58,710 bases of DNA, from the IMG/VR virus record IMGVR_UViG_3300035034_000546, positions 1 to 58,710 of that record, one strand, 5' to 3'. Below the pieces are notes generated by a model. The model saw only the letters and a list, made by a program, of their open reading frames with translations. It was not told the origin of the DNA and did not search any database. Positions 1-58,710 of this stretch are shown one piece after another. A program made the position numbers and the translations under genes. The stretch comes from a virus. Position 1 is the first letter of the stretch; each line of letters starts with the position of its first letter.

Positions 1-458
1 CTGGTGCTGGTATGGGTATGATGCTTGGACCTTTAGGTGCACTTGCTGGTGCTTTAATTGGTGGTGCTTATGGTGCCATACAAGAATATGGTGGGCCTAA
101 ACCTGGTAAACAAGCTAGTACCGTAGCAAATACAACAAAGGGTAAATTTAATGATGCTTGGGTTTCTGGGGGTGAAATACAACCAATTGATAGTAAAGAT
201 AAGGTGTTTGAGGTTAGTAAGCCAGGTGGGGCGTTCGATAAAGCTAGAGCGTCTAGTAGTGGTTCTAGTGGTGGTTCTAGTGGTTCAAATACTATGCATG
301 TAACATTTGATGACATAATAGTTAGAAGTGCTGATGGAAATACAGGTAAAATTGATTTAAAAAATGATTCTGCGTTCATGATGGAGTTAGCTGCTGGTGT
401 TAAGGTAGCATTGAGTAAATCCGCTAATGGTGGGGTTCTTAGTCCTAATCCATCATAA
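1..458 (+). CDS. Probable tail tape-measure protein, C-terminal part (5' truncated)
   Basis: The frame is already open at the window edge (first full codon at 3), so the true start lies upstream and only about 150 C-terminal residues are visible. The visible N-terminal part is a glycine/alanine-rich hydrophobic stretch of glycine-zipper type, as found in membrane-active or tape-measure segments. A Ser/Gly linker follows, then a short terminal domain containing HVTFDDIIV and KIDLKND. Tape-measure proteins of Bacteroidetes phages often end in a similar small beta-rich domain. The position just before the baseplate/hub genes fits a tape measure, which sets tail length and exits through the membrane on ejection. 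The family assignment is inference; it could also be another virion protein with a membrane segment. Confidence 0.5.
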   Translation, partial: GAGMGMMLGPLGALAGALIGGAYGAIQEYGGPKPGKQASTVANTTKGKFNDAWVSGGEIQPIDSKDKVFEVSKPGGAFDKARASSSGSSGGSSGSNTMHVTFDDIIVRSADGNTGKIDLKNDSAFMMELAAGVKVALSKSANGGVLSPNPS

Positions 459-494
459 GAATAAAAAATAATTTGAAAATAAACTTGGTTTTGC

Positions 495-525
495 TTGACA
501 AAGTAAAAATAAAGTAGTTTCTTTG
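495..525 (+). promoter_or_regulatory. Bacteroidetes-type promoter, TTG-N20-TTTCTTTG
   Basis: TTG at 495-497 is separated by 20 bases from TTTCTTTG at 518-525, close to the host consensus TTG-N19-21-TAnnTTTG (second base of the -7 box deviates). The leader to the next gene would be about 180 bases and very AT-rich. It contains a dyad, TTGTTC/GAACAA, at 626-631 and 639-644 that could be an operator or a weak hairpin. The rest of 459-711 shows no gene. Confidence 0.5.
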
Positions 526-687
526 CAATATATTATATATGTTATTATAAATTATAGTTTATATTATTAATAGTTAGTAGTTAAAAGTAATAGTTATAAG
601 TAATAATTATAGTAATTATAAAAATTTGTTCTAATATTGAACAATTTAATCTCAACCATTTATTTTAGATAATTTTCAAGTACTGTT

Positions 688-696
688 GTATTTATA
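688..696 (+). promoter_or_regulatory. Candidate phage promoter motif GTATTTATA
   Basis: GTATTTATA lies 15 bases before the start codon of the 1354-aa tail gene. The same octamer GTATTTAT recurs before other genes (12175, 17299, 25612, 43895, 45630, and on the minus strand at 51609). No matching -35 element is evident. Its role as a promoter is inferred from recurrence and position. Confidence 0.4.
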
Positions 697-711
697 TAGT
701 AAACGAAGATT

Positions 712-3700
712 ATGCCAGATAATATTGATTCATTATCCCCAGATTTTAGGGATTTCCTATTAAATAGAAACTTAGTAACTGATACCGTAACAGATAATGG
801 GTTAGATGGTTTATTAGTTGGTATTGGTGCGCCCATTACCAACATGGGTACCCCACCAGAAGCGGTACAGCCATCAACAGATATATTAGATAATGGTGAT
901 TTGTATAAAGATTTAAATATAGTTACCAACAAGTTTCAAGGTACTGATGATGATTATAATTTAGTTAATATTCACTATAATTCAAATATATCACCATCTT
1001 CAAGTGCAATTATTTATTCAGCTAGCTATACAAAAGATAATGGTATTTTAAATGATACATTAAATTTACCACCAACTACAGATTGGAATGGTGGTAATAT
1101 TAGACAATTCAACACGTCAAAGAATATTTATGATGATAAAAGTTTAAGGTCAACAATAAATATCAATTATGACCAAGGACCAAATATTAAATATACCAAT
1201 TATAAAGATTTAAATGCTTCAATTGTTAATTCACAAATAGATGTATTAGGTACTATCTTCAACGGACAAGGTGTTGGTATAAGTCCTAATAATGGTGGTT
1301 TAGTACCATCATTTAATTTACGTTCATCTTTACTTGGAAGAGTGTTAGGTGGTACTGGTGTTATTTCAGATACACCAATTGGTCAAGCGGGTGCAAAGTA
1401 TTTGTCCATAGCATTGGCAAATAACGCTTCATTTGGTCTTCAACAAGAAACACTAGGGAATGTTAATACAAACCCTTTAAACCTAATTGAAAATGGTGTG
1501 GGGGGTATTATAGTACCTAACTATGATATTACAGTTCCTTCTGGAGCATTAGGTAAGGTATTAGATTTTGGTGCTAAGGTATTAGGTTTCGAATCACCAT
1601 TCAGTTTATACGAAAGAAGCGCATCAATTTTTCAAAGTGAAAATCCAATATCAAATATAGACAGAGCGAACGCTCAATTAGCGAATACTGGTAAGGGACA
1701 AGTTCTTGCTTTGTTTGCTAATGTTAAACAAAATACATTTTTACCCGCATATCAAGATAATAGAATTAAAGGTGGTGATGACCAATACGATGAAAATGGT
1801 GAGAGGATTGCTAAGTCTACTAAGGGTAGTGGTGTGAATCCTAATGTATATGCGTTCGGAACACCTGATGGTAAGGTTATTGATTTCTTAAATACTAATG
1901 TTGATGTTAATGGTGCTGAATCTGATGTGAACTCCCCAATATCTCAATCTAACTATAGACGTGAAGGGATGGTTGAAGATTCTGGTTTTGGTGAATCACC
2001 TAGAGTGTTAAACCAACCAGAGACTGGTGAAGATGGTTCATTGGTTAATGACTATTCTTGGGGTGATGATTATAATAATAAACCAGGTAAGAGAATATTT
2101 GGGTTTGGACCAAACAATACAATGTTTGACAATAAAAACACACTTTTAGGTAAAACAAAATCATTATTCAAGAGTAATAATATGAGAACAATTGTTTCTG
2201 GTAAAGCCGAAGGTGGTGGGTTATCAAAATCAGAAATACAATCATCAGTTCAAGGTGGTACAATATCTAAGGGTTCTGGTGTATTATCACCAAGAGCACT
2301 TCAAGGTGATTTTAGTGTTCCAGAAGATGTTTATTGTAGAACATGGACAACATTTGATAGATATAACCAAGTACAAGACCTTCAAAAGAGTTCTGGTATT
2401 GATGGTTCTACTGCATATAGGAATACACAATCAATTAGCGATAGTGTGTTAGGTGATAATGGTTTTGTTAGAATTGCACCACATAAGAATGAAGAACAAA
2501 TAGATATTCAAGGTGAAAGTAATATAAAAAATTATATGTTCTCAATTGAGAACCTTGCATGGGGTGATACACACGCTGATTTAATTCCATGTGAGTTAGG
2601 TCCAGGTGATAAAATGACTGGTAAGCGTGGTAGAATTATGTGGTTTCCACCTTATGACCTTTCGGTAACTGAAAATGTTGGTGTTAATTGGGAGTCTACA
2701 AATTTTATTGGTAGAGGTGAACCAGTATACACATATAATAATACGGAAAGAACAGGTACGCTTCAATTTAAAATTGTGGTTGACCACCCATCATACTTAA
2801 ATGCACTTAAAGGTAAAACCGATGACTACATTGCGTCATTTTTTGCTGGGTGTACAGATATTGACCCTATATTAGCTGAGAAATTAACAACAACTGAAAA
2901 AGATGCCATTGAAGCTGGTAATGTTCCAGAGGATATAAAGAAAACCCCAGAGACACAATCCCCAGAAATTGATGAATTAACAATTTTCTTACCAAACGAT
3001 GTTTGGATTCCAAATGAAAACTATGAAGATTTATTTAGTGACGAATTAACACCAAATGGTACAACCACCGATTCCCAGACAGTTAGTTTCTCAGAAAAGA
3101 CATCTACTAATAGAAATAATTTTGGGTTAAATGGAAATAAAAACCCATCACTAGGTGATGGTGGTGCAAATGTTGGTGGGTGGATTACACCAGCGGGTAA
3201 AGAATATCTTAAAAAGGCACTTAATGAAAAATGCCCAGCTTGTACAATATCAATTAAAGGGTATGCTAGTTTCCAAGGTGAAGATATAAACCCTAGTGGT
3301 AATAAGGAAATTAGAATTAATAGAGCACTAGAATTAAGGAAATGGTTTGAAAAAAATATACTTGTTGAGGACCCTAATATTAAGTCTGGTAAAATAACGT
3401 TTGACGATAGATTTAAACCATGGAAAAACCCAGAATCAATATTAGGTGATGTTATTGGTTGTCAAGGCATACAAACAGGTGTTAACGATGTTTTTTGTCT
3501 TAAAGAGGCTAGAAAATCGGTGGCTGAGTTTAATTTTAGTAGTGATTTGGCACTTAAAATAACGGGTAATGAGCGTGATGTTAAGGAAGAACCACCACTA
3601 TCACGTACTATTTCTAAGAGTATCGTAAATAGATTTTATAATGAGTGTAATTATTTTGAAAAATTGAGTCAAGAAGACCCAACAGTTTATAGTAGTATAA

Positions 3701-4776
3701 AACAAAAATTAAAATTCTTCCACCCAGCATTTCACGCTATTACACCAGAAGGGTTAAACTCAAGACTTACATTCCTTCAACAATGTACTAGACAAGGACC
3801 TACGTTAATTAGTGGAGTCCCAACCAACCTTGCATTTGGTAGACCACCAGTATGTATTCTTAGGTTGGGAGATTTTTACCATTCTAAAATTATTATTGAT
3901 AATATTGGTATAAGTTATGAACCACTTGTTTGGGACCTTAACCCAGAAGGTATTGGTGTTCAACCAATGATTGCAACTATTGACCTTTCATTTAAAATGA
4001 TTGGTGGTCAAAGTATGAAAGGACCAATAAATAAATTACAAAACGCTGTATCTTTTAACTTCTTCGCAAATACTGAGGTTTACGATGAGAGGTCGGATAG
4101 AATTGCTAAAGTCAATAATAACAATGCAACTAAAGATGAAAGAGGTAATATTGTTGCTGGCGGTAATTATGATATAATACCAGGCAAAGGACCAAACACA
4201 CCATGGAAACCAATTGCAGATGAGGAATCTCAAGGTGGTATTAATGCTAATGGTGCTAATGTACAACCAATTGACCAAGAAGTATTGGCAGAGAAAACGG
4301 CAACAAACACGCAAGAAGAAGATGGGGAAAGTAACGATAGAAAGATACTTAAAACACTTAGTTTTAATATTCAGACACAAAATAGTGGTGCAATAGGTAT
4401 ATCTTGGGGTGGTGAGTTCGATGGATTAACTAAGGACTATACAATAAAGCTTAAAACATCTACAAGTGGTCAAGGTGGTTGGGCTGATGTATTAAATGGT
4501 AAAATATCACCAATAGGTGAAAATAAAATTCTCAGTGATTCAACAGATTGGCCTAAAATTTATCGAAGTGAGGGTAATGTTGATACTGATAAAATAATAA
4601 CAGTGTTTTTCAAAATTATAGTTGAAATCCCTAGTGAGCAAAATATAAATAAAAACTTAGCTAGAGCTGTGGCTGGTGTTGATTGTTCTATTGGTGGTTA
4701 TACCGCTGGCTACATTCTAGGTGATTCAGAATTTAATTATAATTTCTTTGTACGTGGAAATCAATGTGACAATTAA
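712..4776 (+). CDS. Large tail/baseplate structural protein with OmpA-like domain (1354 aa)
   Basis: This is a large, Asn/Gly-rich, Cys-poor protein typical of tail structural components, placed between the probable tape measure and a gp53-like wedge gene. Around residues 805-915 it carries an OmpA-like peptidoglycan-binding segment: an alternating hydrophobic strand ending in SIKGYAS, then a helix with NKEIRINRALELRKWF, matching the N-x-x-[LI]-x-x-x-RA pattern of the family. The Asp of the usual GHTD turn is replaced by Ser, so ligand binding is uncertain. Residues flanking the insert (about 620-710 and 1060-1200) look like one beta-rich structural domain interrupted by it. The likely role is a tail-tip or hub component that touches the cell wall. 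Overall function is inference; the reading frame is certain. The ATG follows an A-rich leader without a Shine-Dalgarno. Confidence 0.65.
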   Translation: MPDNIDSLSPDFRDFLLNRNLVTDTVTDNGLDGLLVGIGAPITNMGTPPEAVQPSTDILDNGDLYKDLNIVTNKFQGTDDDYNLVNIHYNSNISPSSSAIIYSASYTKDNGILNDTLNLPPTTDWNGGNIRQFNTSKNIYDDKSLRSTININYDQGPNIKYTNYKDLNASIVNSQIDVLGTIFNGQGVGISPNNGGLVPSFNLRSSLLGRVLGGTGVISDTPIGQAGAKYLSIALANNASFGLQQETLGNVNTNPLNLIENGVGGIIVPNYDITVPSGALGKVLDFGAKVLGFESPFSLYERSASIFQSENPISNIDRANAQLANTGKGQVLALFANVKQNTFLPAYQDNRIKGGDDQYDENGERIAKSTKGSGVNPNVYAFGTPDGKVIDFLNTNVDVNGAESDVNSPISQSNYRREGMVEDSGFGESPRVLNQPETGEDGSLVNDYSWGDDYNNKPGKRIFGFGPNNTMFDNKNTLLGKTKSLFKSNNMRTIVSGKAEGGGLSKSEIQSSVQGGTISKGSGVLSPRALQGDFSVPEDVYCRTWTTFDRYNQVQDLQKSSGIDGSTAYRNTQSISDSVLGDNGFVRIAPHKNEEQIDIQGESNIKNYMFSIENLAWGDTHADLIPCELGPGDKMTGKRGRIMWFPPYDLSVTENVGVNWESTNFIGRGEPVYTYNNTERTGTLQFKIVVDHPSYLNALKGKTDDYIASFFAGCTDIDPILAEKLTTTEKDAIEAGNVPEDIKKTPETQSPEIDELTIFLPNDVWIPNENYEDLFSDELTPNGTTTDSQTVSFSEKTSTNRNNFGLNGNKNPSLGDGGANVGGWITPAGKEYLKKALNEKCPACTISIKGYASFQGEDINPSGNKEIRINRALELRKWFEKNILVEDPNIKSGKITFDDRFKPWKNPESILGDVIGCQGIQTGVNDVFCLKEARKSVAEFNFSSDLALKITGNERDVKEEPPLSRTISKSIVNRFYNECNYFEKLSQEDPTVYSSIKQKLKFFHPAFHAITPEGLNSRLTFLQQCTRQGPTLISGVPTNLAFGRPPVCILRLGDFYHSKIIIDNIGISYEPLVWDLNPEGIGVQPMIATIDLSFKMIGGQSMKGPINKLQNAVSFNFFANTEVYDERSDRIAKVNNNNATKDERGNIVAGGNYDIIPGKGPNTPWKPIADEESQGGINANGANVQPIDQEVLAEKTATNTQEEDGESNDRKILKTLSFNIQTQNSGAIGISWGGEFDGLTKDYTIKLKTSTSGQGGWADVLNGKISPIGENKILSDSTDWPKIYRSEGNVDTDKIITVFFKIIVEIPSEQNINKNLARAVAGVDCSIGGYTAGYILGDSEFNYNFFVRGNQCDN

Positions 4777-4786
4777 AAAATAGACT

Positions 4787-5104
4787 ATGGCAGATTATTA
4801 TGATAGATATGAAAAATTTAGAGAAAATGGTACTGTTAAACCAATACCAGGTATTCTTATTCCACCAAATTCTACTGACAAGCAAGTAATTTATAAACTT
4901 GGTAGAACAAGATTTGATAAATTAAGTCAAGAATATTACGGTAACCCATATGCTGGATGGCTAATAATGTTAGCTAACCCACAATGGGGTGGTATTGAGT
5001 TCAGCATTCCAGACCAAACACCAATAAGAATCCCTTTTCCATTTACAAATGCTGTAGAAAGGTATATATTTGAGGTTAAGAAACACAAAGAGTTATATGG
5101 CTAA
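4787..5104 (+). CDS. gp53: gp53-like baseplate wedge protein (LysM-like fold)
   Basis: A 105-aa protein with the segment FDKLSQEYYGNPYAGWLIML near residues 45-65, followed by a Pro-rich turn and IPDQTPIRIPFP. This layout (helix, YGNP, W, then a strand with I-P) is characteristic of the small LysM-fold wedge subunits related to T4 gp53. In T4, gp53 joins neighbouring baseplate wedges. It starts 10 bases after the upstream tail gene and its stop overlaps the start of the next gene (ATGGCTAA), so the three genes are probably co-translated. Family assignment is from motif reading. Confidence 0.65.
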   Translation: MADYYDRYEKFRENGTVKPIPGILIPPNSTDKQVIYKLGRTRFDKLSQEYYGNPYAGWLIMLANPQWGGIEFSIPDQTPIRIPFPFTNAVERYIFEVKKHKELYG

Positions 5105-8100
5105 TGAAAATAATAGAGAAAAGTGTTACTGTGATAATGGTAGAACATTTTTAATTGACCCGAACAAATCAAATGGTAATGGTGTTAAGGGTGCATTTGT
5201 CCCACCAGAGGATTTGAATATTTATGTGGAATTAACAACCACAGCAAAGAGTCGTTCAGTTTTAAATGTAGATGCGTCCTCAAAGTTAACAACTGAAAAT
5301 CTAACAAAAGATAGTACTAGAATATCATTTATTGATGGTAAACAAGGTACTGATGGTAAAAAATCATTAACAACGTCATACACTGAACTAACAACGGTAT
5401 TTAATAGAACAAAAGATACGGAACATCTAGGTATTGCCAGTATAGATGTTGACTTTAACACTGCATATGCACCAATCATTAATATTAAATTTATTGATGT
5501 TAGAGGTAGTGCTGTGTTTGCACATGGGAATGATTCACCATACTCAGTTTTCTTTGAATTACCTTACCCAATATTTGAATTAAAGATTAAAGGTTATTAT
5601 GGTAAAGCCGTTAAATATTGTCTACATCTAACTAAGTGGAATTCCTCTTTTAATTCAGATACGGGTAATTTTGAAATCAGTGCCGACTTTATTGGTTATA
5701 CGTATGCTATGCTTACCGATATGCTTTTAGGTTATCTTAGAGCTATAACCTATACAGCTAGAGGTAGTGTTAAGTTTGAAGAAATGAAAGAAGCGATTCG
5801 TGAAGGTGGTGGGTCACAGGAAGACCTTGATTCATTTATAACAATTAATGAACTATTAGATAGAATAGAGTTACTTAACTATTCATTAGAAGAGGTAAAG
5901 TCAGACGATGAAGATATGGTAGAGTTAGCTAATAATAAGGAAGTTAAGAATGCGTTAGATAATATTGAAGAGTTAGTGATAAATAGAATCAATTCGATTA
6001 AGAAGGTCGAAAAAAGTCAAGTATTTGATGATAATAAAGGTTTATTTGCTATTAGACAACCTACGGATAAAAGACAGAGTGATTTATTTATAGCATATCA
6101 AAATGAGGTTGATGCTAAAGTAGACTTAGTAAATAGTCAATTATCAGGTAAGTTAAAGTTAGATAAAGACGACTATACAACAAAGGTAAAACAATATTCT
6201 GATATATCATATAACGAAATACTTACTGGTGATGCTGGTGTTAGAAAAACATTACATGTTGGGTTAAATGATTCACAATATGATGAATTTAGACAAGAGT
6301 TACTTGGTGCGTTAAAAGGAAAGGTGAATGGTCCAGAAAAATTAACTATATATAAATTTAGTCGTGCACTTAGAAAGATTGCTGTGACAAAAAAACAATT
6401 AGAAGATAGTGAAAAAGAAACTAAAGTGGCTGTTTCGAATAAGGCTGGTGAGATTGTTAAACAAACTTTAGGGTTTAAACCAACAATTAGAAATATGTTT
6501 CAAATTTTTACAACACACGTTGAGATATTTCTAGAAGTTCTTAAAGATGTGTCGTCAGAGGCCGATTTGGATAGCACTGGAGATAGGGCAGCAGAATTAG
6601 CTAAGTTAGATAAGTCAAGTTATGACGTACACCCAGAAGTACCACGAATATACCCGTGGCCACTATATAGAAAACAAGTTGATAGTGAAGGTTCATTTGA
6701 AGAAACTTGGTTAGGTTCAGAACCAGATATTATTGAGAGTAGAGTACCCGAATTAATATTTGTTGAAGATTTACTAGACGCTATGATTAAAGTAAATACT
6801 GAGGAAAATGAAAGGTTAGAAGCATTACAAAATGCAGATGGTAGTGGTGATGGTTATTTCCCAATAAACCCTATAGATACCCCAATGTTTAATAATGGTT
6901 TATCCGCATGGACTAATTTAGAAACAGCTAACGCTGGAGCAACCTCAACTGATGACGTATTAAGACTTATGTTAATTAGAGCATTTGCTTTCTTTGGTTT
7001 AAATAATGATACCTACAACTTAGATGAAATCTCAACTATGGGTGCTGTGGAGGGTGCGGCAGCACATAGATTTTTATTAAATGATGATATAAAAGATGTT
7101 ATTGCAAATTTAGAAACAACTAATAATGACAATCCATTAGAGGGACAAGTTAAAACCATATTAGATAAATTTAGTAAAAAGATACCAAGTAAAGACACTG
7201 AACCTTTCAGATTTATGGGTACAAACTCTTCTGGTGATACTTATTATAACTGGATTGAAACAAAGAGTGGTAGTGATTGGAATTCTATGTTCCCATTTAG
7301 TGGTAAATATGATAGGTCACCATTTTATAACGGGACTAATGGTATATTTGACAATGCGCCAGATGATACTTGGGATGTTGATAACGAAGAGGGGTTTTTA
7401 TTTGCCCCAGCAAATAACAATGTACCAACCAAAGGTGGTATTTTTATGAAGATATTTACCGAATCTGATTATAATAATAATAATGGGTTGGTTCCAGATT
7501 TTAGAAATACAGATAAATTTAAACTTAATGAAATTAAATCATATGTTGGAGAAGAGGGTAATTTTGTTCCATTATCACAACTACTATCGGTTGACCCCAA
7601 TTCCAGTTCGGGGGAAGAAATAATAGGTACCAACATATTTCATGGAAAATACCAATGTCAAGAATTTTTCAGATTTAAATTAGATGGTAATTGCAGCTCA
7701 TCTTATCACTGTCGTAGTTCTAATAAAGAGTATCTTGACTCAGTACCATTCTTTATAATGGATGGAAAAGTTGATTTTTATATCTCCATTGGCGTTGAAA
7801 ATACTCTTTTTAATACATCACTAGCACTTGGGCACACAGATGATTTGACTGGTACTAAACTTTTTGCAACCCCAGAGGAAAGCCCAGAGGAAAGCCTTGA
7901 GGGTGCTAATTTAAAGAGTGGTGAGGTAACTACTGGACTTGGGAATCTAGTTAGAATTAGGGGTGTTCTAGCACCAAAACACGGACAAAATAGAGAATTA
8001 TGGGAAAGAGCAAAGTCAGATAGTAATGTTTGGGTTCCAGATGTACAATTTGCTTGTGAGATGAGTGGTAATGATAGTTATGAGGTCGCCCCATTTTCAT

Positions 8101-10583
8101 TATTTGGAAGTAGATTATATTTTGAACAAAGAAGAAGTAGTAACCCAACAGCGGCTAGGGCATACTTATTTTTAAATACCATCCCATGGAATGGGTTAAC
8201 TGATGCTGGTGACTCATTGGAGGGTATATTTAACCGTACATCTAACCTTTTCGGTATGCAAAATTTATTTGGTCGTAGACCAGGTTTTATAAACACACCT
8301 AAGAGTTGGGTCGCTTTTATAGGTGCTATATTATGGAGGTATGATGGTAAACCAATGACCAGTAATGGTTGGGACGGTGGCTCTGGTAAATGGGACCCGA
8401 TTATTTGGGGTCAAACAACTAAAACAACACCATATAGTGAAGCCACAGCTGGTAGTCTTTCTGGTGTTAGATTAGGTAATGGCAATAGTGAAGATGTTAA
8501 TGGTGGTTGGGATAATGATAATTGCTGGGCACCAGCAATATCAACAACTCCGTACTATTCAACATATTTCTGGGACCCATTTATACCGTTAACAGATTAT
8601 AGAAGAAACAATGGCACTGCCGATATATGGCAACAATACCCTAGAAGGGATGAGTTTTTAACATCTAGGGCTGGTGCCACACCATTTCAAATTGCTGAAC
8701 CATTTTCTGACACCGATGACAGACAATATAAGCCATTATCAGAACAGTTAAAGAACTTACCAGAACAAGTTAAGGAAGAGTTTAAAAAAATATTCTTTGA
8801 ATTCGTGAACGGTGATTTTACCGATATTAAAGATAAGTTGGAAATATTCTCAGAGTCAATGGAAGCTTTAAATGATGGAAGCCCAATAACTAGTGTTAGT
8901 GTTGATAGGGATTTAGGTCGGGTCGTAAATCAAGGTCAATTTTTAACTGGAACTAATTTATGGAAATCTGTATTTAATGGGATTACATCAACAACCACTA
9001 AACAAAAATGGGGTAATAGTGATTTAAATAATTTCAATGTTGATAATTTAGAGGCAAGTTATAGTAAAATATATAAAGCAAATTATTTTACCGATAGTCC
9101 AGATAATAGTCCAGATAATAGTACTTTAGGTGGTACTGGGGTTAATCTAACATATGAAGACCCAATTGAGGATATGGAGAAATGTGGTTATGATTATAAC
9201 GTAGTAATAAAAAAATCATCATCAGTACAAAAATTATTAGTTAGTATATTTACAGAAGGTGTTGTTATAGCAAATGTAAATCCACATATATGGAGAGACA
9301 GCACTGTTGGACAAACCGCTGCTGGTGAGGTTAATGTATCTAAGACTAATTTAGAAAGATATGTTCGTTCGTTTTTATCTGTTTTTAAAGATTATAATGG
9401 AACCGATGATGAATTTAAGGATGCAAAGGAAGAGGCAGCAAAACAAGAAATATTCAATACAATGGATGATGATACCATTAGACTTAATATTTATAGACAC
9501 TGTAAAGCGGTTTATGATAAGTGGATTGGTGGTTCTGGGACCGATATAATGTTTACATGTGGTGCTAGACCTAGAAAGGACACTCAAATAGCTAATAAAA
9601 GAGGTTCTGAGTTACCAGCACTTATCGACAGTTTTAGATTCGTTGATAGAGCATTTAGTGATATTGGAGATGATTTTTTGATAAACCCACTTGCTATGAC
9701 ATCTATTTTAACTAAGAACTACAATCAAAGTTTTTATGATTTAATCTCTAGGGTATTAGCGGATAATAACTTTAACTTTATCCCACTTCCAACGTTCATA
9801 GATTATGAGCCAGACAATATGTGTGAAATGTTTGAGAGTAAAATTTTTAATAATGAATTAGACGACAACGTATCTGGTCCAGCATTCGTGTGTGTTTATG
9901 TTGGTCAAACATCAAATAAATTAGATATGGGTGAAAAATCAGATTTCCCAGATGACGGTTTTGATATGTATTGTGATAAAGACAACAACTTGATTGGTGC
10001 ACCAGTAGATTTTACAACAGAGCAAAGCACAACCGAACATAATATACCATCTTTCATGGTTAATTATGGTCATGAAAACCAAAATATATTTAAAAATATT
10101 AAATTAGACCAATCGGAATTTGCTGAAACTGACGAGTCTTTAAGAATCACAGATAACATCGCAAATTCAGCATCGCAGAGTAATAGAACATTTGCGGGTC
10201 AAAATCTTTGGAATGTGTATCAGATGAGGTCATACTCAACTGAAATAGAAGCATTGGGTAATGCACAAATTCAACCAATGATGTATTTTCAATTAAATAG
10301 TATACCTATGTTTCATGGTTCTTATATGATAATAAACGTATCACATAAATTAACGCCAAATCATATGTCAACATCATTTAAGGGTGTTAGAGTTAGAAAG
10401 ACTAAAACACCGTTAATTAAGGAAGATACACTATATATGTCATTGTTAGGTTCATTAACAAATACGGATACAACTGGTGCAATAAGTGGAACAAGAGCAG
10501 TACCAAATAGTGTTGCCCTTGTTGGTAATGATTCAGAATCAAATACAGATGTTAACTATAATCATATTAGACTAAAAAGATAA
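5097..10583 (+). CDS. Giant baseplate/hub-like tail protein (1828 aa)
   Basis: I chose the ATG that overlaps the previous stop codon; an in-frame TTG 27 bases upstream is possible but less likely. The protein is beta-rich with charged helical stretches (about residues 230-330 and 380-420). It contains two small tandem duplications, PEESPEES near 920-930 and SPDNSPDNS near 1335-1345. The C-terminal 110 residues have a pattern seen in hub proteins of the gpD/gp27 kind: a strand with IQPMMYFQL, then FHGSYMIINVSHKLTPN, then a strand ending FKGVRVRK. I therefore call it hub-like, but most of the chain matches nothing I recognise. At over 1800 residues it is far larger than T4 gp27, so it may combine several baseplate functions. 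The amidase gene follows 12 bases later. Confidence 0.6.
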   Translation: MANENNREKCYCDNGRTFLIDPNKSNGNGVKGAFVPPEDLNIYVELTTTAKSRSVLNVDASSKLTTENLTKDSTRISFIDGKQGTDGKKSLTTSYTELTTVFNRTKDTEHLGIASIDVDFNTAYAPIINIKFIDVRGSAVFAHGNDSPYSVFFELPYPIFELKIKGYYGKAVKYCLHLTKWNSSFNSDTGNFEISADFIGYTYAMLTDMLLGYLRAITYTARGSVKFEEMKEAIREGGGSQEDLDSFITINELLDRIELLNYSLEEVKSDDEDMVELANNKEVKNALDNIEELVINRINSIKKVEKSQVFDDNKGLFAIRQPTDKRQSDLFIAYQNEVDAKVDLVNSQLSGKLKLDKDDYTTKVKQYSDISYNEILTGDAGVRKTLHVGLNDSQYDEFRQELLGALKGKVNGPEKLTIYKFSRALRKIAVTKKQLEDSEKETKVAVSNKAGEIVKQTLGFKPTIRNMFQIFTTHVEIFLEVLKDVSSEADLDSTGDRAAELAKLDKSSYDVHPEVPRIYPWPLYRKQVDSEGSFEETWLGSEPDIIESRVPELIFVEDLLDAMIKVNTEENERLEALQNADGSGDGYFPINPIDTPMFNNGLSAWTNLETANAGATSTDDVLRLMLIRAFAFFGLNNDTYNLDEISTMGAVEGAAAHRFLLNDDIKDVIANLETTNNDNPLEGQVKTILDKFSKKIPSKDTEPFRFMGTNSSGDTYYNWIETKSGSDWNSMFPFSGKYDRSPFYNGTNGIFDNAPDDTWDVDNEEGFLFAPANNNVPTKGGIFMKIFTESDYNNNNGLVPDFRNTDKFKLNEIKSYVGEEGNFVPLSQLLSVDPNSSSGEEIIGTNIFHGKYQCQEFFRFKLDGNCSSSYHCRSSNKEYLDSVPFFIMDGKVDFYISIGVENTLFNTSLALGHTDDLTGTKLFATPEESPEESLEGANLKSGEVTTGLGNLVRIRGVLAPKHGQNRELWERAKSDSNVWVPDVQFACEMSGNDSYEVAPFSLFGSRLYFEQRRSSNPTAARAYLFLNTIPWNGLTDAGDSLEGIFNRTSNLFGMQNLFGRRPGFINTPKSWVAFIGAILWRYDGKPMTSNGWDGGSGKWDPIIWGQTTKTTPYSEATAGSLSGVRLGNGNSEDVNGGWDNDNCWAPAISTTPYYSTYFWDPFIPLTDYRRNNGTADIWQQYPRRDEFLTSRAGATPFQIAEPFSDTDDRQYKPLSEQLKNLPEQVKEEFKKIFFEFVNGDFTDIKDKLEIFSESMEALNDGSPITSVSVDRDLGRVVNQGQFLTGTNLWKSVFNGITSTTTKQKWGNSDLNNFNVDNLEASYSKIYKANYFTDSPDNSPDNSTLGGTGVNLTYEDPIEDMEKCGYDYNVVIKKSSSVQKLLVSIFTEGVVIANVNPHIWRDSTVGQTAAGEVNVSKTNLERYVRSFLSVFKDYNGTDDEFKDAKEEAAKQEIFNTMDDDTIRLNIYRHCKAVYDKWIGGSGTDIMFTCGARPRKDTQIANKRGSELPALIDSFRFVDRAFSDIGDDFLINPLAMTSILTKNYNQSFYDLISRVLADNNFNFIPLPTFIDYEPDNMCEMFESKIFNNELDDNVSGPAFVCVYVGQTSNKLDMGEKSDFPDDGFDMYCDKDNNLIGAPVDFTTEQSTTEHNIPSFMVNYGHENQNIFKNIKLDQSEFAETDESLRITDNIANSASQSNRTFAGQNLWNVYQMRSYSTEIEALGNAQIQPMMYFQLNSIPMFHGSYMIINVSHKLTPNHMSTSFKGVRVRKTKTPLIKEDTLYMSLLGSLTNTDTTGAISGTRAVPNSVALVGNDSESNTDVNYNHIRLKR

Positions 10584-10595
10584 AATAAATAATAT

Positions 10596-11489
10596 ATGTC
10601 AACAAATAATATATGGCCTACCAATAATGTGGGTGATGATAAAAGTAAAACTAATATTAAGCATTTAAGCCCATATTTTAGTAATTCTGGGGATAGACCT
10701 AGAACACCTGTTAGTAAGATAGATACAATAGTTTTCCATTGGACTGGTGGTAGTAGTGCTATCGGTGCTATTAACCACCTATACACCAACGTAAACTCAT
10801 ATCATTTCATAATTGAAAAAGATGGTACTATCATTCAAACCAAACCAATATTAGAAAAAGCAAATCATTCTGGTAGGTCTTATGGCCCAAATGGGTGGTC
10901 ATTAAATGGAACATCGATAGGTATCTCATTTGTTACTGTTGGTGGTATGATTAAGAAAAATCTAATTGAGGGTATTCAACTAGAAAATGGGATTAAATTA
11001 GTTGGTGACATACAAGAAGCTTTAAAGAATGAGGGTGGTGGGCTTAAGTATTTTACAACACACCACCAGATTTCACCAGCAAGAAAAGAAGACCCGTATT
11101 CACTTGAACCAGAAATGATTAGTGGAAAGAATATACAATGGCAACTTAGAAAATTATTAGGTGTTGATATAACATATTGGAGAGCTGGGATGGGACCAAC
11201 ATGGCCAAAGGGTTTAGATGGCTCTTGTAAATGTGTTGATGGCTTAAAATTGGGTGAGTTCGGAAACCACCCAAATCTAAGTGACTCTATTAAAACAACG
11301 GATGGTAAAAAAGTTGCTTGGTGTAAGAAATCAAGTGGTGATTGTTTTAAGAGGGGTCAATCACAAGCCGAAAAATATGATTATGAAACCATGAAAGTAT
11401 TTATAAATTCTAAATTAAAACAGACTGGTAATGATGATTATGATAACCGAGATACAACGGATGAACCAGAAACCACTCCGAAAAAATAA
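10596..11489 (+). CDS. N-acetylmuramoyl-L-alanine amidase (Amidase_2/PGRP fold), endolysin or tail lysin
   Basis: A zinc amidase that would cut the bond between MurNAc and L-Ala in peptidoglycan. The first zinc ligand is H48 in VFHWTGG; the second is in TTHHQISPARKEDP (H156/H157), where the K and D fit the catalytic region of the family. The central SYHFIIEKDGTIIQ and GTSIGISFV strands are also typical. The amidase domain covers about residues 40-190. A Cys-containing C-terminal part (C-K-C, then two further Cys) and a polar Thr/Glu tail of unknown role follow. No signal peptide is seen. The tight junction with the baseplate genes favours a tail-associated or late lysis enzyme; sequence alone does not decide. 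Confidence 0.85.
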   Translation: MSTNNIWPTNNVGDDKSKTNIKHLSPYFSNSGDRPRTPVSKIDTIVFHWTGGSSAIGAINHLYTNVNSYHFIIEKDGTIIQTKPILEKANHSGRSYGPNGWSLNGTSIGISFVTVGGMIKKNLIEGIQLENGIKLVGDIQEALKNEGGGLKYFTTHHQISPARKEDPYSLEPEMISGKNIQWQLRKLLGVDITYWRAGMGPTWPKGLDGSCKCVDGLKLGEFGNHPNLSDSIKTTDGKKVAWCKKSSGDCFKRGQSQAEKYDYETMKVFINSKLKQTGNDDYDNRDTTDEPETTPKK

Positions 11490-11493
11490 TAAT

Positions 11494-11525
11494 TTGTATT
11501 ATTAGATTTATTTTTAGTATCTTTG
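11494..11525 (+). promoter_or_regulatory. Strong Bacteroidetes-type promoter, TTG-N21-TATCTTTG
   Basis: TTG at 11494-11496 and a perfect TAnnTTTG box (TATCTTTG, 11518-11525) with a 21-base spacer. The next start codon is only five bases past the box, so transcription would begin at or next to the ATG and the mRNA would be leaderless or nearly so. Confidence 0.75.
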
Positions 11526-11530
11526 CACAC

Positions 11531-12130
11531 ATGAAGATTGCGAATATAGTAACATGTAATAAGGTAGACGTAACTGATGACATTAATGTTGTCAAGGAGT
11601 TAAGTGATATTATAGAAGGTATTCCAACACTTGTTACATCTTATGCTTGGGTTTCTAAGAATTATGATGATTATGAAATCTATGATAAGAAATTATCGGA
11701 AAACCTTTATTGGACATTTGCTAGAACTGAACGTAGAGATATATTCACAACAGATATTGAGTCTTTTGTAACAATGGCGAATAAAAAACTAATAGAAGAT
11801 ATCAATTACATTTTTATCGATTTAATACAATACCCACCATTAAAAATCAAGAAGATTATTAAGAAGATTTTATCAATAGATAATAGAATTGGGTTTAAAC
11901 ACAATGATATGATATATATCTATGGTGATAAGTTAATTTTTGGTATTGACCTTTATTTAGTTCGATACATGGGATTAAATGTTGAACGGATTGAAAAAAA
12001 GATAATGGATGGGTGTAGTGTGTTTTTAGGTGGTGATGAAATCTTCATAGAATACAAAGATAATTTGGAAAGGCTGAACCATTCTATTAAGTACATACCT
12101 TACTTATATAGTATAAAAAATGCAAAATGA
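11531..12130 (+). CDS. Uncharacterised 199-aa protein, probably host-promoter driven
   Basis: I do not recognise this family. It is a soluble, charged alpha/beta protein with no membrane segment or signal peptide. A basic helix (KIKKIIKKIL) near residues 105-115 is followed by alternating strands (DMIYIYGDKLIFGIDLYLV). It is separated from the tail genes by its own strong host-type promoter, and its start codon sits almost on the expected transcription start. That suggests early or constitutive expression, unlike its structural neighbours. The function is open; a host-takeover or regulatory role is only a guess from the promoter. Confidence 0.6.
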   Translation: MKIANIVTCNKVDVTDDINVVKELSDIIEGIPTLVTSYAWVSKNYDDYEIYDKKLSENLYWTFARTERRDIFTTDIESFVTMANKKLIEDINYIFIDLIQYPPLKIKKIIKKILSIDNRIGFKHNDMIYIYGDKLIFGIDLYLVRYMGLNVERIEKKIMDGCSVFLGGDEIFIEYKDNLERLNHSIKYIPYLYSIKNAK

Positions 12131-12174
12131 TGTGAGTATATTTGATATATTGATGTTTTTTTAGTGATTTGTTG

Positions 12175-12182
12175 GTATTTAT
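12175..12182 (+). promoter_or_regulatory. Candidate phage promoter motif GTATTTAT
   Basis: GTATTTAT lies 32 bases before the start of the 60-aa acidic protein. A TATATTTG box at 12137-12144 lies further upstream but has no TTG at the right distance. See the recurring motif described under findings. Confidence 0.35.
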
Positions 12183-12214
12183 AATAAAGAATAATGTATA
12201 AAAACTAATTAATT

Positions 12215-12397
12215 ATGTCAGACAATAAAAATAAAGAAAACATTGACCAAGAGTTAGACCAATTCTTAGGTGATGAAGAACCAAAACAAGAAGATTGTAA
12301 TGGAGATAAAGAATGTATGATTAAACAAAATCAAGGTCTTGTAGAAAGAATAAATAAAACTATTGTAACAGAAGACGGTAGACAACTTTTAATGTAA
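12215..12397 (+). CDS. Small acidic protein (60 aa), unassigned
   Basis: A short, strongly acidic, Gln/Glu-rich protein with two Cys residues (CNGDKEC), and the only long helix at its C-terminal half. It starts after an A-rich leader and sits eight bases before another acidic gene, so the two are likely co-expressed. A candidate phage promoter lies just upstream. I cannot assign a family; small acidic proteins next to structural genes are sometimes scaffold or head/tail accessory proteins, but nothing here proves that. Confidence 0.5.
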   Translation: MSDNKNKENIDQELDQFLGDEEPKQEDCNGDKECMIKQNQGLVERINKTIVTEDGRQLLM

Positions 12398-12404
12398 TAC
12401 AATT

Positions 12405-13163
12405 ATGGACAAGAAGAAATTATTAAACGAAGAGATTAAGAGGTTTAACATGCTTAATGAGTATTCTTTCTATGTTCCAGAAGGTGATGACCCAGAGGGT
12501 GAGATTAATGACTTACTATTAAGTGAGGAAGACCCAGAAGAGGAACCAGAGGAAGCCCCAGAAGGTGAACCAGACCTAGATGGTCTTGAAGCTGAATTAG
12601 ATGGAGACAGTGGTGATGTTGCTGACCCAGAAATGGAAGGTGACCCAGTTGATGATATGGGTGATGAACCTATAATAGATGAACCATCTGATGATATGGG
12701 TGAAGAACCTATGATGGACGAACCACAAGAAGATGAAGTTGAATTAGATGTAACTGAATTAGTTGCTAGTACAGATGAAGCAACACAAGCGGCTGCTGAT
12801 GCAAATGATAAGGTAGACCAACTAATGGGGATGGTTTCAAAGTTAGAAGCTCAATTATCTGATGTTAACAGTATTGGTAGTAAGATTGATAATTTAGAAA
12901 ATGAATTAGAGAAACGCTCACCAACCCCAGAAGAAAAAATTGAAATGAGGTCTTTAGATTCTTACCCATATAACCTTAAACTTACCGATTTTTGGAAAAC
13001 ACAAGAAGGTAAATATGATGTATTAGGTAATGATGAAAATGAAGGAAAACCAGAAGAATACACATTAACTAAAGACGACATTGAGTCAGATTATTCTGAA
13101 TCATCAGTTAAATCAAGTCTTGATAGTATGGAGGATGATGAGTATGAAGAAGAAGAAATTTAA
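12405..13163 (+). CDS. Highly acidic, repeat-containing protein (252 aa), possibly virion/scaffold
   Basis: The N-terminus KKLLNEEIKRFNMLNEY resembles the helical leader seen on several structural proteins of environmental myophages. Residues about 25-110 are almost entirely Asp, Glu, Pro and Gly. They include an imperfect duplication, DDMGDEPIIDEP followed by DDMGEEPMMDEP. A predicted coiled coil follows (about 115-165, with heptad Leu/Val), and the C-terminus is another acidic run. Overall charge is very negative, as in prohead core/scaffold proteins or DNA mimics. The gene ends directly before a strong terminator, so it closes this transcription unit. Function is inferred from composition only. 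Confidence 0.5.
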   Translation: MDKKKLLNEEIKRFNMLNEYSFYVPEGDDPEGEINDLLLSEEDPEEEPEEAPEGEPDLDGLEAELDGDSGDVADPEMEGDPVDDMGDEPIIDEPSDDMGEEPMMDEPQEDEVELDVTELVASTDEATQAAADANDKVDQLMGMVSKLEAQLSDVNSIGSKIDNLENELEKRSPTPEEKIEMRSLDSYPYNLKLTDFWKTQEGKYDVLGNDENEGKPEEYTLTKDDIESDYSESSVKSSLDSMEDDEYEEEEI

Positions 13164-13181
13164 AAAGCAATAAAAAACAAT

Positions 13182-13212
13182 AAAAAAGTCCCATAACTGG
13201 GACTTTTTTTTA
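13182..13212 (+). terminator. Rho-independent terminator
   Basis: Stem AGTCCCA/TGGGACT with a four-base loop, flanked by an A-run and followed by eight Ts. It ends the 12.2-13.2 kb unit. The A-run also makes it partly usable in the other direction. Confidence 0.9.
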
Positions 13213-13237
13213 TGTTTAAAATTTTTTATGGTTTATG

Positions 13238-13268
13238 TTGCATGATATTAAAATATGGTGCATATTTG
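13238..13268 (+). promoter_or_regulatory. Bacteroidetes-type promoter, TTG-N20-CATATTTG
   Basis: TTG at 13238-13240, a 20-base spacer and CATATTTG at 13261-13268, one mismatch from TAnnTTTG. It would give a leader of about 125 bases to the SSB gene. Confidence 0.45.
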
Positions 13269-13301
13269 TAAAAAATTAATAAACTTATTTAAAAAAATCA
13301 C

Positions 13302-13329
13302 TTGACTTTTTGAATAAATTTAGTATAAT
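13302..13329 (+). promoter_or_regulatory. Sigma-70-like promoter, TTGACT-N16-TATAAT
   Basis: TTGACT at 13302-13307 and TATAAT at 13324-13329 with a 16-base spacer, ahead of the SSB gene. This is the classical bacterial pattern rather than the Bacteroidetes one, so its use in the presumed host is uncertain. Transcription would start near 13336. Confidence 0.4.
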
Positions 13330-13342
13330 TATAAGATGAAGC

Positions 13343-13362
13343 TAACTCGTAAGCTAGAGTTA
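13343..13362 (+). promoter_or_regulatory. Leader hairpin before the SSB gene
   Basis: TAACTC (13343-13348) pairs with GAGTTA (13357-13362) around an eight-base loop, inside the 5' leader of the gp32-like gene. T4 gp32 represses its own translation by binding a structured leader; a similar role here is only an analogy. Confidence 0.3.
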
Positions 13363-13398
13363 AATAAAGTAAATAATAACAAATAAAAACAAACAAAC

Positions 13399-14364
13399 AT
13401 GAGTAGATTAGAAGCTATGAAGGAGCAGTACAAAACAAACAGTACGCCCACAAAGAAAAAAGCGTCAAACGTTTTTGATGCAAAAAATTATTTTGGGACA
13501 TTCCTTGAAGATGGAGTAAACAGTGCCCAAAAACAAGTTCGTATTATAGAACCAGAAGGAGAATCAGAATCTCCGTTCGTGGAGATTTTTGGTCATAAGA
13601 AAAAAGTAGATGGTAAATGGAGAACATTCATTTGTCCAAAACATGAGAAAGGTGAAAAATGTCCATTCTGTGAGGCTAGAGAAATACTATTAGCCGAAGG
13701 TAGTGAAGAATCAAAAAAAGAATCTCACACATTTTCAGCTAAGAAGATGTATGTGGTAAAATTAATCGATAGAGAAAATCCAGACGATGGGGTTAAATTC
13801 TGGAGGTTTAATCACCACTACAAAAATGCTGGAACATTTGACAAAATTAACGCATCTAATGGAACTTTACCAGAGGGTGAAGACCCAGTATCGTCTAGAT
13901 TTGGTAGAGATATGTCTATATCAGTAACTAGAGATGGTAAAATTTCTGTGGTAACTGGGGTTAATTATAGCATGTCACAAACACCATTATCTACTGATGA
14001 AGAGCAATTAACTGCTTGGAGAACTTCTGCAAATGAAAAATCTTGGGAAGATGTTTATTCGGTTAAACCTTACGAGTATTTAGAAATCATTGTTAGGGGT
14101 GGTGTTCCAATGTGGGATAAAACACTTAACGGTGAAGGTGGATGGGTTGATAAGGTTGAAGCTAATGAAACCAAACCATCAACACCAGAAAACGAACACG
14201 ATAGTGAATTATCTACGGGTGTTTCAAATGCAAATGCAACAACTGACACTGAAAAAGTAACACCATCGGCAGAATCTGCGGAGCCAGTTGTTAAATCTGA
14301 GACAAGCACTGAACCAGTAAAAAATACTGAGGAAGAGGACGAGGAAGATGACTTACCATTTTAA
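13399..14364 (+). CDS. gp32: gp32-like single-stranded DNA-binding protein
   Basis: SSB of the T4 gp32 type, which coats single-stranded DNA and coordinates replication and recombination proteins. The basic N-terminal arm (about 1-25) would give cooperativity. The core has a zinc site of C79, H82, C88 and C91 (pattern C-x2-H-x5-C-x2-C), and aromatic strands such as VKFWRFNHHY supply DNA contacts. The tail from about 245 is Ser/Thr/Glu-rich and ends EEDEEDDLPF. That is strikingly like the protein-docking tip of bacterial SSB (DDDIPF), which T4 gp32 lacks. The length of 321 residues is close to T4 gp32 (301). It is the first gene of the replication block and has two candidate promoters and a leader hairpin. 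Confidence 0.88.
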   Translation: MSRLEAMKEQYKTNSTPTKKKASNVFDAKNYFGTFLEDGVNSAQKQVRIIEPEGESESPFVEIFGHKKKVDGKWRTFICPKHEKGEKCPFCEAREILLAEGSEESKKESHTFSAKKMYVVKLIDRENPDDGVKFWRFNHHYKNAGTFDKINASNGTLPEGEDPVSSRFGRDMSISVTRDGKISVVTGVNYSMSQTPLSTDEEQLTAWRTSANEKSWEDVYSVKPYEYLEIIVRGGVPMWDKTLNGEGGWVDKVEANETKPSTPENEHDSELSTGVSNANATTDTEKVTPSAESAEPVVKSETSTEPVKNTEEEDEEDDLPF

Positions 14365-14383
14365 ACAAGTCAAATGAGATATT

Positions 14384-14406
14384 GGGGACCACTTTTGGTG
14401 GTCCCC
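14384..14406 (+). terminator. Hairpin after the SSB gene (weak terminator or mRNA 3' stabiliser)
   Basis: A nine-base stem GGGGACCAC/GTGGTCCCC with loop TTTTG, followed by ATTGTTTCT rather than a clean T-run. It probably reduces read-through or protects the SSB transcript, allowing more SSB than UvsX. Confidence 0.55.
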
Positions 14407-14446
14407 ATTGTTTCTAAAAATAACGATAGATTAATTATTAAATATA

Positions 14447-15544
14447 ATGGCTAAAAAGGCACCTAAAAAAGCAGTGGGAAAAACAAACTTCGATTTAAAA
14501 AGTTTTAAAAAAAATAAAGGGATAGACATTACTGTAAAAGAAAAAGAGTTAACATGGATACCATTATCCGAGTCTTTTCATGAAGCATTAAAAATACCAG
14601 GAGTCGCCAGAGGATATTTTACTAGTTTTAGAGGTTACTCAAACACAGGAAAGTCAACAGCAATTTATGAAGCAGTAGCTGGTGCACAAAAAATAGGTGA
14701 CTTACCAGTGATAATTGAAACTGAGGGTAACTGGTCATGGGACCACGCAAAGAACATCGGGGTTAAGTTTACAGAGGTCGTTGATGAAGAAACTGGAGAA
14801 ATTATTGATTATGAGGGTGACTTCATTTTTGTAAACGGGGATGACTTATTACAAAGATATAAATGTGTTGATTACTCTAATGGAAAGGAAGGCACTAAAA
14901 CACTTAGAAGTGAACCAATCATTGAGGACATTTCTAGGTTTATGACAGAATTACTTGATGCCCAAGAAGAAGGCCTATTAGAAAGAGATTTATGTTTTCT
15001 TTGGGATTCAGTTGGTTCCCTTAACGGATGGCAATCAGTAATATCTAAATCTAACAACAATCAATGGAACGCTGGCTCAATGGAAACAGCATTTAAATCA
15101 CTGGTTAATCATAGATTACCAGCATCTAGAAGAATGGGTAAAAAGTACACTAACACATTTGCAGTCGTTCAAAAGATTTGGTTAGATAATATGAATACAG
15201 TTATTAAACATAAGGGTGGGGAAGCATTTTTCTATGCGCCTAGAGTTATTGTACACTTTGGTGGAATACTAACTCACTCAACGGTTAAGTTGAAGGCCAC
15301 TACTGGTGGTGAAACATACCAATTCGGAATAACAACTAAAGTTAGGTGTGAAAAGAACCAAGTTAACGGGGTCGAAGAGCAAGGTAAATTATCTTCAACA
15401 CCACATGGTTATTGGAATCCAGATAAAATTGTTGAGTATACTAAGACACATAAAAAGTATTTACTTGAAAAACTAAACAAGACTATGGGTGAGTTTACTA
15501 TAGAATATGAAGAAAGTGAAGACGAACCCGAAACATACGCTTAA
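14447..15544 (+). CDS. uvsX: UvsX/RecA-like recombinase
   Basis: A strand-exchange ATPase of the RecA family that forms filaments on single-stranded DNA and drives recombination-dependent replication. Walker A is GYSNTGKST (about residues 63-71). Walker B is in LCFLWDSVG (about 182-190), with a polar residue in place of one hydrophobic residue. The N-terminus is Lys-rich and the C-terminus acidic (EESEDEPE), as in other RecA proteins. An acidic catalytic Glu candidate lies in IIETEGNWSWD. The 365-aa length is near T4 UvsX (391). It sits between SSB and the flap nuclease, the usual recombination neighbourhood in T4-like phages. Confidence 0.88.
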   Translation: MAKKAPKKAVGKTNFDLKSFKKNKGIDITVKEKELTWIPLSESFHEALKIPGVARGYFTSFRGYSNTGKSTAIYEAVAGAQKIGDLPVIIETEGNWSWDHAKNIGVKFTEVVDEETGEIIDYEGDFIFVNGDDLLQRYKCVDYSNGKEGTKTLRSEPIIEDISRFMTELLDAQEEGLLERDLCFLWDSVGSLNGWQSVISKSNNNQWNAGSMETAFKSLVNHRLPASRRMGKKYTNTFAVVQKIWLDNMNTVIKHKGGEAFFYAPRVIVHFGGILTHSTVKLKATTGGETYQFGITTKVRCEKNQVNGVEEQGKLSSTPHGYWNPDKIVEYTKTHKKYLLEKLNKTMGEFTIEYEESEDEPETYA

Positions 15545-15578
15545 TTAAATTTATTGTTAAACCCTATAAATCACAAAT

Positions 15579-16673
15579 GTGAATAGAAAACCACCCAGAA
15601 GTGGGAAGAAAAAAGAAATATTAAACACACTATTAGTCGATGGAAACGCATTGTTTAAGACAGGCTTTTTTGGGGCTAGTAGTGAATTTAATAGAAATGG
15701 TACCCATATAGGTGGTATCTATCAATTTATTACAGTTTTACGTAGATTACTATCAGATAACCTTTATCATCAAGTATACGTCTTTTGGGACGGTACCTTT
15801 AGTGGTAAACTAAGGTATAACTTCTATCCAGATTATAAATATGCTCGTGGTAAAGATTTTATTAATGGAACCCACCCAGTAGACGAAAGTGAAGTATATC
15901 AGAAACTTAGAATATCAAAATACCTTGAAGAATTATTTATTCGACAAATAAAAGATGATATGGTTGAAAGTGATGATTATATAGCGTATTATTGTAAAAC
16001 GAAAAAGCCACACGAAGCTATCACCATTTGTACAAATGATAGGGATATGGCCCAGTTGATTAATCGGGGAATCAGAATATATTTTTGTGACCCACAAATT
16101 AAAAATTATGTAACACTTGCAAATTTTAATGATTACTTCAAATACCACAGAGAAAATGCCGCATTGGTAAAATCGATGATTGGCGATAATTCTGATAGTA
16201 TACGAGGAATCAAAAGATTAGGAGAACCAACACTCCTTAAAATCTTTCCAGAACTTACAGAACGGAAAGTAACCCTAGAAGAAATTCTTATAAAAGCGGA
16301 TAAGCTGCAAAACGAAAGATTAGAGGCTAAGAAAAAACCACTAGGAATTCTAACCAACATTATCCAAGGTATCACCACTACTAGACCAGATGAAAGTGGG
16401 GTTTCCAATGACCTAATATTAGGTATGGAATTCTACGAAACAACTTGGAAGTTGGTGAACCTATCAGAACCTTTAATGACGGAAACTGCTTTGGGGCGTT
16501 TAGATGAGTATCTAGATGCACCTTTAAATCCAGAAGGAAGGGGGATAAAGAACGCCTACACCTTAATAAAAGAAGATGGTGTAGACCATGTAATCGGAAA
16601 ATCTAGGTTGGATGATTATTTAGTCCCATTCAAGAAAATAATGGATAGGGAACGAAGGAAAATAACAGAGTAA
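15579..16673 (+). CDS. rnh: RNase H / 5'-3' flap exonuclease (T4 Rnh-like, FEN family)
   Basis: A PIN/FEN-fold nuclease that would remove RNA primers and 5' flaps on the lagging strand. Metal-binding acidic positions are visible in LLVDGNALF (about 18-26), VFWDG (about 68-72), DDMVESDDYIAYY (about 127-139) and TNDRDMAQL (about 151-160). The helix-hairpin-helix DNA-binding part is MIGDNSDSIRGIKRLG (about 205-220). I use the GTG start: the overlapping ATG at 15577 is directly followed by TGA, and no ATG lies before the first conserved motif. The length (364) exceeds T4 Rnh (305) by a C-terminal extension. Confidence 0.85.
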   Translation: MNRKPPRSGKKKEILNTLLVDGNALFKTGFFGASSEFNRNGTHIGGIYQFITVLRRLLSDNLYHQVYVFWDGTFSGKLRYNFYPDYKYARGKDFINGTHPVDESEVYQKLRISKYLEELFIRQIKDDMVESDDYIAYYCKTKKPHEAITICTNDRDMAQLINRGIRIYFCDPQIKNYVTLANFNDYFKYHRENAALVKSMIGDNSDSIRGIKRLGEPTLLKIFPELTERKVTLEEILIKADKLQNERLEAKKKPLGILTNIIQGITTTRPDESGVSNDLILGMEFYETTWKLVNLSEPLMTETALGRLDEYLDAPLNPEGRGIKNAYTLIKEDGVDHVIGKSRLDDYLVPFKKIMDRERRKITE

Positions 16674-16686
16674 AATAAATAAAATT

Positions 16687-17295
16687 ATGAAAGATAGAAA
16701 AATAGAACAACACCCTTTTGAATTTGTCTTAAAAATTAATGGAAACATTATTTGTCAAAGATTCTTCAATATACACAATTTCAATGAAGATGTAATAGAC
16801 TCATTAGAAATGAAAGAATTGTTAGACCGAATCACAGGTATGGATAATGTAAATGGTTGGGAAATGGGAATCATTCCAGATTACCTAAAAAATAGGTCTT
16901 GCGAGTACTTACAATTTTTCGAAGATAACCAACATTTATCATATAAAAATAAAGATGGTGAAAATAAAAATATCTGGGAGAAAGGGGATATGTATTCTTT
17001 CGAAATTAAAATCGATGGTGAAGTAGTTGGTGTTAGCCAATTTGATGCAAGTACATTCCCACCAAAAATTAGATACAAAGTTAATTTAAAACACCAAACA
17101 AATATCTGGGGTGAAAAGGAATTAAACACTAAAGGATTACCAATCCAATTAGATATTCTTCCAAGAATCACAAAAGAAATTAAAAAAACTTTCTCAAGAA
17201 AGTCATACACTAATGAGTATATGGGGTACTCTTTAGATTATAATACAAAACTAAGGGCAGAATATGCCGATAAACTTCAAACTTTGTACGCATAA
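16687..17295 (+). CDS. Uncharacterised protein between flap nuclease and helicase (202 aa)
   Basis: I do not recognise the family. The protein is soluble and mixed alpha/beta, begins with a strand-turn motif (FEFVLKINGNIICQRFFNI), repeats a similar strand later (YSFEIKIDGEVVGVSQF), and has a basic C-terminal third (EIKKTFSRKSYTNEY). The two similar hairpins suggest a duplicated beta unit. It lies 14 bases after the flap nuclease and 33 before the helicase, so it is probably part of the replication unit. In T4 the helicase loader gp59 occupies a similar neighbourhood and is similar in size (217 aa), but I see no shared motif, so that is a lead rather than a call. Confidence 0.55.
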   Translation: MKDRKIEQHPFEFVLKINGNIICQRFFNIHNFNEDVIDSLEMKELLDRITGMDNVNGWEMGIIPDYLKNRSCEYLQFFEDNQHLSYKNKDGENKNIWEKGDMYSFEIKIDGEVVGVSQFDASTFPPKIRYKVNLKHQTNIWGEKELNTKGLPIQLDILPRITKEIKKTFSRKSYTNEYMGYSLDYNTKLRAEYADKLQTLYA

Positions 17296-17298
17296 AAT

Positions 17299-17307
17299 GT
17301 ATTTATT
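17299..17307 (+). promoter_or_regulatory. Candidate phage promoter motif GTATTTATT
   Basis: This copy of the recurring GTATTTAT motif lies 22 bases before the helicase start. It is the only copy placed before a replication gene. Confidence 0.3.
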
Positions 17308-17328
17308 AAAAACAGTATTTCGCTAATT

Positions 17329-19830
17329 ATGAGCAACTCAAAAAAAACAGATTTCAATTTTTTAGGTAAGGATTTTCAAGTCCGTTTACTATTTCAAATT
17401 CTAACAGATAGAAAATTTGCGGATAGTATTATGGATATAATGGATGCGAATTACTTCGAGGACGAATTCTTTAGAAAGATAGCCATAACTATAAAAAGTG
17501 CATATGAAAAACATGAGAGCATTCCAGACATTAGTAGTTTGGAAATGCGGCTTATGGATGGGGCTAAAGACGATATTCAAAGAGATTTTATTCTTAGACA
17601 ACTTAGACATGTTAAGGAAGCAGATGCTAATGATGCGGATTGGGTTCAAGAAAGAGCACTTAAGTTTTGTAAACAACAAGAGTTAAAAAAGTCTGTTAAA
17701 GAAATCCAAGAAATTATCGATAGAGGGGATATTGATGATTATGACAAATGTGAAGACATCCTTAAAAGGGCCTTAGAAACGGGTGAAGGTAAAGATGATG
17801 GGATAGATGTGTTTCACGACATGGATAGTGTATTAGCAGATGACTTTAGAAAACCAATACCCACAGGTATTAAGGGTCTTGATGATTGCATGGACGGTGG
17901 GTTATCAAAAGGTGAGTTAGCGGTTATATTAGCACCATTCGGTGTTGGTAAAGCACAACCCCTAACTTCTAAATTATTAACACCGAATGGTTGGACAACC
18001 ATGGGTGATATAAAAGAAGGTGATTCGGTTATTGGTAGAAATGGTAAAGAAACTAAAGTTATTGGAACATACCCTCAAGGTATACGACCAATATATAAAG
18101 TTATGTTTAATGATGGTACTGAAACACTTTGTGATGCTGAACACTTATGGTCTGTTAATACAATAGACCAAAGGAATCGTAAAACTAAGAAAAATGGTAA
18201 AGTGGTTTATTTGGAATCAGATAATTCATATAAGACAATGAGAACCATTGATATGGTTGATAATGTTAAGGTATGGGGTAATAGCAGATTAAACTTTAAG
18301 GTTCCAATTGTTTCACCAGTTGAGTTTACTAAACAAGAATTAATTATAGACCCATATTTATTAGGGGTTATTCTAGGTGATGGTTGTATAACGACTTCTA
18401 ACCAACCACATTTTGTTACTAAAGATAGTGAAATTATCGAATCGGTTAGAAGTGTTTATAATAATATCACAGTAAAAGAACAAGTTAGAGAAATAGAAAA
18501 AGAGGTTAATGACGAGTTAGTATTGGTTAAACATCATTTAACAAAAGTGTCATTATTAGGTATTAAAAGTAATTTAATTGAGTTAGGTTTATATGGGACT
18601 AATTCTAAGAGTAAATCCATACCTAATCAATATTTATACACCTCAGTTGATGATAGAGTTAAGTTACTACAAGGTTTAGTCGATATTGATGGTTATATTG
18701 ATGGTCACAGAATTGAAATATCGACAACTTCAAAAGAATTATCTACTGGTATTAAAGAACTAGTATTATCATTAGGTGGTAGAGTATCAATTGGTGAGAA
18801 GATAGGTGAATATAATAATATTGAATGTTCATTATATTATAGAATATCGTTTAGTTTACCAAATAACGGTATAATACCATCGAAACTAAGTAGAAAAATT
18901 AAGAAATTTAATAGTAGGGTGAAATATTCAGAAAATAAATTTATTAATTCTATTGAATATTATGGTGAAGAAGACGCTCAATGTATTATGGTTGATGATG
19001 AGGAACATTTATATGTGACTGATGATTATATTGTGACACATAACACAACTATGATTACCAAAGTAGCTAACACGGCTAAAGAGAAGGGGAATAATGTTCT
19101 TCAAATATTTTTTGAGGATAACCCTAAAGTAATTCAAAGGAAACACTTAGCATGTTGGAGTAATATAAACCTTAATGATTTGATATATCATAAGGATGAG
19201 TTAAATAAAATTGTAGAAACAAAGAGTGCTGAAAAAGGTGAACTTAGGCTTAAAAAATTCCCCAGTGATGGTACCACAATACCGCACATCAAACAATATA
19301 TTAGAAAGCAAATAGCACGAGGTTTTAGACCAGATATTGTATTAATAGACTATATTGATTGTGTTCAATCAAATAAGGTATTTAAGGATAGTTGGGACGC
19401 TGAGGGTAATGTAATGAGACAATTTGAGACTATGTTAGATGAATTAGATATGGCTGGGTGGACAGCCGTACAAGGAAACAGAAGTTCAATCGGGGCCGAG
19501 ACCGTAGATTCTACCATGATTGGTGGTTCTATTAAGAAAGGTCAAATAGGTCACTTTATTGTCTCAATAGCTAAGACACTTGACCAAAAGGAAAGTGGAC
19601 ACGCTAACATTGCAATCCTTAAATCTAGATTCGGTAAGGATGGTATTATCTTTAATGACGCTATTTTCGATAACGGAACAATGGAGATTAGAATCGTTGA
19701 GGATAATGGTGGTAAAACCTTTATGGAGTCTAAAAAGGATAAAGAGAGTGGTAGTCAGAAAAAAGTTAACAATTTATTGGATGCGGCCAAAGAGAGACAA
19801 AAGGTTCTTGAGAAAGCAGATAACACGTAA
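17329..19830 (+). CDS. gp41: Replicative DNA helicase (gp41/DnaB family) interrupted by an intein
   Basis: The precursor has 833 residues; removing the 364-aa intein leaves 469, almost the length of T4 gp41 (475). The N-terminal domain (about 1-150) is helical, as in DnaB. The Walker A motif APFGVGKTT is split by the intein directly after its Lys, so the protein can have no ATPase activity until spliced. After the intein come NNVLQIFFEDNP (catalytic Glu region), Walker B in DIVLIDYIDCVQ, and the late motifs GWTAVQGNRSS and KSRFGKDG. The protein unwinds DNA at the fork and would partner with the gp61-like primase at 49.9 kb. The C-terminus is a Lys/Glu-rich tail. Confidence 0.9.
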   Translation: MSNSKKTDFNFLGKDFQVRLLFQILTDRKFADSIMDIMDANYFEDEFFRKIAITIKSAYEKHESIPDISSLEMRLMDGAKDDIQRDFILRQLRHVKEADANDADWVQERALKFCKQQELKKSVKEIQEIIDRGDIDDYDKCEDILKRALETGEGKDDGIDVFHDMDSVLADDFRKPIPTGIKGLDDCMDGGLSKGELAVILAPFGVGKAQPLTSKLLTPNGWTTMGDIKEGDSVIGRNGKETKVIGTYPQGIRPIYKVMFNDGTETLCDAEHLWSVNTIDQRNRKTKKNGKVVYLESDNSYKTMRTIDMVDNVKVWGNSRLNFKVPIVSPVEFTKQELIIDPYLLGVILGDGCITTSNQPHFVTKDSEIIESVRSVYNNITVKEQVREIEKEVNDELVLVKHHLTKVSLLGIKSNLIELGLYGTNSKSKSIPNQYLYTSVDDRVKLLQGLVDIDGYIDGHRIEISTTSKELSTGIKELVLSLGGRVSIGEKIGEYNNIECSLYYRISFSLPNNGIIPSKLSRKIKKFNSRVKYSENKFINSIEYYGEEDAQCIMVDDEEHLYVTDDYIVTHNTTMITKVANTAKEKGNNVLQIFFEDNPKVIQRKHLACWSNINLNDLIYHKDELNKIVETKSAEKGELRLKKFPSDGTTIPHIKQYIRKQIARGFRPDIVLIDYIDCVQSNKVFKDSWDAEGNVMRQFETMLDELDMAGWTAVQGNRSSIGAETVDSTMIGGSIKKGQIGHFIVSIAKTLDQKESGHANIAILKSRFGKDGIIFNDAIFDNGTMEIRIVEDNGGKTFMESKKDKESGSQKKVNNLLDAAKERQKVLEKADNT
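17953..19044 (+). mobile_element. Class 3-type intein in the helicase Walker A motif, with LAGLIDADG endonuclease
   Basis: The intein is 364 residues. It begins with Ala (AQPLTSKLLTPNGWTTMGD) instead of Cys or Ser and ends VTHN, followed by Thr+1. It has the three residues that define class 3 inteins: Trp at intein position 66 (EHLWSV), Cys at 344 (AQCIMVDD) and Thr at 362 (VTHN). In that class the internal Cys, not residue 1, starts the splicing reaction. Two LAGLIDADG motifs, LLGVILGDG (about 136) and GLVDIDG (about 241), keep their acidic residues, so the homing endonuclease may be active. Confidence 0.88.
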
Positions 19831-19875
19831 CATTGGGTGAACTAATATAAATAACAAATAACAAATTAATTAAAA

Positions 19876-22800
19876 ATGAAAGAAAATAATTCAACTGTGG
19901 AAATTAAAAAAACAACGTCAGAACCACAACAAACATATCCAATGGACGAGGTGTTAGCAGCAGCAACAGAATATTTTAATGGTGATACGTTAGCTGGTGA
20001 AGTCTGGATAAAAAAATACGCATTAAAGGATGTCGATGGAAACATTTATGAAAAGACACCTAATGATATGCATAAAAGACTTGCGAGTGAGTTCGCAAGA
20101 ATAGAGACTAAATACCCAAATCCAATATCGGAAGAGCGAATATTTGATTTAATTAAAGATTTTAAATATATCGTACCACAAGGTAGTCCAATGGCTGGTA
20201 TTGGTAACGACTTTCAATATGTATCAATTTCTAATTGCTTTGTAATTGGAAATGAACAAGACGCTGATTCATATGGTGGTATCCTAAAATTGGACCAAGA
20301 GTTAGTACAATTAATGAAGCGAAGAGCGGGGGTTGGTATTGATTTATCATTTATTAGACCAAATAAGTCACCAGTATTGAATTCTGCATTAACATCTACG
20401 GGTGTTGTTCCATTTATGGAGCGTTTCTCAAACTCAACTAGAGAAGTGGCACAAGGTGGTAGAAGAGGTGCTTTAATGGAATCAATTGCTATCGACCACC
20501 CAGATTCTGAAACTTTTATCGATGCTAAAACGGTTGCTGGTAAAGTAACTGGTGCTAATGTATCAGTTAAAATTAGTGATGGTTTTATGAAAGCAGCGTT
20601 AGCTGGTAAAGATTATACACTTACATACCCTGTAGGTTCTAATAACCCAACACATACTAAGGTTGTGGACGCTAAAAGGATTTGGGAGAAAATAATACAT
20701 AATGCATGGAAATGTGTACCATATGATACTGAGGTATTTGTTTATGAAAACGGCATCAACAAGAAGATGAATATGGGTGAGTTATATAACATAGATAAGA
20801 CTAGTAAATTCTATGAAATTTTATCACTTAACTTAGAGACTAAGAAAGTTGAAAGGAAACCAATATCAGACTTTCAAAAGTATGAAAATGATAAAGATAT
20901 ATTTAAATTAACAACTGAATCAAAAAAAAATATTACTGCTACAGAGGACCACATTGTATATATTTTAAATAAATACGGTAAACTTAGTAATATTCCTATT
21001 GGAAAGGTTAGCGTAGGTGATTTTATTGTATCTGCAAATAGTACGGTGTCAGAAAATCCTATCAATATAAATAGCATTAACCTATTAGATAGATTCATTG
21101 ATAACAAAACAACATACGTATGGTTTGATGGTTTAGGTGAAATATTAAAAAGAGGTGATATAAATTCATTAATGGGAAAATATAAAAATGGAGAAGGTAA
21201 AATTAATTCATTTATTAGAAATAAGAAACTACCATTAAGACTTTTAAATAATGAATTAGCATCAATTAAGGAATTAATTATTAATAATGAAAATATTATA
21301 CTTTATTATAATGGTTTAGAAATACCTAAAAATTTCATTTTAGATGTAAATTTCATGAAATTTTTAGGTATTTTTTATGCAGAAGGTAGTATTCATAATA
21401 ACAGTATAAGATTAAGTATACATAGTGATGAGCTTGAAGAATATCTAGATATTTTTAATGGTATTTCAGATACAATATCCAATGGTTTTGAAACATCGGT
21501 TAAAGGTAATTCTACTACAATATCATTTAATTCCTCTTATTTAGTATCACTTATTATGTCATTAGGCATAACAAAGGAAAAAGAAATTTTCGATGAGTTA
21601 TGGGCATTAGATAAGACCTTGGTTGGGGCATTTATTAATGGAATGTTCTCTGGTGATGGAACTATTAGTAATAAGGGGATAATCTCAATTTCACAGGTAA
21701 GAGAATATTTAATAAATGATATTCAAAAAATGTTATTGTTCTTTGGTATTCACTCTAAAATTGATAGTTATAATAATACTAATAAGGTTATAAATGGTAA
21801 AAAAATATTAAGTGTATCACATAGACTTAATATATTTAAGCAATATAATACTATATTCTCATCAGATATTGGATTTACGTTAAAAAATAAAACAAGTCGT
21901 TTAGAATCATCTTTATACGGTAATATTAAAGAAAAGTTTGGTATTCCAACTAAGTATAATAAAAAAACATTTAATAGAGCAAGGGTATTTAGTTGTGAAA
22001 AGGTATCAAGTAGTGTGATGGAAAACGTAATTGATGTTCGAAAAGATAATCTATTAGATGAAGATATAACATACTTTAACGAGGTGATGTCTGGTGATGT
22101 TCATTATGAAAAAGTTACTGCTGTTGATAAAGTTACAGATAATCATGATTTCGTTTACGATATTACCGTAGATGATAATCACACTTTTCTATTGTCAAAT
22201 GGGTTACCAATTTCAAATAGTGCCGAACCAGGTATTTTATTCTGGGATACACTAATTAGAGAGTCAGTTCCAGACTGTTATGCTGACCTTGGATTTAGAA
22301 CAGTATCTACAAACCCTTGTTTCCCATCTAGCGAATATTTATTAACGGATAGTGGATATGTTAAATTTGGAGATTTGTATGATAAAGGTGGGGATAATAT
22401 TGTTGTTTGTGATAATAGAATTTCTTATACCGAAGATATAAATAAAGAAGAAAAAGCGGAGTATTGGAATATTGATAATAAACAAACAGGAACAACAAAC
22501 AGAAAAGGTAGTCATGTGTTTTTAACAAAGGCTGATGCTGAAATCATTGAGTTAACAACATCAAAAGGGTTTAGTGTGAGGTGTACGCCAGACCACCATA
22601 TAGCAACCACAGCAGGGATGATAGAGGCTAGTGATATAACACCAGACCATAACATTTTAATCTCAATACCCGAAAGTAACGGAACAATATTAAATAAAAC
22701 ACCCGAAACTACTGATGAAATTTTATCTACATTAATAGGGTTAATAAGTGGAGATGGTACATTTGATAAAAAAAGAAGTAGAGTACATTTAGATATATGG

Positions 22801-25152
22801 GGTGCTGATAAAAATAGGATGAAAGATTTTATTTGTGGACTTATAGATAAGTTATATGAAAGGATTGGTGTTATTAAAAATAATAAAAATAGAGAATTAT
22901 CAAAATATTTTATTACGGAAATAGAAGAATTAGACAAAATTAGAATAAGTTCTTCGTGGCTATCTCATTTGTTAAACGAATATAACTTCAACAGAAGCAC
23001 TAAGCTTCAGGTCCCAGAATTTATTATGAATTCATCATCTACAAATATTGGTAAGTTTTATTTAGCATCAATGATGTATTGTGATGGTTCTTTCCAAGGT
23101 TCAAAAAGGTCTGGATTTACCATAAGGTTATCACAAAGTAATAAAAAATTCTTAAAAGAAATACAAATGATAGCACACTCTAATGGTATGTTGTTTGGAG
23201 TATATCAACGTAGAGATAAAGGTGAAACTATGTTACCAAATGGTAAGGGTGGAAGTTCTTTATATAAAACAAAAGCGCAGTATGAATTAATTAGTGTTGG
23301 TGGTTCCGTTGTAAAATATAGAAACACTATAGGGTTCTTAGGAGATATAGAGAAAGAAACTAAAATGAATGTAGAGCACAATTTTAGAGTAAAGGATAAT
23401 TATACTGATTCAATCGTAGAAGTAAATAAATTAGAAAATGAACCAGTATTCTGTATTAAAGAAGATGTGTCAAAAAGTATAATAGTAAACGGATTATCTA
23501 CACGAAGATGTGGTGAAATTCCATTATGTCCAAATGATTCATGTAGACTTATGGCACTTAACTTATATTCATATGTTGTTAATCCATTTGAAAAGGATGC
23601 GTATTTTGATTATGAGTTATTCAATGAACATTCGATAATCGCACAAAGACTTATGGATGACCTTATTGACCTTGAACTTGAAAAGATTGATAATATTATT
23701 AATAAGATTAGTAATGACCCAGAATCAGATGAAATTAAACTTACAGAACTTAGCCTTTGGGAGAAAATTAAAGGTAAATGTGAACAAGGTAGAAGAACGG
23801 GTCTTGGCATTACAGCCGAAGGTGATATGCTGGCTGCTTTAGGTATTAAATATGGTACTACAAAAGGTAATAAGTTTTCAGAAAATCTTCATATGAGACT
23901 TAAACATTCGTCTTATGGTTCATCGTGTACAATGGCGCAAGAAAGGGGTACATTTCTTATTTGGGATAAAGATAGGGAGGTTAACAACCCTTTCATGCTT
24001 AGAATAAAAGAAGAAAACCCAAGTTTATATGATGACCTTATTAAGTATGGTAGAAGAAATATTGCAGCATTAACAATCGCCCCAACTGGGTCGGTATCTA
24101 TACTTACTCAAACATCCTCTGGTATTGAACCCGTATTTATGGTTTATTACACAAGACGTAGAAAAATAAACCCAAGCGATATTGGGGCTAGAATTGACTT
24201 CACTGATGAGGTGGGTGATACATGGCAAGAATACCCAGTATTTCACCATAAATTTGAGACATATCTCATTGCTAAGGGATATGATTTAGATGAGGTTAAA
24301 GTTATGTCGGATGAGGATATCTCTGATATTGTAGAGAAGTCACCTTATCATGGCGCAACTTCAAATGATGTTGATTGGGTTAAGAAGGTAGAGATGCAAG
24401 GGATGGTTCAGAAACATATTGACCATAGTATTTCAGTAACAGTTAACTTACCAAATGATGTATCAGAAGAAATAGTTTCTAAAGTATATGAAACTGGTTG
24501 GAAATCTGGTTGTAAGGGCCTTACAGTTTATAGAGATGGTTCTAGAAGTGGTGTGTTAATTTCGGCCACTGAAAAAAAGAAAGAAGAAAAGAATCAATTG
24601 TTTGAAGACCATCATGCACCTAAAAGACCACGAAAAATGGATTCTGAAATCGTAAGATTTCAGAACAATCATGAAAAATGGATTGCCGTGGTTGGGATAT
24701 TAGAAGGTCGACCTTATGAAATGTTTACGGGTAAACTTGATGGTCTCCCATCTATACCAGTTGGTGTTGAGTCTGGCTTTATCGTTAAAGCTAGAAATGA
24801 CGATGGAACTAGTCGTTATGACTTCCAATATGAAGATAAGGATGGTTACAAGATTACTATTGAAGGGTTATCACGCTCATTTAACAAGGAATATTGGAAT
24901 TACGCCAAAATGATTTCTGGTGTTCTTAGACATGGTATGCCACTTCCATATGTTGTTGACCTAATTGGTTCTCTTAACTTAGAAGATGACACCCTTACAA
25001 CTTGGAAGAATGGAGTTAGTAGAGTCATTAAAAGATTTATACCAGATGGTACTAAGAGTGATAACAAATGTCCATCATGTGAACAAGACTCATTGGTATT
25101 TCAAGAAGGGTGTTTAACGTGCTCAAACTGTGGCCATGCCAAGTGTGGTTAA
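19876..25152 (+). CDS. nrdJ: Class II (adenosylcobalamin-dependent) ribonucleotide reductase with two inteins
   Basis: The precursor has 1758 residues; removing both inteins leaves 859. It reduces ribonucleotides to deoxyribonucleotides using B12 and needs no NrdB subunit; none is present in the window. Recognisable parts are SISNCFVIG (first redox Cys), RAGVGIDLSFIRP, the split AWK/SAEPGILFWD, the split TNP/CGEIPL with the thiyl-radical Cys (precursor residue 1212), NDSCRLMALNL (second redox Cys), APTGSVSILTQTSSGIEP, KGLTVYRDGSRSGVL, a TSCPD-like region, and a C-terminal zinc-ribbon CPSC...CSNC. Both insertions fall in the active-site region. The gene lies between the helicase and a DUF5522 protein and ends before a long hairpin. 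Confidence 0.9.
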   Translation: MKENNSTVEIKKTTSEPQQTYPMDEVLAAATEYFNGDTLAGEVWIKKYALKDVDGNIYEKTPNDMHKRLASEFARIETKYPNPISEERIFDLIKDFKYIVPQGSPMAGIGNDFQYVSISNCFVIGNEQDADSYGGILKLDQELVQLMKRRAGVGIDLSFIRPNKSPVLNSALTSTGVVPFMERFSNSTREVAQGGRRGALMESIAIDHPDSETFIDAKTVAGKVTGANVSVKISDGFMKAALAGKDYTLTYPVGSNNPTHTKVVDAKRIWEKIIHNAWKCVPYDTEVFVYENGINKKMNMGELYNIDKTSKFYEILSLNLETKKVERKPISDFQKYENDKDIFKLTTESKKNITATEDHIVYILNKYGKLSNIPIGKVSVGDFIVSANSTVSENPININSINLLDRFIDNKTTYVWFDGLGEILKRGDINSLMGKYKNGEGKINSFIRNKKLPLRLLNNELASIKELIINNENIILYYNGLEIPKNFILDVNFMKFLGIFYAEGSIHNNSIRLSIHSDELEEYLDIFNGISDTISNGFETSVKGNSTTISFNSSYLVSLIMSLGITKEKEIFDELWALDKTLVGAFINGMFSGDGTISNKGIISISQVREYLINDIQKMLLFFGIHSKIDSYNNTNKVINGKKILSVSHRLNIFKQYNTIFSSDIGFTLKNKTSRLESSLYGNIKEKFGIPTKYNKKTFNRARVFSCEKVSSSVMENVIDVRKDNLLDEDITYFNEVMSGDVHYEKVTAVDKVTDNHDFVYDITVDDNHTFLLSNGLPISNSAEPGILFWDTLIRESVPDCYADLGFRTVSTNPCFPSSEYLLTDSGYVKFGDLYDKGGDNIVVCDNRISYTEDINKEEKAEYWNIDNKQTGTTNRKGSHVFLTKADAEIIELTTSKGFSVRCTPDHHIATTAGMIEASDITPDHNILISIPESNGTILNKTPETTDEILSTLIGLISGDGTFDKKRSRVHLDIWGADKNRMKDFICGLIDKLYERIGVIKNNKNRELSKYFITEIEELDKIRISSSWLSHLLNEYNFNRSTKLQVPEFIMNSSSTNIGKFYLASMMYCDGSFQGSKRSGFTIRLSQSNKKFLKEIQMIAHSNGMLFGVYQRRDKGETMLPNGKGGSSLYKTKAQYELISVGGSVVKYRNTIGFLGDIEKETKMNVEHNFRVKDNYTDSIVEVNKLENEPVFCIKEDVSKSIIVNGLSTRRCGEIPLCPNDSCRLMALNLYSYVVNPFEKDAYFDYELFNEHSIIAQRLMDDLIDLELEKIDNIINKISNDPESDEIKLTELSLWEKIKGKCEQGRRTGLGITAEGDMLAALGIKYGTTKGNKFSENLHMRLKHSSYGSSCTMAQERGTFLIWDKDREVNNPFMLRIKEENPSLYDDLIKYGRRNIAALTIAPTGSVSILTQTSSGIEPVFMVYYTRRRKINPSDIGARIDFTDEVGDTWQEYPVFHHKFETYLIAKGYDLDEVKVMSDEDISDIVEKSPYHGATSNDVDWVKKVEMQGMVQKHIDHSISVTVNLPNDVSEEIVSKVYETGWKSGCKGLTVYRDGSRSGVLISATEKKKEEKNQLFEDHHAPKRPRKMDSEIVRFQNNHEKWIAVVGILEGRPYEMFTGKLDGLPSIPVGVESGFIVKARNDDGTSRYDFQYEDKDGYKITIEGLSRSFNKEYWNYAKMISGVLRHGMPLPYVVDLIGSLNLEDDTLTTWKNGVSRVIKRFIPDGTKSDNKCPSCEQDSLVFQEGCLTCSNCGHAKCG
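20713..22218 (+). mobile_element. RNR intein 1 (class 1 type, LAGLIDADG endonuclease)
   Basis: The intein is 502 residues, inserted between NAWK and SAEPG. It starts with Cys (CVPYDTEVFVYENG) and has the block B pattern TATEDHIVYIL. It ends in LPISN before Ser+1, so the terminal Asn is kept but the usual penultimate His is Ser. The LAGLIDADG motifs are FLGIFYAEGS (about 215) and INGMFSGDGT (about 307), both with an acidic residue. The splice junctions were chosen by restoring the RNR consensus AW-x-x-x-EPG. Confidence 0.88.
22318..23508 (+). mobile_element. RNR intein 2, inserted at the radical cysteine, with non-canonical C-terminus Arg-Arg
   Basis: The intein is 397 residues, inserted between TNP and CGEIPL, directly before the catalytic thiyl-radical Cys. 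It starts CFPSSEYLLTDSGYVKFGDL and has block B RCTPDHHIATTAG, so the front half is a normal class 1 intein. The end reads IIVNGLSTRR/CGEI where a final His-Asn is expected. Without a terminal Asn or Gln the standard last splicing step cannot occur. LAGLIDADG motifs LIGLISGDGT (about 140) and MMYCDGS (about 251) are present. The 3' junction is fixed by the RNR consensus. Confidence 0.8.
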
Positions 25153-25177
25153 AAATACTAAGGTTAAGAAATCTAAG

Positions 25178-25207
25178 GTTCAGTGGGGTAATGACACCCC
25201 ACTGAAC
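25178..25207 (+). terminator. Long hairpin after the RNR gene
   Basis: A perfect 12-base stem, GTTCAGTGGGGT/ACCCCACTGAAC, with a six-base loop, extended outward by AAATCT/AGATTT (25169-25174 and 25211-25216) across small internal loops. There is no clean T-run behind it, so it may attenuate transcription into the next gene or stabilise the RNR mRNA. Confidence 0.6.
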
Positions 25208-25247
25208 TATCAGATTTTCTTACAAATTTATAAATTAAGAAAAGATA

Positions 25248-25442
25248 ATGGTTAATGATGATTGGATTTTTTCTTTATATGTTAAAGAGATGTGTGAAAA
25301 ACAACATAATGTTAATAATAAAGGTAAATTAACAGAAGAAGATTACTATATTGAGAATGGTAATATAGTGCTAACACATAAGTATCACTTAAATCGAGGG
25401 TATTGTTGTAATAATAATTGCATTAATTGTCCATACAAATAA
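25248..25442 (+). CDS. DUF5522-type small Cys-rich protein (64 aa)
   Basis: The C-terminal half, DYYIENGNIVLTHKYHLNRG followed by YCCNNNCINCPYK, matches the short DUF5522 family that is widespread in Bacteroidetes (pattern: DYY..NG..V.T..YHL.RGYCC...C..CPY). Four Cys within ten residues suggest a metal site. No biochemical role is known to me. The gene is the last of the replication block, about 95 bases after the RNR gene and directly before a strong terminator. Its host-like character suggests acquisition from a Bacteroidetes genome. Confidence 0.75.
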   Translation: MVNDDWIFSLYVKEMCEKQHNVNNKGKLTEEDYYIENGNIVLTHKYHLNRGYCCNNNCINCPYK

Positions 25443-25472
25443 AAAGGGTTCCCGAAAGGGAACCCTTTTTTT
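25441..25472 (+). terminator. Rho-independent terminator
   Basis: A perfect stem AAAGGGTTCCC/GGGAACCCTTT with a GAAA tetraloop, followed by Ts, beginning inside the stop codon of the DUF5522 gene. It ends the replication unit. Confidence 0.92.
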
Positions 25473-25537
25473 ATGGTTAAACGTATTCACATGTAATAGA
25501 ATTAAGAAATTATCTAATTAATTTTAAGAATGATAGT

Positions 25538-25575
25538 GTGTGAAAATAAGACCTTAGGTTTATCACACCTTTTTT
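25538..25575 (+). terminator. Weak second terminator-like hairpin
   Basis: GTGTGA/TCACAC enclosing an inner ACC-TTA-GGT, followed by C and six or more Ts. It lies in the 310-base gap between the DUF5522 and gp25-like genes, which otherwise holds only a promoter motif and a possible 22-codon frame. Confidence 0.4.
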
Positions 25576-25611
25576 AATTGAATCATTTATTTTCTAAAAA
25601 CATTTATTATA

Positions 25612-25620
25612 GTATTTATG
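25612..25620 (+). promoter_or_regulatory. Candidate phage promoter motif GTATTTATG
   Basis: A recurring GTATTTAT motif at the head of the baseplate/tail cluster, after two terminators. It is the only promoter candidate I see before the long gp25-gp6-fibre series. Confidence 0.42.
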
Positions 25621-25639
25621 TAATAAAGACAGTAATAAT

Positions 25640-25708
25640 ATGGCAGATGGAAACTTGATAATATCAAGTATGTTACAATTTTTCAGTTTCGATTTCAACT
25701 ATCTCTAA
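25640..25708 (+). CDS. Possible 22-codon peptide upstream of the gp25-like gene
   Basis: A short frame (MADGNLIISSMLQFFSFDFN, then two more residues) begins 20 bases after the GTATTTAT motif with an A-rich leader like those of confirmed genes. It could be a leader peptide or the remnant of a larger gene. Its length gives no statistical support. Confidence 0.22.
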   Translation: MADGNLIISSMLQFFSFDFNYL

Positions 25709-25782
25709 AGTAATGAATAAAATAATGAATAAAGAAAATAAAAAATATAAAGGATTTATATTTAAAACTAAAACAATAAATC

Positions 25783-26169
25783 ATGGCTAACGGGACTTTT
25801 ATCAATATAAACTTTCCCTTTCAAGATAGTAGTAAGGGGTTTTTTTTAGACTTGAATGATAATGATAGTTCTGCTATTAAGGCCGACCTAATGCACCTAA
25901 TTTTAACTAAAAAAGGTGAGCGTCTTTACCTACCAGATTTTGGTACGAACCTATTAAAATTCATATTTGAACCCAAAGATGGTACAACATTATCCGAAAT
26001 AAAGTCAGAAATAATTAATACGGTTAAAAAATATTTACCGAATCTCACTATTGACGAGGTTATTGTCGAGGCAAATGAAAATATTGAATATAGTGCGACA
26101 ATAAGAATTGACTACACCGTTACAGACGATGTATTTGAATCAACTGACTTTATAATAATTAACTTATAA
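25783..26169 (+). CDS. gp25: gp25-like baseplate wedge protein
   Basis: A 128-aa protein of the gp25/GPW lysozyme-like fold found in baseplates of nearly all contractile tails. Visible parts are the polar N-terminus with INFPF, the strand-helix KADLMHLILTKKGERLYLPDFG, the FEPKD turn at the position of the family's EPR-like motif, and the C-terminal strands YSATIRIDYTV. It forms a sheath-nucleating wedge subunit in T4. The gp6-like gene follows five bases later, the standard gp25-gp6 order. Confidence 0.88.
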   Translation: MANGTFININFPFQDSSKGFFLDLNDNDSSAIKADLMHLILTKKGERLYLPDFGTNLLKFIFEPKDGTTLSEIKSEIINTVKKYLPNLTIDEVIVEANENIEYSATIRIDYTVTDDVFESTDFIIINL

Positions 26170-26174
26170 AAACT

Positions 26175-28001
26175 ATGGCAACTAAAAAAATAAATTACAC
26201 ATCAAGAAACTTTGCCGATATTAGGTCAGACCTAATAGACTATGTAAGACAATATTACCCAGAAATATTTAATGATTTTAATGATGCTTCTGTTGGTATG
26301 ATGCTTTTAGAGTTAAATGCAGCTACTGGTGATATGTTATCGTTTAATACAGATAAAACGTTTCAAGAAACCCAAATTGATTTTGCACAAGAGAGAAAGT
26401 CCATTCTCTCAATGGCTAGAACATTTGGGTTAAAGGTGCCAGGAAAAAGACCCTCCGTATCATTAGTTGATTTCACGGTAACAGTCCCAGTACTCGGTGA
26501 TACATTCGATATTACATATGCACCTGTAATACGACAAGGTAGTCAAATATCTGGTAGTGGTAAAATATTCGAAAATCCAAATGATATTGATTTTTCAAAC
26601 CCATTTAATTTAGGTGGTATCCCAAATAGAAAAATTATCCCTAATTTTGACGCTAATAATAATATTAGTAGTTATAATTTAATTAAGAGAGAATTTGTAA
26701 CCAATGGTGTAACCAAAATATTTAAAAGGGTTATTGGTCCTAGTGATTCTAAACCATTCTTAGAGGTTATACTCCCAGATGATGATGTGATATCAGTATC
26801 ATCTATTATTACATTAGAAGGGACTAATTATAGCACAACACCAACATTAGACCAATTTTTAGATACAGATTTAAGATGGTTTGAAATGGATTCATTAGCT
26901 GAGGATAAAATATTTACAACGGATGACAGTAAGGTATCTGATAATTCTGGTGTTTTACCAGGTAAATTCATAAGTGTAGATAAACGATTTATTAGGGAAT
27001 ATACGGACTTAGGGTTTACTAAAGTGATATTTGGTGGTGGGTCGGAAGATATCTCATCGTTATGTGAATTTGATACGAATAAATCATTGGTGAATAGTAT
27101 TGGTGATTTTATAAATAATTCATCACTAGGACTTACATTACCCCCAAATCATACAATGTATATCCAATATAGGGTTGGGGGTGGTAGTAATACTAATATT
27201 GGGTCTAATGTAATCAAAAGCAAGACCGTTATTAATATGTCTATTGATGGTACAGATAACGCAATTAACGATGCTGTTAGGGCATCGTTAAGTGTAAATA
27301 ACCCAATACCAGCATTAGGCGGTAAAAATGAACCATCTGTTGAGGAATTAAGAAATCTTGTTAGATATAACTTCTCAGCACAAAATAGATGTGTAACACT
27401 TAAAGATTACCAATCAAGAATATCGTTAATGCCAGGTGAGTTTGGTATTCCATTCAGAAGTGGTGTCTTTGAAGAACAAAATAAAATTAAAATATATATT
27501 TTAGGTTTAGATAGTAATGGGAAATTAACTAATAAGTCAACTAACGCCCTTAGAGATAACGTAGCAACATATTTAGCTAATTACAGAATGGTTAATGATT
27601 ATGTAGAGGTTTCAAATGGTAAAATCGTTAATTTATCGTTTGAAGTTGATTTATTTGTCGATAAACAATTTCCACAAGCACAAATAATATCTGAAACGAT
27701 ATCTCAAATAACTAAATATATGGATGTTAATAAGTTTGAGATGGGGGATAATATTTATATTTCTGATTTAATTGAAATTGTAAATAACATAAAGGGTGTG
27801 TTAAATATCATTGATATGAGAATCTATAATAAAGTAGGTGGTGGTGAATATTCTATGAATGAGATATCACAACCATATTTAGACTCAGAGTCAAAACAAA
27901 TTGACTTATTAGGTCAATTTACACTATTCGGTGAATCAACAACAATGTTTGAGGTTAAAAACCCAACTAAGGATATCGCTTGTCGTGTAAAAACAGTATA
28001 G
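26175..28001 (+). CDS. gp6: gp6-like baseplate wedge protein (baseplate J family)
   Basis: A 608-aa protein beginning NYTSRNFADIRSDLIDYVRQ and continuing with a helix VGMMLLELNAATGDMLSFNTD, the signature opening of gp6/baseplate J proteins. The C-terminal part has the repeated alpha/beta units typical of the family, with RNLVRYNFSAQNRCVTLKDY followed by a strand-rich domain. In T4, gp6 dimers form the inner ring of the baseplate and trigger the change of shape on infection. The length is near T4 gp6 (660). It directly follows gp25. Confidence 0.87.
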   Translation: MATKKINYTSRNFADIRSDLIDYVRQYYPEIFNDFNDASVGMMLLELNAATGDMLSFNTDKTFQETQIDFAQERKSILSMARTFGLKVPGKRPSVSLVDFTVTVPVLGDTFDITYAPVIRQGSQISGSGKIFENPNDIDFSNPFNLGGIPNRKIIPNFDANNNISSYNLIKREFVTNGVTKIFKRVIGPSDSKPFLEVILPDDDVISVSSIITLEGTNYSTTPTLDQFLDTDLRWFEMDSLAEDKIFTTDDSKVSDNSGVLPGKFISVDKRFIREYTDLGFTKVIFGGGSEDISSLCEFDTNKSLVNSIGDFINNSSLGLTLPPNHTMYIQYRVGGGSNTNIGSNVIKSKTVINMSIDGTDNAINDAVRASLSVNNPIPALGGKNEPSVEELRNLVRYNFSAQNRCVTLKDYQSRISLMPGEFGIPFRSGVFEEQNKIKIYILGLDSNGKLTNKSTNALRDNVATYLANYRMVNDYVEVSNGKIVNLSFEVDLFVDKQFPQAQIISETISQITKYMDVNKFEMGDNIYISDLIEIVNNIKGVLNIIDMRIYNKVGGGEYSMNEISQPYLDSESKQIDLLGQFTLFGESTTMFEVKNPTKDIACRVKTV

Positions 28002-28063
28002 GCTTTCCTTTAGTGATTATAATTACTATATTAGTGTTATAACAAAAAATTAAAAAAGAAGAA

Positions 28064-28459
28064 ATGGGTTGTAAAAGTTGTAAAAACAAAAAAGATGGGT
28101 TAGCTGAGGAAGCTTTATTAAGTGTATTCAAAAAAAACGGTAAAAAAAGAGAAACAGAACCAACTAAGTCAGATTTTGGTTTTCAACTATTTAATGTTGT
28201 AATGAGGGTTATATTGTTTGCAATAGGATTACTTACCACACCACTAATTATGTTGTTTGTTGTGTATTTATTATTTAAAACAATAATGCTTAATAGAGGT
28301 GATGTTGACTTGATGCCAACACTATTAGATTTTGCTAAGTCTATTGGTATTGGTAAGAAAAAAGTTGAAGAAGAACACCCAGACGATTATGAGGATTTAG
28401 ATTCTGACAACCCAGATGCTTACGATATAGCAGAGAGAGTAGATAAAGTAAAACTATAA
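28064..28459 (+). CDS. Small membrane protein in the baseplate cluster (131 aa)
   Basis: The N-terminus is MGCKSCKNKK with a CxxC pair. The protein then has one long hydrophobic stretch (about residues 45-77, FNVVMRVILFAIGLL and onward), possibly a helical hairpin, followed by an acidic C-terminal tail (DDYEDLDSDNPDAYD). There is no signal peptidase site. A membrane protein within a baseplate operon is unusual. The next gene starts directly after this stop codon and also has a hydrophobic stretch, so the two may act together. The family is unknown to me. Confidence 0.6.
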   Translation: MGCKSCKNKKDGLAEEALLSVFKKNGKKRETEPTKSDFGFQLFNVVMRVILFAIGLLTTPLIMLFVVYLLFKTIMLNRGDVDLMPTLLDFAKSIGIGKKKVEEEHPDDYEDLDSDNPDAYDIAERVDKVKL

Positions 28460-31400
28460 ATGTCAAAAACAGTTAGAATAAGAACAACACCAAATGGGAA
28501 TGATTCATACCTTAAAGTAAAGGTAGAGCAAGATTTTGATTTTATTGAGATATTATCGTTAAAGATATCTCAAGCGGAAGCGTATAGTAGATTTTGTTCA
28601 GACTATGGTGTGGTTGTTGGTAGGGTTATCGTAAACAATGGGTTTGGTGTAGAAAACGCTAAGGTGTCGATATTTGTCCCTCTAACTGATGAAGATGAAG
28701 AAGATAGTGAAATTAAAGGACTTTACCCATTTAAGGTAATTGATGATACAGATAGTGAGGGTATAAGGTACAATCTACTACAGACCGACCCTAACCCCTT
28801 AGAAACTTGTTTCACACCAGTAGGGACGTTCCCAGCAAAGAGAGAGGTTATTGATAATGATACTGTTCTTGAAGTATATGATAAATATTATAAATTCACA
28901 ACAACAACAAACTCTGCTGGTGACTTTATGTTATTCGGTGTACCAACTGGTAATCATGTACTTAATGTTGATGTTGACCTTTCAGATATTGGTTTGGCAT
29001 CTCAAAGACCCTACGATTATATTTCAGAAGGTGAATCTGAGAAAAAATTCGAAAGTCCAACCAAATTTAAAGATGATAAAGATTTAGATAAATTAATTCA
29101 AATAAAATCATATAAGAAGGGTGTTAATGTACAACCATTCTGGGGTGATAAAGAACAATGTGATATTGGTATTAGTAGAGTTGATGTGGATATTAAAAAA
29201 CGAATCACACCATCAGCAATCTTTATGGGTAGCCTTTTTTCTGACTCTGAAAAGAACTCTATCAATAAGAACTGTAGACCTAGAAAAGACTTTGGTAGGA
29301 TATGTGAAACAGATACTAGTGAGGGTACCGTGGAGATGATTAGAAAAACCCTAGATGGTAAGATTGAGAGATTTGATGTTGAGGGTGGTAGGGTTGTTAA
29401 CGAATTTGGTTCGTGGGCCTATCAAATACCAATGAATCTAGATGTAATTGTTACTGACGAATTCGGTAACCTTGTCCCATCCGAAGACCCTAATAAGGGA
29501 CTGCCGACAAAGGCTAGAGTTAGGTTTAGAATTAGTAAAGATATTTCTGGTGATGAAGGTAGACTTAGGACTACCGCAAAATATCTAGTTCCACATAACC
29601 CGACAAATCCATCACAAATTGATTACAATTTTAGTGAGAATACTAGTGATGAACACTTTAGAGATTTCCATTGGAATAAAATATATTCAGTTTCAAATTT
29701 TATACCTAGAATCCAAGCGGTATGTTTAGGTAATAAGTGTGCTGATAATAGAAATATGACAGGTATAAAAGATGTTGATGACTGTGTTGGACGTAAAAAC
29801 GCATTTCCGTTTAATCGAGTTGATACTGACTTTAACCCATTATTCCTAATTATCTGTATTATTATGAGTATTATGACATTAATCATATGGTTAATTAATA
29901 GTACCATTATTGCGTTTGTTAACCTTATTATAAAGGTTATTAATGCAGTACTTAAGGTTATATGTAAGACCGTGTTTGGGTTTGCAAAGACCATTTGTAA
30001 AATAATAGGTGGTCTTAGTCTTGGGTCTTTTGATAAAGATAATTGTCTAAAAAAGGGTTGTATTGGCGATTATAGTGATAAAGAATGTGAGTGTAACACT
30101 ATTTTGAATTACGTACCATGTATTTCATTAACATGTGCTGACCAAGTATTTGCACCAGGGTGTAATTGTACTGACATAAACAACACTAACGCTGCATTAG
30201 GTTCTGGAGATAGCGACCCAAGTGATATTAATGGTGGCTCGTTAGGTTGTTGGGCAGCTAGAACTAATCAAGAAGACCCTAAGAATATTCAACATTGGAC
30301 TGCATTAAGTTTTGGTAGTAAAAATTGTGGACACCCAGGCCATGATGTTCTAGGTGCTGGATTAACTGATTGTTTTGCAATTCAATTAGCCGAAGCCCTA
30401 AATATGTTTGAACTAGACTTCTATAATGATTGGATTAACGGTACGTTATACACATATTTATTAAAATTTAAAAAGAGAAAGGGTGGTGATAAAAAGTTCT
30501 GTGATGTAGATTGTGATTCTCCAGATTCTGACAATGGATGTGATAAGAGTTTCTTCGTTGATACTTGTATCGATGGTCGAGATAGACGATTGGGTGTTAA
30601 AGAAACGTCAAAACAATATATTGACGAGGGTTTCATTAAAATGGTTACAGAAAGACTACCAGATGGTCGAGATGTCGATACACTATACTACGCACCATAT
30701 GCTAGTAACTTATCTCAAAAATTATTTGCAACCGAACTAATACATTTAGGTTCCATCTTTGATTGTGATTGGCAAGGCATCCCAAAGATACAACCTTTCC
30801 TAATACCAACAACATATAAAAGAGCACCATATATTGATGAATGGTTAATTGACGTTAATGGTAATAATACAACAGTTAAAACCGCTTGTGGTTTGACATC
30901 AACAGGTAGTAATGGTTCGTCTGGTGTGTTTTTTGATATTGATTGTAGAGGGTTAACCGTTGGTCAAATAAATGGTAGTCCTAGATGTGACAATTTCAAG
31001 AGACAGTGTGAGTTTGGTATGAATATAGACGAGGGTCAATTATCACCTAGTAATACTTTATTAGTGCCGTCAGACTGCTATTTAAATGACCAAGACTTAG
31101 TACAACCATATGCTGATAGAATTAGAGATATTTTCTATCAATTAAATATTAATGTCGGACCGACTAAGTTGAATTCGTGGCCAGCGTTCGCAAATGGGTT
31201 ACCATCTGGTATTGAAACTGGGTTTGGTATTGGTGTTGGCACCACCTCATTAGTAACCTCAACGATAGGTCAAGAATATAAGGATTTTAGAGGCACTTCG
31301 ACTGGACAACCTTATTGGACACCAAGTGGTGGTAAGAATAGTGGTTATGTACAATCTAAAAATTCTTACTACTTTTACTTTGGTACGATGCCAGGTCAGA

Positions 31401-33055
31401 CAGCCGTTGAATTGATGAATAGGAAATACTTCACCACTTGTGATGTTGTAGTTAAAAATAATTTTATTATTAGTGGTATTGTTGATGATGCGGAAACCTC
31501 TGGTGTTTGTGATGGTGAAATTGGCGTTACTGTTGTTGGTGGTGAAGCACCTTACACATACAATTGGACTGGCCCTAATGGATATACAAACCCATCAACA
31601 TCTATTGGTGATATAGTTGGTCTTTGTGCTGGTATATACAATCTAAGTGTTACAGATTCTGAGGGTGGGACATCTACAATTTCGTTTACGGTTAATGAAC
31701 CATCGGCTTTCACATGTTCAACAACATCTACAAATTCATTAACCAACGGTGGTGATGGTGAACTTAGAATTCAAGTATTTGGTGGTACACCCCCTTATTT
31801 ATATAGTATTAATTCAGCACCACAAGTAACTATGGTTGGTTCTCAAGAAGTACTTCCAAGACCAGCTGGGACATATGTTGTTACAGTTACCGATGATAAC
31901 GGTAATGGTAGTAATTGTACAAACCCATCAACTGGTGCTACAATTACCGAACCACCAACACTTTCAATTCAAGGGTTAACAGATTTTGGTGGTACAACAT
32001 GTGGTGATGATAATGGTTTTATTAATATATCATTAAATAGTGGTATTGGGGGAACACCACCATATAATATCACTATTAGTGGTAGTACGGTTCCATATGG
32101 TCCAGTAAGTACGGCCAATAATTCTGGGTTAGCGGCTGGTATGTATGATATCGTAGTATCAGACTCTGGGTATAACCCAATTATAAGTGGTGGGACACAA
32201 GTTGATACCGATACTGTAATAATAGTACCATCTACAACACCTAACATTACATATATTGATAATTGGTATTGTTGGACATATAATAACCCACAATCTCAAA
32301 ATATTTACCCTATGTTTGCAACATCCGCAGATGGTGGGTTTACGATTGAGGCAACACCTAGAGACACCAATAACCTACCAACGACCCCCGTTATTACCCA
32401 ACCATTTAATGCTGGAACAACAACCGCTATAATGACGACATTACATAAAGATTCGAAATATGATTTTAGGTTGATTGATGATAATGGTTGTGTTTCGACA
32501 AGTTTTGGTGACTTTATACCAGGTAATGGCCAAGTACCATCAGCTGCTATGAGACTACAATACATTCCAGAATATTATTGTTGGACAGATATTAACCCAG
32601 AAATTGACCCTAAATTCAGAGTTTGGGTTGATGGTCCATTCGTAATTACTTGGGCTGGTGGGTCGCAATCATTTACAGCGGTACCTAATGGTACTATCGT
32701 TACTGTAACTAATTATGTCGCATCTAATGTCACATTATTTACAATGGCTGAAACGACACATAACTGTACTGTGAACACACCTGTTGATATATTATCACAA
32801 ACACCAACTAGTCAATTAGCAGTTAGTATTTCACAAAATGCAAATATCTGTAATACAGCAAATACAAGTGCACTTACAGCAACCGTTAATGGCGGTTGGG
32901 GTGGCTATTCTTATAATTGGTATAAAGACGGTGTATCTACAACAGCAGTGGTAAGCCCTTCTATAACAGGAAGTGACTGTGGCACTGTTTGGGTATTATA
33001 TATAACTGATAATCAAGGTTGTCAGAAAGTTAGTAACTCTATAACCATAAATTAA
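28460..33055 (+). CDS. Large tail protein with hydrophobic segment and C-terminal SprB-like repeats (1531 aa)
   Basis: A tail-cluster giant. Residues 1-450 contain a carboxypeptidase-regulatory-like or beta-sandwich section (VVVGRVIVNNGFGVENAKVS, then GDFMLFGVPTGNH). About 462-525 is a long hydrophobic, amphipathic run (FLIICIIMSIMTLIIWLINS and following) that could cross or insert into a membrane. A Cys-rich middle follows (about 530-900). From about 1010 to the end are four or five immunoglobulin-like repeats of SprB type, for example GVCDGEIGVTVVGGEAPYTY, and others with GGTPPY. SprB repeats occur in flavobacterial gliding adhesins, so host-derived adhesion is the obvious inference. It lies between a small membrane protein and another tail gene whose start overlaps its stop. 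Confidence 0.7.
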   Translation: MSKTVRIRTTPNGNDSYLKVKVEQDFDFIEILSLKISQAEAYSRFCSDYGVVVGRVIVNNGFGVENAKVSIFVPLTDEDEEDSEIKGLYPFKVIDDTDSEGIRYNLLQTDPNPLETCFTPVGTFPAKREVIDNDTVLEVYDKYYKFTTTTNSAGDFMLFGVPTGNHVLNVDVDLSDIGLASQRPYDYISEGESEKKFESPTKFKDDKDLDKLIQIKSYKKGVNVQPFWGDKEQCDIGISRVDVDIKKRITPSAIFMGSLFSDSEKNSINKNCRPRKDFGRICETDTSEGTVEMIRKTLDGKIERFDVEGGRVVNEFGSWAYQIPMNLDVIVTDEFGNLVPSEDPNKGLPTKARVRFRISKDISGDEGRLRTTAKYLVPHNPTNPSQIDYNFSENTSDEHFRDFHWNKIYSVSNFIPRIQAVCLGNKCADNRNMTGIKDVDDCVGRKNAFPFNRVDTDFNPLFLIICIIMSIMTLIIWLINSTIIAFVNLIIKVINAVLKVICKTVFGFAKTICKIIGGLSLGSFDKDNCLKKGCIGDYSDKECECNTILNYVPCISLTCADQVFAPGCNCTDINNTNAALGSGDSDPSDINGGSLGCWAARTNQEDPKNIQHWTALSFGSKNCGHPGHDVLGAGLTDCFAIQLAEALNMFELDFYNDWINGTLYTYLLKFKKRKGGDKKFCDVDCDSPDSDNGCDKSFFVDTCIDGRDRRLGVKETSKQYIDEGFIKMVTERLPDGRDVDTLYYAPYASNLSQKLFATELIHLGSIFDCDWQGIPKIQPFLIPTTYKRAPYIDEWLIDVNGNNTTVKTACGLTSTGSNGSSGVFFDIDCRGLTVGQINGSPRCDNFKRQCEFGMNIDEGQLSPSNTLLVPSDCYLNDQDLVQPYADRIRDIFYQLNINVGPTKLNSWPAFANGLPSGIETGFGIGVGTTSLVTSTIGQEYKDFRGTSTGQPYWTPSGGKNSGYVQSKNSYYFYFGTMPGQTAVELMNRKYFTTCDVVVKNNFIISGIVDDAETSGVCDGEIGVTVVGGEAPYTYNWTGPNGYTNPSTSIGDIVGLCAGIYNLSVTDSEGGTSTISFTVNEPSAFTCSTTSTNSLTNGGDGELRIQVFGGTPPYLYSINSAPQVTMVGSQEVLPRPAGTYVVTVTDDNGNGSNCTNPSTGATITEPPTLSIQGLTDFGGTTCGDDNGFINISLNSGIGGTPPYNITISGSTVPYGPVSTANNSGLAAGMYDIVVSDSGYNPIISGGTQVDTDTVIIVPSTTPNITYIDNWYCWTYNNPQSQNIYPMFATSADGGFTIEATPRDTNNLPTTPVITQPFNAGTTTAIMTTLHKDSKYDFRLIDDNGCVSTSFGDFIPGNGQVPSAAMRLQYIPEYYCWTDINPEIDPKFRVWVDGPFVITWAGGSQSFTAVPNGTIVTVTNYVASNVTLFTMAETTHNCTVNTPVDILSQTPTSQLAVSISQNANICNTANTSALTATVNGGWGGYSYNWYKDGVSTTAVVSPSITGSDCGTVWVLYITDNQGCQKVSNSITIN

Positions 33056-34827
33056 TGGATGAAAGAATAAAATATAGATTGGGTGAGGGCACCGCAGCAA
33101 ATTCAAATAATGTAGATAGTTACATGAAGGTTGAAATGGTAAATAATGAATCTACATTACCAGTTGGTGATATGAATCATATCGTTGATGTTGGTGAAAG
33201 ATTTAATAAAGAAAGACAAGAAGGTACTTACTATAGATTTTCTGCTACGATAAGACCCTTAATGAGTAATCCACTATTTAATATTTCTGGTTCTGATAGT
33301 TGGGATAGTTTTAACACTTATAATTTTAGAAACCAAACATACCCAGCAATGGGACCAACAGATAATGGTATTAATGATGAAGAGGATTTAACATTTAAAG
33401 AGTCAGTAACTAGACATCTTAAAGAAATTGATGGGTGGTTTGGTTATTATAGCCCTAATACATTTTCTGATGGTTTATGTAACTTCATCGATATGGAACC
33501 AAAGAGACGAAGATTATCATTCACTAAGGATAGATTTAATTTAGATGGTAATGGTGACCCAAGTGACCCAAGTGACCTTGGAGAACCAGTTAGAAATTGG
33601 GAAATAACACTTACCTACCCTAGTTCTAGTGCGGATACAGCGTTAACGACTGGTGGTCTTTTAATGTTTGACAAGAGAGCGGTTGAAGTGGGTAAAAGGG
33701 TTATGACAGCCATAGGTATACCAGTATTACATAATCTTGAACAAAGTGATATAGTTAGAATAACTGGGACTAATTATGATGGTGATTATGACGTTAAAAG
33801 AATCGGTTTAGATAATGGTGACCTTAGGGGTTATTATTTCGTTATCGATGTTGACCCAACATTATTTTTAATTGGTAATAATAGTAGAATTAAGAAGGTT
33901 GTTGGTGGGCAAGAAAGTGTTTATTATTTTAGGATATTTGAGAAGATTAAAACTAGGGTAAAACCAAGAATGGAAAACGATGATTATGAGATATATCCAT
34001 TATCATTTGCTAATAACATATACAATGATGATGTATCACAAATGATAGTTAATGAAGATATTGATGTTAGTGATTTAACAGATAATCTAGGTAGGCCGAT
34101 ATCAGAAATATATATGACAATCATTAAAACTAAGGGTAATCAACTTAGTGGTGGTTTTAATGGGTTTACTAATGTTAAATCGGGTGTTGAGGTACCATAT
34201 ATGCCAGATGTTCAAGCAACGTCTGGTGGTGATGCGTATAAGGTTGATATTCCAGATATTAGAAGGATTCATGATGGATTTACAAACCCAACACTTAGTC
34301 ACACACCACTTGAAAACAATGTAACAATAGCATCTAATAGTTTCTATGGTGATGTTGTTGAATATAATAAATTTAAGGTTAGTGAAACGATTCTTGGTGA
34401 GATTAACCATAGATTCAATACTGCGAATAGAGTCGGTAGTGGTACATCAGTGGCTACTGGACCAAGACAAGAGGGTTATTACTATAAAGCACATTACCCA
34501 TATATAGTTAGAAACTTCTCAGCCTATATTGAACAAGGTGATTTATCAACAGCTGGAATACCAGACTATGCGGAGGATTTGGGGGATGGTAGATGGCTTT
34601 GGAGAGATTTCTTGAGTATTGGGTTCAACGAGGGTCAAGATAACCCTGTAAATTACCCATTCTTAAATGGTGCGCATTACTTACATAAAAATTTATGTTT
34701 CACACTTAAGAGGCAAGACCCTTTTGGGTTTTTTGGGTTGTATTATTCACAAATAACATCTGCTGACCCAGCTGGCGACCCAATGGGTGATAACTTTACT
34801 ACAAACTTTGTACAAAATGTCTGCTAA
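33055..34827 (+). CDS. Tail/baseplate-cluster protein, unassigned (590 aa)
   Basis: Its ATG shares a base with the previous stop codon (TAATG), so translation is coupled to the SprB-repeat protein. The chain is soluble and beta-rich with many aromatic and Asp/Asn residues. It has a small tandem duplication, DPSDPSD (near 170), encoded by a repeated nine-base unit. I find no catalytic motif and no membrane segment. Position and composition argue for a virion protein of the baseplate periphery. It ends in a Cys (FVQNVC), which is unusual but may be chance. Confidence 0.6.
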   Translation: MDERIKYRLGEGTAANSNNVDSYMKVEMVNNESTLPVGDMNHIVDVGERFNKERQEGTYYRFSATIRPLMSNPLFNISGSDSWDSFNTYNFRNQTYPAMGPTDNGINDEEDLTFKESVTRHLKEIDGWFGYYSPNTFSDGLCNFIDMEPKRRRLSFTKDRFNLDGNGDPSDPSDLGEPVRNWEITLTYPSSSADTALTTGGLLMFDKRAVEVGKRVMTAIGIPVLHNLEQSDIVRITGTNYDGDYDVKRIGLDNGDLRGYYFVIDVDPTLFLIGNNSRIKKVVGGQESVYYFRIFEKIKTRVKPRMENDDYEIYPLSFANNIYNDDVSQMIVNEDIDVSDLTDNLGRPISEIYMTIIKTKGNQLSGGFNGFTNVKSGVEVPYMPDVQATSGGDAYKVDIPDIRRIHDGFTNPTLSHTPLENNVTIASNSFYGDVVEYNKFKVSETILGEINHRFNTANRVGSGTSVATGPRQEGYYYKAHYPYIVRNFSAYIEQGDLSTAGIPDYAEDLGDGRWLWRDFLSIGFNEGQDNPVNYPFLNGAHYLHKNLCFTLKRQDPFGFFGLYYSQITSADPAGDPMGDNFTTNFVQNVC

Positions 34828-34881
34828 CGCACTTTTCATTAATTAAAGATAATATAATAGAATAATTAAAAGTAATTTTAC

Positions 34882-35724
34882 ATGTCGAATAAATATAATA
34901 TAAAAATATCAGCGTTATCTGGGGTAACAGATACATACTTTAATATACCAATTAACTTAACACCAAGGACTACTGACCAAGCAGAGTTAGTGGACAGGAA
35001 ATTCTTGGATGTTGAGGTTGAGAAAGCAATTAACCCTATTCAAGATTATGAAAAGGTTAGATTTACTCCAATATATTTCCCAGACCCAACAGATATTTCG
35101 ACACATAGAGCGATTGATAAAATAATTTATAATGTTAAATTTTTAAACACCACTGGATTTCCAACAACACCTACCATGTATTCAGATATTGGGGTTAACA
35201 ATGATGATATTAGATTTGGTAAGAATAGATTTGAGGATTCATTTCTTAATCTTTCATTTTATGATAGTGATAGGGCAACTAACCAAAGATTATTATCCTT
35301 TATAAATATATTTCCAAGAATTACAACCACAGAAATCCAATTAACTGGGCCACAAGCTGGTTTACCAAAGCCAGCTAATCAAATCCCAGTTAGGTTTATG
35401 CTTTCAGACCCGATAGAAAACCCAGAAGGTTTTGCAGAAGGGTTCTACATTTATAATTTTAAGGACGAGGTTACAGCATCACTCCCTAAGGAGTTGTATA
35501 TGAGGGCCACGTTTAACAATGCAGCAAATGGCTCTATTACTAATATGATGACAGAAAGCGTACCTTATTTCATTGATGACCTCGTACATAAATTATATAC
35601 AAGATATGTATTATATAGAGACGATACTGGTTATTTTTATGTATTAGATGAAACATATTCAAATAACATCACCCGTATTGGAAATTCTATAACAATAGAT
35701 ATTTATGAAATACAAGCATTATAA
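34882..35724 (+). CDS. Tail/baseplate-cluster protein, unassigned (280 aa)
   Basis: A beta-rich protein without recognisable motifs. The N-terminus NIKISALSGVTDTYFNIPIN looks like an edge strand domain, and the C-terminus (YFYVLDETYSNNITRIGNSI) is also strand-rich. It overlaps the next gene by one base (TAATGG), the same coupling used several times in this cluster, so its product is probably needed in fixed proportion to its neighbour. I treat it as structural from context only. Confidence 0.55.
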   Translation: MSNKYNIKISALSGVTDTYFNIPINLTPRTTDQAELVDRKFLDVEVEKAINPIQDYEKVRFTPIYFPDPTDISTHRAIDKIIYNVKFLNTTGFPTTPTMYSDIGVNNDDIRFGKNRFEDSFLNLSFYDSDRATNQRLLSFINIFPRITTTEIQLTGPQAGLPKPANQIPVRFMLSDPIENPEGFAEGFYIYNFKDEVTASLPKELYMRATFNNAANGSITNMMTESVPYFIDDLVHKLYTRYVLYRDDTGYFYVLDETYSNNITRIGNSITIDIYEIQAL

Positions 35725-36656
35725 TGGAAGTAATTAAAAGGAAAATATCATTTGAACCAGCAACGGTTAGATATACTGGGGGTACTTCACCTTACGGTAC
35801 TATGACTGCTGACACATTCTATGTTAAGGTAATGTTGACTCAAAATTCTGATGATATGGGTATGTTCACCGATATTAGTTTTACGGGTGAAGACGTGGAT
35901 TTATCAACACCAGACTATACTATTTTAACAAATAAACTATCTTTATCTGGATATACCTTCCCATTTATGAGTGGTATACAACCACCGACAACAACAAACC
36001 CAATAGATGATAGATTTGTTAGGTTGGTTGGTGATGAGGTTTCCGATTATTGGGCTTATGCGGGTAAATTAAGTGGTGAGACTAACACTAAAAAGGTTGG
36101 GGTTAAGAGCTATAATAAACTTCAAAATTATATAACTGGTTTTGATGTTAAAAAGACAACGTATACTAATTACGTAGGGGATGTTATTGATGGTAGAAGC
36201 AGAATAACACAATTAGGTAGTACCACTAACACTGGTGTTGAAACACCAACTACATATGTTTTTGACACTAATAATGATGTATTTATTGGAACATCTAATC
36301 AAAGTACTGGTATATTATATAATGATTATACTGGTGGTACATATACTGGTCGTGTTAGTCAAGTACCTAAGAACCCCAATGCTCTTAGAAAAGTTTCTGG
36401 GTTCACAGGCCCCACACAATATACAACGGTTCATTATAATGGTGAAGGGTGGAACGAAACGAACACTTCATTATCAGCATTAACTAAAGAAGAATATTTA
36501 TTTGGTATTACACAGCCACCAGAAGTACTTAGTGATGTATTTATTGATAGAGGTAATACAACGGTATTTGAAAAACACCTTAGATTATCAGAAGTTGAAA
36601 GTCTTGAACACCTAGAAAGATATAACAATGGTTTTTATAGAACGGTAAAACAATAA
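35724..36656 (+). CDS. Tail/baseplate-cluster protein, unassigned (310 aa)
   Basis: This starts on the last base of the previous stop. It is rich in Thr, Gly, Tyr and Asn with short strands (GGTYTGRVSQV, TGPTQYTTVHYNGEGW), the composition of a fibre or wedge surface protein. The C-terminal 40 residues are helical and charged (HLRLSEVESLEHLERYNNGF), possibly an attachment helix. I recognise no family. Confidence 0.55.
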   Translation: MEVIKRKISFEPATVRYTGGTSPYGTMTADTFYVKVMLTQNSDDMGMFTDISFTGEDVDLSTPDYTILTNKLSLSGYTFPFMSGIQPPTTTNPIDDRFVRLVGDEVSDYWAYAGKLSGETNTKKVGVKSYNKLQNYITGFDVKKTTYTNYVGDVIDGRSRITQLGSTTNTGVETPTTYVFDTNNDVFIGTSNQSTGILYNDYTGGTYTGRVSQVPKNPNALRKVSGFTGPTQYTTVHYNGEGWNETNTSLSALTKEEYLFGITQPPEVLSDVFIDRGNTTVFEKHLRLSEVESLEHLERYNNGFYRTVKQ

Positions 36657-36728
36657 AAAACAGAAGAAAATTTAAAAATAAAAATAAGTGTTCAATAACA
36701 ATAACACAATTATTAAAAACAATATAAC

Positions 36729-37655
36729 ATGTATTTTGCAAGCGGAACATACGGAATAGTTAGACCAGCGGATATTACACCAGATGATGTGGATATCTTC
36801 ATACATTACACACCAAATAGAAATAGTGTTGGTGATTCATTAATTAAAGTACTTAACCCATCAAACTATTTAATACCAATAGATGACCCATCAAAAGGAG
36901 GGTCAAACGTGACTTCATTTCAACTATTTAGTGGTATGTATACACTTAAACTACCAGTTGCTGATTTTGGTGTTAAGGGATTTTATACTGTGATTATTAA
37001 ACCAGTTGAGATAAGAACTAGAATTGTGGATTGCGGTGTTTTATCGGCATATCCAGATATTAAAGGGTTATTATTTGATATGGCAACTATTAATAGTAGG
37101 TTTGTATCTAAATTTGAAAATGGTGGGTTAAATGGATATCGAGTCGAATATTTAGACGTTAACAATGGAAATGATGCAAAAGTCCATAATCTTTTTAGGA
37201 TAATTACGAGTAATAATAGAGCGGAGCCAGTGAACCAAAACCTAACAAATTCAAATCAAAAGTCGATTCGTTATAGGTTTAATGATAATTCAACACTCAC
37301 ATTTTGTACACTAACACCTAGTTCGGCTAACAATGTGAAGCCAAATGTATTACCCAATATTGGTGCGCCAAATCAAGAAGTTATTATAACCAATACATTT
37401 TTTAACCCTATCATGCTTGAAATCGAAATGGTAGAACACGATATTGAAACATTAGCATATGGAATCTTCGGAAATCAAACAAAATCTCTTGAAGACGGTA
37501 TTTATACTATATACAACTTTAGTAATGATATTTATAAACAATATAACCTTTATGAAATCAAAGATAAATTTACAGGTACACCATTATTTGAGGTTAGAGA
37601 AGAAAGAGATGCAATAGACTTCGATAAAGATTTTAGTAGTATAATAAACATATAA
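36729..37655 (+). CDS. Tail/baseplate-cluster protein, unassigned (308 aa)
   Basis: A beta-rich protein opening MYFASGTYGIVRPADITPDD and followed by alternating strands (FQLFSGMYTLKLPVADFG). The C-terminal region includes YGIFGNQTKSLEDGIYTIYN and a charged tail. It has no membrane segment or catalytic motif. A 72-base A-rich gap precedes it, the longest in this part of the cluster, without a promoter motif that I can defend. It is probably a structural protein. Confidence 0.55.
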   Translation: MYFASGTYGIVRPADITPDDVDIFIHYTPNRNSVGDSLIKVLNPSNYLIPIDDPSKGGSNVTSFQLFSGMYTLKLPVADFGVKGFYTVIIKPVEIRTRIVDCGVLSAYPDIKGLLFDMATINSRFVSKFENGGLNGYRVEYLDVNNGNDAKVHNLFRIITSNNRAEPVNQNLTNSNQKSIRYRFNDNSTLTFCTLTPSSANNVKPNVLPNIGAPNQEVIITNTFFNPIMLEIEMVEHDIETLAYGIFGNQTKSLEDGIYTIYNFSNDIYKQYNLYEIKDKFTGTPLFEVREERDAIDFDKDFSSIINI

Positions 37656-37676
37656 TAAATAATATAACTAATATAA

Positions 37677-40469
37677 ATGGCTAACGATAAAATAAAAGTA
37701 ATAGGTTATGCAACGAAAGATGTATTCAATGGGGATATAGAATATAGAAATTTTTCACCTAATTTAGTTGGTAATCAATCAACTGATGGTGAGTCGGTAT
37801 TTACCCTTGGTAATTTTTCAGTTACGACATCCATAGAGCCAAAAACTAGTAAGTTATTTATAACAAATAAATTTTCAAATTTTGTAAGTCTTTGTGACTT
37901 AGATTTAACTGGGGAAGAGTCAGACATATTATTAACTAATAATTCAGAGGTTAAGTTAAAGTTAGATAAAACAAACCTATGTAATTATGCTTATTTCGGT
38001 AGTCTTCTAGAATATGTTAGAGTATCACTTGAAGAAATTATCACAAAATGGCCAGCATCGTTATATGTGACCTCAATTTCTGGTATTTATTCAAACAAGT
38101 TAACCGTTGAGGATTATAACCATACCCCATTAACGGATGTGTCAACATTTAAAGTAAATGTTAGCCATATTAATAACCCATATGGTATTAATTTCTTGAA
38201 AAATGGGACAATTGTTAACACATTTAATGAGTCAAACGATTTAAGGGACATAGTAATTAATTACCCATTTTATAGTATATTTAATGATATGGTAGAGTAT
38301 AAAATATTAGGGTTAACTGGCTCAACTAGTTTATCTAATGATTATATCTACCTTGAGGTTAAGGGTAACCCCTTTAATAACATTACAGGTACAACAACAA
38401 CAACAAACTATCATATAAAACCTAATAAATTAAAAGAAGAGACGTTTTTCAACACATTACCAGATTTTGAATCTAATCTATTAAATAGGTTAACACAACC
38501 AAAATACACTTCGGTATATAAATTCCCAGAAAAAACGGACGCTGGTTCTGTTGTTTATCAAACAAAAATATTAACTTGGCCAGTTTCAGATGGATATAAT
38601 CTAGACTTCAATACAACACAATATGATAGATTTGTTTCAAATTTAATTAACATCGCCACTAATTTTGATGAGAGTAAGACCAATCTTATGGTTAGATTTC
38701 TTACTGCTGAGTCAATATCTGATTTTGACACCGTACCAAGGTGTGATGGTATTGTGGAAGAGACTGCGGGTCAGAAGATGAATAAAACACTTAAGATTTA
38801 TGGTAGAGAGTATGATGATATTAAGCGATATATAGATGGTATACAATATGTTAATACAGTAACATACGACCAACGTAATAACACCCCAGATGTAATATTA
38901 AAATATTTAGCTAAGACAATGGGTTGGGATTTAGTGTCGTCCGTATTAGAAAATAACTTACTTAAAAATTATGTGACCTCATCCCCATCAAGCTATTCTG
39001 GTATGAGTATAGGTTATACCGCTGTTGAGGCAGAAGTTGAAATGTGGAGACGAATCATCCTTAACACACCATGGCTTTGGAAATCTAAGGGTGCTAGGAA
39101 GTCAATTGAGTTTTTATTTAAATTTATCGGTGCTCCAGATGGGCTTATCGAGTTCAATGAATTCATTTATTTGGCAAAAGAAGCTATTGATGTTGATTTA
39201 TTTAAGAAATTATTGATTGAAAATGGTTTAGAACCAGATATAAGCCTTTATAATGTTGATTCTGATGGTTACCCAAGAGTTTTGGGTAATACACCAAATA
39301 TGTACTTCCAAAAAGGTGGTCTTTGGTATAGACAAACAGCTGGTAGTGGTTCAACTATTGATATATTAACTGGAAACAACCCCCATGTTGGACCATACGA
39401 TGGTGGTGCGGCATATATTAACCAATTTAATAATCTTATACCAAATTTCTCTGCGGTGACGATATCGTCATCTACAACGACAACTGGGACAACTAATTTA
39501 TTCACTAATTATAATTCTGGGACAATTAACACATATGAGGGAGACTATTTTGTTGATGTTGTGTCGGTTGATGATGTCGACCTTTCAGATTGTGTTGTGG
39601 TGACAACAAATAAGATACTAGACCCTTACCCAACAGCATCTGAAATAACAGATTGTGGTTGTGATGTATTAGAAGAGGATTACGCACTTAAAATCAATAT
39701 TGAATGTGATTCGGAAATACCACCTGTTAACTGTGTGGATAGTATATTGAGTGTTAAAGAAGGTGAATATGGAACGAACCAATACTTTTATCAAAATGTA
39801 GATGAGTTTGGTAATCCAACGACTGGTAATTATTCCACAAAATATATTAGTAAAGAATGTTGTAGAGCATTTGGTGGTCAATCAATTTATGATGAAACAT
39901 GGACAAGCACTAGTGGTAACACACCATCAGAATTAATTAATTGTGGTTATTTATGTTGTAAAACTATGACATGTGGTTGTTATGCAACATGTGATTGGAA
40001 ATTGGCAACAATTAATTTATCTGAACTACCAATTATAGCACCCTATACTAGTAATTTCTTATTATTTGAGAAGCCAGATGGAACCCAAACAGCGGTTACG
40101 CCAACTGGTTGTTCTTGTATTGATGGTTATACAAGTCCTGTAAGCGTTATAGACCCAAATACAGGTGAGAATGGTATTGGGTGTATGTTGAATGAAACAG
40201 GTATTCAAGACTTGACTGGTGAAAGTAATACGGTATATTATACTTGGTATGATGATAAGAACGATATTTATGTTATTAGTGTTTGGACCCCATCTGAATT
40301 CGAAACAAAACCACCAGAAAATTCTACAGATAGTTGGATTGAGGCGGTATATACCGCTAGGGAAGATGGGCTTATTCCATGTGACCAATATATGAATAAT
40401 CAAATTAATGATACTGGTGTAATAATCAATGATGAAGCTGGTATTTATATAGAAAACACTAAGAGGTAA
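37677..40469 (+). CDS. Baseplate wedge/tail protein with gp7- or tail-protein-I-like segment (930 aa)
   Basis: The centre (about residues 455-490) reads WRRIILNTPWLWKSKGARKS followed by IEFLFKFIGAPDGLI. This is the pattern of large wedge proteins and tail protein I, in which a short helical segment precedes a small alpha/beta domain (typical form: NxxWLLKSKGTxxSIxxLL). The C-terminal third is Cys-rich (over 20 Cys, including pairs such as ECCRAF and CGYLCCKTMTCGCYATC), which is odd for a cytoplasm-assembled phage protein and suggests metal sites or disulfides formed outside the cell. The stop overlaps the next start (TAATGG). Confidence 0.65.
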   Translation: MANDKIKVIGYATKDVFNGDIEYRNFSPNLVGNQSTDGESVFTLGNFSVTTSIEPKTSKLFITNKFSNFVSLCDLDLTGEESDILLTNNSEVKLKLDKTNLCNYAYFGSLLEYVRVSLEEIITKWPASLYVTSISGIYSNKLTVEDYNHTPLTDVSTFKVNVSHINNPYGINFLKNGTIVNTFNESNDLRDIVINYPFYSIFNDMVEYKILGLTGSTSLSNDYIYLEVKGNPFNNITGTTTTTNYHIKPNKLKEETFFNTLPDFESNLLNRLTQPKYTSVYKFPEKTDAGSVVYQTKILTWPVSDGYNLDFNTTQYDRFVSNLINIATNFDESKTNLMVRFLTAESISDFDTVPRCDGIVEETAGQKMNKTLKIYGREYDDIKRYIDGIQYVNTVTYDQRNNTPDVILKYLAKTMGWDLVSSVLENNLLKNYVTSSPSSYSGMSIGYTAVEAEVEMWRRIILNTPWLWKSKGARKSIEFLFKFIGAPDGLIEFNEFIYLAKEAIDVDLFKKLLIENGLEPDISLYNVDSDGYPRVLGNTPNMYFQKGGLWYRQTAGSGSTIDILTGNNPHVGPYDGGAAYINQFNNLIPNFSAVTISSSTTTTGTTNLFTNYNSGTINTYEGDYFVDVVSVDDVDLSDCVVVTTNKILDPYPTASEITDCGCDVLEEDYALKINIECDSEIPPVNCVDSILSVKEGEYGTNQYFYQNVDEFGNPTTGNYSTKYISKECCRAFGGQSIYDETWTSTSGNTPSELINCGYLCCKTMTCGCYATCDWKLATINLSELPIIAPYTSNFLLFEKPDGTQTAVTPTGCSCIDGYTSPVSVIDPNTGENGIGCMLNETGIQDLTGESNTVYYTWYDDKNDIYVISVWTPSEFETKPPENSTDSWIEAVYTAREDGLIPCDQYMNNQINDTGVIINDEAGIYIENTKR

Positions 40470-43400
40470 TGGGATATTTTTTCGCTTTTACATGTCAAGA
40501 CAAAACCACTATAATTAATAATGGTGGTAAAGTTATTGAAAATGATAACGGTTCTGTATCGTTATTTATTAACGATGGTGATGGTGTATTTACACCTGTA
40601 CCAATGACTAAATCATGTTGTCAAAAATTAGACCCAAATTATACCTTTAATTGTGACACTCAAAAATGCGTGTGGAGTCAAAATGCTGAGAATTGTGAAA
40701 TCCAACCTTTCAAGGTGGTTCTTAACCCAAATGGTAATGAGGGTGTTATATTTAATGTGGAGGAAAATACTAATGAAGATTGTACGTTAGATGTCTCATT
40801 TGATTATTTAATGCAATTTGATTGTGAGGATGTTATGATTAAATTACAAGAAGCGATATCTCAAACAGGTGGTTTGACAGCTCAAGAAATCCAAGAAGTT
40901 CAAACATTACAAAATGAATACGATAACTGCATATCACAAAGAGATAAGTATGAAACTATGTTGTTTGAGTTACAAACTGAATTAGAATCAACACCATATG
41001 TTATCGAATGTGTCAATAATAACCCCCCACCAACAGGTGTTGATTCCACTAAATATGTGCAACAGACAAAAACAACACAATTTGGTGAATTAGGTGTTAA
41101 TTTTGGTCTCCCACCAAAAGCGTTCCCGTTAACGTCTGATGATACGACAAGATACTGTTTAACAGACGCTGGATTATTAGAATGGTCAACAATCTTAGGT
41201 ACAAACACATACAATGCATGGGTCAATTCAAATGGTATGGACGTATCACTTTATGATTGTGATGAAGTCAATCAATTAGTTGCATTAGATAACAATACGG
41301 GTGATTTATTAGGGACTTGTGATGTTAGTGTATCAGCTAGGCGGATTGTGAAAGCAACGATATTAAAAACCCAATCATCACTTGATGGGTTATCATGTGA
41401 TGAGATTTTAACAAGGTTAGAGTTATTACAACCAAACATTCCTTGCTCAACGGTAACTGATATTTTTGAAACCCTTGATGTTTGTATGACAGTTGATATG
41501 GTTAACCCTATTACATATAAATTAGAGACGGTTTATGAAGAAACAATATTAAACATAGGAGCTGGAAATCTACCAACATACCTAAATGATAACCAACCAA
41601 ATACTGGGTTATTATCAACTGGTACTACTGGTACAACATCTTGTCAAAATGTTAATAGACAATTAATGGGTGAATTACAGGAAGTGTTACCAAATTCTGG
41701 GTCAACACAAATCCAAAATCTAGTTCAAAACTCATTTAATTCTGAATGGTTGAAATTTGAGACATCAATTACCAACCAAAACATTATAAATATGATAAGT
41801 AATGAAAAGATTAAAATTTCTTTATTTATTAAGAGTTGTTGTGTTGATTTTGCAATATTAATCGATAGGGTTAACCTAGATAAAAATTGTGCAACAATTG
41901 ATAATACTTCAACGACCATTAGTACGTCACCAAGTTTTGATATGATTAGGGTTTGTGATAATAAGAAATCATGGTTATCAAACGAGGATTTTAAACATAG
42001 AGAGTTTGACCTTAGATTTAGAGATACGCAATATGATATAAATAATTATAAACTTGCAATTAACAGTAAAGAGGTGGATTTAGATATCAACCCATCCCAT
42101 GCAATTGAGCAAGACTTATTCTGCTATGTTAAAGATAATCCATGCATATTAACAGCATCTACGGAAACAACGGGTACAACAGAAACAATAATTACTTGTG
42201 GCTGCCCTTATGGTTTTACTGATAATGGTTCAAATTGTGTATATAGTGCAACAACGGCTGCCACATTCAATGGTTCTGGCTCTACTATTGTAGCTGGTGA
42301 CACAATACCTTCTTATGGAGAACATGGTACCTTTTTCTACCCATCTATTCAAGACAATGGAGCCTTACCAGTCACTAGAGTTGGTGTATCTACTATCGTA
42401 ACAGACCAAACTGGTGGTACGATAACAAGATTAACTCAGTCCCTATCTGGTAATACATTCTGGGGTTCTGTTGGGTCTGCATCACAAGGTAGGCTTAATA
42501 ATGTGGGTATTTCAGCATCCACAACTGAATATTTAGGGTTCTCTGAATGTATTGAATTGGTGAGTGGTGGGACATATTATGTTGCATTAGCGGCTGATAA
42601 CACATGTAAATTTAGTGTTGATGGTATAGAAGTAGTTATATTTAGTGGGTTCAGTTCTTATAATTTTAAAGTGTGGCATGTATTCCCATTTGAATTTTCA
42701 TCTGGAAAACATTTAATTGAAATGCAAGGTAAAAATAGCACGGCTGAGACCGCCTTTGGTGCTGAAATATATAACCCAATAGATTTCGAAACACTTACAG
42801 GTGCAACAACAACTGGTGATACTGGGTTAATATTCTCAACTGCCGATAAAATTGGTGGTGAATTTGATTTGGGTACATCAATTGGTTACACTTGCCCAAC
42901 TGGGTATTCGTTAGACCTTTGTGATATACCAGTATCATGTACAAAATTAAGATATGAAGATGTAATATGCTCAACAGCATTTACAACAACTATTTGTGGT
43001 GATAATGGCGTTGATTTAGATAAGCTTTTAACAACTGAGATGTCGGCAATAACATCACTTAAAGAATTTAAGGACATAGTTTCTAGTGAACTCATAAACG
43101 TTAGGGGGTGGAAAACAATGTCTTCCCACCCAACACTTAGGTTATTATATGATAGGTATATGAATAGTACCGACTATTGTGATACACTTAGCTCACAATT
43201 TGATTATTGTGAAATGATTGAATTCTCTGAATTGGTGGGCACATATTGGGTTGACCTTATTGAACAAGTTGTACCAGCCACTACAATATGGGGTTCTACG
43301 TATGTTTATGGTAACACTATATTTGACCAACAAAAGTTCCAATATAAGAAATACTCATTATTTGGTTGTCAATTACCAAATTATGGTGGTGACGTGGTTA

Positions 43401-43861
43401 GCCCTGTAACTGGGTGGACAACAGATGTACAAGTAGAATTTGAGTCATTACCTAATGATGAATACTACAATCAACTTAGTGGTAGTATAACAGGTGAAAC
43501 ATTTTTACAAATACATAATGAGGAACCAACAGATGGGTGTATTGGTGGTGGAATTGTACAAATGAATTGTGGTTCTGAATTTATAGGTAAAATAATAAAT
43601 TATTTAACTCCAGTAAATAATGGTACTGTTATGGTGATAAGTGAATGTGCAATAACTGTTGATATTTATAGAAAGGGTGAATCGGCCTCAGCAATTATAG
43701 GTGGTGATGTAACAGGCCCAGTTAGTTTCTTATGGAGTAATGGTGAGACAACACAAGACATTGTTGGTGTGAATATTAATGACCCATTAAGTGTAACCGT
43801 AACAGATAATGGTGTTCAAGGGTGTACAGCCACCGCAGATTCAAGCAATGCGCTTGGATAA
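40469..43861 (+). CDS. Large Cys-rich tail fibre/wedge protein with terminal SprB-like repeat (1130 aa)
   Basis: The N-terminal 150 residues are Cys-containing and beta-rich, then comes a predicted coiled coil (about 125-175, EIQEVQTLQNEYDNCISQRD). The centre has receptor-like modules with CGCPYGFTDNGSNC (about 570) and a jelly-roll-like section (about 600-760). The last 60 residues (IIGGDVTGPVSFLWSNGETT and following) resemble one SprB-type repeat. The mosaic of a coiled coil and adhesive modules fits a host-recognition fibre or spike. It is translationally coupled to the 930-aa gene. Domain calls are from pattern reading. Confidence 0.62.
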   Translation: MGYFFAFTCQDKTTIINNGGKVIENDNGSVSLFINDGDGVFTPVPMTKSCCQKLDPNYTFNCDTQKCVWSQNAENCEIQPFKVVLNPNGNEGVIFNVEENTNEDCTLDVSFDYLMQFDCEDVMIKLQEAISQTGGLTAQEIQEVQTLQNEYDNCISQRDKYETMLFELQTELESTPYVIECVNNNPPPTGVDSTKYVQQTKTTQFGELGVNFGLPPKAFPLTSDDTTRYCLTDAGLLEWSTILGTNTYNAWVNSNGMDVSLYDCDEVNQLVALDNNTGDLLGTCDVSVSARRIVKATILKTQSSLDGLSCDEILTRLELLQPNIPCSTVTDIFETLDVCMTVDMVNPITYKLETVYEETILNIGAGNLPTYLNDNQPNTGLLSTGTTGTTSCQNVNRQLMGELQEVLPNSGSTQIQNLVQNSFNSEWLKFETSITNQNIINMISNEKIKISLFIKSCCVDFAILIDRVNLDKNCATIDNTSTTISTSPSFDMIRVCDNKKSWLSNEDFKHREFDLRFRDTQYDINNYKLAINSKEVDLDINPSHAIEQDLFCYVKDNPCILTASTETTGTTETIITCGCPYGFTDNGSNCVYSATTAATFNGSGSTIVAGDTIPSYGEHGTFFYPSIQDNGALPVTRVGVSTIVTDQTGGTITRLTQSLSGNTFWGSVGSASQGRLNNVGISASTTEYLGFSECIELVSGGTYYVALAADNTCKFSVDGIEVVIFSGFSSYNFKVWHVFPFEFSSGKHLIEMQGKNSTAETAFGAEIYNPIDFETLTGATTTGDTGLIFSTADKIGGEFDLGTSIGYTCPTGYSLDLCDIPVSCTKLRYEDVICSTAFTTTICGDNGVDLDKLLTTEMSAITSLKEFKDIVSSELINVRGWKTMSSHPTLRLLYDRYMNSTDYCDTLSSQFDYCEMIEFSELVGTYWVDLIEQVVPATTIWGSTYVYGNTIFDQQKFQYKKYSLFGCQLPNYGGDVVSPVTGWTTDVQVEFESLPNDEYYNQLSGSITGETFLQIHNEEPTDGCIGGGIVQMNCGSEFIGKIINYLTPVNNGTVMVISECAITVDIYRKGESASAIIGGDVTGPVSFLWSNGETTQDIVGVNINDPLSVTVTDNGVQGCTATADSSNALG

Positions 43862-43894
43862 TATAAGATTAACTAAAAGATTAACAATTAAGAA

Positions 43895-43903
43895 GTATTT
43901 ATA
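43895..43903 (+). promoter_or_regulatory. Candidate phage promoter motif GTATTTATA
   Basis: This motif ends five bases before the start codon of the 78-aa gene, closer than in any other case. A transcript starting the usual five to seven bases downstream would be leaderless. Confidence 0.42.
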
Positions 43904-43907
43904 GAAT

Positions 43908-44144
43908 ATGCCAAGATTATTAAAAAATATAGAAGGGGTGATTTTCGATAATTTCGAAACAACAACGATTTTAGTTAAAACAGTTGAGGGGTCTTATGGT
44001 GAAGAGGATTACATTAAGTTAGGTGGGTTTGAAGCATTCTTACAAGACTTTAGGAAAGCACCAGAAGTTATCGACCTCGTAGTTCCACCAACATTTGGGT
44101 TAAAAAATAATACGGATTTTGTTAAAATAGAGATTTCATACTAA
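43908..44144 (+). CDS. Small structural-cluster protein (78 aa), unassigned
   Basis: A compact protein with strand and helix segments (GVIFDNFETTTILVKTVEGS, then GGFEAFLQDFRKAPEVIDLV). No motif is recognised. Its stop overlaps the start of the following fibre-like gene (TAATGG), so it may be an adaptor or chaperone for it; small genes directly before fibre genes often are, but nothing in the sequence proves this. A promoter motif sits directly in front. Confidence 0.5.
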   Translation: MPRLLKNIEGVIFDNFETTTILVKTVEGSYGEEDYIKLGGFEAFLQDFRKAPEVIDLVVPPTFGLKNNTDFVKIEISY

Positions 44145-45613
44145 TGGGTTACTTTGAAAATAACATATATATTCAGACAGCAAGTGATTGCGTAAGAAAC
44201 AAGAGCATATCAAACGTTAATACTAGTTCTGATATTTGCACATTTGATGCGCCTACTTTTGCAATGAGTGGAGCATCTAAAGTACCATGCGATTCTAGTT
44301 TCTCAGCTTTAACTACAGGTACTAGTTATGTGACAATTATATCGACAGCGACAACTAAAGAAATCACTTTTGAGTTTACTGGTAACACTAACTCTTTCAG
44401 CGCAACAAACGCTACGTTTAACTATCAAATATACAAATATGACAATGGTTTAGCTAATTTTCACACCCCACCACAATATAGGTCACCTGAGATTGAATGG
44501 TCTACATTTAGCGGTACAAGTGCACTAACACAATCAATACCATTAACATCATTAAATATAGATGGTGAATATTTGATTAAAGGTAACTTTGTTCACGATA
44601 TATGCACTGAATATGCTAACAGATTAGGTTATAAATATAATACATCTTCATATGTTAGCGGTAAAGAATTCGGGTTATATAGCCCAACTTCTGATTTTTA
44701 CATGGCAATAATAAACGAAGCATCAACACCGATATTTTCAGATGTTATTGTAGATGGTGGTGTTATTGGTGCGATTAAACAATATTCGGTCATTCCAACA
44801 GATGGTCAAACCACGTTCTTTTTAGCGTCTAATGTAGGGTTAGATTTTGTAGTTACACTTAATGGTTTATCATTAGCGGTTGATGAAGATTATAGTGTAA
44901 CACAATATAGTGGTGGTTCAAGCCCATATATCGTTACATTATCAGCTGAAACTAAAAGTACAGATATTTTAACTTTCATTTATGTAACAAATGGTAATGA
45001 CGCTAAATTAGTTACTGACACAATTGATGTTACAACAATTACTAGTGGTCCGACAGATGGTGAGGGTGGTTATAACATATATTATAATACGATAACCAAT
45101 AAATACGAGGCATACACATCATTAACACCAAGAAGTGGTAATGATTTCCTAGTAATTGTTAATGGTGTAACCTTAGCATTTGGAATCGATTATTATCAAT
45201 CAATAACTAATCCAAAAAGAATTATATTTGAGGGAACAATATTAACTGGCGATATAATCGTGATTGGGTATAATTCCAATGCACCATATGTCGACACCCT
45301 AAATGAAACAAACCCATTAATATTCTGGAATATTAATAAAGCCCCACAATCAGTGAATGGTGAGTTCATTTTAGAGTTTGGTAGTGATGCGGAAATGACA
45401 ACGGTTGTTAGTAGTTCTTCTACTGAATATGTGGTAGGGGGGTTAAATTATAATGCTAGTGTAACCATAACTGGGAGCGTTGGTACGCAACTTTATTATA
45501 GAGTAAAGAATAACAAAAATTACGTGACAATGTGTGGTGACATTATACAAAGCACGGCTTATAGTGAAATAATACCAATAACAATAGCAACTAATTCTAT
45601 TAATTCCTACTAG
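44144..45613 (+). CDS. Tail fibre-like protein (489 aa)
   Basis: A Thr/Ser/Asn-rich beta protein. Two related segments in the middle, SNVGLDFVVTLNGLSLAVDE (about 230) and SGNDFLVIVNGVTLAFGIDY (about 345), are each followed by a strand ending in D-I-x-x-x-x-Y. They look like an internal duplication of a small fibre domain of the kind found in T4-like neck and tail fibre proteins. The C-terminal section resembles a fibronectin-like fold (LNYNASVTITGSVGTQLYYR). It is probably a fibre or whisker component. Confidence 0.6.
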   Translation: MGYFENNIYIQTASDCVRNKSISNVNTSSDICTFDAPTFAMSGASKVPCDSSFSALTTGTSYVTIISTATTKEITFEFTGNTNSFSATNATFNYQIYKYDNGLANFHTPPQYRSPEIEWSTFSGTSALTQSIPLTSLNIDGEYLIKGNFVHDICTEYANRLGYKYNTSSYVSGKEFGLYSPTSDFYMAIINEASTPIFSDVIVDGGVIGAIKQYSVIPTDGQTTFFLASNVGLDFVVTLNGLSLAVDEDYSVTQYSGGSSPYIVTLSAETKSTDILTFIYVTNGNDAKLVTDTIDVTTITSGPTDGEGGYNIYYNTITNKYEAYTSLTPRSGNDFLVIVNGVTLAFGIDYYQSITNPKRIIFEGTILTGDIIVIGYNSNAPYVDTLNETNPLIFWNINKAPQSVNGEFILEFGSDAEMTTVVSSSSTEYVVGGLNYNASVTITGSVGTQLYYRVKNNKNYVTMCGDIIQSTAYSEIIPITIATNSINSY

Positions 45614-45629
45614 AAATCTTTACTTACGA

Positions 45630-45638
45630 GTATTTATT
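45630..45638 (+). promoter_or_regulatory. Candidate phage promoter motif GTATTTATT
   Basis: A recurring GTATTTAT motif in the 58-base gap before the 710-aa fibre gene, 34 bases from its start codon. Confidence 0.38.
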
Positions 45639-45671
45639 ACTAAAATTAGATATAAACGATATTTACAAGAC

Positions 45672-47804
45672 ATGAGTTATATAATCAACAACAACGACCC
45701 ATTCGTTAGCATAAAGTTAACGCAAAGTGGTAGAGAGCAATTAGCAAAAGGTGCCCTAAATTTTCAATACTGGGCAATCGGTGATTCTGAAATAAACTAC
45801 GATAGAGAAGAGATTGTTAATAACAATCAAACTGATGTTACACTTTCGGGTATCTCAAAGATAATGAGACCATTTGATAAACAACCAAATATCAAATCAT
45901 ATATTACTAAACTTAGTGGTGAGCCACTTAACCCATTAAATAACACTAATATTAGAACGGTTAAGGCTGTTATTAATAATGAAGCGGATGAAAGAGGTTT
46001 CTTTAGTGCAAATACGACACATACCTCATTTAGTACAATGACTGGTAGTACTTACATCTTAGATGAAGGTACATTATCAAATACGTCAATTAGTGGTGGT
46101 ACAACTCTAGAGGTTGGGACTGGGGTAACTAGAAATGTTGGTGATTATATTTTATTTAGACTTGGTAATGATACAATTGGGTCAATAAGTGGTCTTACTA
46201 ATAATACGCCAGTACCTAATATATGGTACAAGATTCAAGCAACTACTGGTTCGTCAATTACTGTAGATAGAAACACACCAAACATATCAAACGAAACTGG
46301 TAGTACATCATCATATATTATTTATAGAGGTGGTGAAGTCTACGAAACAATAGCCACTGGTAATACAACATCTTATTGGAATACAGGTACATTATCATTT
46401 AACTCATGTTGTGATGTAACTTGTGATGGTGTTCCAGTGTGGAACATGAATAATATATGGTGTGAAGACCTTGCGGGTATCACACGTTCAACTTATGAGG
46501 GTCATGAGTATTTTGGTTCCTACCAATACTTAGGGGCGAAGAACCCATTCTTTGAATATTTATGCACTGGAACGGCATCAACAGCTGATGTTGCCTGTGA
46601 GGGTGCTGGATTAGGTGTGTTAGACGATGTAAAGAAATCAATTTCATTAATCCATTATACAAATAATACAGTATCTAACGTTTATGGTGAGTATTTCTAC
46701 ATAGATAATGCAAACAGTAAAACAGTTAAATTACATTACCCAACACTTATGTATCATAGAAGAACTGGTTCTACTGGTTCTGGTACAACAATGGGTATGA
46801 CATTCTTAGCCTCTGGTTCAACAAAATATGTTGGTACGTCAGATTTAGAATATGTTAATCTAATCGAAGACCCAACAATGATTGGTGGTACAGTACCTAG
46901 AGTGGTTGGTAGGGTATACCCACAACTTAAAGCAATATCACTTCACGATGATGAAATTGTTGCGGCAACATCTTATAAAGCAAATAGAAATTGGACACTA
47001 CCACAACTAGCTTGTGTACTAGATACACCATCTGGTGGGACATCTACTGGTTTATTAGAACCGAATGAGACTGCTTATGTCACCTACACTATTGATAATT
47101 CAACTGGTACTGGTCTTACAACATCACTTCCCTGTCAAAAATACATTAAGGTAACAAATACAACATCAAGTAATAAGGATGTCTCATTTAGATTAAATGA
47201 GCCAAATAACCTACCATATATGAGAAAAATTGAAGATGTTGGTTATGATGGTGTTGGCTTCTATGGGTACAATTTTAAGGTATTATTCCAAAAAGTTACT
47301 AATCCCGATGATAGACCAGACCCAAAAGCTTGGAATGTATATGATTATACAACAAGTCTATTAACAACAACAAGTGGTGAGACAATTAATCCAATTCAAT
47401 TAGAGAACCAATCACCAATAACAAATGGTTTTGTTATTACAGAATTAACTAATACAGCATCCACAATATTTAATTTAACTAAAATATTAGATATGGCACC
47501 AAAGACCTCACCTACTGATTTACAGTTTGGTGATGAAAGATTCTTCTATGGGAATATAGAGACTTATATCGGTGCTACAATATATAAAACATTCTTCCCA
47601 ATTACAATTAACTCTGGGGAGTTCGATACGACAGGGAATAATACTAGAAGTAAAGACCCAAACACTAATCCGCCAGATATTATGGTATCAGAAGTAGGTA
47701 TTTACGATAATTCTAAAAATCTTGTTATTATCGGTAAACTTAGTAAACCAACTAAATTAATAACTGGGAATACAATTATGGTTGAGTTATCAATAGATTT
47801 TTAA
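45672..47804 (+). CDS. Tail-collar-type fibre/baseplate protein (710 aa)
   Basis: The N-terminus has SIKLTQSGREQLAKGALNFQ followed by YWAIGDSEINYD, the LT-x-x-GR ... GDS-x-x-x-Y pattern of phage tail-collar and fibre-attachment domains. Near the C-terminus is MVSEVGIYDNSKNLVIIGKL, the matching xEIGLYD end motif of that family. The middle (about 150-600) is an expanded beta-rich region, including one Cys cluster (CCDVTCDGVPVW). The next gene carries the same N- and C-terminal motifs, so the two are paralogues, and this one is the longer by an inserted central part. Confidence 0.72.
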   Translation: MSYIINNNDPFVSIKLTQSGREQLAKGALNFQYWAIGDSEINYDREEIVNNNQTDVTLSGISKIMRPFDKQPNIKSYITKLSGEPLNPLNNTNIRTVKAVINNEADERGFFSANTTHTSFSTMTGSTYILDEGTLSNTSISGGTTLEVGTGVTRNVGDYILFRLGNDTIGSISGLTNNTPVPNIWYKIQATTGSSITVDRNTPNISNETGSTSSYIIYRGGEVYETIATGNTTSYWNTGTLSFNSCCDVTCDGVPVWNMNNIWCEDLAGITRSTYEGHEYFGSYQYLGAKNPFFEYLCTGTASTADVACEGAGLGVLDDVKKSISLIHYTNNTVSNVYGEYFYIDNANSKTVKLHYPTLMYHRRTGSTGSGTTMGMTFLASGSTKYVGTSDLEYVNLIEDPTMIGGTVPRVVGRVYPQLKAISLHDDEIVAATSYKANRNWTLPQLACVLDTPSGGTSTGLLEPNETAYVTYTIDNSTGTGLTTSLPCQKYIKVTNTTSSNKDVSFRLNEPNNLPYMRKIEDVGYDGVGFYGYNFKVLFQKVTNPDDRPDPKAWNVYDYTTSLLTTTSGETINPIQLENQSPITNGFVITELTNTASTIFNLTKILDMAPKTSPTDLQFGDERFFYGNIETYIGATIYKTFFPITINSGEFDTTGNNTRSKDPNTNPPDIMVSEVGIYDNSKNLVIIGKLSKPTKLITGNTIMVELSIDF

Positions 47805-47816
47805 TATAAAACAATT

Positions 47817-49028
47817 ATGGGCTTTCAAACAACAGCAACAACAACGACACTTATCGCTAAATTAACACCTTTAGGGAGGGAATTAATGGTGACCGATACA
47901 AATAACCTTATCACAAAATTTGCGTTAGGTGATTCTGACTCAAATTATAATGTAACAGATAACTTGACAACGGGTGAGGTTCCAGCTATGGGTGGAAACA
48001 AAGGACTCAACTCAACGACTAGTAATAGTACCAGTAACGATATAGCCATTAGATATCCATTATTAGTCAATGGTTTAGGTGGGAATACAAAGTCTGTTGA
48101 ACCAGCGTCTATAAAAGTCGGTAGGGTGATTCAAAACGTGGGACAAGTGACTAATATTAATGGCACTAACATAACACAACATGTAATCGACATAAATGAT
48201 ACTTCGACCGATTCATTAGTTAATTTGTTTGCTAGTTTTGGACTACCATTAACAGAAAGGGGTAAAACGACTTATAGTGCCACGACTTATGCTAAAGGTG
48301 GTTGGGCTGATACAGCATTAAGTGGTTTGGGTACAGACAAAATTGTAGTTATCGGGGTTTCAAACACACAATACGGTGAGACTTTAGATGGTAAAGAAAT
48401 TAAGTTGGATTTAGTTACCACCGCTGGAACAAATACGATTTATAGTACATTCCAAAACTCTGGTACTGACCTTAAACGTCAGGATTCGGCATATAGGGAT
48501 ACATCGAACGAAACGACATCATTAGGTTTGTCATTAGGGTTTTTAGTTAGTGATGATGTAATGAAACCAAATGGTGGTGATTCATCACTTAGCTGGGCCA
48601 CTGGCTTTGGATTGAATAAACCATTTTCGGTGAATAAAAAGAAACGATATAATTTACGAACAAACTCTAATCTTTCATTAACTGCGGATACAGTTATTGG
48701 TGTTGCTTATTTAGATAAAGGATTCTTAGTTATTACTGAACCAACAATTGTAAACGCATTTGACCCATCTTTTTCTGGCTCTAGTGGTACATCAGTAACA
48801 ATCAATAGCGTATCAACAAACGTTGTACAAAACATTACTTGTGTTGCTGGTAGAGGTGAGTTTGGAACCTCATCAAACCCTACATGGTCAAGAGGTGATA
48901 CTGTTAGAGTGAGTGAAATAGGTCTATATGATAATCGTAATAGGTTGATTGCTTATGGTAAGTTCGATAGACAAGTACTTAAACAAGATGCTAGTTTTAC
49001 ATCGTTTGGAATTAAAATTACGGTATAA
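47817..49028 (+). CDS. Tail-collar-type fibre/baseplate protein, paralogue of the preceding gene (403 aa)
   Basis: This shares with the previous gene the N-terminal LTPLGRELM ... KFALGDSDSNYN and the C-terminal VSEIGLYDNRNRLIAYGKF. The region between (about 130-330) is shorter and has no Cys. The two probably arose by duplication and may occupy neighbouring or alternating positions on the baseplate. It is the last gene of the tail cluster and is followed by a weak terminator. Confidence 0.72.
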   Translation: MGFQTTATTTTLIAKLTPLGRELMVTDTNNLITKFALGDSDSNYNVTDNLTTGEVPAMGGNKGLNSTTSNSTSNDIAIRYPLLVNGLGGNTKSVEPASIKVGRVIQNVGQVTNINGTNITQHVIDINDTSTDSLVNLFASFGLPLTERGKTTYSATTYAKGGWADTALSGLGTDKIVVIGVSNTQYGETLDGKEIKLDLVTTAGTNTIYSTFQNSGTDLKRQDSAYRDTSNETTSLGLSLGFLVSDDVMKPNGGDSSLSWATGFGLNKPFSVNKKKRYNLRTNSNLSLTADTVIGVAYLDKGFLVITEPTIVNAFDPSFSGSSGTSVTINSVSTNVVQNITCVAGRGEFGTSSNPTWSRGDTVRVSEIGLYDNRNRLIAYGKFDRQVLKQDASFTSFGIKITV

Positions 49029-49062
49029 GGTTTAGTTTTACAAATAGTGTTTTATATTTAAA

Positions 49063-49082
49063 AAAAACCTCTCATGGTTTTT
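49063..49082 (+). terminator. Terminator-like hairpin after the fibre genes
   Basis: AAAAACC (49063-49069) pairs with GGTTTTT (49076-49082) around a six-base loop, ending in Ts. The stem is AT-rich, so efficiency is probably modest. It separates the tail cluster from the recombination block. Confidence 0.55.
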
Positions 49083-49093
49083 AACTAGAAAAT

Positions 49094-49747
49094 ATGAAAA
49101 ACAGTAAAAATGGGTTAATTCTTGGTCTTGACATAAGCACTAAAACAATTGGCATAGCGTTATTTGAGGATAACGCTGGGGAAGGTAAATTGAAATTACT
49201 TCACCATGTCACCCCAAAGGTTAAACCACAACCAGAAACTAAGATGGAGGAATTATTTCAGAAAGCGAATATTTTTGAGGAAGAGTTCCTTAATAAATAT
49301 TCTGATGTTGGTATTACAAGAGTAATTATCGAGGAACCACTACTTAGGTCAAATAACGTTAACACGGTAGCAACACTACTTAGATTTAATGGTATGGTAT
49401 CTAGGTCTGTATACACAGTACTTGGAATAGTCCCTGATTATATATCATCTTATGACTCTAGAGCGTTCGCTTATCCAGAATTAATGCAAATCAGAACAAA
49501 AAACAAAAAAGGTGAGCCCTATACGGAAAGTGAATTAAAAAGAAAAAAACCAGTATTATTCGGTGACTATAATTTTGATGTGGATAAGAAAATGGTGGTT
49601 TGGGAAAAGACCGCTGATTTAGAACCTCAAATAACTTGGCTTTATACAAACAAAGGTACTCTTAAAAAAGAAAACTTTGACCTAGCTGATGCGTACGCAT
49701 GTTGTCTTGGATATATGAATAAAATGGGTTTATGGTTACCTAAGTAA
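49094..49747 (+). CDS. RuvC-like Holliday junction resolvase (RNase H fold)
   Basis: A 217-aa protein with the four acidic motifs of the RuvC branch: D13 in LILGLDISTKTIG, Glu in VIIEEPLL (about 78-84), a further polar strand at DYISSYDSRAF, and the C-terminal Asp pair in FDLADAYACCLGY (about 195-207). It would cleave branched DNA made during recombination and replication, a job done in T4 by the unrelated gp49. It starts the second recombination block, together with primase, nuclease and gp46/47. Confidence 0.82.
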   Translation: MKNSKNGLILGLDISTKTIGIALFEDNAGEGKLKLLHHVTPKVKPQPETKMEELFQKANIFEEEFLNKYSDVGITRVIIEEPLLRSNNVNTVATLLRFNGMVSRSVYTVLGIVPDYISSYDSRAFAYPELMQIRTKNKKGEPYTESELKRKKPVLFGDYNFDVDKKMVVWEKTADLEPQITWLYTNKGTLKKENFDLADAYACCLGYMNKMGLWLPK

Positions 49748-49751
49748 CCAT
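49732..49751 (+). other. Hairpin over the stop codon of the RuvC-like gene
   Basis: ATGGTTAC and GTAACCAT form an eight-base stem with loop CTAA, spanning the stop codon. No T-run follows, so it is more likely an mRNA 3'-end structure than a terminator. Confidence 0.4.
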
Positions 49752-49871
49752 CCCCATAAATAGTTTTATCTTCTTGTTTTAATTTTGGTCTTGCCATATT
49801 ATATTTCTTTATTAATATCTATAAAAATCAAAAAGGTCGTATTTTAACAAGATTTATTCGATTTTTTTTAG

Positions 49872-49879
49872 TATATTTG
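49872..49879 (+). promoter_or_regulatory. Bacteroidetes-type -7 box TATATTTG before the primase gene
   Basis: A perfect TAnnTTTG box lies 12 bases before the primase start. No TTG is found at the expected -33 position, so this is a half-supported promoter. The transcript leader would be only a few bases long. Confidence 0.45.
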
Positions 49880-49891
49880 AAAAAAAATAAA

Positions 49892-50839
49892 ATGAGTTTT
49901 TTTATAGTTGATATTTTAGAATCGTTTCTTGGTAAATCTAAACGACATAATGAAGGTAAAAGTCAGCTCCAGTTCGACTGTCCAGCGTGTGCCCTAGATA
50001 AAGGTAAACCACAGGGGGATGGTAAAGGTAATCTAGAGATTAACTACAATAAAGGCGTATTTAGATGTTGGTCCTGTCATTACACTAACCACATGCATGG
50101 TTATCTACCAAAACTAATTAAACGTTTCGGAAATCAAGCCTTATTAAAGGAATATTTAATACTTAAACCAGAAGAGGCCCTAATTACAGAAACTCTATAC
50201 GCTGAGGTTAAGTTCCCAGAAGGATATCAGAAATTATCAGAAGCCAAATACGGTTCTCATAGGTTAAACCATGCAATGAATTATCTTAAGAAGAGGAACA
50301 TCGGTATGGACCTAATTAAGAAGTATGATATTGGTTATACAACCGAGAGTGAGTTCCACTCTAGAATAATAATACCATCTTATGATATCTATGGTGATAT
50401 TAATTATTTCATTGCAAGGTCATTTGACTATAAGGTAAAACCAAAGTATTTAAACCCAGAAGCGGAGAAACAAGAGATAATCTTCAATGAAGAAAAGATT
50501 AATTGGGATGCTACAATATATCTAGTGGAAGGTGTATTTGACCATATAATAATTCCTAACTCTATACCATTACTTGGTAAGTTCGTTTCTGAGAAATTAT
50601 TTGAGATGCTCTTAAATAAGGCATCTAGTGATATTATAATAGTATTAGACTCTGATGCATACAATGATGCGTTACAATTATATAAAATGTTAGACTTTGC
50701 CGAATTAAAGGGTAGGGTTAAGATATGTGTACCACCTGATGGATATGACCCATCATTGATTTATCAGAATGATGAAAAAAATGGTATTGTTAAATTACTT
50801 AGGACATCACATAAAATCCCAGAAAGTAGGCTTTATTAA
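49892..50839 (+). CDS. gp61: DNA primase (gp61/DnaG type)
   Basis: The zinc-binding N-terminus has C30-x2-C33 in FDCPACALDKG and CWSCHY (about 58-61), as in DnaG/gp61 primases. The Toprim domain is visible as YLVEGVFDHIIIPNSIPLLG (Glu, about 212) and IIIVLDSDAYND (DxD, about 249-260), followed by CVPPDGYDPSLIYQ. The product synthesises RNA primers for lagging-strand replication and would work with the gp41-type helicase at 17.3 kb. I chose the ATG rather than an in-frame TTG 15 bases upstream, because that TTG is part of the promoter box. The length (315 aa) is close to T4 gp61 (342). Confidence 0.87.
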   Translation: MSFFIVDILESFLGKSKRHNEGKSQLQFDCPACALDKGKPQGDGKGNLEINYNKGVFRCWSCHYTNHMHGYLPKLIKRFGNQALLKEYLILKPEEALITETLYAEVKFPEGYQKLSEAKYGSHRLNHAMNYLKKRNIGMDLIKKYDIGYTTESEFHSRIIIPSYDIYGDINYFIARSFDYKVKPKYLNPEAEKQEIIFNEEKINWDATIYLVEGVFDHIIIPNSIPLLGKFVSEKLFEMLLNKASSDIIIVLDSDAYNDALQLYKMLDFAELKGRVKICVPPDGYDPSLIYQNDEKNGIVKLLRTSHKIPESRLY

Positions 50840-50843
50840 TTAA

Positions 50844-51587
50844 TTAATTAACCCCAGCAATAGACATTATTTCCCCTTTATTTGGGTTTTTATTTGATAT
50901 ACATAAATTACCATTATTATTTTTAAAACATGAAATATCTGACTCACCATTTAACTTATCCCATATTTTAGGAATCTCATTAGTATTCATTCTACGACCA
51001 TTACCAGAGTAAAGATGACCAAAATTTAAAATAACTGCTTTATATATTTTATATCCTAACCCTAAACCTTTTAAGGTATCAGATAACGAAATATGTATCT
51101 GGTATAACCCAGACCCTACTAGTTGTATATCAAGTGCTATTCCAGATGAAACATCATTTTTTAATGGTAATGTAACTTTAATATTTACTGGTGACTCTTC
51201 ATTTTGTGGGTCTAATTGTATTTTAGACCAATCTAACCCACGAATAACGTCTTTATCCTCATCAGATATCTCAACTGGCTTCGCTAATGATAGAGACTCA
51301 TTAACATCTTCATTATAAGCTTTTGGGTGCATACTATCATATACATTAGCAAGTCTATTAGGAATTATTTTTTTTATCGCATCTATAACACCATAAGAGT
51401 CACCTTCATATTCCGCATGATATGAAGCGTATTTACCTTCAATCCTTTTTAATTCTTGTTGTATTTGATTAACATCACTGTAATTATTCTCAACCCTATC
51501 TAATTCTATGGCTAAAGGGTTACTAACATCTGGCTCATCACCCCATACCAATTCCTCACGTAGCATTTGCTTAATAAAATGTCTCAT
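50844..51587 (-). CDS. GNAT-like protein, the only minus-strand gene (247 aa)
   Basis: The N-terminus MRHFIKQMLREELVW is an amphipathic helix of the type found on many proteins of environmental myophages. About residues 30-100 are helical. The C-terminal half has the strand ALDIQLVGSGLYQIHISLSD followed by KGLGLGYKIYKAVILNFGHL. That fits motif A of GNAT acetyltransferases (R/Q-x-x-G-x-G/A, here G-L-G-L-G) and the following helix. I would not claim acetyltransferase activity, since the acetyl-CoA loop is imperfect. The gene is convergent with the primase gene (stops four bases apart) and divergent from the nuclease gene. Being alone on its strand suggests separate acquisition or regulation. 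Confidence 0.6.
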   Translation of the reverse strand: MRHFIKQMLREELVWGDEPDVSNPLAIELDRVENNYSDVNQIQQELKRIEGKYASYHAEYEGDSYGVIDAIKKIIPNRLANVYDSMHPKAYNEDVNESLSLAKPVEISDEDKDVIRGLDWSKIQLDPQNEESPVNIKVTLPLKNDVSSGIALDIQLVGSGLYQIHISLSDTLKGLGLGYKIYKAVILNFGHLYSGNGRRMNTNEIPKIWDKLNGESDISCFKNNNGNLCISNKNPNKGEIMSIAGVN

Positions 51588-51600
51588 AATAATCTTTTTA

Positions 51601-51609
51601 TATAAATAC
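51601..51609 (-). promoter_or_regulatory. Candidate phage promoter motif GTATTTATA (minus strand)
   Basis: Read on the minus strand, GTATTTATA ends 13 bases before the start of the GNAT-like gene. It has the same orientation relative to its gene as the plus-strand copies, which supports it being a directional promoter element. Confidence 0.45.
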
Positions 51610-51640
51610 TTGAAAATTACAATAAAATAGTGTATATTCG
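51610..51640 (+). promoter_or_regulatory. Bacteroidetes-type promoter, TTG-N20-TATATTCG
   Basis: TTG at 51610-51612, a 20-base spacer and TATATTCG at 51633-51640 (one mismatch to TAnnTTTG), before the nuclease gene. It is back to back with the minus-strand motif, so both genes may be controlled from this 30-base region. Confidence 0.55.
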
Positions 51641-51676
51641 CTTAGTACATTAAAAAGATAAATTTACTAATATTAA

Positions 51677-53632
51677 ATGTTAATAGATAATAAAGATAAG
51701 GAAAAATCGGAGTTGTTAGAACTTGCAGCTGATATACGAGATGTTGTTGATAATAAACAAAAAGAGTTAGAACTAACCTTTGTTGAGGATACTCATACAT
51801 ACTTTATTAAAAATAAAGAAGGTTTAATTGTCAGTAACCTTCCAAGTGTATCAACGGTTATATGTCAATTTTATGAGGCGTTTGATGACCTTACAAAGTC
51901 ATTAGATATGTGTAATAATGATTTGAAACTCCAAGATAATTTACTTAAAGACTGGAGAGCAACCGCAACATACGCTAATAGTACTGGGTCAAGAGTCCAT
52001 TTCCTACTAGAAACCGATTTACTTAAAATATATAAATCAGATAAAACAGTAAGAAAACCTATATTTGACTGTAATGAAGAACAAATAGAAGTTGGTAATC
52101 GAATGATAGATGCTGGTCATCAATTCCTACAATTAATGCATAGAAGGGGTGCGGTGTTATTAGACACGGAGATGGTACTAGGTAGTATTGACTTAGGTTA
52201 CACAGGTCAACCAGATAAGGTTTGGTTAATGAGAAACGCTAAGGGTGAATTAGGTTTTATCGTAACGGACTGGAAGGGGTTACCCTTAGACACACCTATT
52301 TTAACTAATCATGGTTGGAGAACTATGGGGACTTTAATAAAGGGTGATATGGTTTACGATAAAGATGGTAATCTAGTTAATATATTAAATATCTCAAAAG
52401 TTAAAAACAAGAAGTGTCTTAAAATTAAATTTGGTAATAACGAAGAGGTGGTTTCTGATTTTGAACATAGATGGTTGGTTTATACTAGTGTTCTTGGTAT
52501 TAAAAAGGAAATGGTTATGACAACTCAGGAAATTAAAGAGTATAACGATAACCTAACCAAACGAGATTCACATAGAATTTTAAAAATAGAAAATGCTAAA
52601 CCATTGAATAACCCCATGATAAACCTACCAGTTGACCCATATGTTTTAGGTCTGTGGTTAGGTGATGAACATAGTGTCGATGCTAAGATAACTCAAGCCA
52701 ACAAGGTTGTTTGGTGTGAAATAAATAATCGTGGGTATGAGATAGGTGATGATGTATCAGAAGGTGGTGTTGGTAAAGCTACGACTAGAACGGTGTTTGG
52801 ATTACATAGTCGGTTAAGGGGGTTGTCATTATTAGGTAATAAACATATTCCAGAAATATACCTATCTAGTTCATATGAACAAAGATTAGATTTATTAAGG
52901 GGTTTAATGGATAGTGGTGGTACATACAACAAAACTAGAAAACGATTCGTAGTGACAACAACTAGGGAATCACAAGCTAATTATTATGTTGAAGTAGCTT
53001 CATCATTAGGCATTAAAACAACAATCATTACATACAATAAGAAATTTAACGGTAAGATTATACCATGTTATAATATGGAATTTACAACAACCGAATTTAA
53101 CCCATTTCTATGTAGAAATCAAGACATTGTATTAACACCCAAAACTAATAAACGATTATATAGAACGATAGTGTCGGTAGAGGTAGTTGACTCAGTACCA
53201 ACTAAATGTATTGAGGTTGATAGCCCTACGAGTACCTTTTTATGTGGTAAATCGTTACTAGTTACACACAACACTAACAAACCGAAAAATTTTGAAACAC
53301 AAGCATGGACTGGTAAGATGAAAGAACCATTTGATAAATTTAGAGATACTTCATTAGAACATTATAAGATTCAGCTACCACTTTATGGTAGGTTAATACT
53401 TGACATGTTGAAGGGTAGTAAATATGAAGGGATAAAATTTTTTGGTTGTATTATTGTTCACTTATTAAGAGACGGTAAATTTGTCGAGTATAGAGTTGAA
53501 CAAGGATGGATTGATATTACATTAAATATGAACCCACTTATTAGAATAGATGAGACTTTGAATTATAAGAAAAATCAAGAAATAAGAGAGGAACAAAGAA
53601 TAAAAGATTATAATAAATTAATAAATGGTTAA
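51677..53632 (+). CDS. PD-(D/E)XK (RecB/Cas4-like) nuclease interrupted by an intein
   Basis: The precursor has 651 residues; removing the 332-aa intein leaves 319. The extein shows the family motifs in order: a His/Glu helix GSRVHFLLETDL (about 103-114), a Glu-containing strand LLDTEMVLGSIDLGYTGQPDKV (Asp of motif II), and the catalytic D-W-K of motif III in FIVTDWK. The intein lies directly after that Lys, so the nuclease should be inactive until spliced. The restored motif, VTDWKTNKPKN, matches the family's DxKT form. It would process DNA ends in recombination or degrade DNA; the neighbouring gp46/47 genes support the first. It is driven from its own host-type promoter. Confidence 0.82.
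   Translation: MLIDNKDKEKSELLELAADIRDVVDNKQKELELTFVEDTHTYFIKNKEGLIVSNLPSVSTVICQFYEAFDDLTKSLDMCNNDLKLQDNLLKDWRATATYANSTGSRVHFLLETDLLKIYKSDKTVRKPIFDCNEEQIEVGNRMIDAGHQFLQLMHRRGAVLLDTEMVLGSIDLGYTGQPDKVWLMRNAKGELGFIVTDWKGLPLDTPILTNHGWRTMGTLIKGDMVYDKDGNLVNILNISKVKNKKCLKIKFGNNEEVVSDFEHRWLVYTSVLGIKKEMVMTTQEIKEYNDNLTKRDSHRILKIENAKPLNNPMINLPVDPYVLGLWLGDEHSVDAKITQANKVVWCEINNRGYEIGDDVSEGGVGKATTRTVFGLHSRLRGLSLLGNKHIPEIYLSSSYEQRLDLLRGLMDSGGTYNKTRKRFVVTTTRESQANYYVEVASSLGIKTTIITYNKKFNGKIIPCYNMEFTTTEFNPFLCRNQDIVLTPKTNKRLYRTIVSVEVVDSVPTKCIEVDSPTSTFLCGKSLLVTHNTNKPKNFETQAWTGKMKEPFDKFRDTSLEHYKIQLPLYGRLILDMLKGSKYEGIKFFGCIIVHLLRDGKFVEYRVEQGWIDITLNMNPLIRIDETLNYKKNQEIREEQRIKDYNKLING
52277..53272 (+). mobile_element. 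Class 3-type intein in the nuclease active site, endonuclease probably inactive
   Basis: The intein is 332 residues. It starts with Gly (GLPLDTPILTNHGWRTMG) and ends VTHN before Thr+1. The class 3 triad is present: Trp at intein position 66 (EHRWLV), Cys at 311 (TKCIEVD) and Thr at 330. The splicing domain resembles the helicase intein (PL-x-x-x-x-LT-x-x-GW-x-TMG), so the two are related. The LAGLIDADG motifs are damaged: LWLGDE keeps one Asp, but GLMDSGG has Gly where the catalytic Asp belongs. Confidence 0.85.
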
Positions 53633-53705
53633 AAAGGAAGAGTTTATTAAATCAGTAAAAGTTTTTACCGATAAACATGTTGAAATAAAATTATTATGGC
53701 AGTAA
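53625..53705 (+). CDS. Possible 26-residue peptide bridging nuclease and gp47 genes
   Basis: An ATG-started frame overlaps the end of the nuclease gene (ATGGTTAA) and the start of the gp47 gene (ATGGCAGTAA). This is the same coupling style used by confirmed neighbours. The peptide is basic (MVKKEEFIKSVKVFTDKH and onward). Very short; not shown to be expressed. Confidence 0.35.
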   Translation: MVKKEEFIKSVKVFTDKHVEIKLLWQ

Positions 53706-54382
53706 AGAAAATTGTGCATTTTGCAGATGTACATATCAGAACATTCAGAATGCACGATGTCTACGGAGAAGTCTTTAAAACCTTTCTAAAAGAGATTAGA
53801 GTGCTTGTAAAGGGCTTTGAGAGAGATGAGGTACGAATTGTTATCGTAGGGGATTTAGTTCACCAGAAGATAACCATATCGAACGAGTTACTTACATTAG
53901 GTACTTGGTTCTTAAAGAAGTTAGAAAAGATTGCTCCACTTAGAATTGTGGCTGGTAATCATGATTTCATTGAGAACAATAAAGATAGATTAGACTCTAT
54001 CACACCAATGGTAGCTCTTTTAGACGGTTTAGATATTGAATATTATAAAGGGGATAGTGATTGTCACTTAGATGATAACATTGTTTGGTGTAACTACTCA
54101 ATCTTTGATGAAGAGAAAAGACCAGATATTGAAACGGCTAGAACAACGCATGGTCCAGATAAGCACTATATTGGCCTTTATCATGCGCCATTAGTTGGGT
54201 TAAAGACGGATACGGGTTATGAATTTGAACATGGAAATGATGTTACTATATTTAATAGTTGTGATATTGTTATGTGTGGTGATATCCACAAAAGAAGTGT
54301 ACTATATAATATTGAATATATGGAAATTGAGGAAGACGAATTAGAAAGCTATGAAAAAATAGGGTGGGTTATTGATGAATAA
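53696..54382 (+). CDS. sbcD: gp47/SbcD (Mre11-type) nuclease, N-terminal catalytic fragment
   Basis: All five phosphoesterase motifs are present in order: ADVHI (D11, H13), VGDLVHQK (D53), AGNHDF (N88, H89, D90), LYHAPL (about 162-167) and CGDIHKR (about 195-201). The protein then stops after an unusual tail (SVLYNIEYMEIEEDELESYE and eight more residues) instead of continuing into the capping region. It has 228 residues, against 339 in T4 gp47. The missing part appears 83 bases downstream in another frame (54466-54690). Together with gp46 it would form the DNA-end processing complex. Whether the two fragments assemble is unknown. Confidence 0.85.
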   Translation: MAVKKIVHFADVHIRTFRMHDVYGEVFKTFLKEIRVLVKGFERDEVRIVIVGDLVHQKITISNELLTLGTWFLKKLEKIAPLRIVAGNHDFIENNKDRLDSITPMVALLDGLDIEYYKGDSDCHLDDNIVWCNYSIFDEEKRPDIETARTTHGPDKHYIGLYHAPLVGLKTDTGYEFEHGNDVTIFNSCDIVMCGDIHKRSVLYNIEYMEIEEDELESYEKIGWVIDE

Positions 54383-54465
54383 TGTTCTTTTGTAATGTTA
54401 TGATATAGATTTTATGACAAATATAAAAATTTAATAATTTGGTTTAATGATATAAAAAAATATTT

Positions 54466-54690
54466 ATGGGAAAAATTAAAATAAAAAAAATAATTCCAGT
54501 TGTGATGCCAAGCTCACTAATACAACAGAACTTTGGCGAGACCGTATCTAAACATGGGTTCTTATGGTGGGATTTAGATACTAAAACATTTGAAGAGTAT
54601 GATATTAAAACAAATCATGGGTTTTATCAGTTTAAAATAAAATCCATGGACGACTTAGATAATAATTCTGAGAAGTTAACTAATTTATAA
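54466..54690 (+). CDS. sbcD: gp47/SbcD C-terminal fragment (74 aa)
   Basis: It begins MGKIKIKKIIPVVMPSSLIQ, then runs QNFGETVSKHGFLWWDLDTK, then FEEYDIKTNHGFYQFKIKS. The PSSLIQQNFGE...HGFLWWD stretch is the well-known continuation of Mre11/SbcD proteins after the last catalytic motif. It therefore completes the gene at 53696-54382, but in a different frame and behind a stop. It has its own ATG with the A-rich start context used elsewhere, so it may be translated as a separate subunit rather than being dead sequence. Confidence 0.75.
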   Translation: MGKIKIKKIIPVVMPSSLIQQNFGETVSKHGFLWWDLDTKTFEEYDIKTNHGFYQFKIKSMDDLDNNSEKLTNL

Positions 54691-54708
54691 CAATAAAAAC
54701 AAATATTT

Positions 54709-54981
54709 ATGAAGATGACATTAGAAGAGTTAAAGAAATTCCTTAATGGATTACCAGAATCGTTTAATACATTTAGTGTGGTAAATGGTGAGGTTGGTAC
54801 TGTACCAAAAGAAAATGACCAAGAAGGTGATATGGTTTATCGTTGTGATAAACCAATTGTAACCCTTTACGTTGACGAAAAGACTAAGGAAGTATGTTTC
54901 TTTCACCAAACAGATAAAGAAGTTACTGATATTGCTGGAGAAGGATATTTTAATGATGGGGTGGAAGAAGATGGAGTATAA
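54709..54981 (+). CDS. Uncharacterised 90-aa protein between gp47 and gp46 genes
   Basis: A small acidic alpha/beta protein: helix KMTLEELKKFLNGLPESFNT, then a strand VVNGEVG, then IVTLYVDEKTKEVCFFHQT, with an acidic end. It shows no known motif. The layout (short helix, then a beta hairpin) is common in small phage accessory proteins. Its stop overlaps the next start by one base, so it is co-translated with the coiled-coil protein. Confidence 0.55.
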   Translation: MKMTLEELKKFLNGLPESFNTFSVVNGEVGTVPKENDQEGDMVYRCDKPIVTLYVDEKTKEVCFFHQTDKEVTDIAGEGYFNDGVEEDGV

Positions 54982-55487
54982 TGGAATTACCAAATAAACT
55001 ATATGATGAAATATTTGAGTACTGTAGATTAAACAAAATCACAGATATTGATAGCTTTACAATAAAAATGGTAAAGCAAGGGTTCACTGTCGAGAAATAC
55101 GGTACCACCCCATCTGAGCGTGTGGTTGAAAAGGAAGTAGAGAAAATCGTTGAAGTCCCAGTTGAAGTAGAGAAAATCGTTGAAGTCATCAAAGAGGTTG
55201 AAGTCATCAAAGAGGTTAAGGTTACTGATGATAGTGAAACTCAAAGATTGATTGATAGGGTTAATATATTAGAATCTGACATTGAAATAACTCAAAAAAA
55301 TAATGCGGTAATAAGTCTTGAGTCTGGAAATAGGGCTAAAACTATAATGGAACTAACCAAAGAAATAGACCAACTTAAAAAAGAGTTGGAGGTTGAAACT
55401 AAAAAAACCAAAGATACCCCAAAGAAAGATATTTATGGTGAAGATAAAAGGGGGTTTTTCGGTTCTAACACAAAAGATATGTTATAA
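54981..55487 (+). CDS. Coiled-coil protein with Val/Glu repeats (168 aa)
   Basis: The N-terminal 50 residues form a small helical domain (PNKLYDEIFEYCRLNKITDI, then MVKQGFTVEKYGTTP) that recurs in Bacteroidetes phage proteins. Residues about 52-80 are a tandem repeat of VEKIVEVPVE and VIKEVE type, encoded by almost identical DNA units. A long coiled coil follows (about 85-145). The C-terminus GEDKRGFFGSNTKDML is conserved-looking and could be a docking peptide. It lies directly before gp46, itself a coiled-coil protein, with only one base between stop and start. That suggests, without proof, an accessory role for gp46/47. Confidence 0.6.
   Translation: MELPNKLYDEIFEYCRLNKITDIDSFTIKMVKQGFTVEKYGTTPSERVVEKEVEKIVEVPVEVEKIVEVIKEVEVIKEVKVTDDSETQRLIDRVNILESDIEITQKNNAVISLESGNRAKTIMELTKEIDQLKKELEVETKKTKDTPKKDIYGEDKRGFFGSNTKDML
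55134..55217 (+). repeat. Two adjoining tandem repeats inside the coiled-coil gene
   Basis: A 24-base unit (starting GAAGTAGAGAAAATCGTTGA) is present twice with a 30-base period (55134-55157, 55164-55187). It is followed by two exact 18-base units, GAAGTCATCAAAGAGGTT (55182-55199, 55200-55217). Identity at the DNA level points to recent duplication; both unit lengths keep the reading frame. Confidence 0.85.
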
Positions 55488-55488
55488 T

Positions 55489-57894
55489 ATGGAAGAAATA
55501 GTGAAAACTAGTGTGAAGATACCACATTTAGCTAAGATTAAAGTATATTGGGACGATTCACCAGAAAACTATAGTAAAGAGAATAAAACAATTGTAAGGA
55601 ATCATTTTGCTCAAAAGTATGGTGTATCTAAAGCCAATATAAATGTTGTCTATCGACCAGTTAAAACCAATAATAAAGGTGAGACGGTTGAAATATCGGG
55701 TGCTGGTATTGAGAATATCATGGATACGGGGTATCAAAGAGAATTATTTAAAGAATGGTTAACTAGAGAAGACAAAGGGGTTGATTTTAATAGGTTAATA
55801 AAATTAGACGATAAAATTAATTCGGAGTTAAATATTGGTTCTAGTGATACAGCACATAAGAATTGGTCATTGAAATGGATGATGTTAAACGGTTTTTTAT
55901 GTTTCGGTCCAAATAACTTCATATCATTTTCAAATCTTAATGGTCTTACGATTGTAAACTCATATCCAGAGAATCAAGGTGGTAAAACCACATTTTCGGT
56001 AGATGCCTTTAAATTCCTACTTTATGGTAAAACAACTAAAACTGATAAGAATGAACAAATATTCAATCAATATTGGGACAATAATGAATTAGTTGTTAGA
56101 GGAATGCTCACACTTGAAGATAAGGAAATTATTATAGAAAGAGTCCTCACTAGAAAGGCAAAACGTAATGGTGATTGGAATGTAACCAATAAATTAAATT
56201 TCTATGAGATATTACCAGATGGTGAAGAGATAGAAATGAACGATGAAGATGCTAAAGCAACAACTGAGGAAATTAAAGTATCAGTTGGTTCTGAGCATGA
56301 TTTTGAGTTGGTTACACTAGCAACAGCAAGAAACCTTGACGACCTAATTGGTCTTACTACAACTGAAAGTGGTAAGTTATTAACTAGATTTATAGGGTTA
56401 GAGATAATTGAGCTTAAATCTGAGGTTGCTAGAAAACTTTACAATACCTTTGCTAAAACTAAGAAGTCAAATCATTATGATATCATTACACTTAGAGGTG
56501 AGATTGATGGTTATGAGGACAATAGTGGTGAAGAACCAGTTAATGTTTCTGGACATATTAAGTTGATTGAAGAAGCTAATAAATCGTTGACCACTCAACA
56601 AGATGGACTTAAAACTAACGAAGAATTAATCACCAAATACAATGATGAGAAAGATAAGCTATTAAGTGGTAAGAAACAAATTGATGCTGAAATACTCACA
56701 CTTAACCCATCTAACTTAACAGAAAAGATAGATGCGATTACAGCTACTGGGGTGGCTAAAAAAGAAAGGATTAGTGAGTTGGTCACAATCATTGAACCAC
56801 TTAAATTAATTAAATTTAATGAAGACCATCACCATACCTTAACCATCAAACAATCAGATAAGACAAGTGATGTTGCAGTTAAAGAAGCAGAAGCTGAAAG
56901 GCTTTTAACGGTTATTAATGAGTTGATTTCTGGTGGTATATGCCAAGCGTGTAACCGAGAATTAGATAATGTTGATAATACGGCACACATAGCCGAACAC
57001 CAAAACTCTAGACAAAAGATTTTAGATAAAATAACTGAACTAAATAATGAATTAGTTCTAATTAAGACTGAATTAGATGGGATGTCTGAAACAAAGGCTA
57101 AAATTGACTCTAAAGATAAATTAGAAGTTGAAAAGGACAGAGTTGAGTTAGAACTTGAGAACCTTAGAACTAAAATCAAGTCTAAGAAAGAGGACCTTAA
57201 GCGGTATGATGCTAATTTAGATAGTATTAAATTCAATAATGATATTGATAGTAAGATAGAGATGGTTAAGACCAAACTAAAAGTATGTGAACACACTAAA
57301 ACTGAATTAACGCAGAAGATTGAGAGAACTAAGATGGATATCACTAATCATGAGACTAATATTACCACTAAAGAGAACTTAATTGAACAAATTAAGAAAG
57401 AGGAAGAGGTTGATAAGTTATTCAAGGTCTATATTGATATGGTTGGTAAGAAAGGTATAAGTAAACTTGTTTTAAGGTCTGTACTTCCGATTATTAACTC
57501 TGAGGTCCAAAGATTGTTAGATGGTGTTGTTGATTTTGATGTGGAGATATTTATTAATGATAAGAATGATGTTCAATTCATGATAATTAAGGACGAAGTT
57601 GAAAAACACTTGAAGTCTGGTAGTGGGTTAGAAACAACTGCGGCTAGTATTGCTTTAAGATGTGTATTAGGTAAGATGTCGTGTCTACCAATGCCTAACT
57701 TCATAACATTTGATGAAGTTCTTGGTAAGGTTGCTAGAGTCAACATACCACTAATGAAACCATTATTCGATAAGATTACGGATATGTACGATACTGTGTT
57801 CTTTATAACACATGATGAAGAGGTAAAGGATTGGTCAAATAATACCATTACGATAATCAAAGAGGATAATGTCTCAAGATTGACAATTAAATAG
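55489..57894 (+). CDS. sbcC: gp46/SbcC (Rad50-type) ATPase of the recombination nuclease
   Basis: I chose the ATG one base after the previous stop, giving 801 residues (T4 gp46 has 560). Walker A is PENQGGKTTF (about 160-168). The coiled coil carries a zinc hook CQAC (485-488), the signature motif is SGSGLETTAASIALR (about 710-725) and Walker B is NFITFDEVLG (about 736-745). The ATPase pulls DNA ends for the gp47 nuclease. About 140 residues precede the usual N-terminal lobe; the extension (KIKVYWDDSPENYSKENKTI and onward) is not normal for gp46. It looks like a separate small domain. The partner nuclease gene is split. Confidence 0.88.
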   Translation: MEEIVKTSVKIPHLAKIKVYWDDSPENYSKENKTIVRNHFAQKYGVSKANINVVYRPVKTNNKGETVEISGAGIENIMDTGYQRELFKEWLTREDKGVDFNRLIKLDDKINSELNIGSSDTAHKNWSLKWMMLNGFLCFGPNNFISFSNLNGLTIVNSYPENQGGKTTFSVDAFKFLLYGKTTKTDKNEQIFNQYWDNNELVVRGMLTLEDKEIIIERVLTRKAKRNGDWNVTNKLNFYEILPDGEEIEMNDEDAKATTEEIKVSVGSEHDFELVTLATARNLDDLIGLTTTESGKLLTRFIGLEIIELKSEVARKLYNTFAKTKKSNHYDIITLRGEIDGYEDNSGEEPVNVSGHIKLIEEANKSLTTQQDGLKTNEELITKYNDEKDKLLSGKKQIDAEILTLNPSNLTEKIDAITATGVAKKERISELVTIIEPLKLIKFNEDHHHTLTIKQSDKTSDVAVKEAEAERLLTVINELISGGICQACNRELDNVDNTAHIAEHQNSRQKILDKITELNNELVLIKTELDGMSETKAKIDSKDKLEVEKDRVELELENLRTKIKSKKEDLKRYDANLDSIKFNNDIDSKIEMVKTKLKVCEHTKTELTQKIERTKMDITNHETNITTKENLIEQIKKEEEVDKLFKVYIDMVGKKGISKLVLRSVLPIINSEVQRLLDGVVDFDVEIFINDKNDVQFMIIKDEVEKHLKSGSGLETTAASIALRCVLGKMSCLPMPNFITFDEVLGKVARVNIPLMKPLFDKITDMYDTVFFITHDEEVKDWSNNTITIIKEDNVSRLTIK

Positions 57895-57945
57895 CCAATC
57901 AGTATATTTATATAAACTAATCCTATATTTGTGTGAAAAATAACG

Positions 57946-57953
57946 TATATTTG
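57946..57953 (+). promoter_or_regulatory. Bacteroidetes-type -7 box TATATTTG
   Basis: A perfect TAnnTTTG box lies 22 bases before the next start codon; a second one is at 57924-57931. Neither has a TTG at the ideal distance, so support is partial. Confidence 0.4.
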
Positions 57954-57975
57954 TAATAATAAAAATTAAACCTAT

Positions 57976-58539
57976 ATGAAATTTAGAAATTATTGTATTG
58001 TTGTGATGGGAAATATGGAGAGTGTTAAAGATGATATTATTAAAGTAGCAGAATCCCAACCTAGATACATTGATGCGAAAGGAATTTTAATATCCACATT
58101 TGCTAGTGTTGCGACCCCAATTGAATTACAAGACTTTTTTAACTTTAATGGTAGGTCTTTCTTTTTATTTGATTTGGATAAGAATAATTCTGGTGTTCAC
58201 ATGGATAACAATAAGTTAAACAATCATTTGTTTGGTTTTTTGGTTAATGAAAATGGTGATAAATTAAAAGATATGTCAGAAAGACTTATGGATGATATAT
58301 CGGCCTCCACTAAAAATACAAAAGGTACACCCACCGATATAATTCCAGATGATGTTAAAGAAGCGTTACTAAAAGCAAGTAAGGGTAAAACTAAGCGTAA
58401 GACCATACCAAAGGTACATATTAATGATATGAGCACAAAAGAAAGGGAACGTGTTGTCAATGAAATACTAGATAAAGGTTTCGATAAACTAACTAATTCT
58501 GATAAGGTAATACTTAAAAAAATATCAGAATTAAAGTAA
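57976..58539 (+). CDS. Uncharacterised 187-aa protein before the sigma factor
   Basis: The N-terminal 90 residues form an alpha/beta domain (FRNYCIVVMGNMESVKDDII, SRSFFLFDLD-like strand). A polar linker follows, then a basic section (KASKGKTKRKTIPKVH). The C-terminal 35 residues (MSTKERERVVNEILDKGFDK followed by LTNSDKVILKKISELK) resemble a short helical motif seen at the end of several Bacteroidetes proteins (ILDKI...G...LT..EK..L...S). That motif suggests a docking or regulatory helix. It is placed directly before a sigma-factor gene; a link in transcription control is only a guess. Confidence 0.55.
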   Translation: MKFRNYCIVVMGNMESVKDDIIKVAESQPRYIDAKGILISTFASVATPIELQDFFNFNGRSFFLFDLDKNNSGVHMDNNKLNNHLFGFLVNENGDKLKDMSERLMDDISASTKNTKGTPTDIIPDDVKEALLKASKGKTKRKTIPKVHINDMSTKERERVVNEILDKGFDKLTNSDKVILKKISELK

Positions 58540-58567
58540 TAAAACCTTTACTTTTACCCAAAAAAGC

Positions 58568-58579
58568 GTATATTTATAT
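58568..58579 (+). promoter_or_regulatory. Promoter-like element before the sigma-factor gene (CGTATATTTATA)
   Basis: This combines a GTATATTTA run close to TAnnTTTG with the TTTAT of the phage motif, about 40 bases before the start codon. It fits neither consensus fully. Confidence 0.28.
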
Positions 58580-58619
58580 GTTATAGTACAATAAAGAGGT
58601 GGTGTAAATTAATATTTAA

Positions 58620-58710
58620 TGAGTAAAAAATTTGTAACAGACTATGGTGAGGACAGCATAGGTAAATACTTTAAAGAAGTAAGGAAATCAGAGCTATTAA
58701 CCCACGAAGA
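58620..58710 (+). CDS. Sigma-70-family RNA polymerase sigma factor, N-terminal start only (3' truncated)
   Basis: The window ends after 30 codons. The visible part contains DSIGKYFKEVRKSELLTHEE, which matches region 1.2 of primary-type sigma factors (pattern DSVRMYLREIGR-x-LLTxEEE): the acidic DS, the aromatic Y/F, the basic helix and LLT-x-EE are all there. It would direct host RNA polymerase to particular promoters. It is shorter at the N-terminus than a host RpoD (no region 1.1). The rest, including the DNA-binding regions 2.4 and 4.2, lies outside the window. The start is preceded by an AT-rich leader without Shine-Dalgarno. Confidence 0.72.

Follow-up and report, generated by a model that had tools for sequence, protein, structure and literature searches.

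The gp47/SbcD gene of the phage represented by IMG/VR record IMGVR_UViG_3300035034_000546 (analysed over its whole 58,710 nucleotides, hereafter the window) codes for its Mre11-type nuclease in two parts, the result of a past insertion of a selfish endonuclease gene into gp47. Comparison with relatives establishes the split, a mobile endonuclease cassette as its cause, protein tails that travel with that cassette, a remnant of the endonuclease in the window and, in other lineages, genes that have been re-fused. That the two pieces together form an active nuclease is inferred, with only indirect support (low dN/dS and a predicted hairpin) and no experiment on association or activity. The explanation as a whole, running from invasion by a homing cassette through two-chain expression, docking by the tails and decay of the endonuclease to re-fusion elsewhere, is one that we regard as probable.

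Structure of the two-piece gp47/SbcD gene

The gene comprises two ORFs in different frames separated by exactly 83 bases (Table 1), and all of its catalytic motifs lie in the first; on each of these points the original prediction was borne out. ORF 1 matches the Metallophos family PF00149 (1.5e-7) and the phage SbcD family phrog_100 (4.6e-15), with family matches reaching residue 208. As expected of an Mre11/SbcD/gp47 protein, the metal motifs ADxH, GD, GNHD and GDIH of the calcineurin-like phosphoesterase domain are conserved in the alignment, and a gp46/SbcC partner is encoded nearby.

Table 1. Features of the split gp47/SbcD locus and its gp46/SbcC partner (window coordinates)
Feature	Position	Strand	Details
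ORF 1	53696-54382	+	228 aa
gp47A core, with the phosphoesterase domain and every metal motif; ends in ...MCGDIHKR	53696-54295	+	PF00149, phrog_100; 83% identity with intact L002
Tail 1: 28 cassette-derived codons SVLYNIEYMEIEEDELESYEKIGWVIDE and stop, in the gp47A frame	54296-54382	+	Aligns with the tails at nine further split loci
Spacer of 83 bases: what is left of a decayed class A homing-endonuclease gene	54383-54465	+	DNA similarity to the L043 and L012 elements
Endonuclease C-terminal scrap with one frameshift	54399-54475	+	Matches L012 endonuclease; overlaps start of ORF 2
ORF 2	54466-54690	+	74 aa, in a frame other than that of ORF 1
Tail 2: own ATG, MGKIKIKKI, N-terminal extension of gp47B	54466-54492	+	Similar basic starts (M.KKIKIKK) at other split loci
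gp47B core: remainder of nuclease domain, C-terminus (IPVVMPSSLIQQNFGE...) and stop	54493-54690	+	80% identity with L002 counterpart
gp46/SbcC partner gene, intact	55492-57894	+	800 aa; phrog_77, 1.5e-42, over 49-798

The limits of the insert were defined by alignment with intact relatives. In the closest of these, L002, gp47 is one uninterrupted frame. Homology to the L002 protein is lost after GDIHKR (54295) and regained at IPVVMPSSLIQQNFGE (54493), and between these points the intact protein has only seven residues (QSWVHKD). About 25 foreign codons had been proposed at this junction: a foreign insert is indeed present, but its extent was misjudged, there being 28 codons and a stop on the first piece, then the spacer, then a new ATG with about nine codons on the second. 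The continuous frame that an intein would require across its insertion point is absent, with a stop after tail 1 and a new ATG in another frame.

The spacer, previously taken for a non-coding AT-rich stretch, is instead what is left of a homing-endonuclease gene. The motif YDIDFMTN (54399-54422) is followed in the next frame by DKYKNLIIWFNDIKKYLWEK (54416-54475), and these correspond in consecutive order, across one frameshift, to residues 263-271 and 272-292 of the L012 endonuclease. At the DNA level the spacer resembles the L043 element (p=0.001, 1000 dinucleotide shuffles) and the L012 element (p=0.009), and shows no similarity to elements of class B (see below). The endonuclease gene in the window has thus been deleted down to a frameshifted scrap.

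Two neighbouring features may be recorded here. Upstream, an exonuclease gene (51677-53632; phrog_298) contains an intein whose endonuclease domain is of LAGLIDADG type (PF05204, 6.7e-7; PF14528, 4.9e-5); this intein is absent from the L002 gene, at TDWK/TNKPK, and an intein is present at the same site in L006. Between gp47 and gp46 lies a small conserved gene (54981-55487) with repeated EKIVEV/IKEVEV segments whose number varies among relatives.

Split relatives, endonucleases and tails

About 19 other distinct phage sequences, belonging to two gp47 clades that are distant from each other, have their break at this same position, directly behind GDIH, the last of the metal motifs. A first scan yielded seven intact relatives and one, L006, whose gene has its break at the same residue. 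A broader scan, covering one gp47 clade, took in 80 loci, most of them intact, and gave 11 distinct split sequences besides the window; a scan for tails added L113 and L118, and L131 was recognised among the class B relatives. Split genes in the second, distant clade, where gp47 and gp46 form one chain, are L218, L222, L224 and L258. The gp47 gene is also split in LR756508, a 484-kb uncultured huge phage and the sole record in which the tail was found in a collection of 50,697 phage records. No second isolate of the window phage was seen.

As is expected of genes in pieces, gp47 is split where close relatives are intact: the nearest intact relatives without tails are L253 (97% identity in the catalytic domain), L171 (94%), L080 and L049 (both 90%) and L002 (83%). 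The split state is scattered across the trees of both clades, with at least 11 changes of the intact label on starred (well-supported) branches in the first (where L050, discussed below, is labelled intact and its re-fused state is ignored by the count) and at least six on well-supported branches in the second. Homing gains and losses are both likely sources of such changes; the counts alone cannot separate them.

Many of the split relatives hold a complete homing-endonuclease gene at the identical site, which supports the idea, put forward in the original prediction, that the split is the scar of a mobile element that left a two-piece nuclease. Full genes flanked by both tails are of three types: class A in L006 (294 codons, between the gp47 pieces), L011, L012, L043 and LR756508; class B in L034, L065, L084 and L113; and a third type in L118. 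The C-terminal domain of class A (SSWEE...PDFLI..LEVKGY) gives matches to TnsA-like nucleases (for LR756508 at 5.8e-6, which passes the Pfam cut-off), and the N-terminus of these enzymes matches phrog_1271, an HNH endonuclease. Class B has a Vsr/PvuRts1I-like domain, with Pfam scores below threshold, and matches homing or HNH endonuclease PHROGs, whilst the L118 protein matches phrog_3339 (homing endonuclease, 5e-7) and is HNH-like by eye. The same tails thus flank at least three kinds of endonuclease. The enzyme lost from the window belongs to a PD-(D/E)xK-like class, and not to the HNH type to which it had been linked. The endonuclease expected between the halves of a gene in pieces is complete in relatives and present only as a remnant in the window.

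Several further observations concern these elements. Class A endonucleases at L006 3767-4651 and L013 1748-2665 match phrog_218 ('head closure'; 1.8e-6 and 2.3e-10, respectively) over the nuclease domain. Two more HNH-like endonuclease genes lie on the minus strand of L006 (2166-2933 and 5204-5857), less than 2 kb from the split gp47, so this region is crowded with mobile endonucleases. In L029 and L034 an inverted repeat (TTGTTGTATTATT...AATAATACAACAA in L029) directly follows the gp47A stop, ahead of the class B endonuclease start, and could possibly form a hairpin controlling translation of that endonuclease.

Both halves carry extra mobile-element tails, a further hallmark of genes in pieces. 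Tail 1, common to all the split genes, adds about 28 residues to piece 1 (..EI.E-EL-.YLK.GW.ID). Tail 2, where visible, is a short basic N-terminal extension of piece 2 (M.KKIKIKK), more divergent in L113 and LR756508 (MIKMKKVIP and MSDDKYRVKRVWP); L068, L222 and L258 stop before the second piece, so that tail 2 cannot be seen there. Between L006 and L011, identity is 94-100% per 50 bases from the tail 1 boundary, through the endonuclease, to the tail 2 boundary, but only 54-80% over most of the gp47 parts outside the cassette. Tails and endonuclease therefore moved as one unit. Between the clades (and LR756508), catalytic domains share 34-42% and tail 1 33-58%.

We could not assign tail 1 to any known domain: it has no match in PHROGs, no relatives were found among 84,980 genomes, and in the subset of loci covered by a pattern scan it turned up in gp47 only. 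An ELxxYxxxGW likeness to a module associated with HNH endonucleases had been suggested; since the tail was found only in split or re-fused gp47 and matches no PHROGs family, this likeness is not demonstrated.

Loss of the endonuclease is not confined to the window. Remnants are also present at L029, L030, L099, L218 and L224, and a truncated endonuclease at L131, so that the tails are kept at seven loci whose endonuclease is lost or truncated. Of a class B gene, L029 retains just the N-terminal zinc-finger part and L030 just the C-terminal one; as their gp47 genes are nearly identical but the remnants differ, the deletions were separate. L099, L218 and L224 retain other pieces of the endonuclease.

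In two other lineages the gene is again a single frame, which still contains the tails in full or in part. L050 and L051 have both tails internal to one open frame, and in L229, L230 and L256 a shortened tail 1 is joined to tail 2. The presence of the tail within a single gp47 had been named in advance as an outcome that would refute the scar interpretation. On sequence grounds, these genes are best read as re-fused descendants of split ones, because sister genes lack the tail and L229 has only part of it. Separately, the intact gp47 of L096 (3001-3825), a sister of split L065, has a slightly longer loop (GGFTLKQGKKNIPIMM) that may be a nearly clean excision scar.

Selection, predicted structure and alternative explanations

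Relative to intact L002, gp47A has dN 0.13 and dS 1.05, and gp47B dN 0.15 and dS 1.57. The resulting dN/dS of about 0.1 for each piece indicates that both halves are under purifying selection. For tail 1, differences summed over seven pairs fall 54/45/87 by codon position (p=1e-4), a third-position excess that is weak in pairs made up solely of loci without endonuclease (p=0.03 for window/L099, others not significant).

Structure was predicted from intact rows only, because a joint alignment of split pieces and intact proteins misaligned the tails. The AlphaFold model of re-fused L050 has a mean pLDDT of 85.5 and a pTM of 0.85, with pLDDT 76-92 in the insert block, and its best Foldseek matches are Mre11/SbcD. 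In this model tail 1 forms a strand (198-209) and a helix (210-218) and tail 2 a strand (231-242), which we read as one long beta-hairpin where an intact protein is expected to have a short one. What was modelled is a re-fused relative and not two separate chains in complex, and the insert lacks alignment support. When gp47A from the window is predicted alone the helix is present and the tail strand absent, which fits, without proving, pairing with tail 2. Taken together with conservation, the model suggests that the tails probably dock the two halves in trans.

We propose that an ancestral single gp47/SbcD gene was invaded right after the GDIH codons by a cassette in which an endonuclease gene lies between tail 1 and tail 2. 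Its enzyme probably cleaves uninterrupted gp47 genes at this conserved spot, an inference, and donor-templated repair would then copy the whole non-homologous block, so that both tails would arrive with the endonuclease. Two polypeptides would be made, gp47A ending in tail 1 and gp47B starting from its own ATG with tail 2. One strand and a helix from tail 1 and the opposite strand from tail 2 would give a lengthened version of the hairpin cut by the insertion, most likely bringing the chains back together as a single Mre11-type nuclease still able to work with gp46, as inferred from model and conservation. In the window, deletion would have reduced the endonuclease to its frameshifted scrap, with the two tails and the two ORFs retained because the phage depends on them; in other lineages re-fusion would have left the tails as an internal insertion.

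Several alternatives have to be weighed against this. The tails might be an old surface loop of some gp47 proteins that endonucleases later invaded, making L050 the ancestral state; both tails do lie in one open frame in L050/L051 and both arms fit a single hairpin. Yet sister genes 83-97% identical to split ones have the short hairpin, the tails travel within the transferred block, and L229, which nests with split L224 and intact L253, joins a truncated tail 1 to tail 2 as a deletion would. We consider an old loop unlikely. It is also quite unlikely that the tails serve the endonuclease, through expression, DNA binding or site protection, and not the joining of the halves: they persist after its loss, re-fused genes keep all or part of them, and there is one per half, the pair making a hairpin in the model, even though they always adjoin the endonuclease at loci that have it in full. 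The two frames and the frameshifted remnant separating them could also mark a dead gene heading for loss, but the low dN/dS of both pieces, the retention of tails and second start at several endonuclease-less loci and the intact gp46 partner make a disabled gp47 decidedly improbable.

The T4 gene 60 precedent, in which a gap is bypassed (PMC11194080), raises the idea that RNA splicing or ribosome bypass might still yield a single continuous protein. This is very improbable. When the window and ten of the split loci were scanned with Rfam, no intron family matched at E<=1, so that the conserved catalytic RNA core of a group I intron is not found and the expectation that genes in pieces lack a self-splicing intron is fulfilled; folding of the junction is no better than that of shuffled sequences (z -0.13), and 83 nt is very short for a group I intron. 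In bypass of the T4 gene 60 type, translation resumes past the gap at matched take-off and landing codons and needs no new start codon; against it, at all split loci where this was examined piece 2 starts with an ATG of its own. An RNA intron was rejected on the scans and the folding. Although the window comes from a metagenome-derived virus record, a sequencing or assembly artefact can hardly be entertained and is refuted by the identical break residue and tails in many independent contigs from many metagenomes; with the same two-piece structure recurring in this way, the split is neither chance nor sequencing error.

Known systems and implications

The nearest precedent for split gp47, by analogy, appears to be nrdA/mobE of Aeromonas phage Aeh1, reportedly the subject of Crona et al. 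2011, and it is closer than T4 39/60. In the nrdA-a/mobE/nrdA-b arrangement of Aeh1, a split ribonucleotide reductase, a free-standing endonuclease likewise splits a conserved gene without an intron (PMC2988022). There, however, the gene is another one, whereas the gp47 tails are portable, being shared across divergent phages and three endonuclease types, outlast the endonuclease and are found in re-fused genes; by eye, they have no recognisable homology with the Aeh1 NrdA tails. The T4 topoisomerase comparison offered in the original prediction holds in that genes 60/mobA/39 also combine endonuclease insertion with a two-polypeptide enzyme (PMC2988022), but T4 gene 60 has its bypassed gap, whilst gp47 shows no evidence of bypass and the window endonuclease is nearly gone. 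Genes 43A/43B of Aeromonas phage 44RR, a split DNA polymerase with intercistronic untranslated sequence, resemble the window in having two pieces, a spacer and no endonuclease, and the origin of that split was left open (PMC2988022); for gp47, there are relatives that still bear the endonuclease. Inteins and group I introns that carry homing endonucleases similarly house a mobile endonuclease in a conserved gene without destroying it. The gp47 cassette differs in using neither protein nor RNA splicing, and is tolerated apparently through two-chain docking.

In the open-access literature searched, we found no report of a split SbcD/gp47 with a homing endonuclease. Within that literature, the sharing of tails across endonuclease types and the series of decay and re-fusion go beyond the reports found. 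We lean, if only slightly, towards a broader interpretation in which the cassette would be the equivalent, at the level of protein, of introns and inteins: a matched strand pair, shared by different endonucleases, would clip the host halves together through an inter-chain beta-hairpin, and endonuclease loss with re-fusion would donate a structural insertion to the host protein.

These results explain how an important enzyme can accommodate a selfish gene in its middle without an intron or intein, and natural sequences show the whole life cycle, from the empty site through the full and the decayed cassette to the re-fused gene. As the putative docking tails are conserved and common to different endonucleases, the clip hypothesis is directly testable, and the tails could offer a small natural split-protein tag. 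Two-piece phage genes of this kind need not be pseudogenes or errors.
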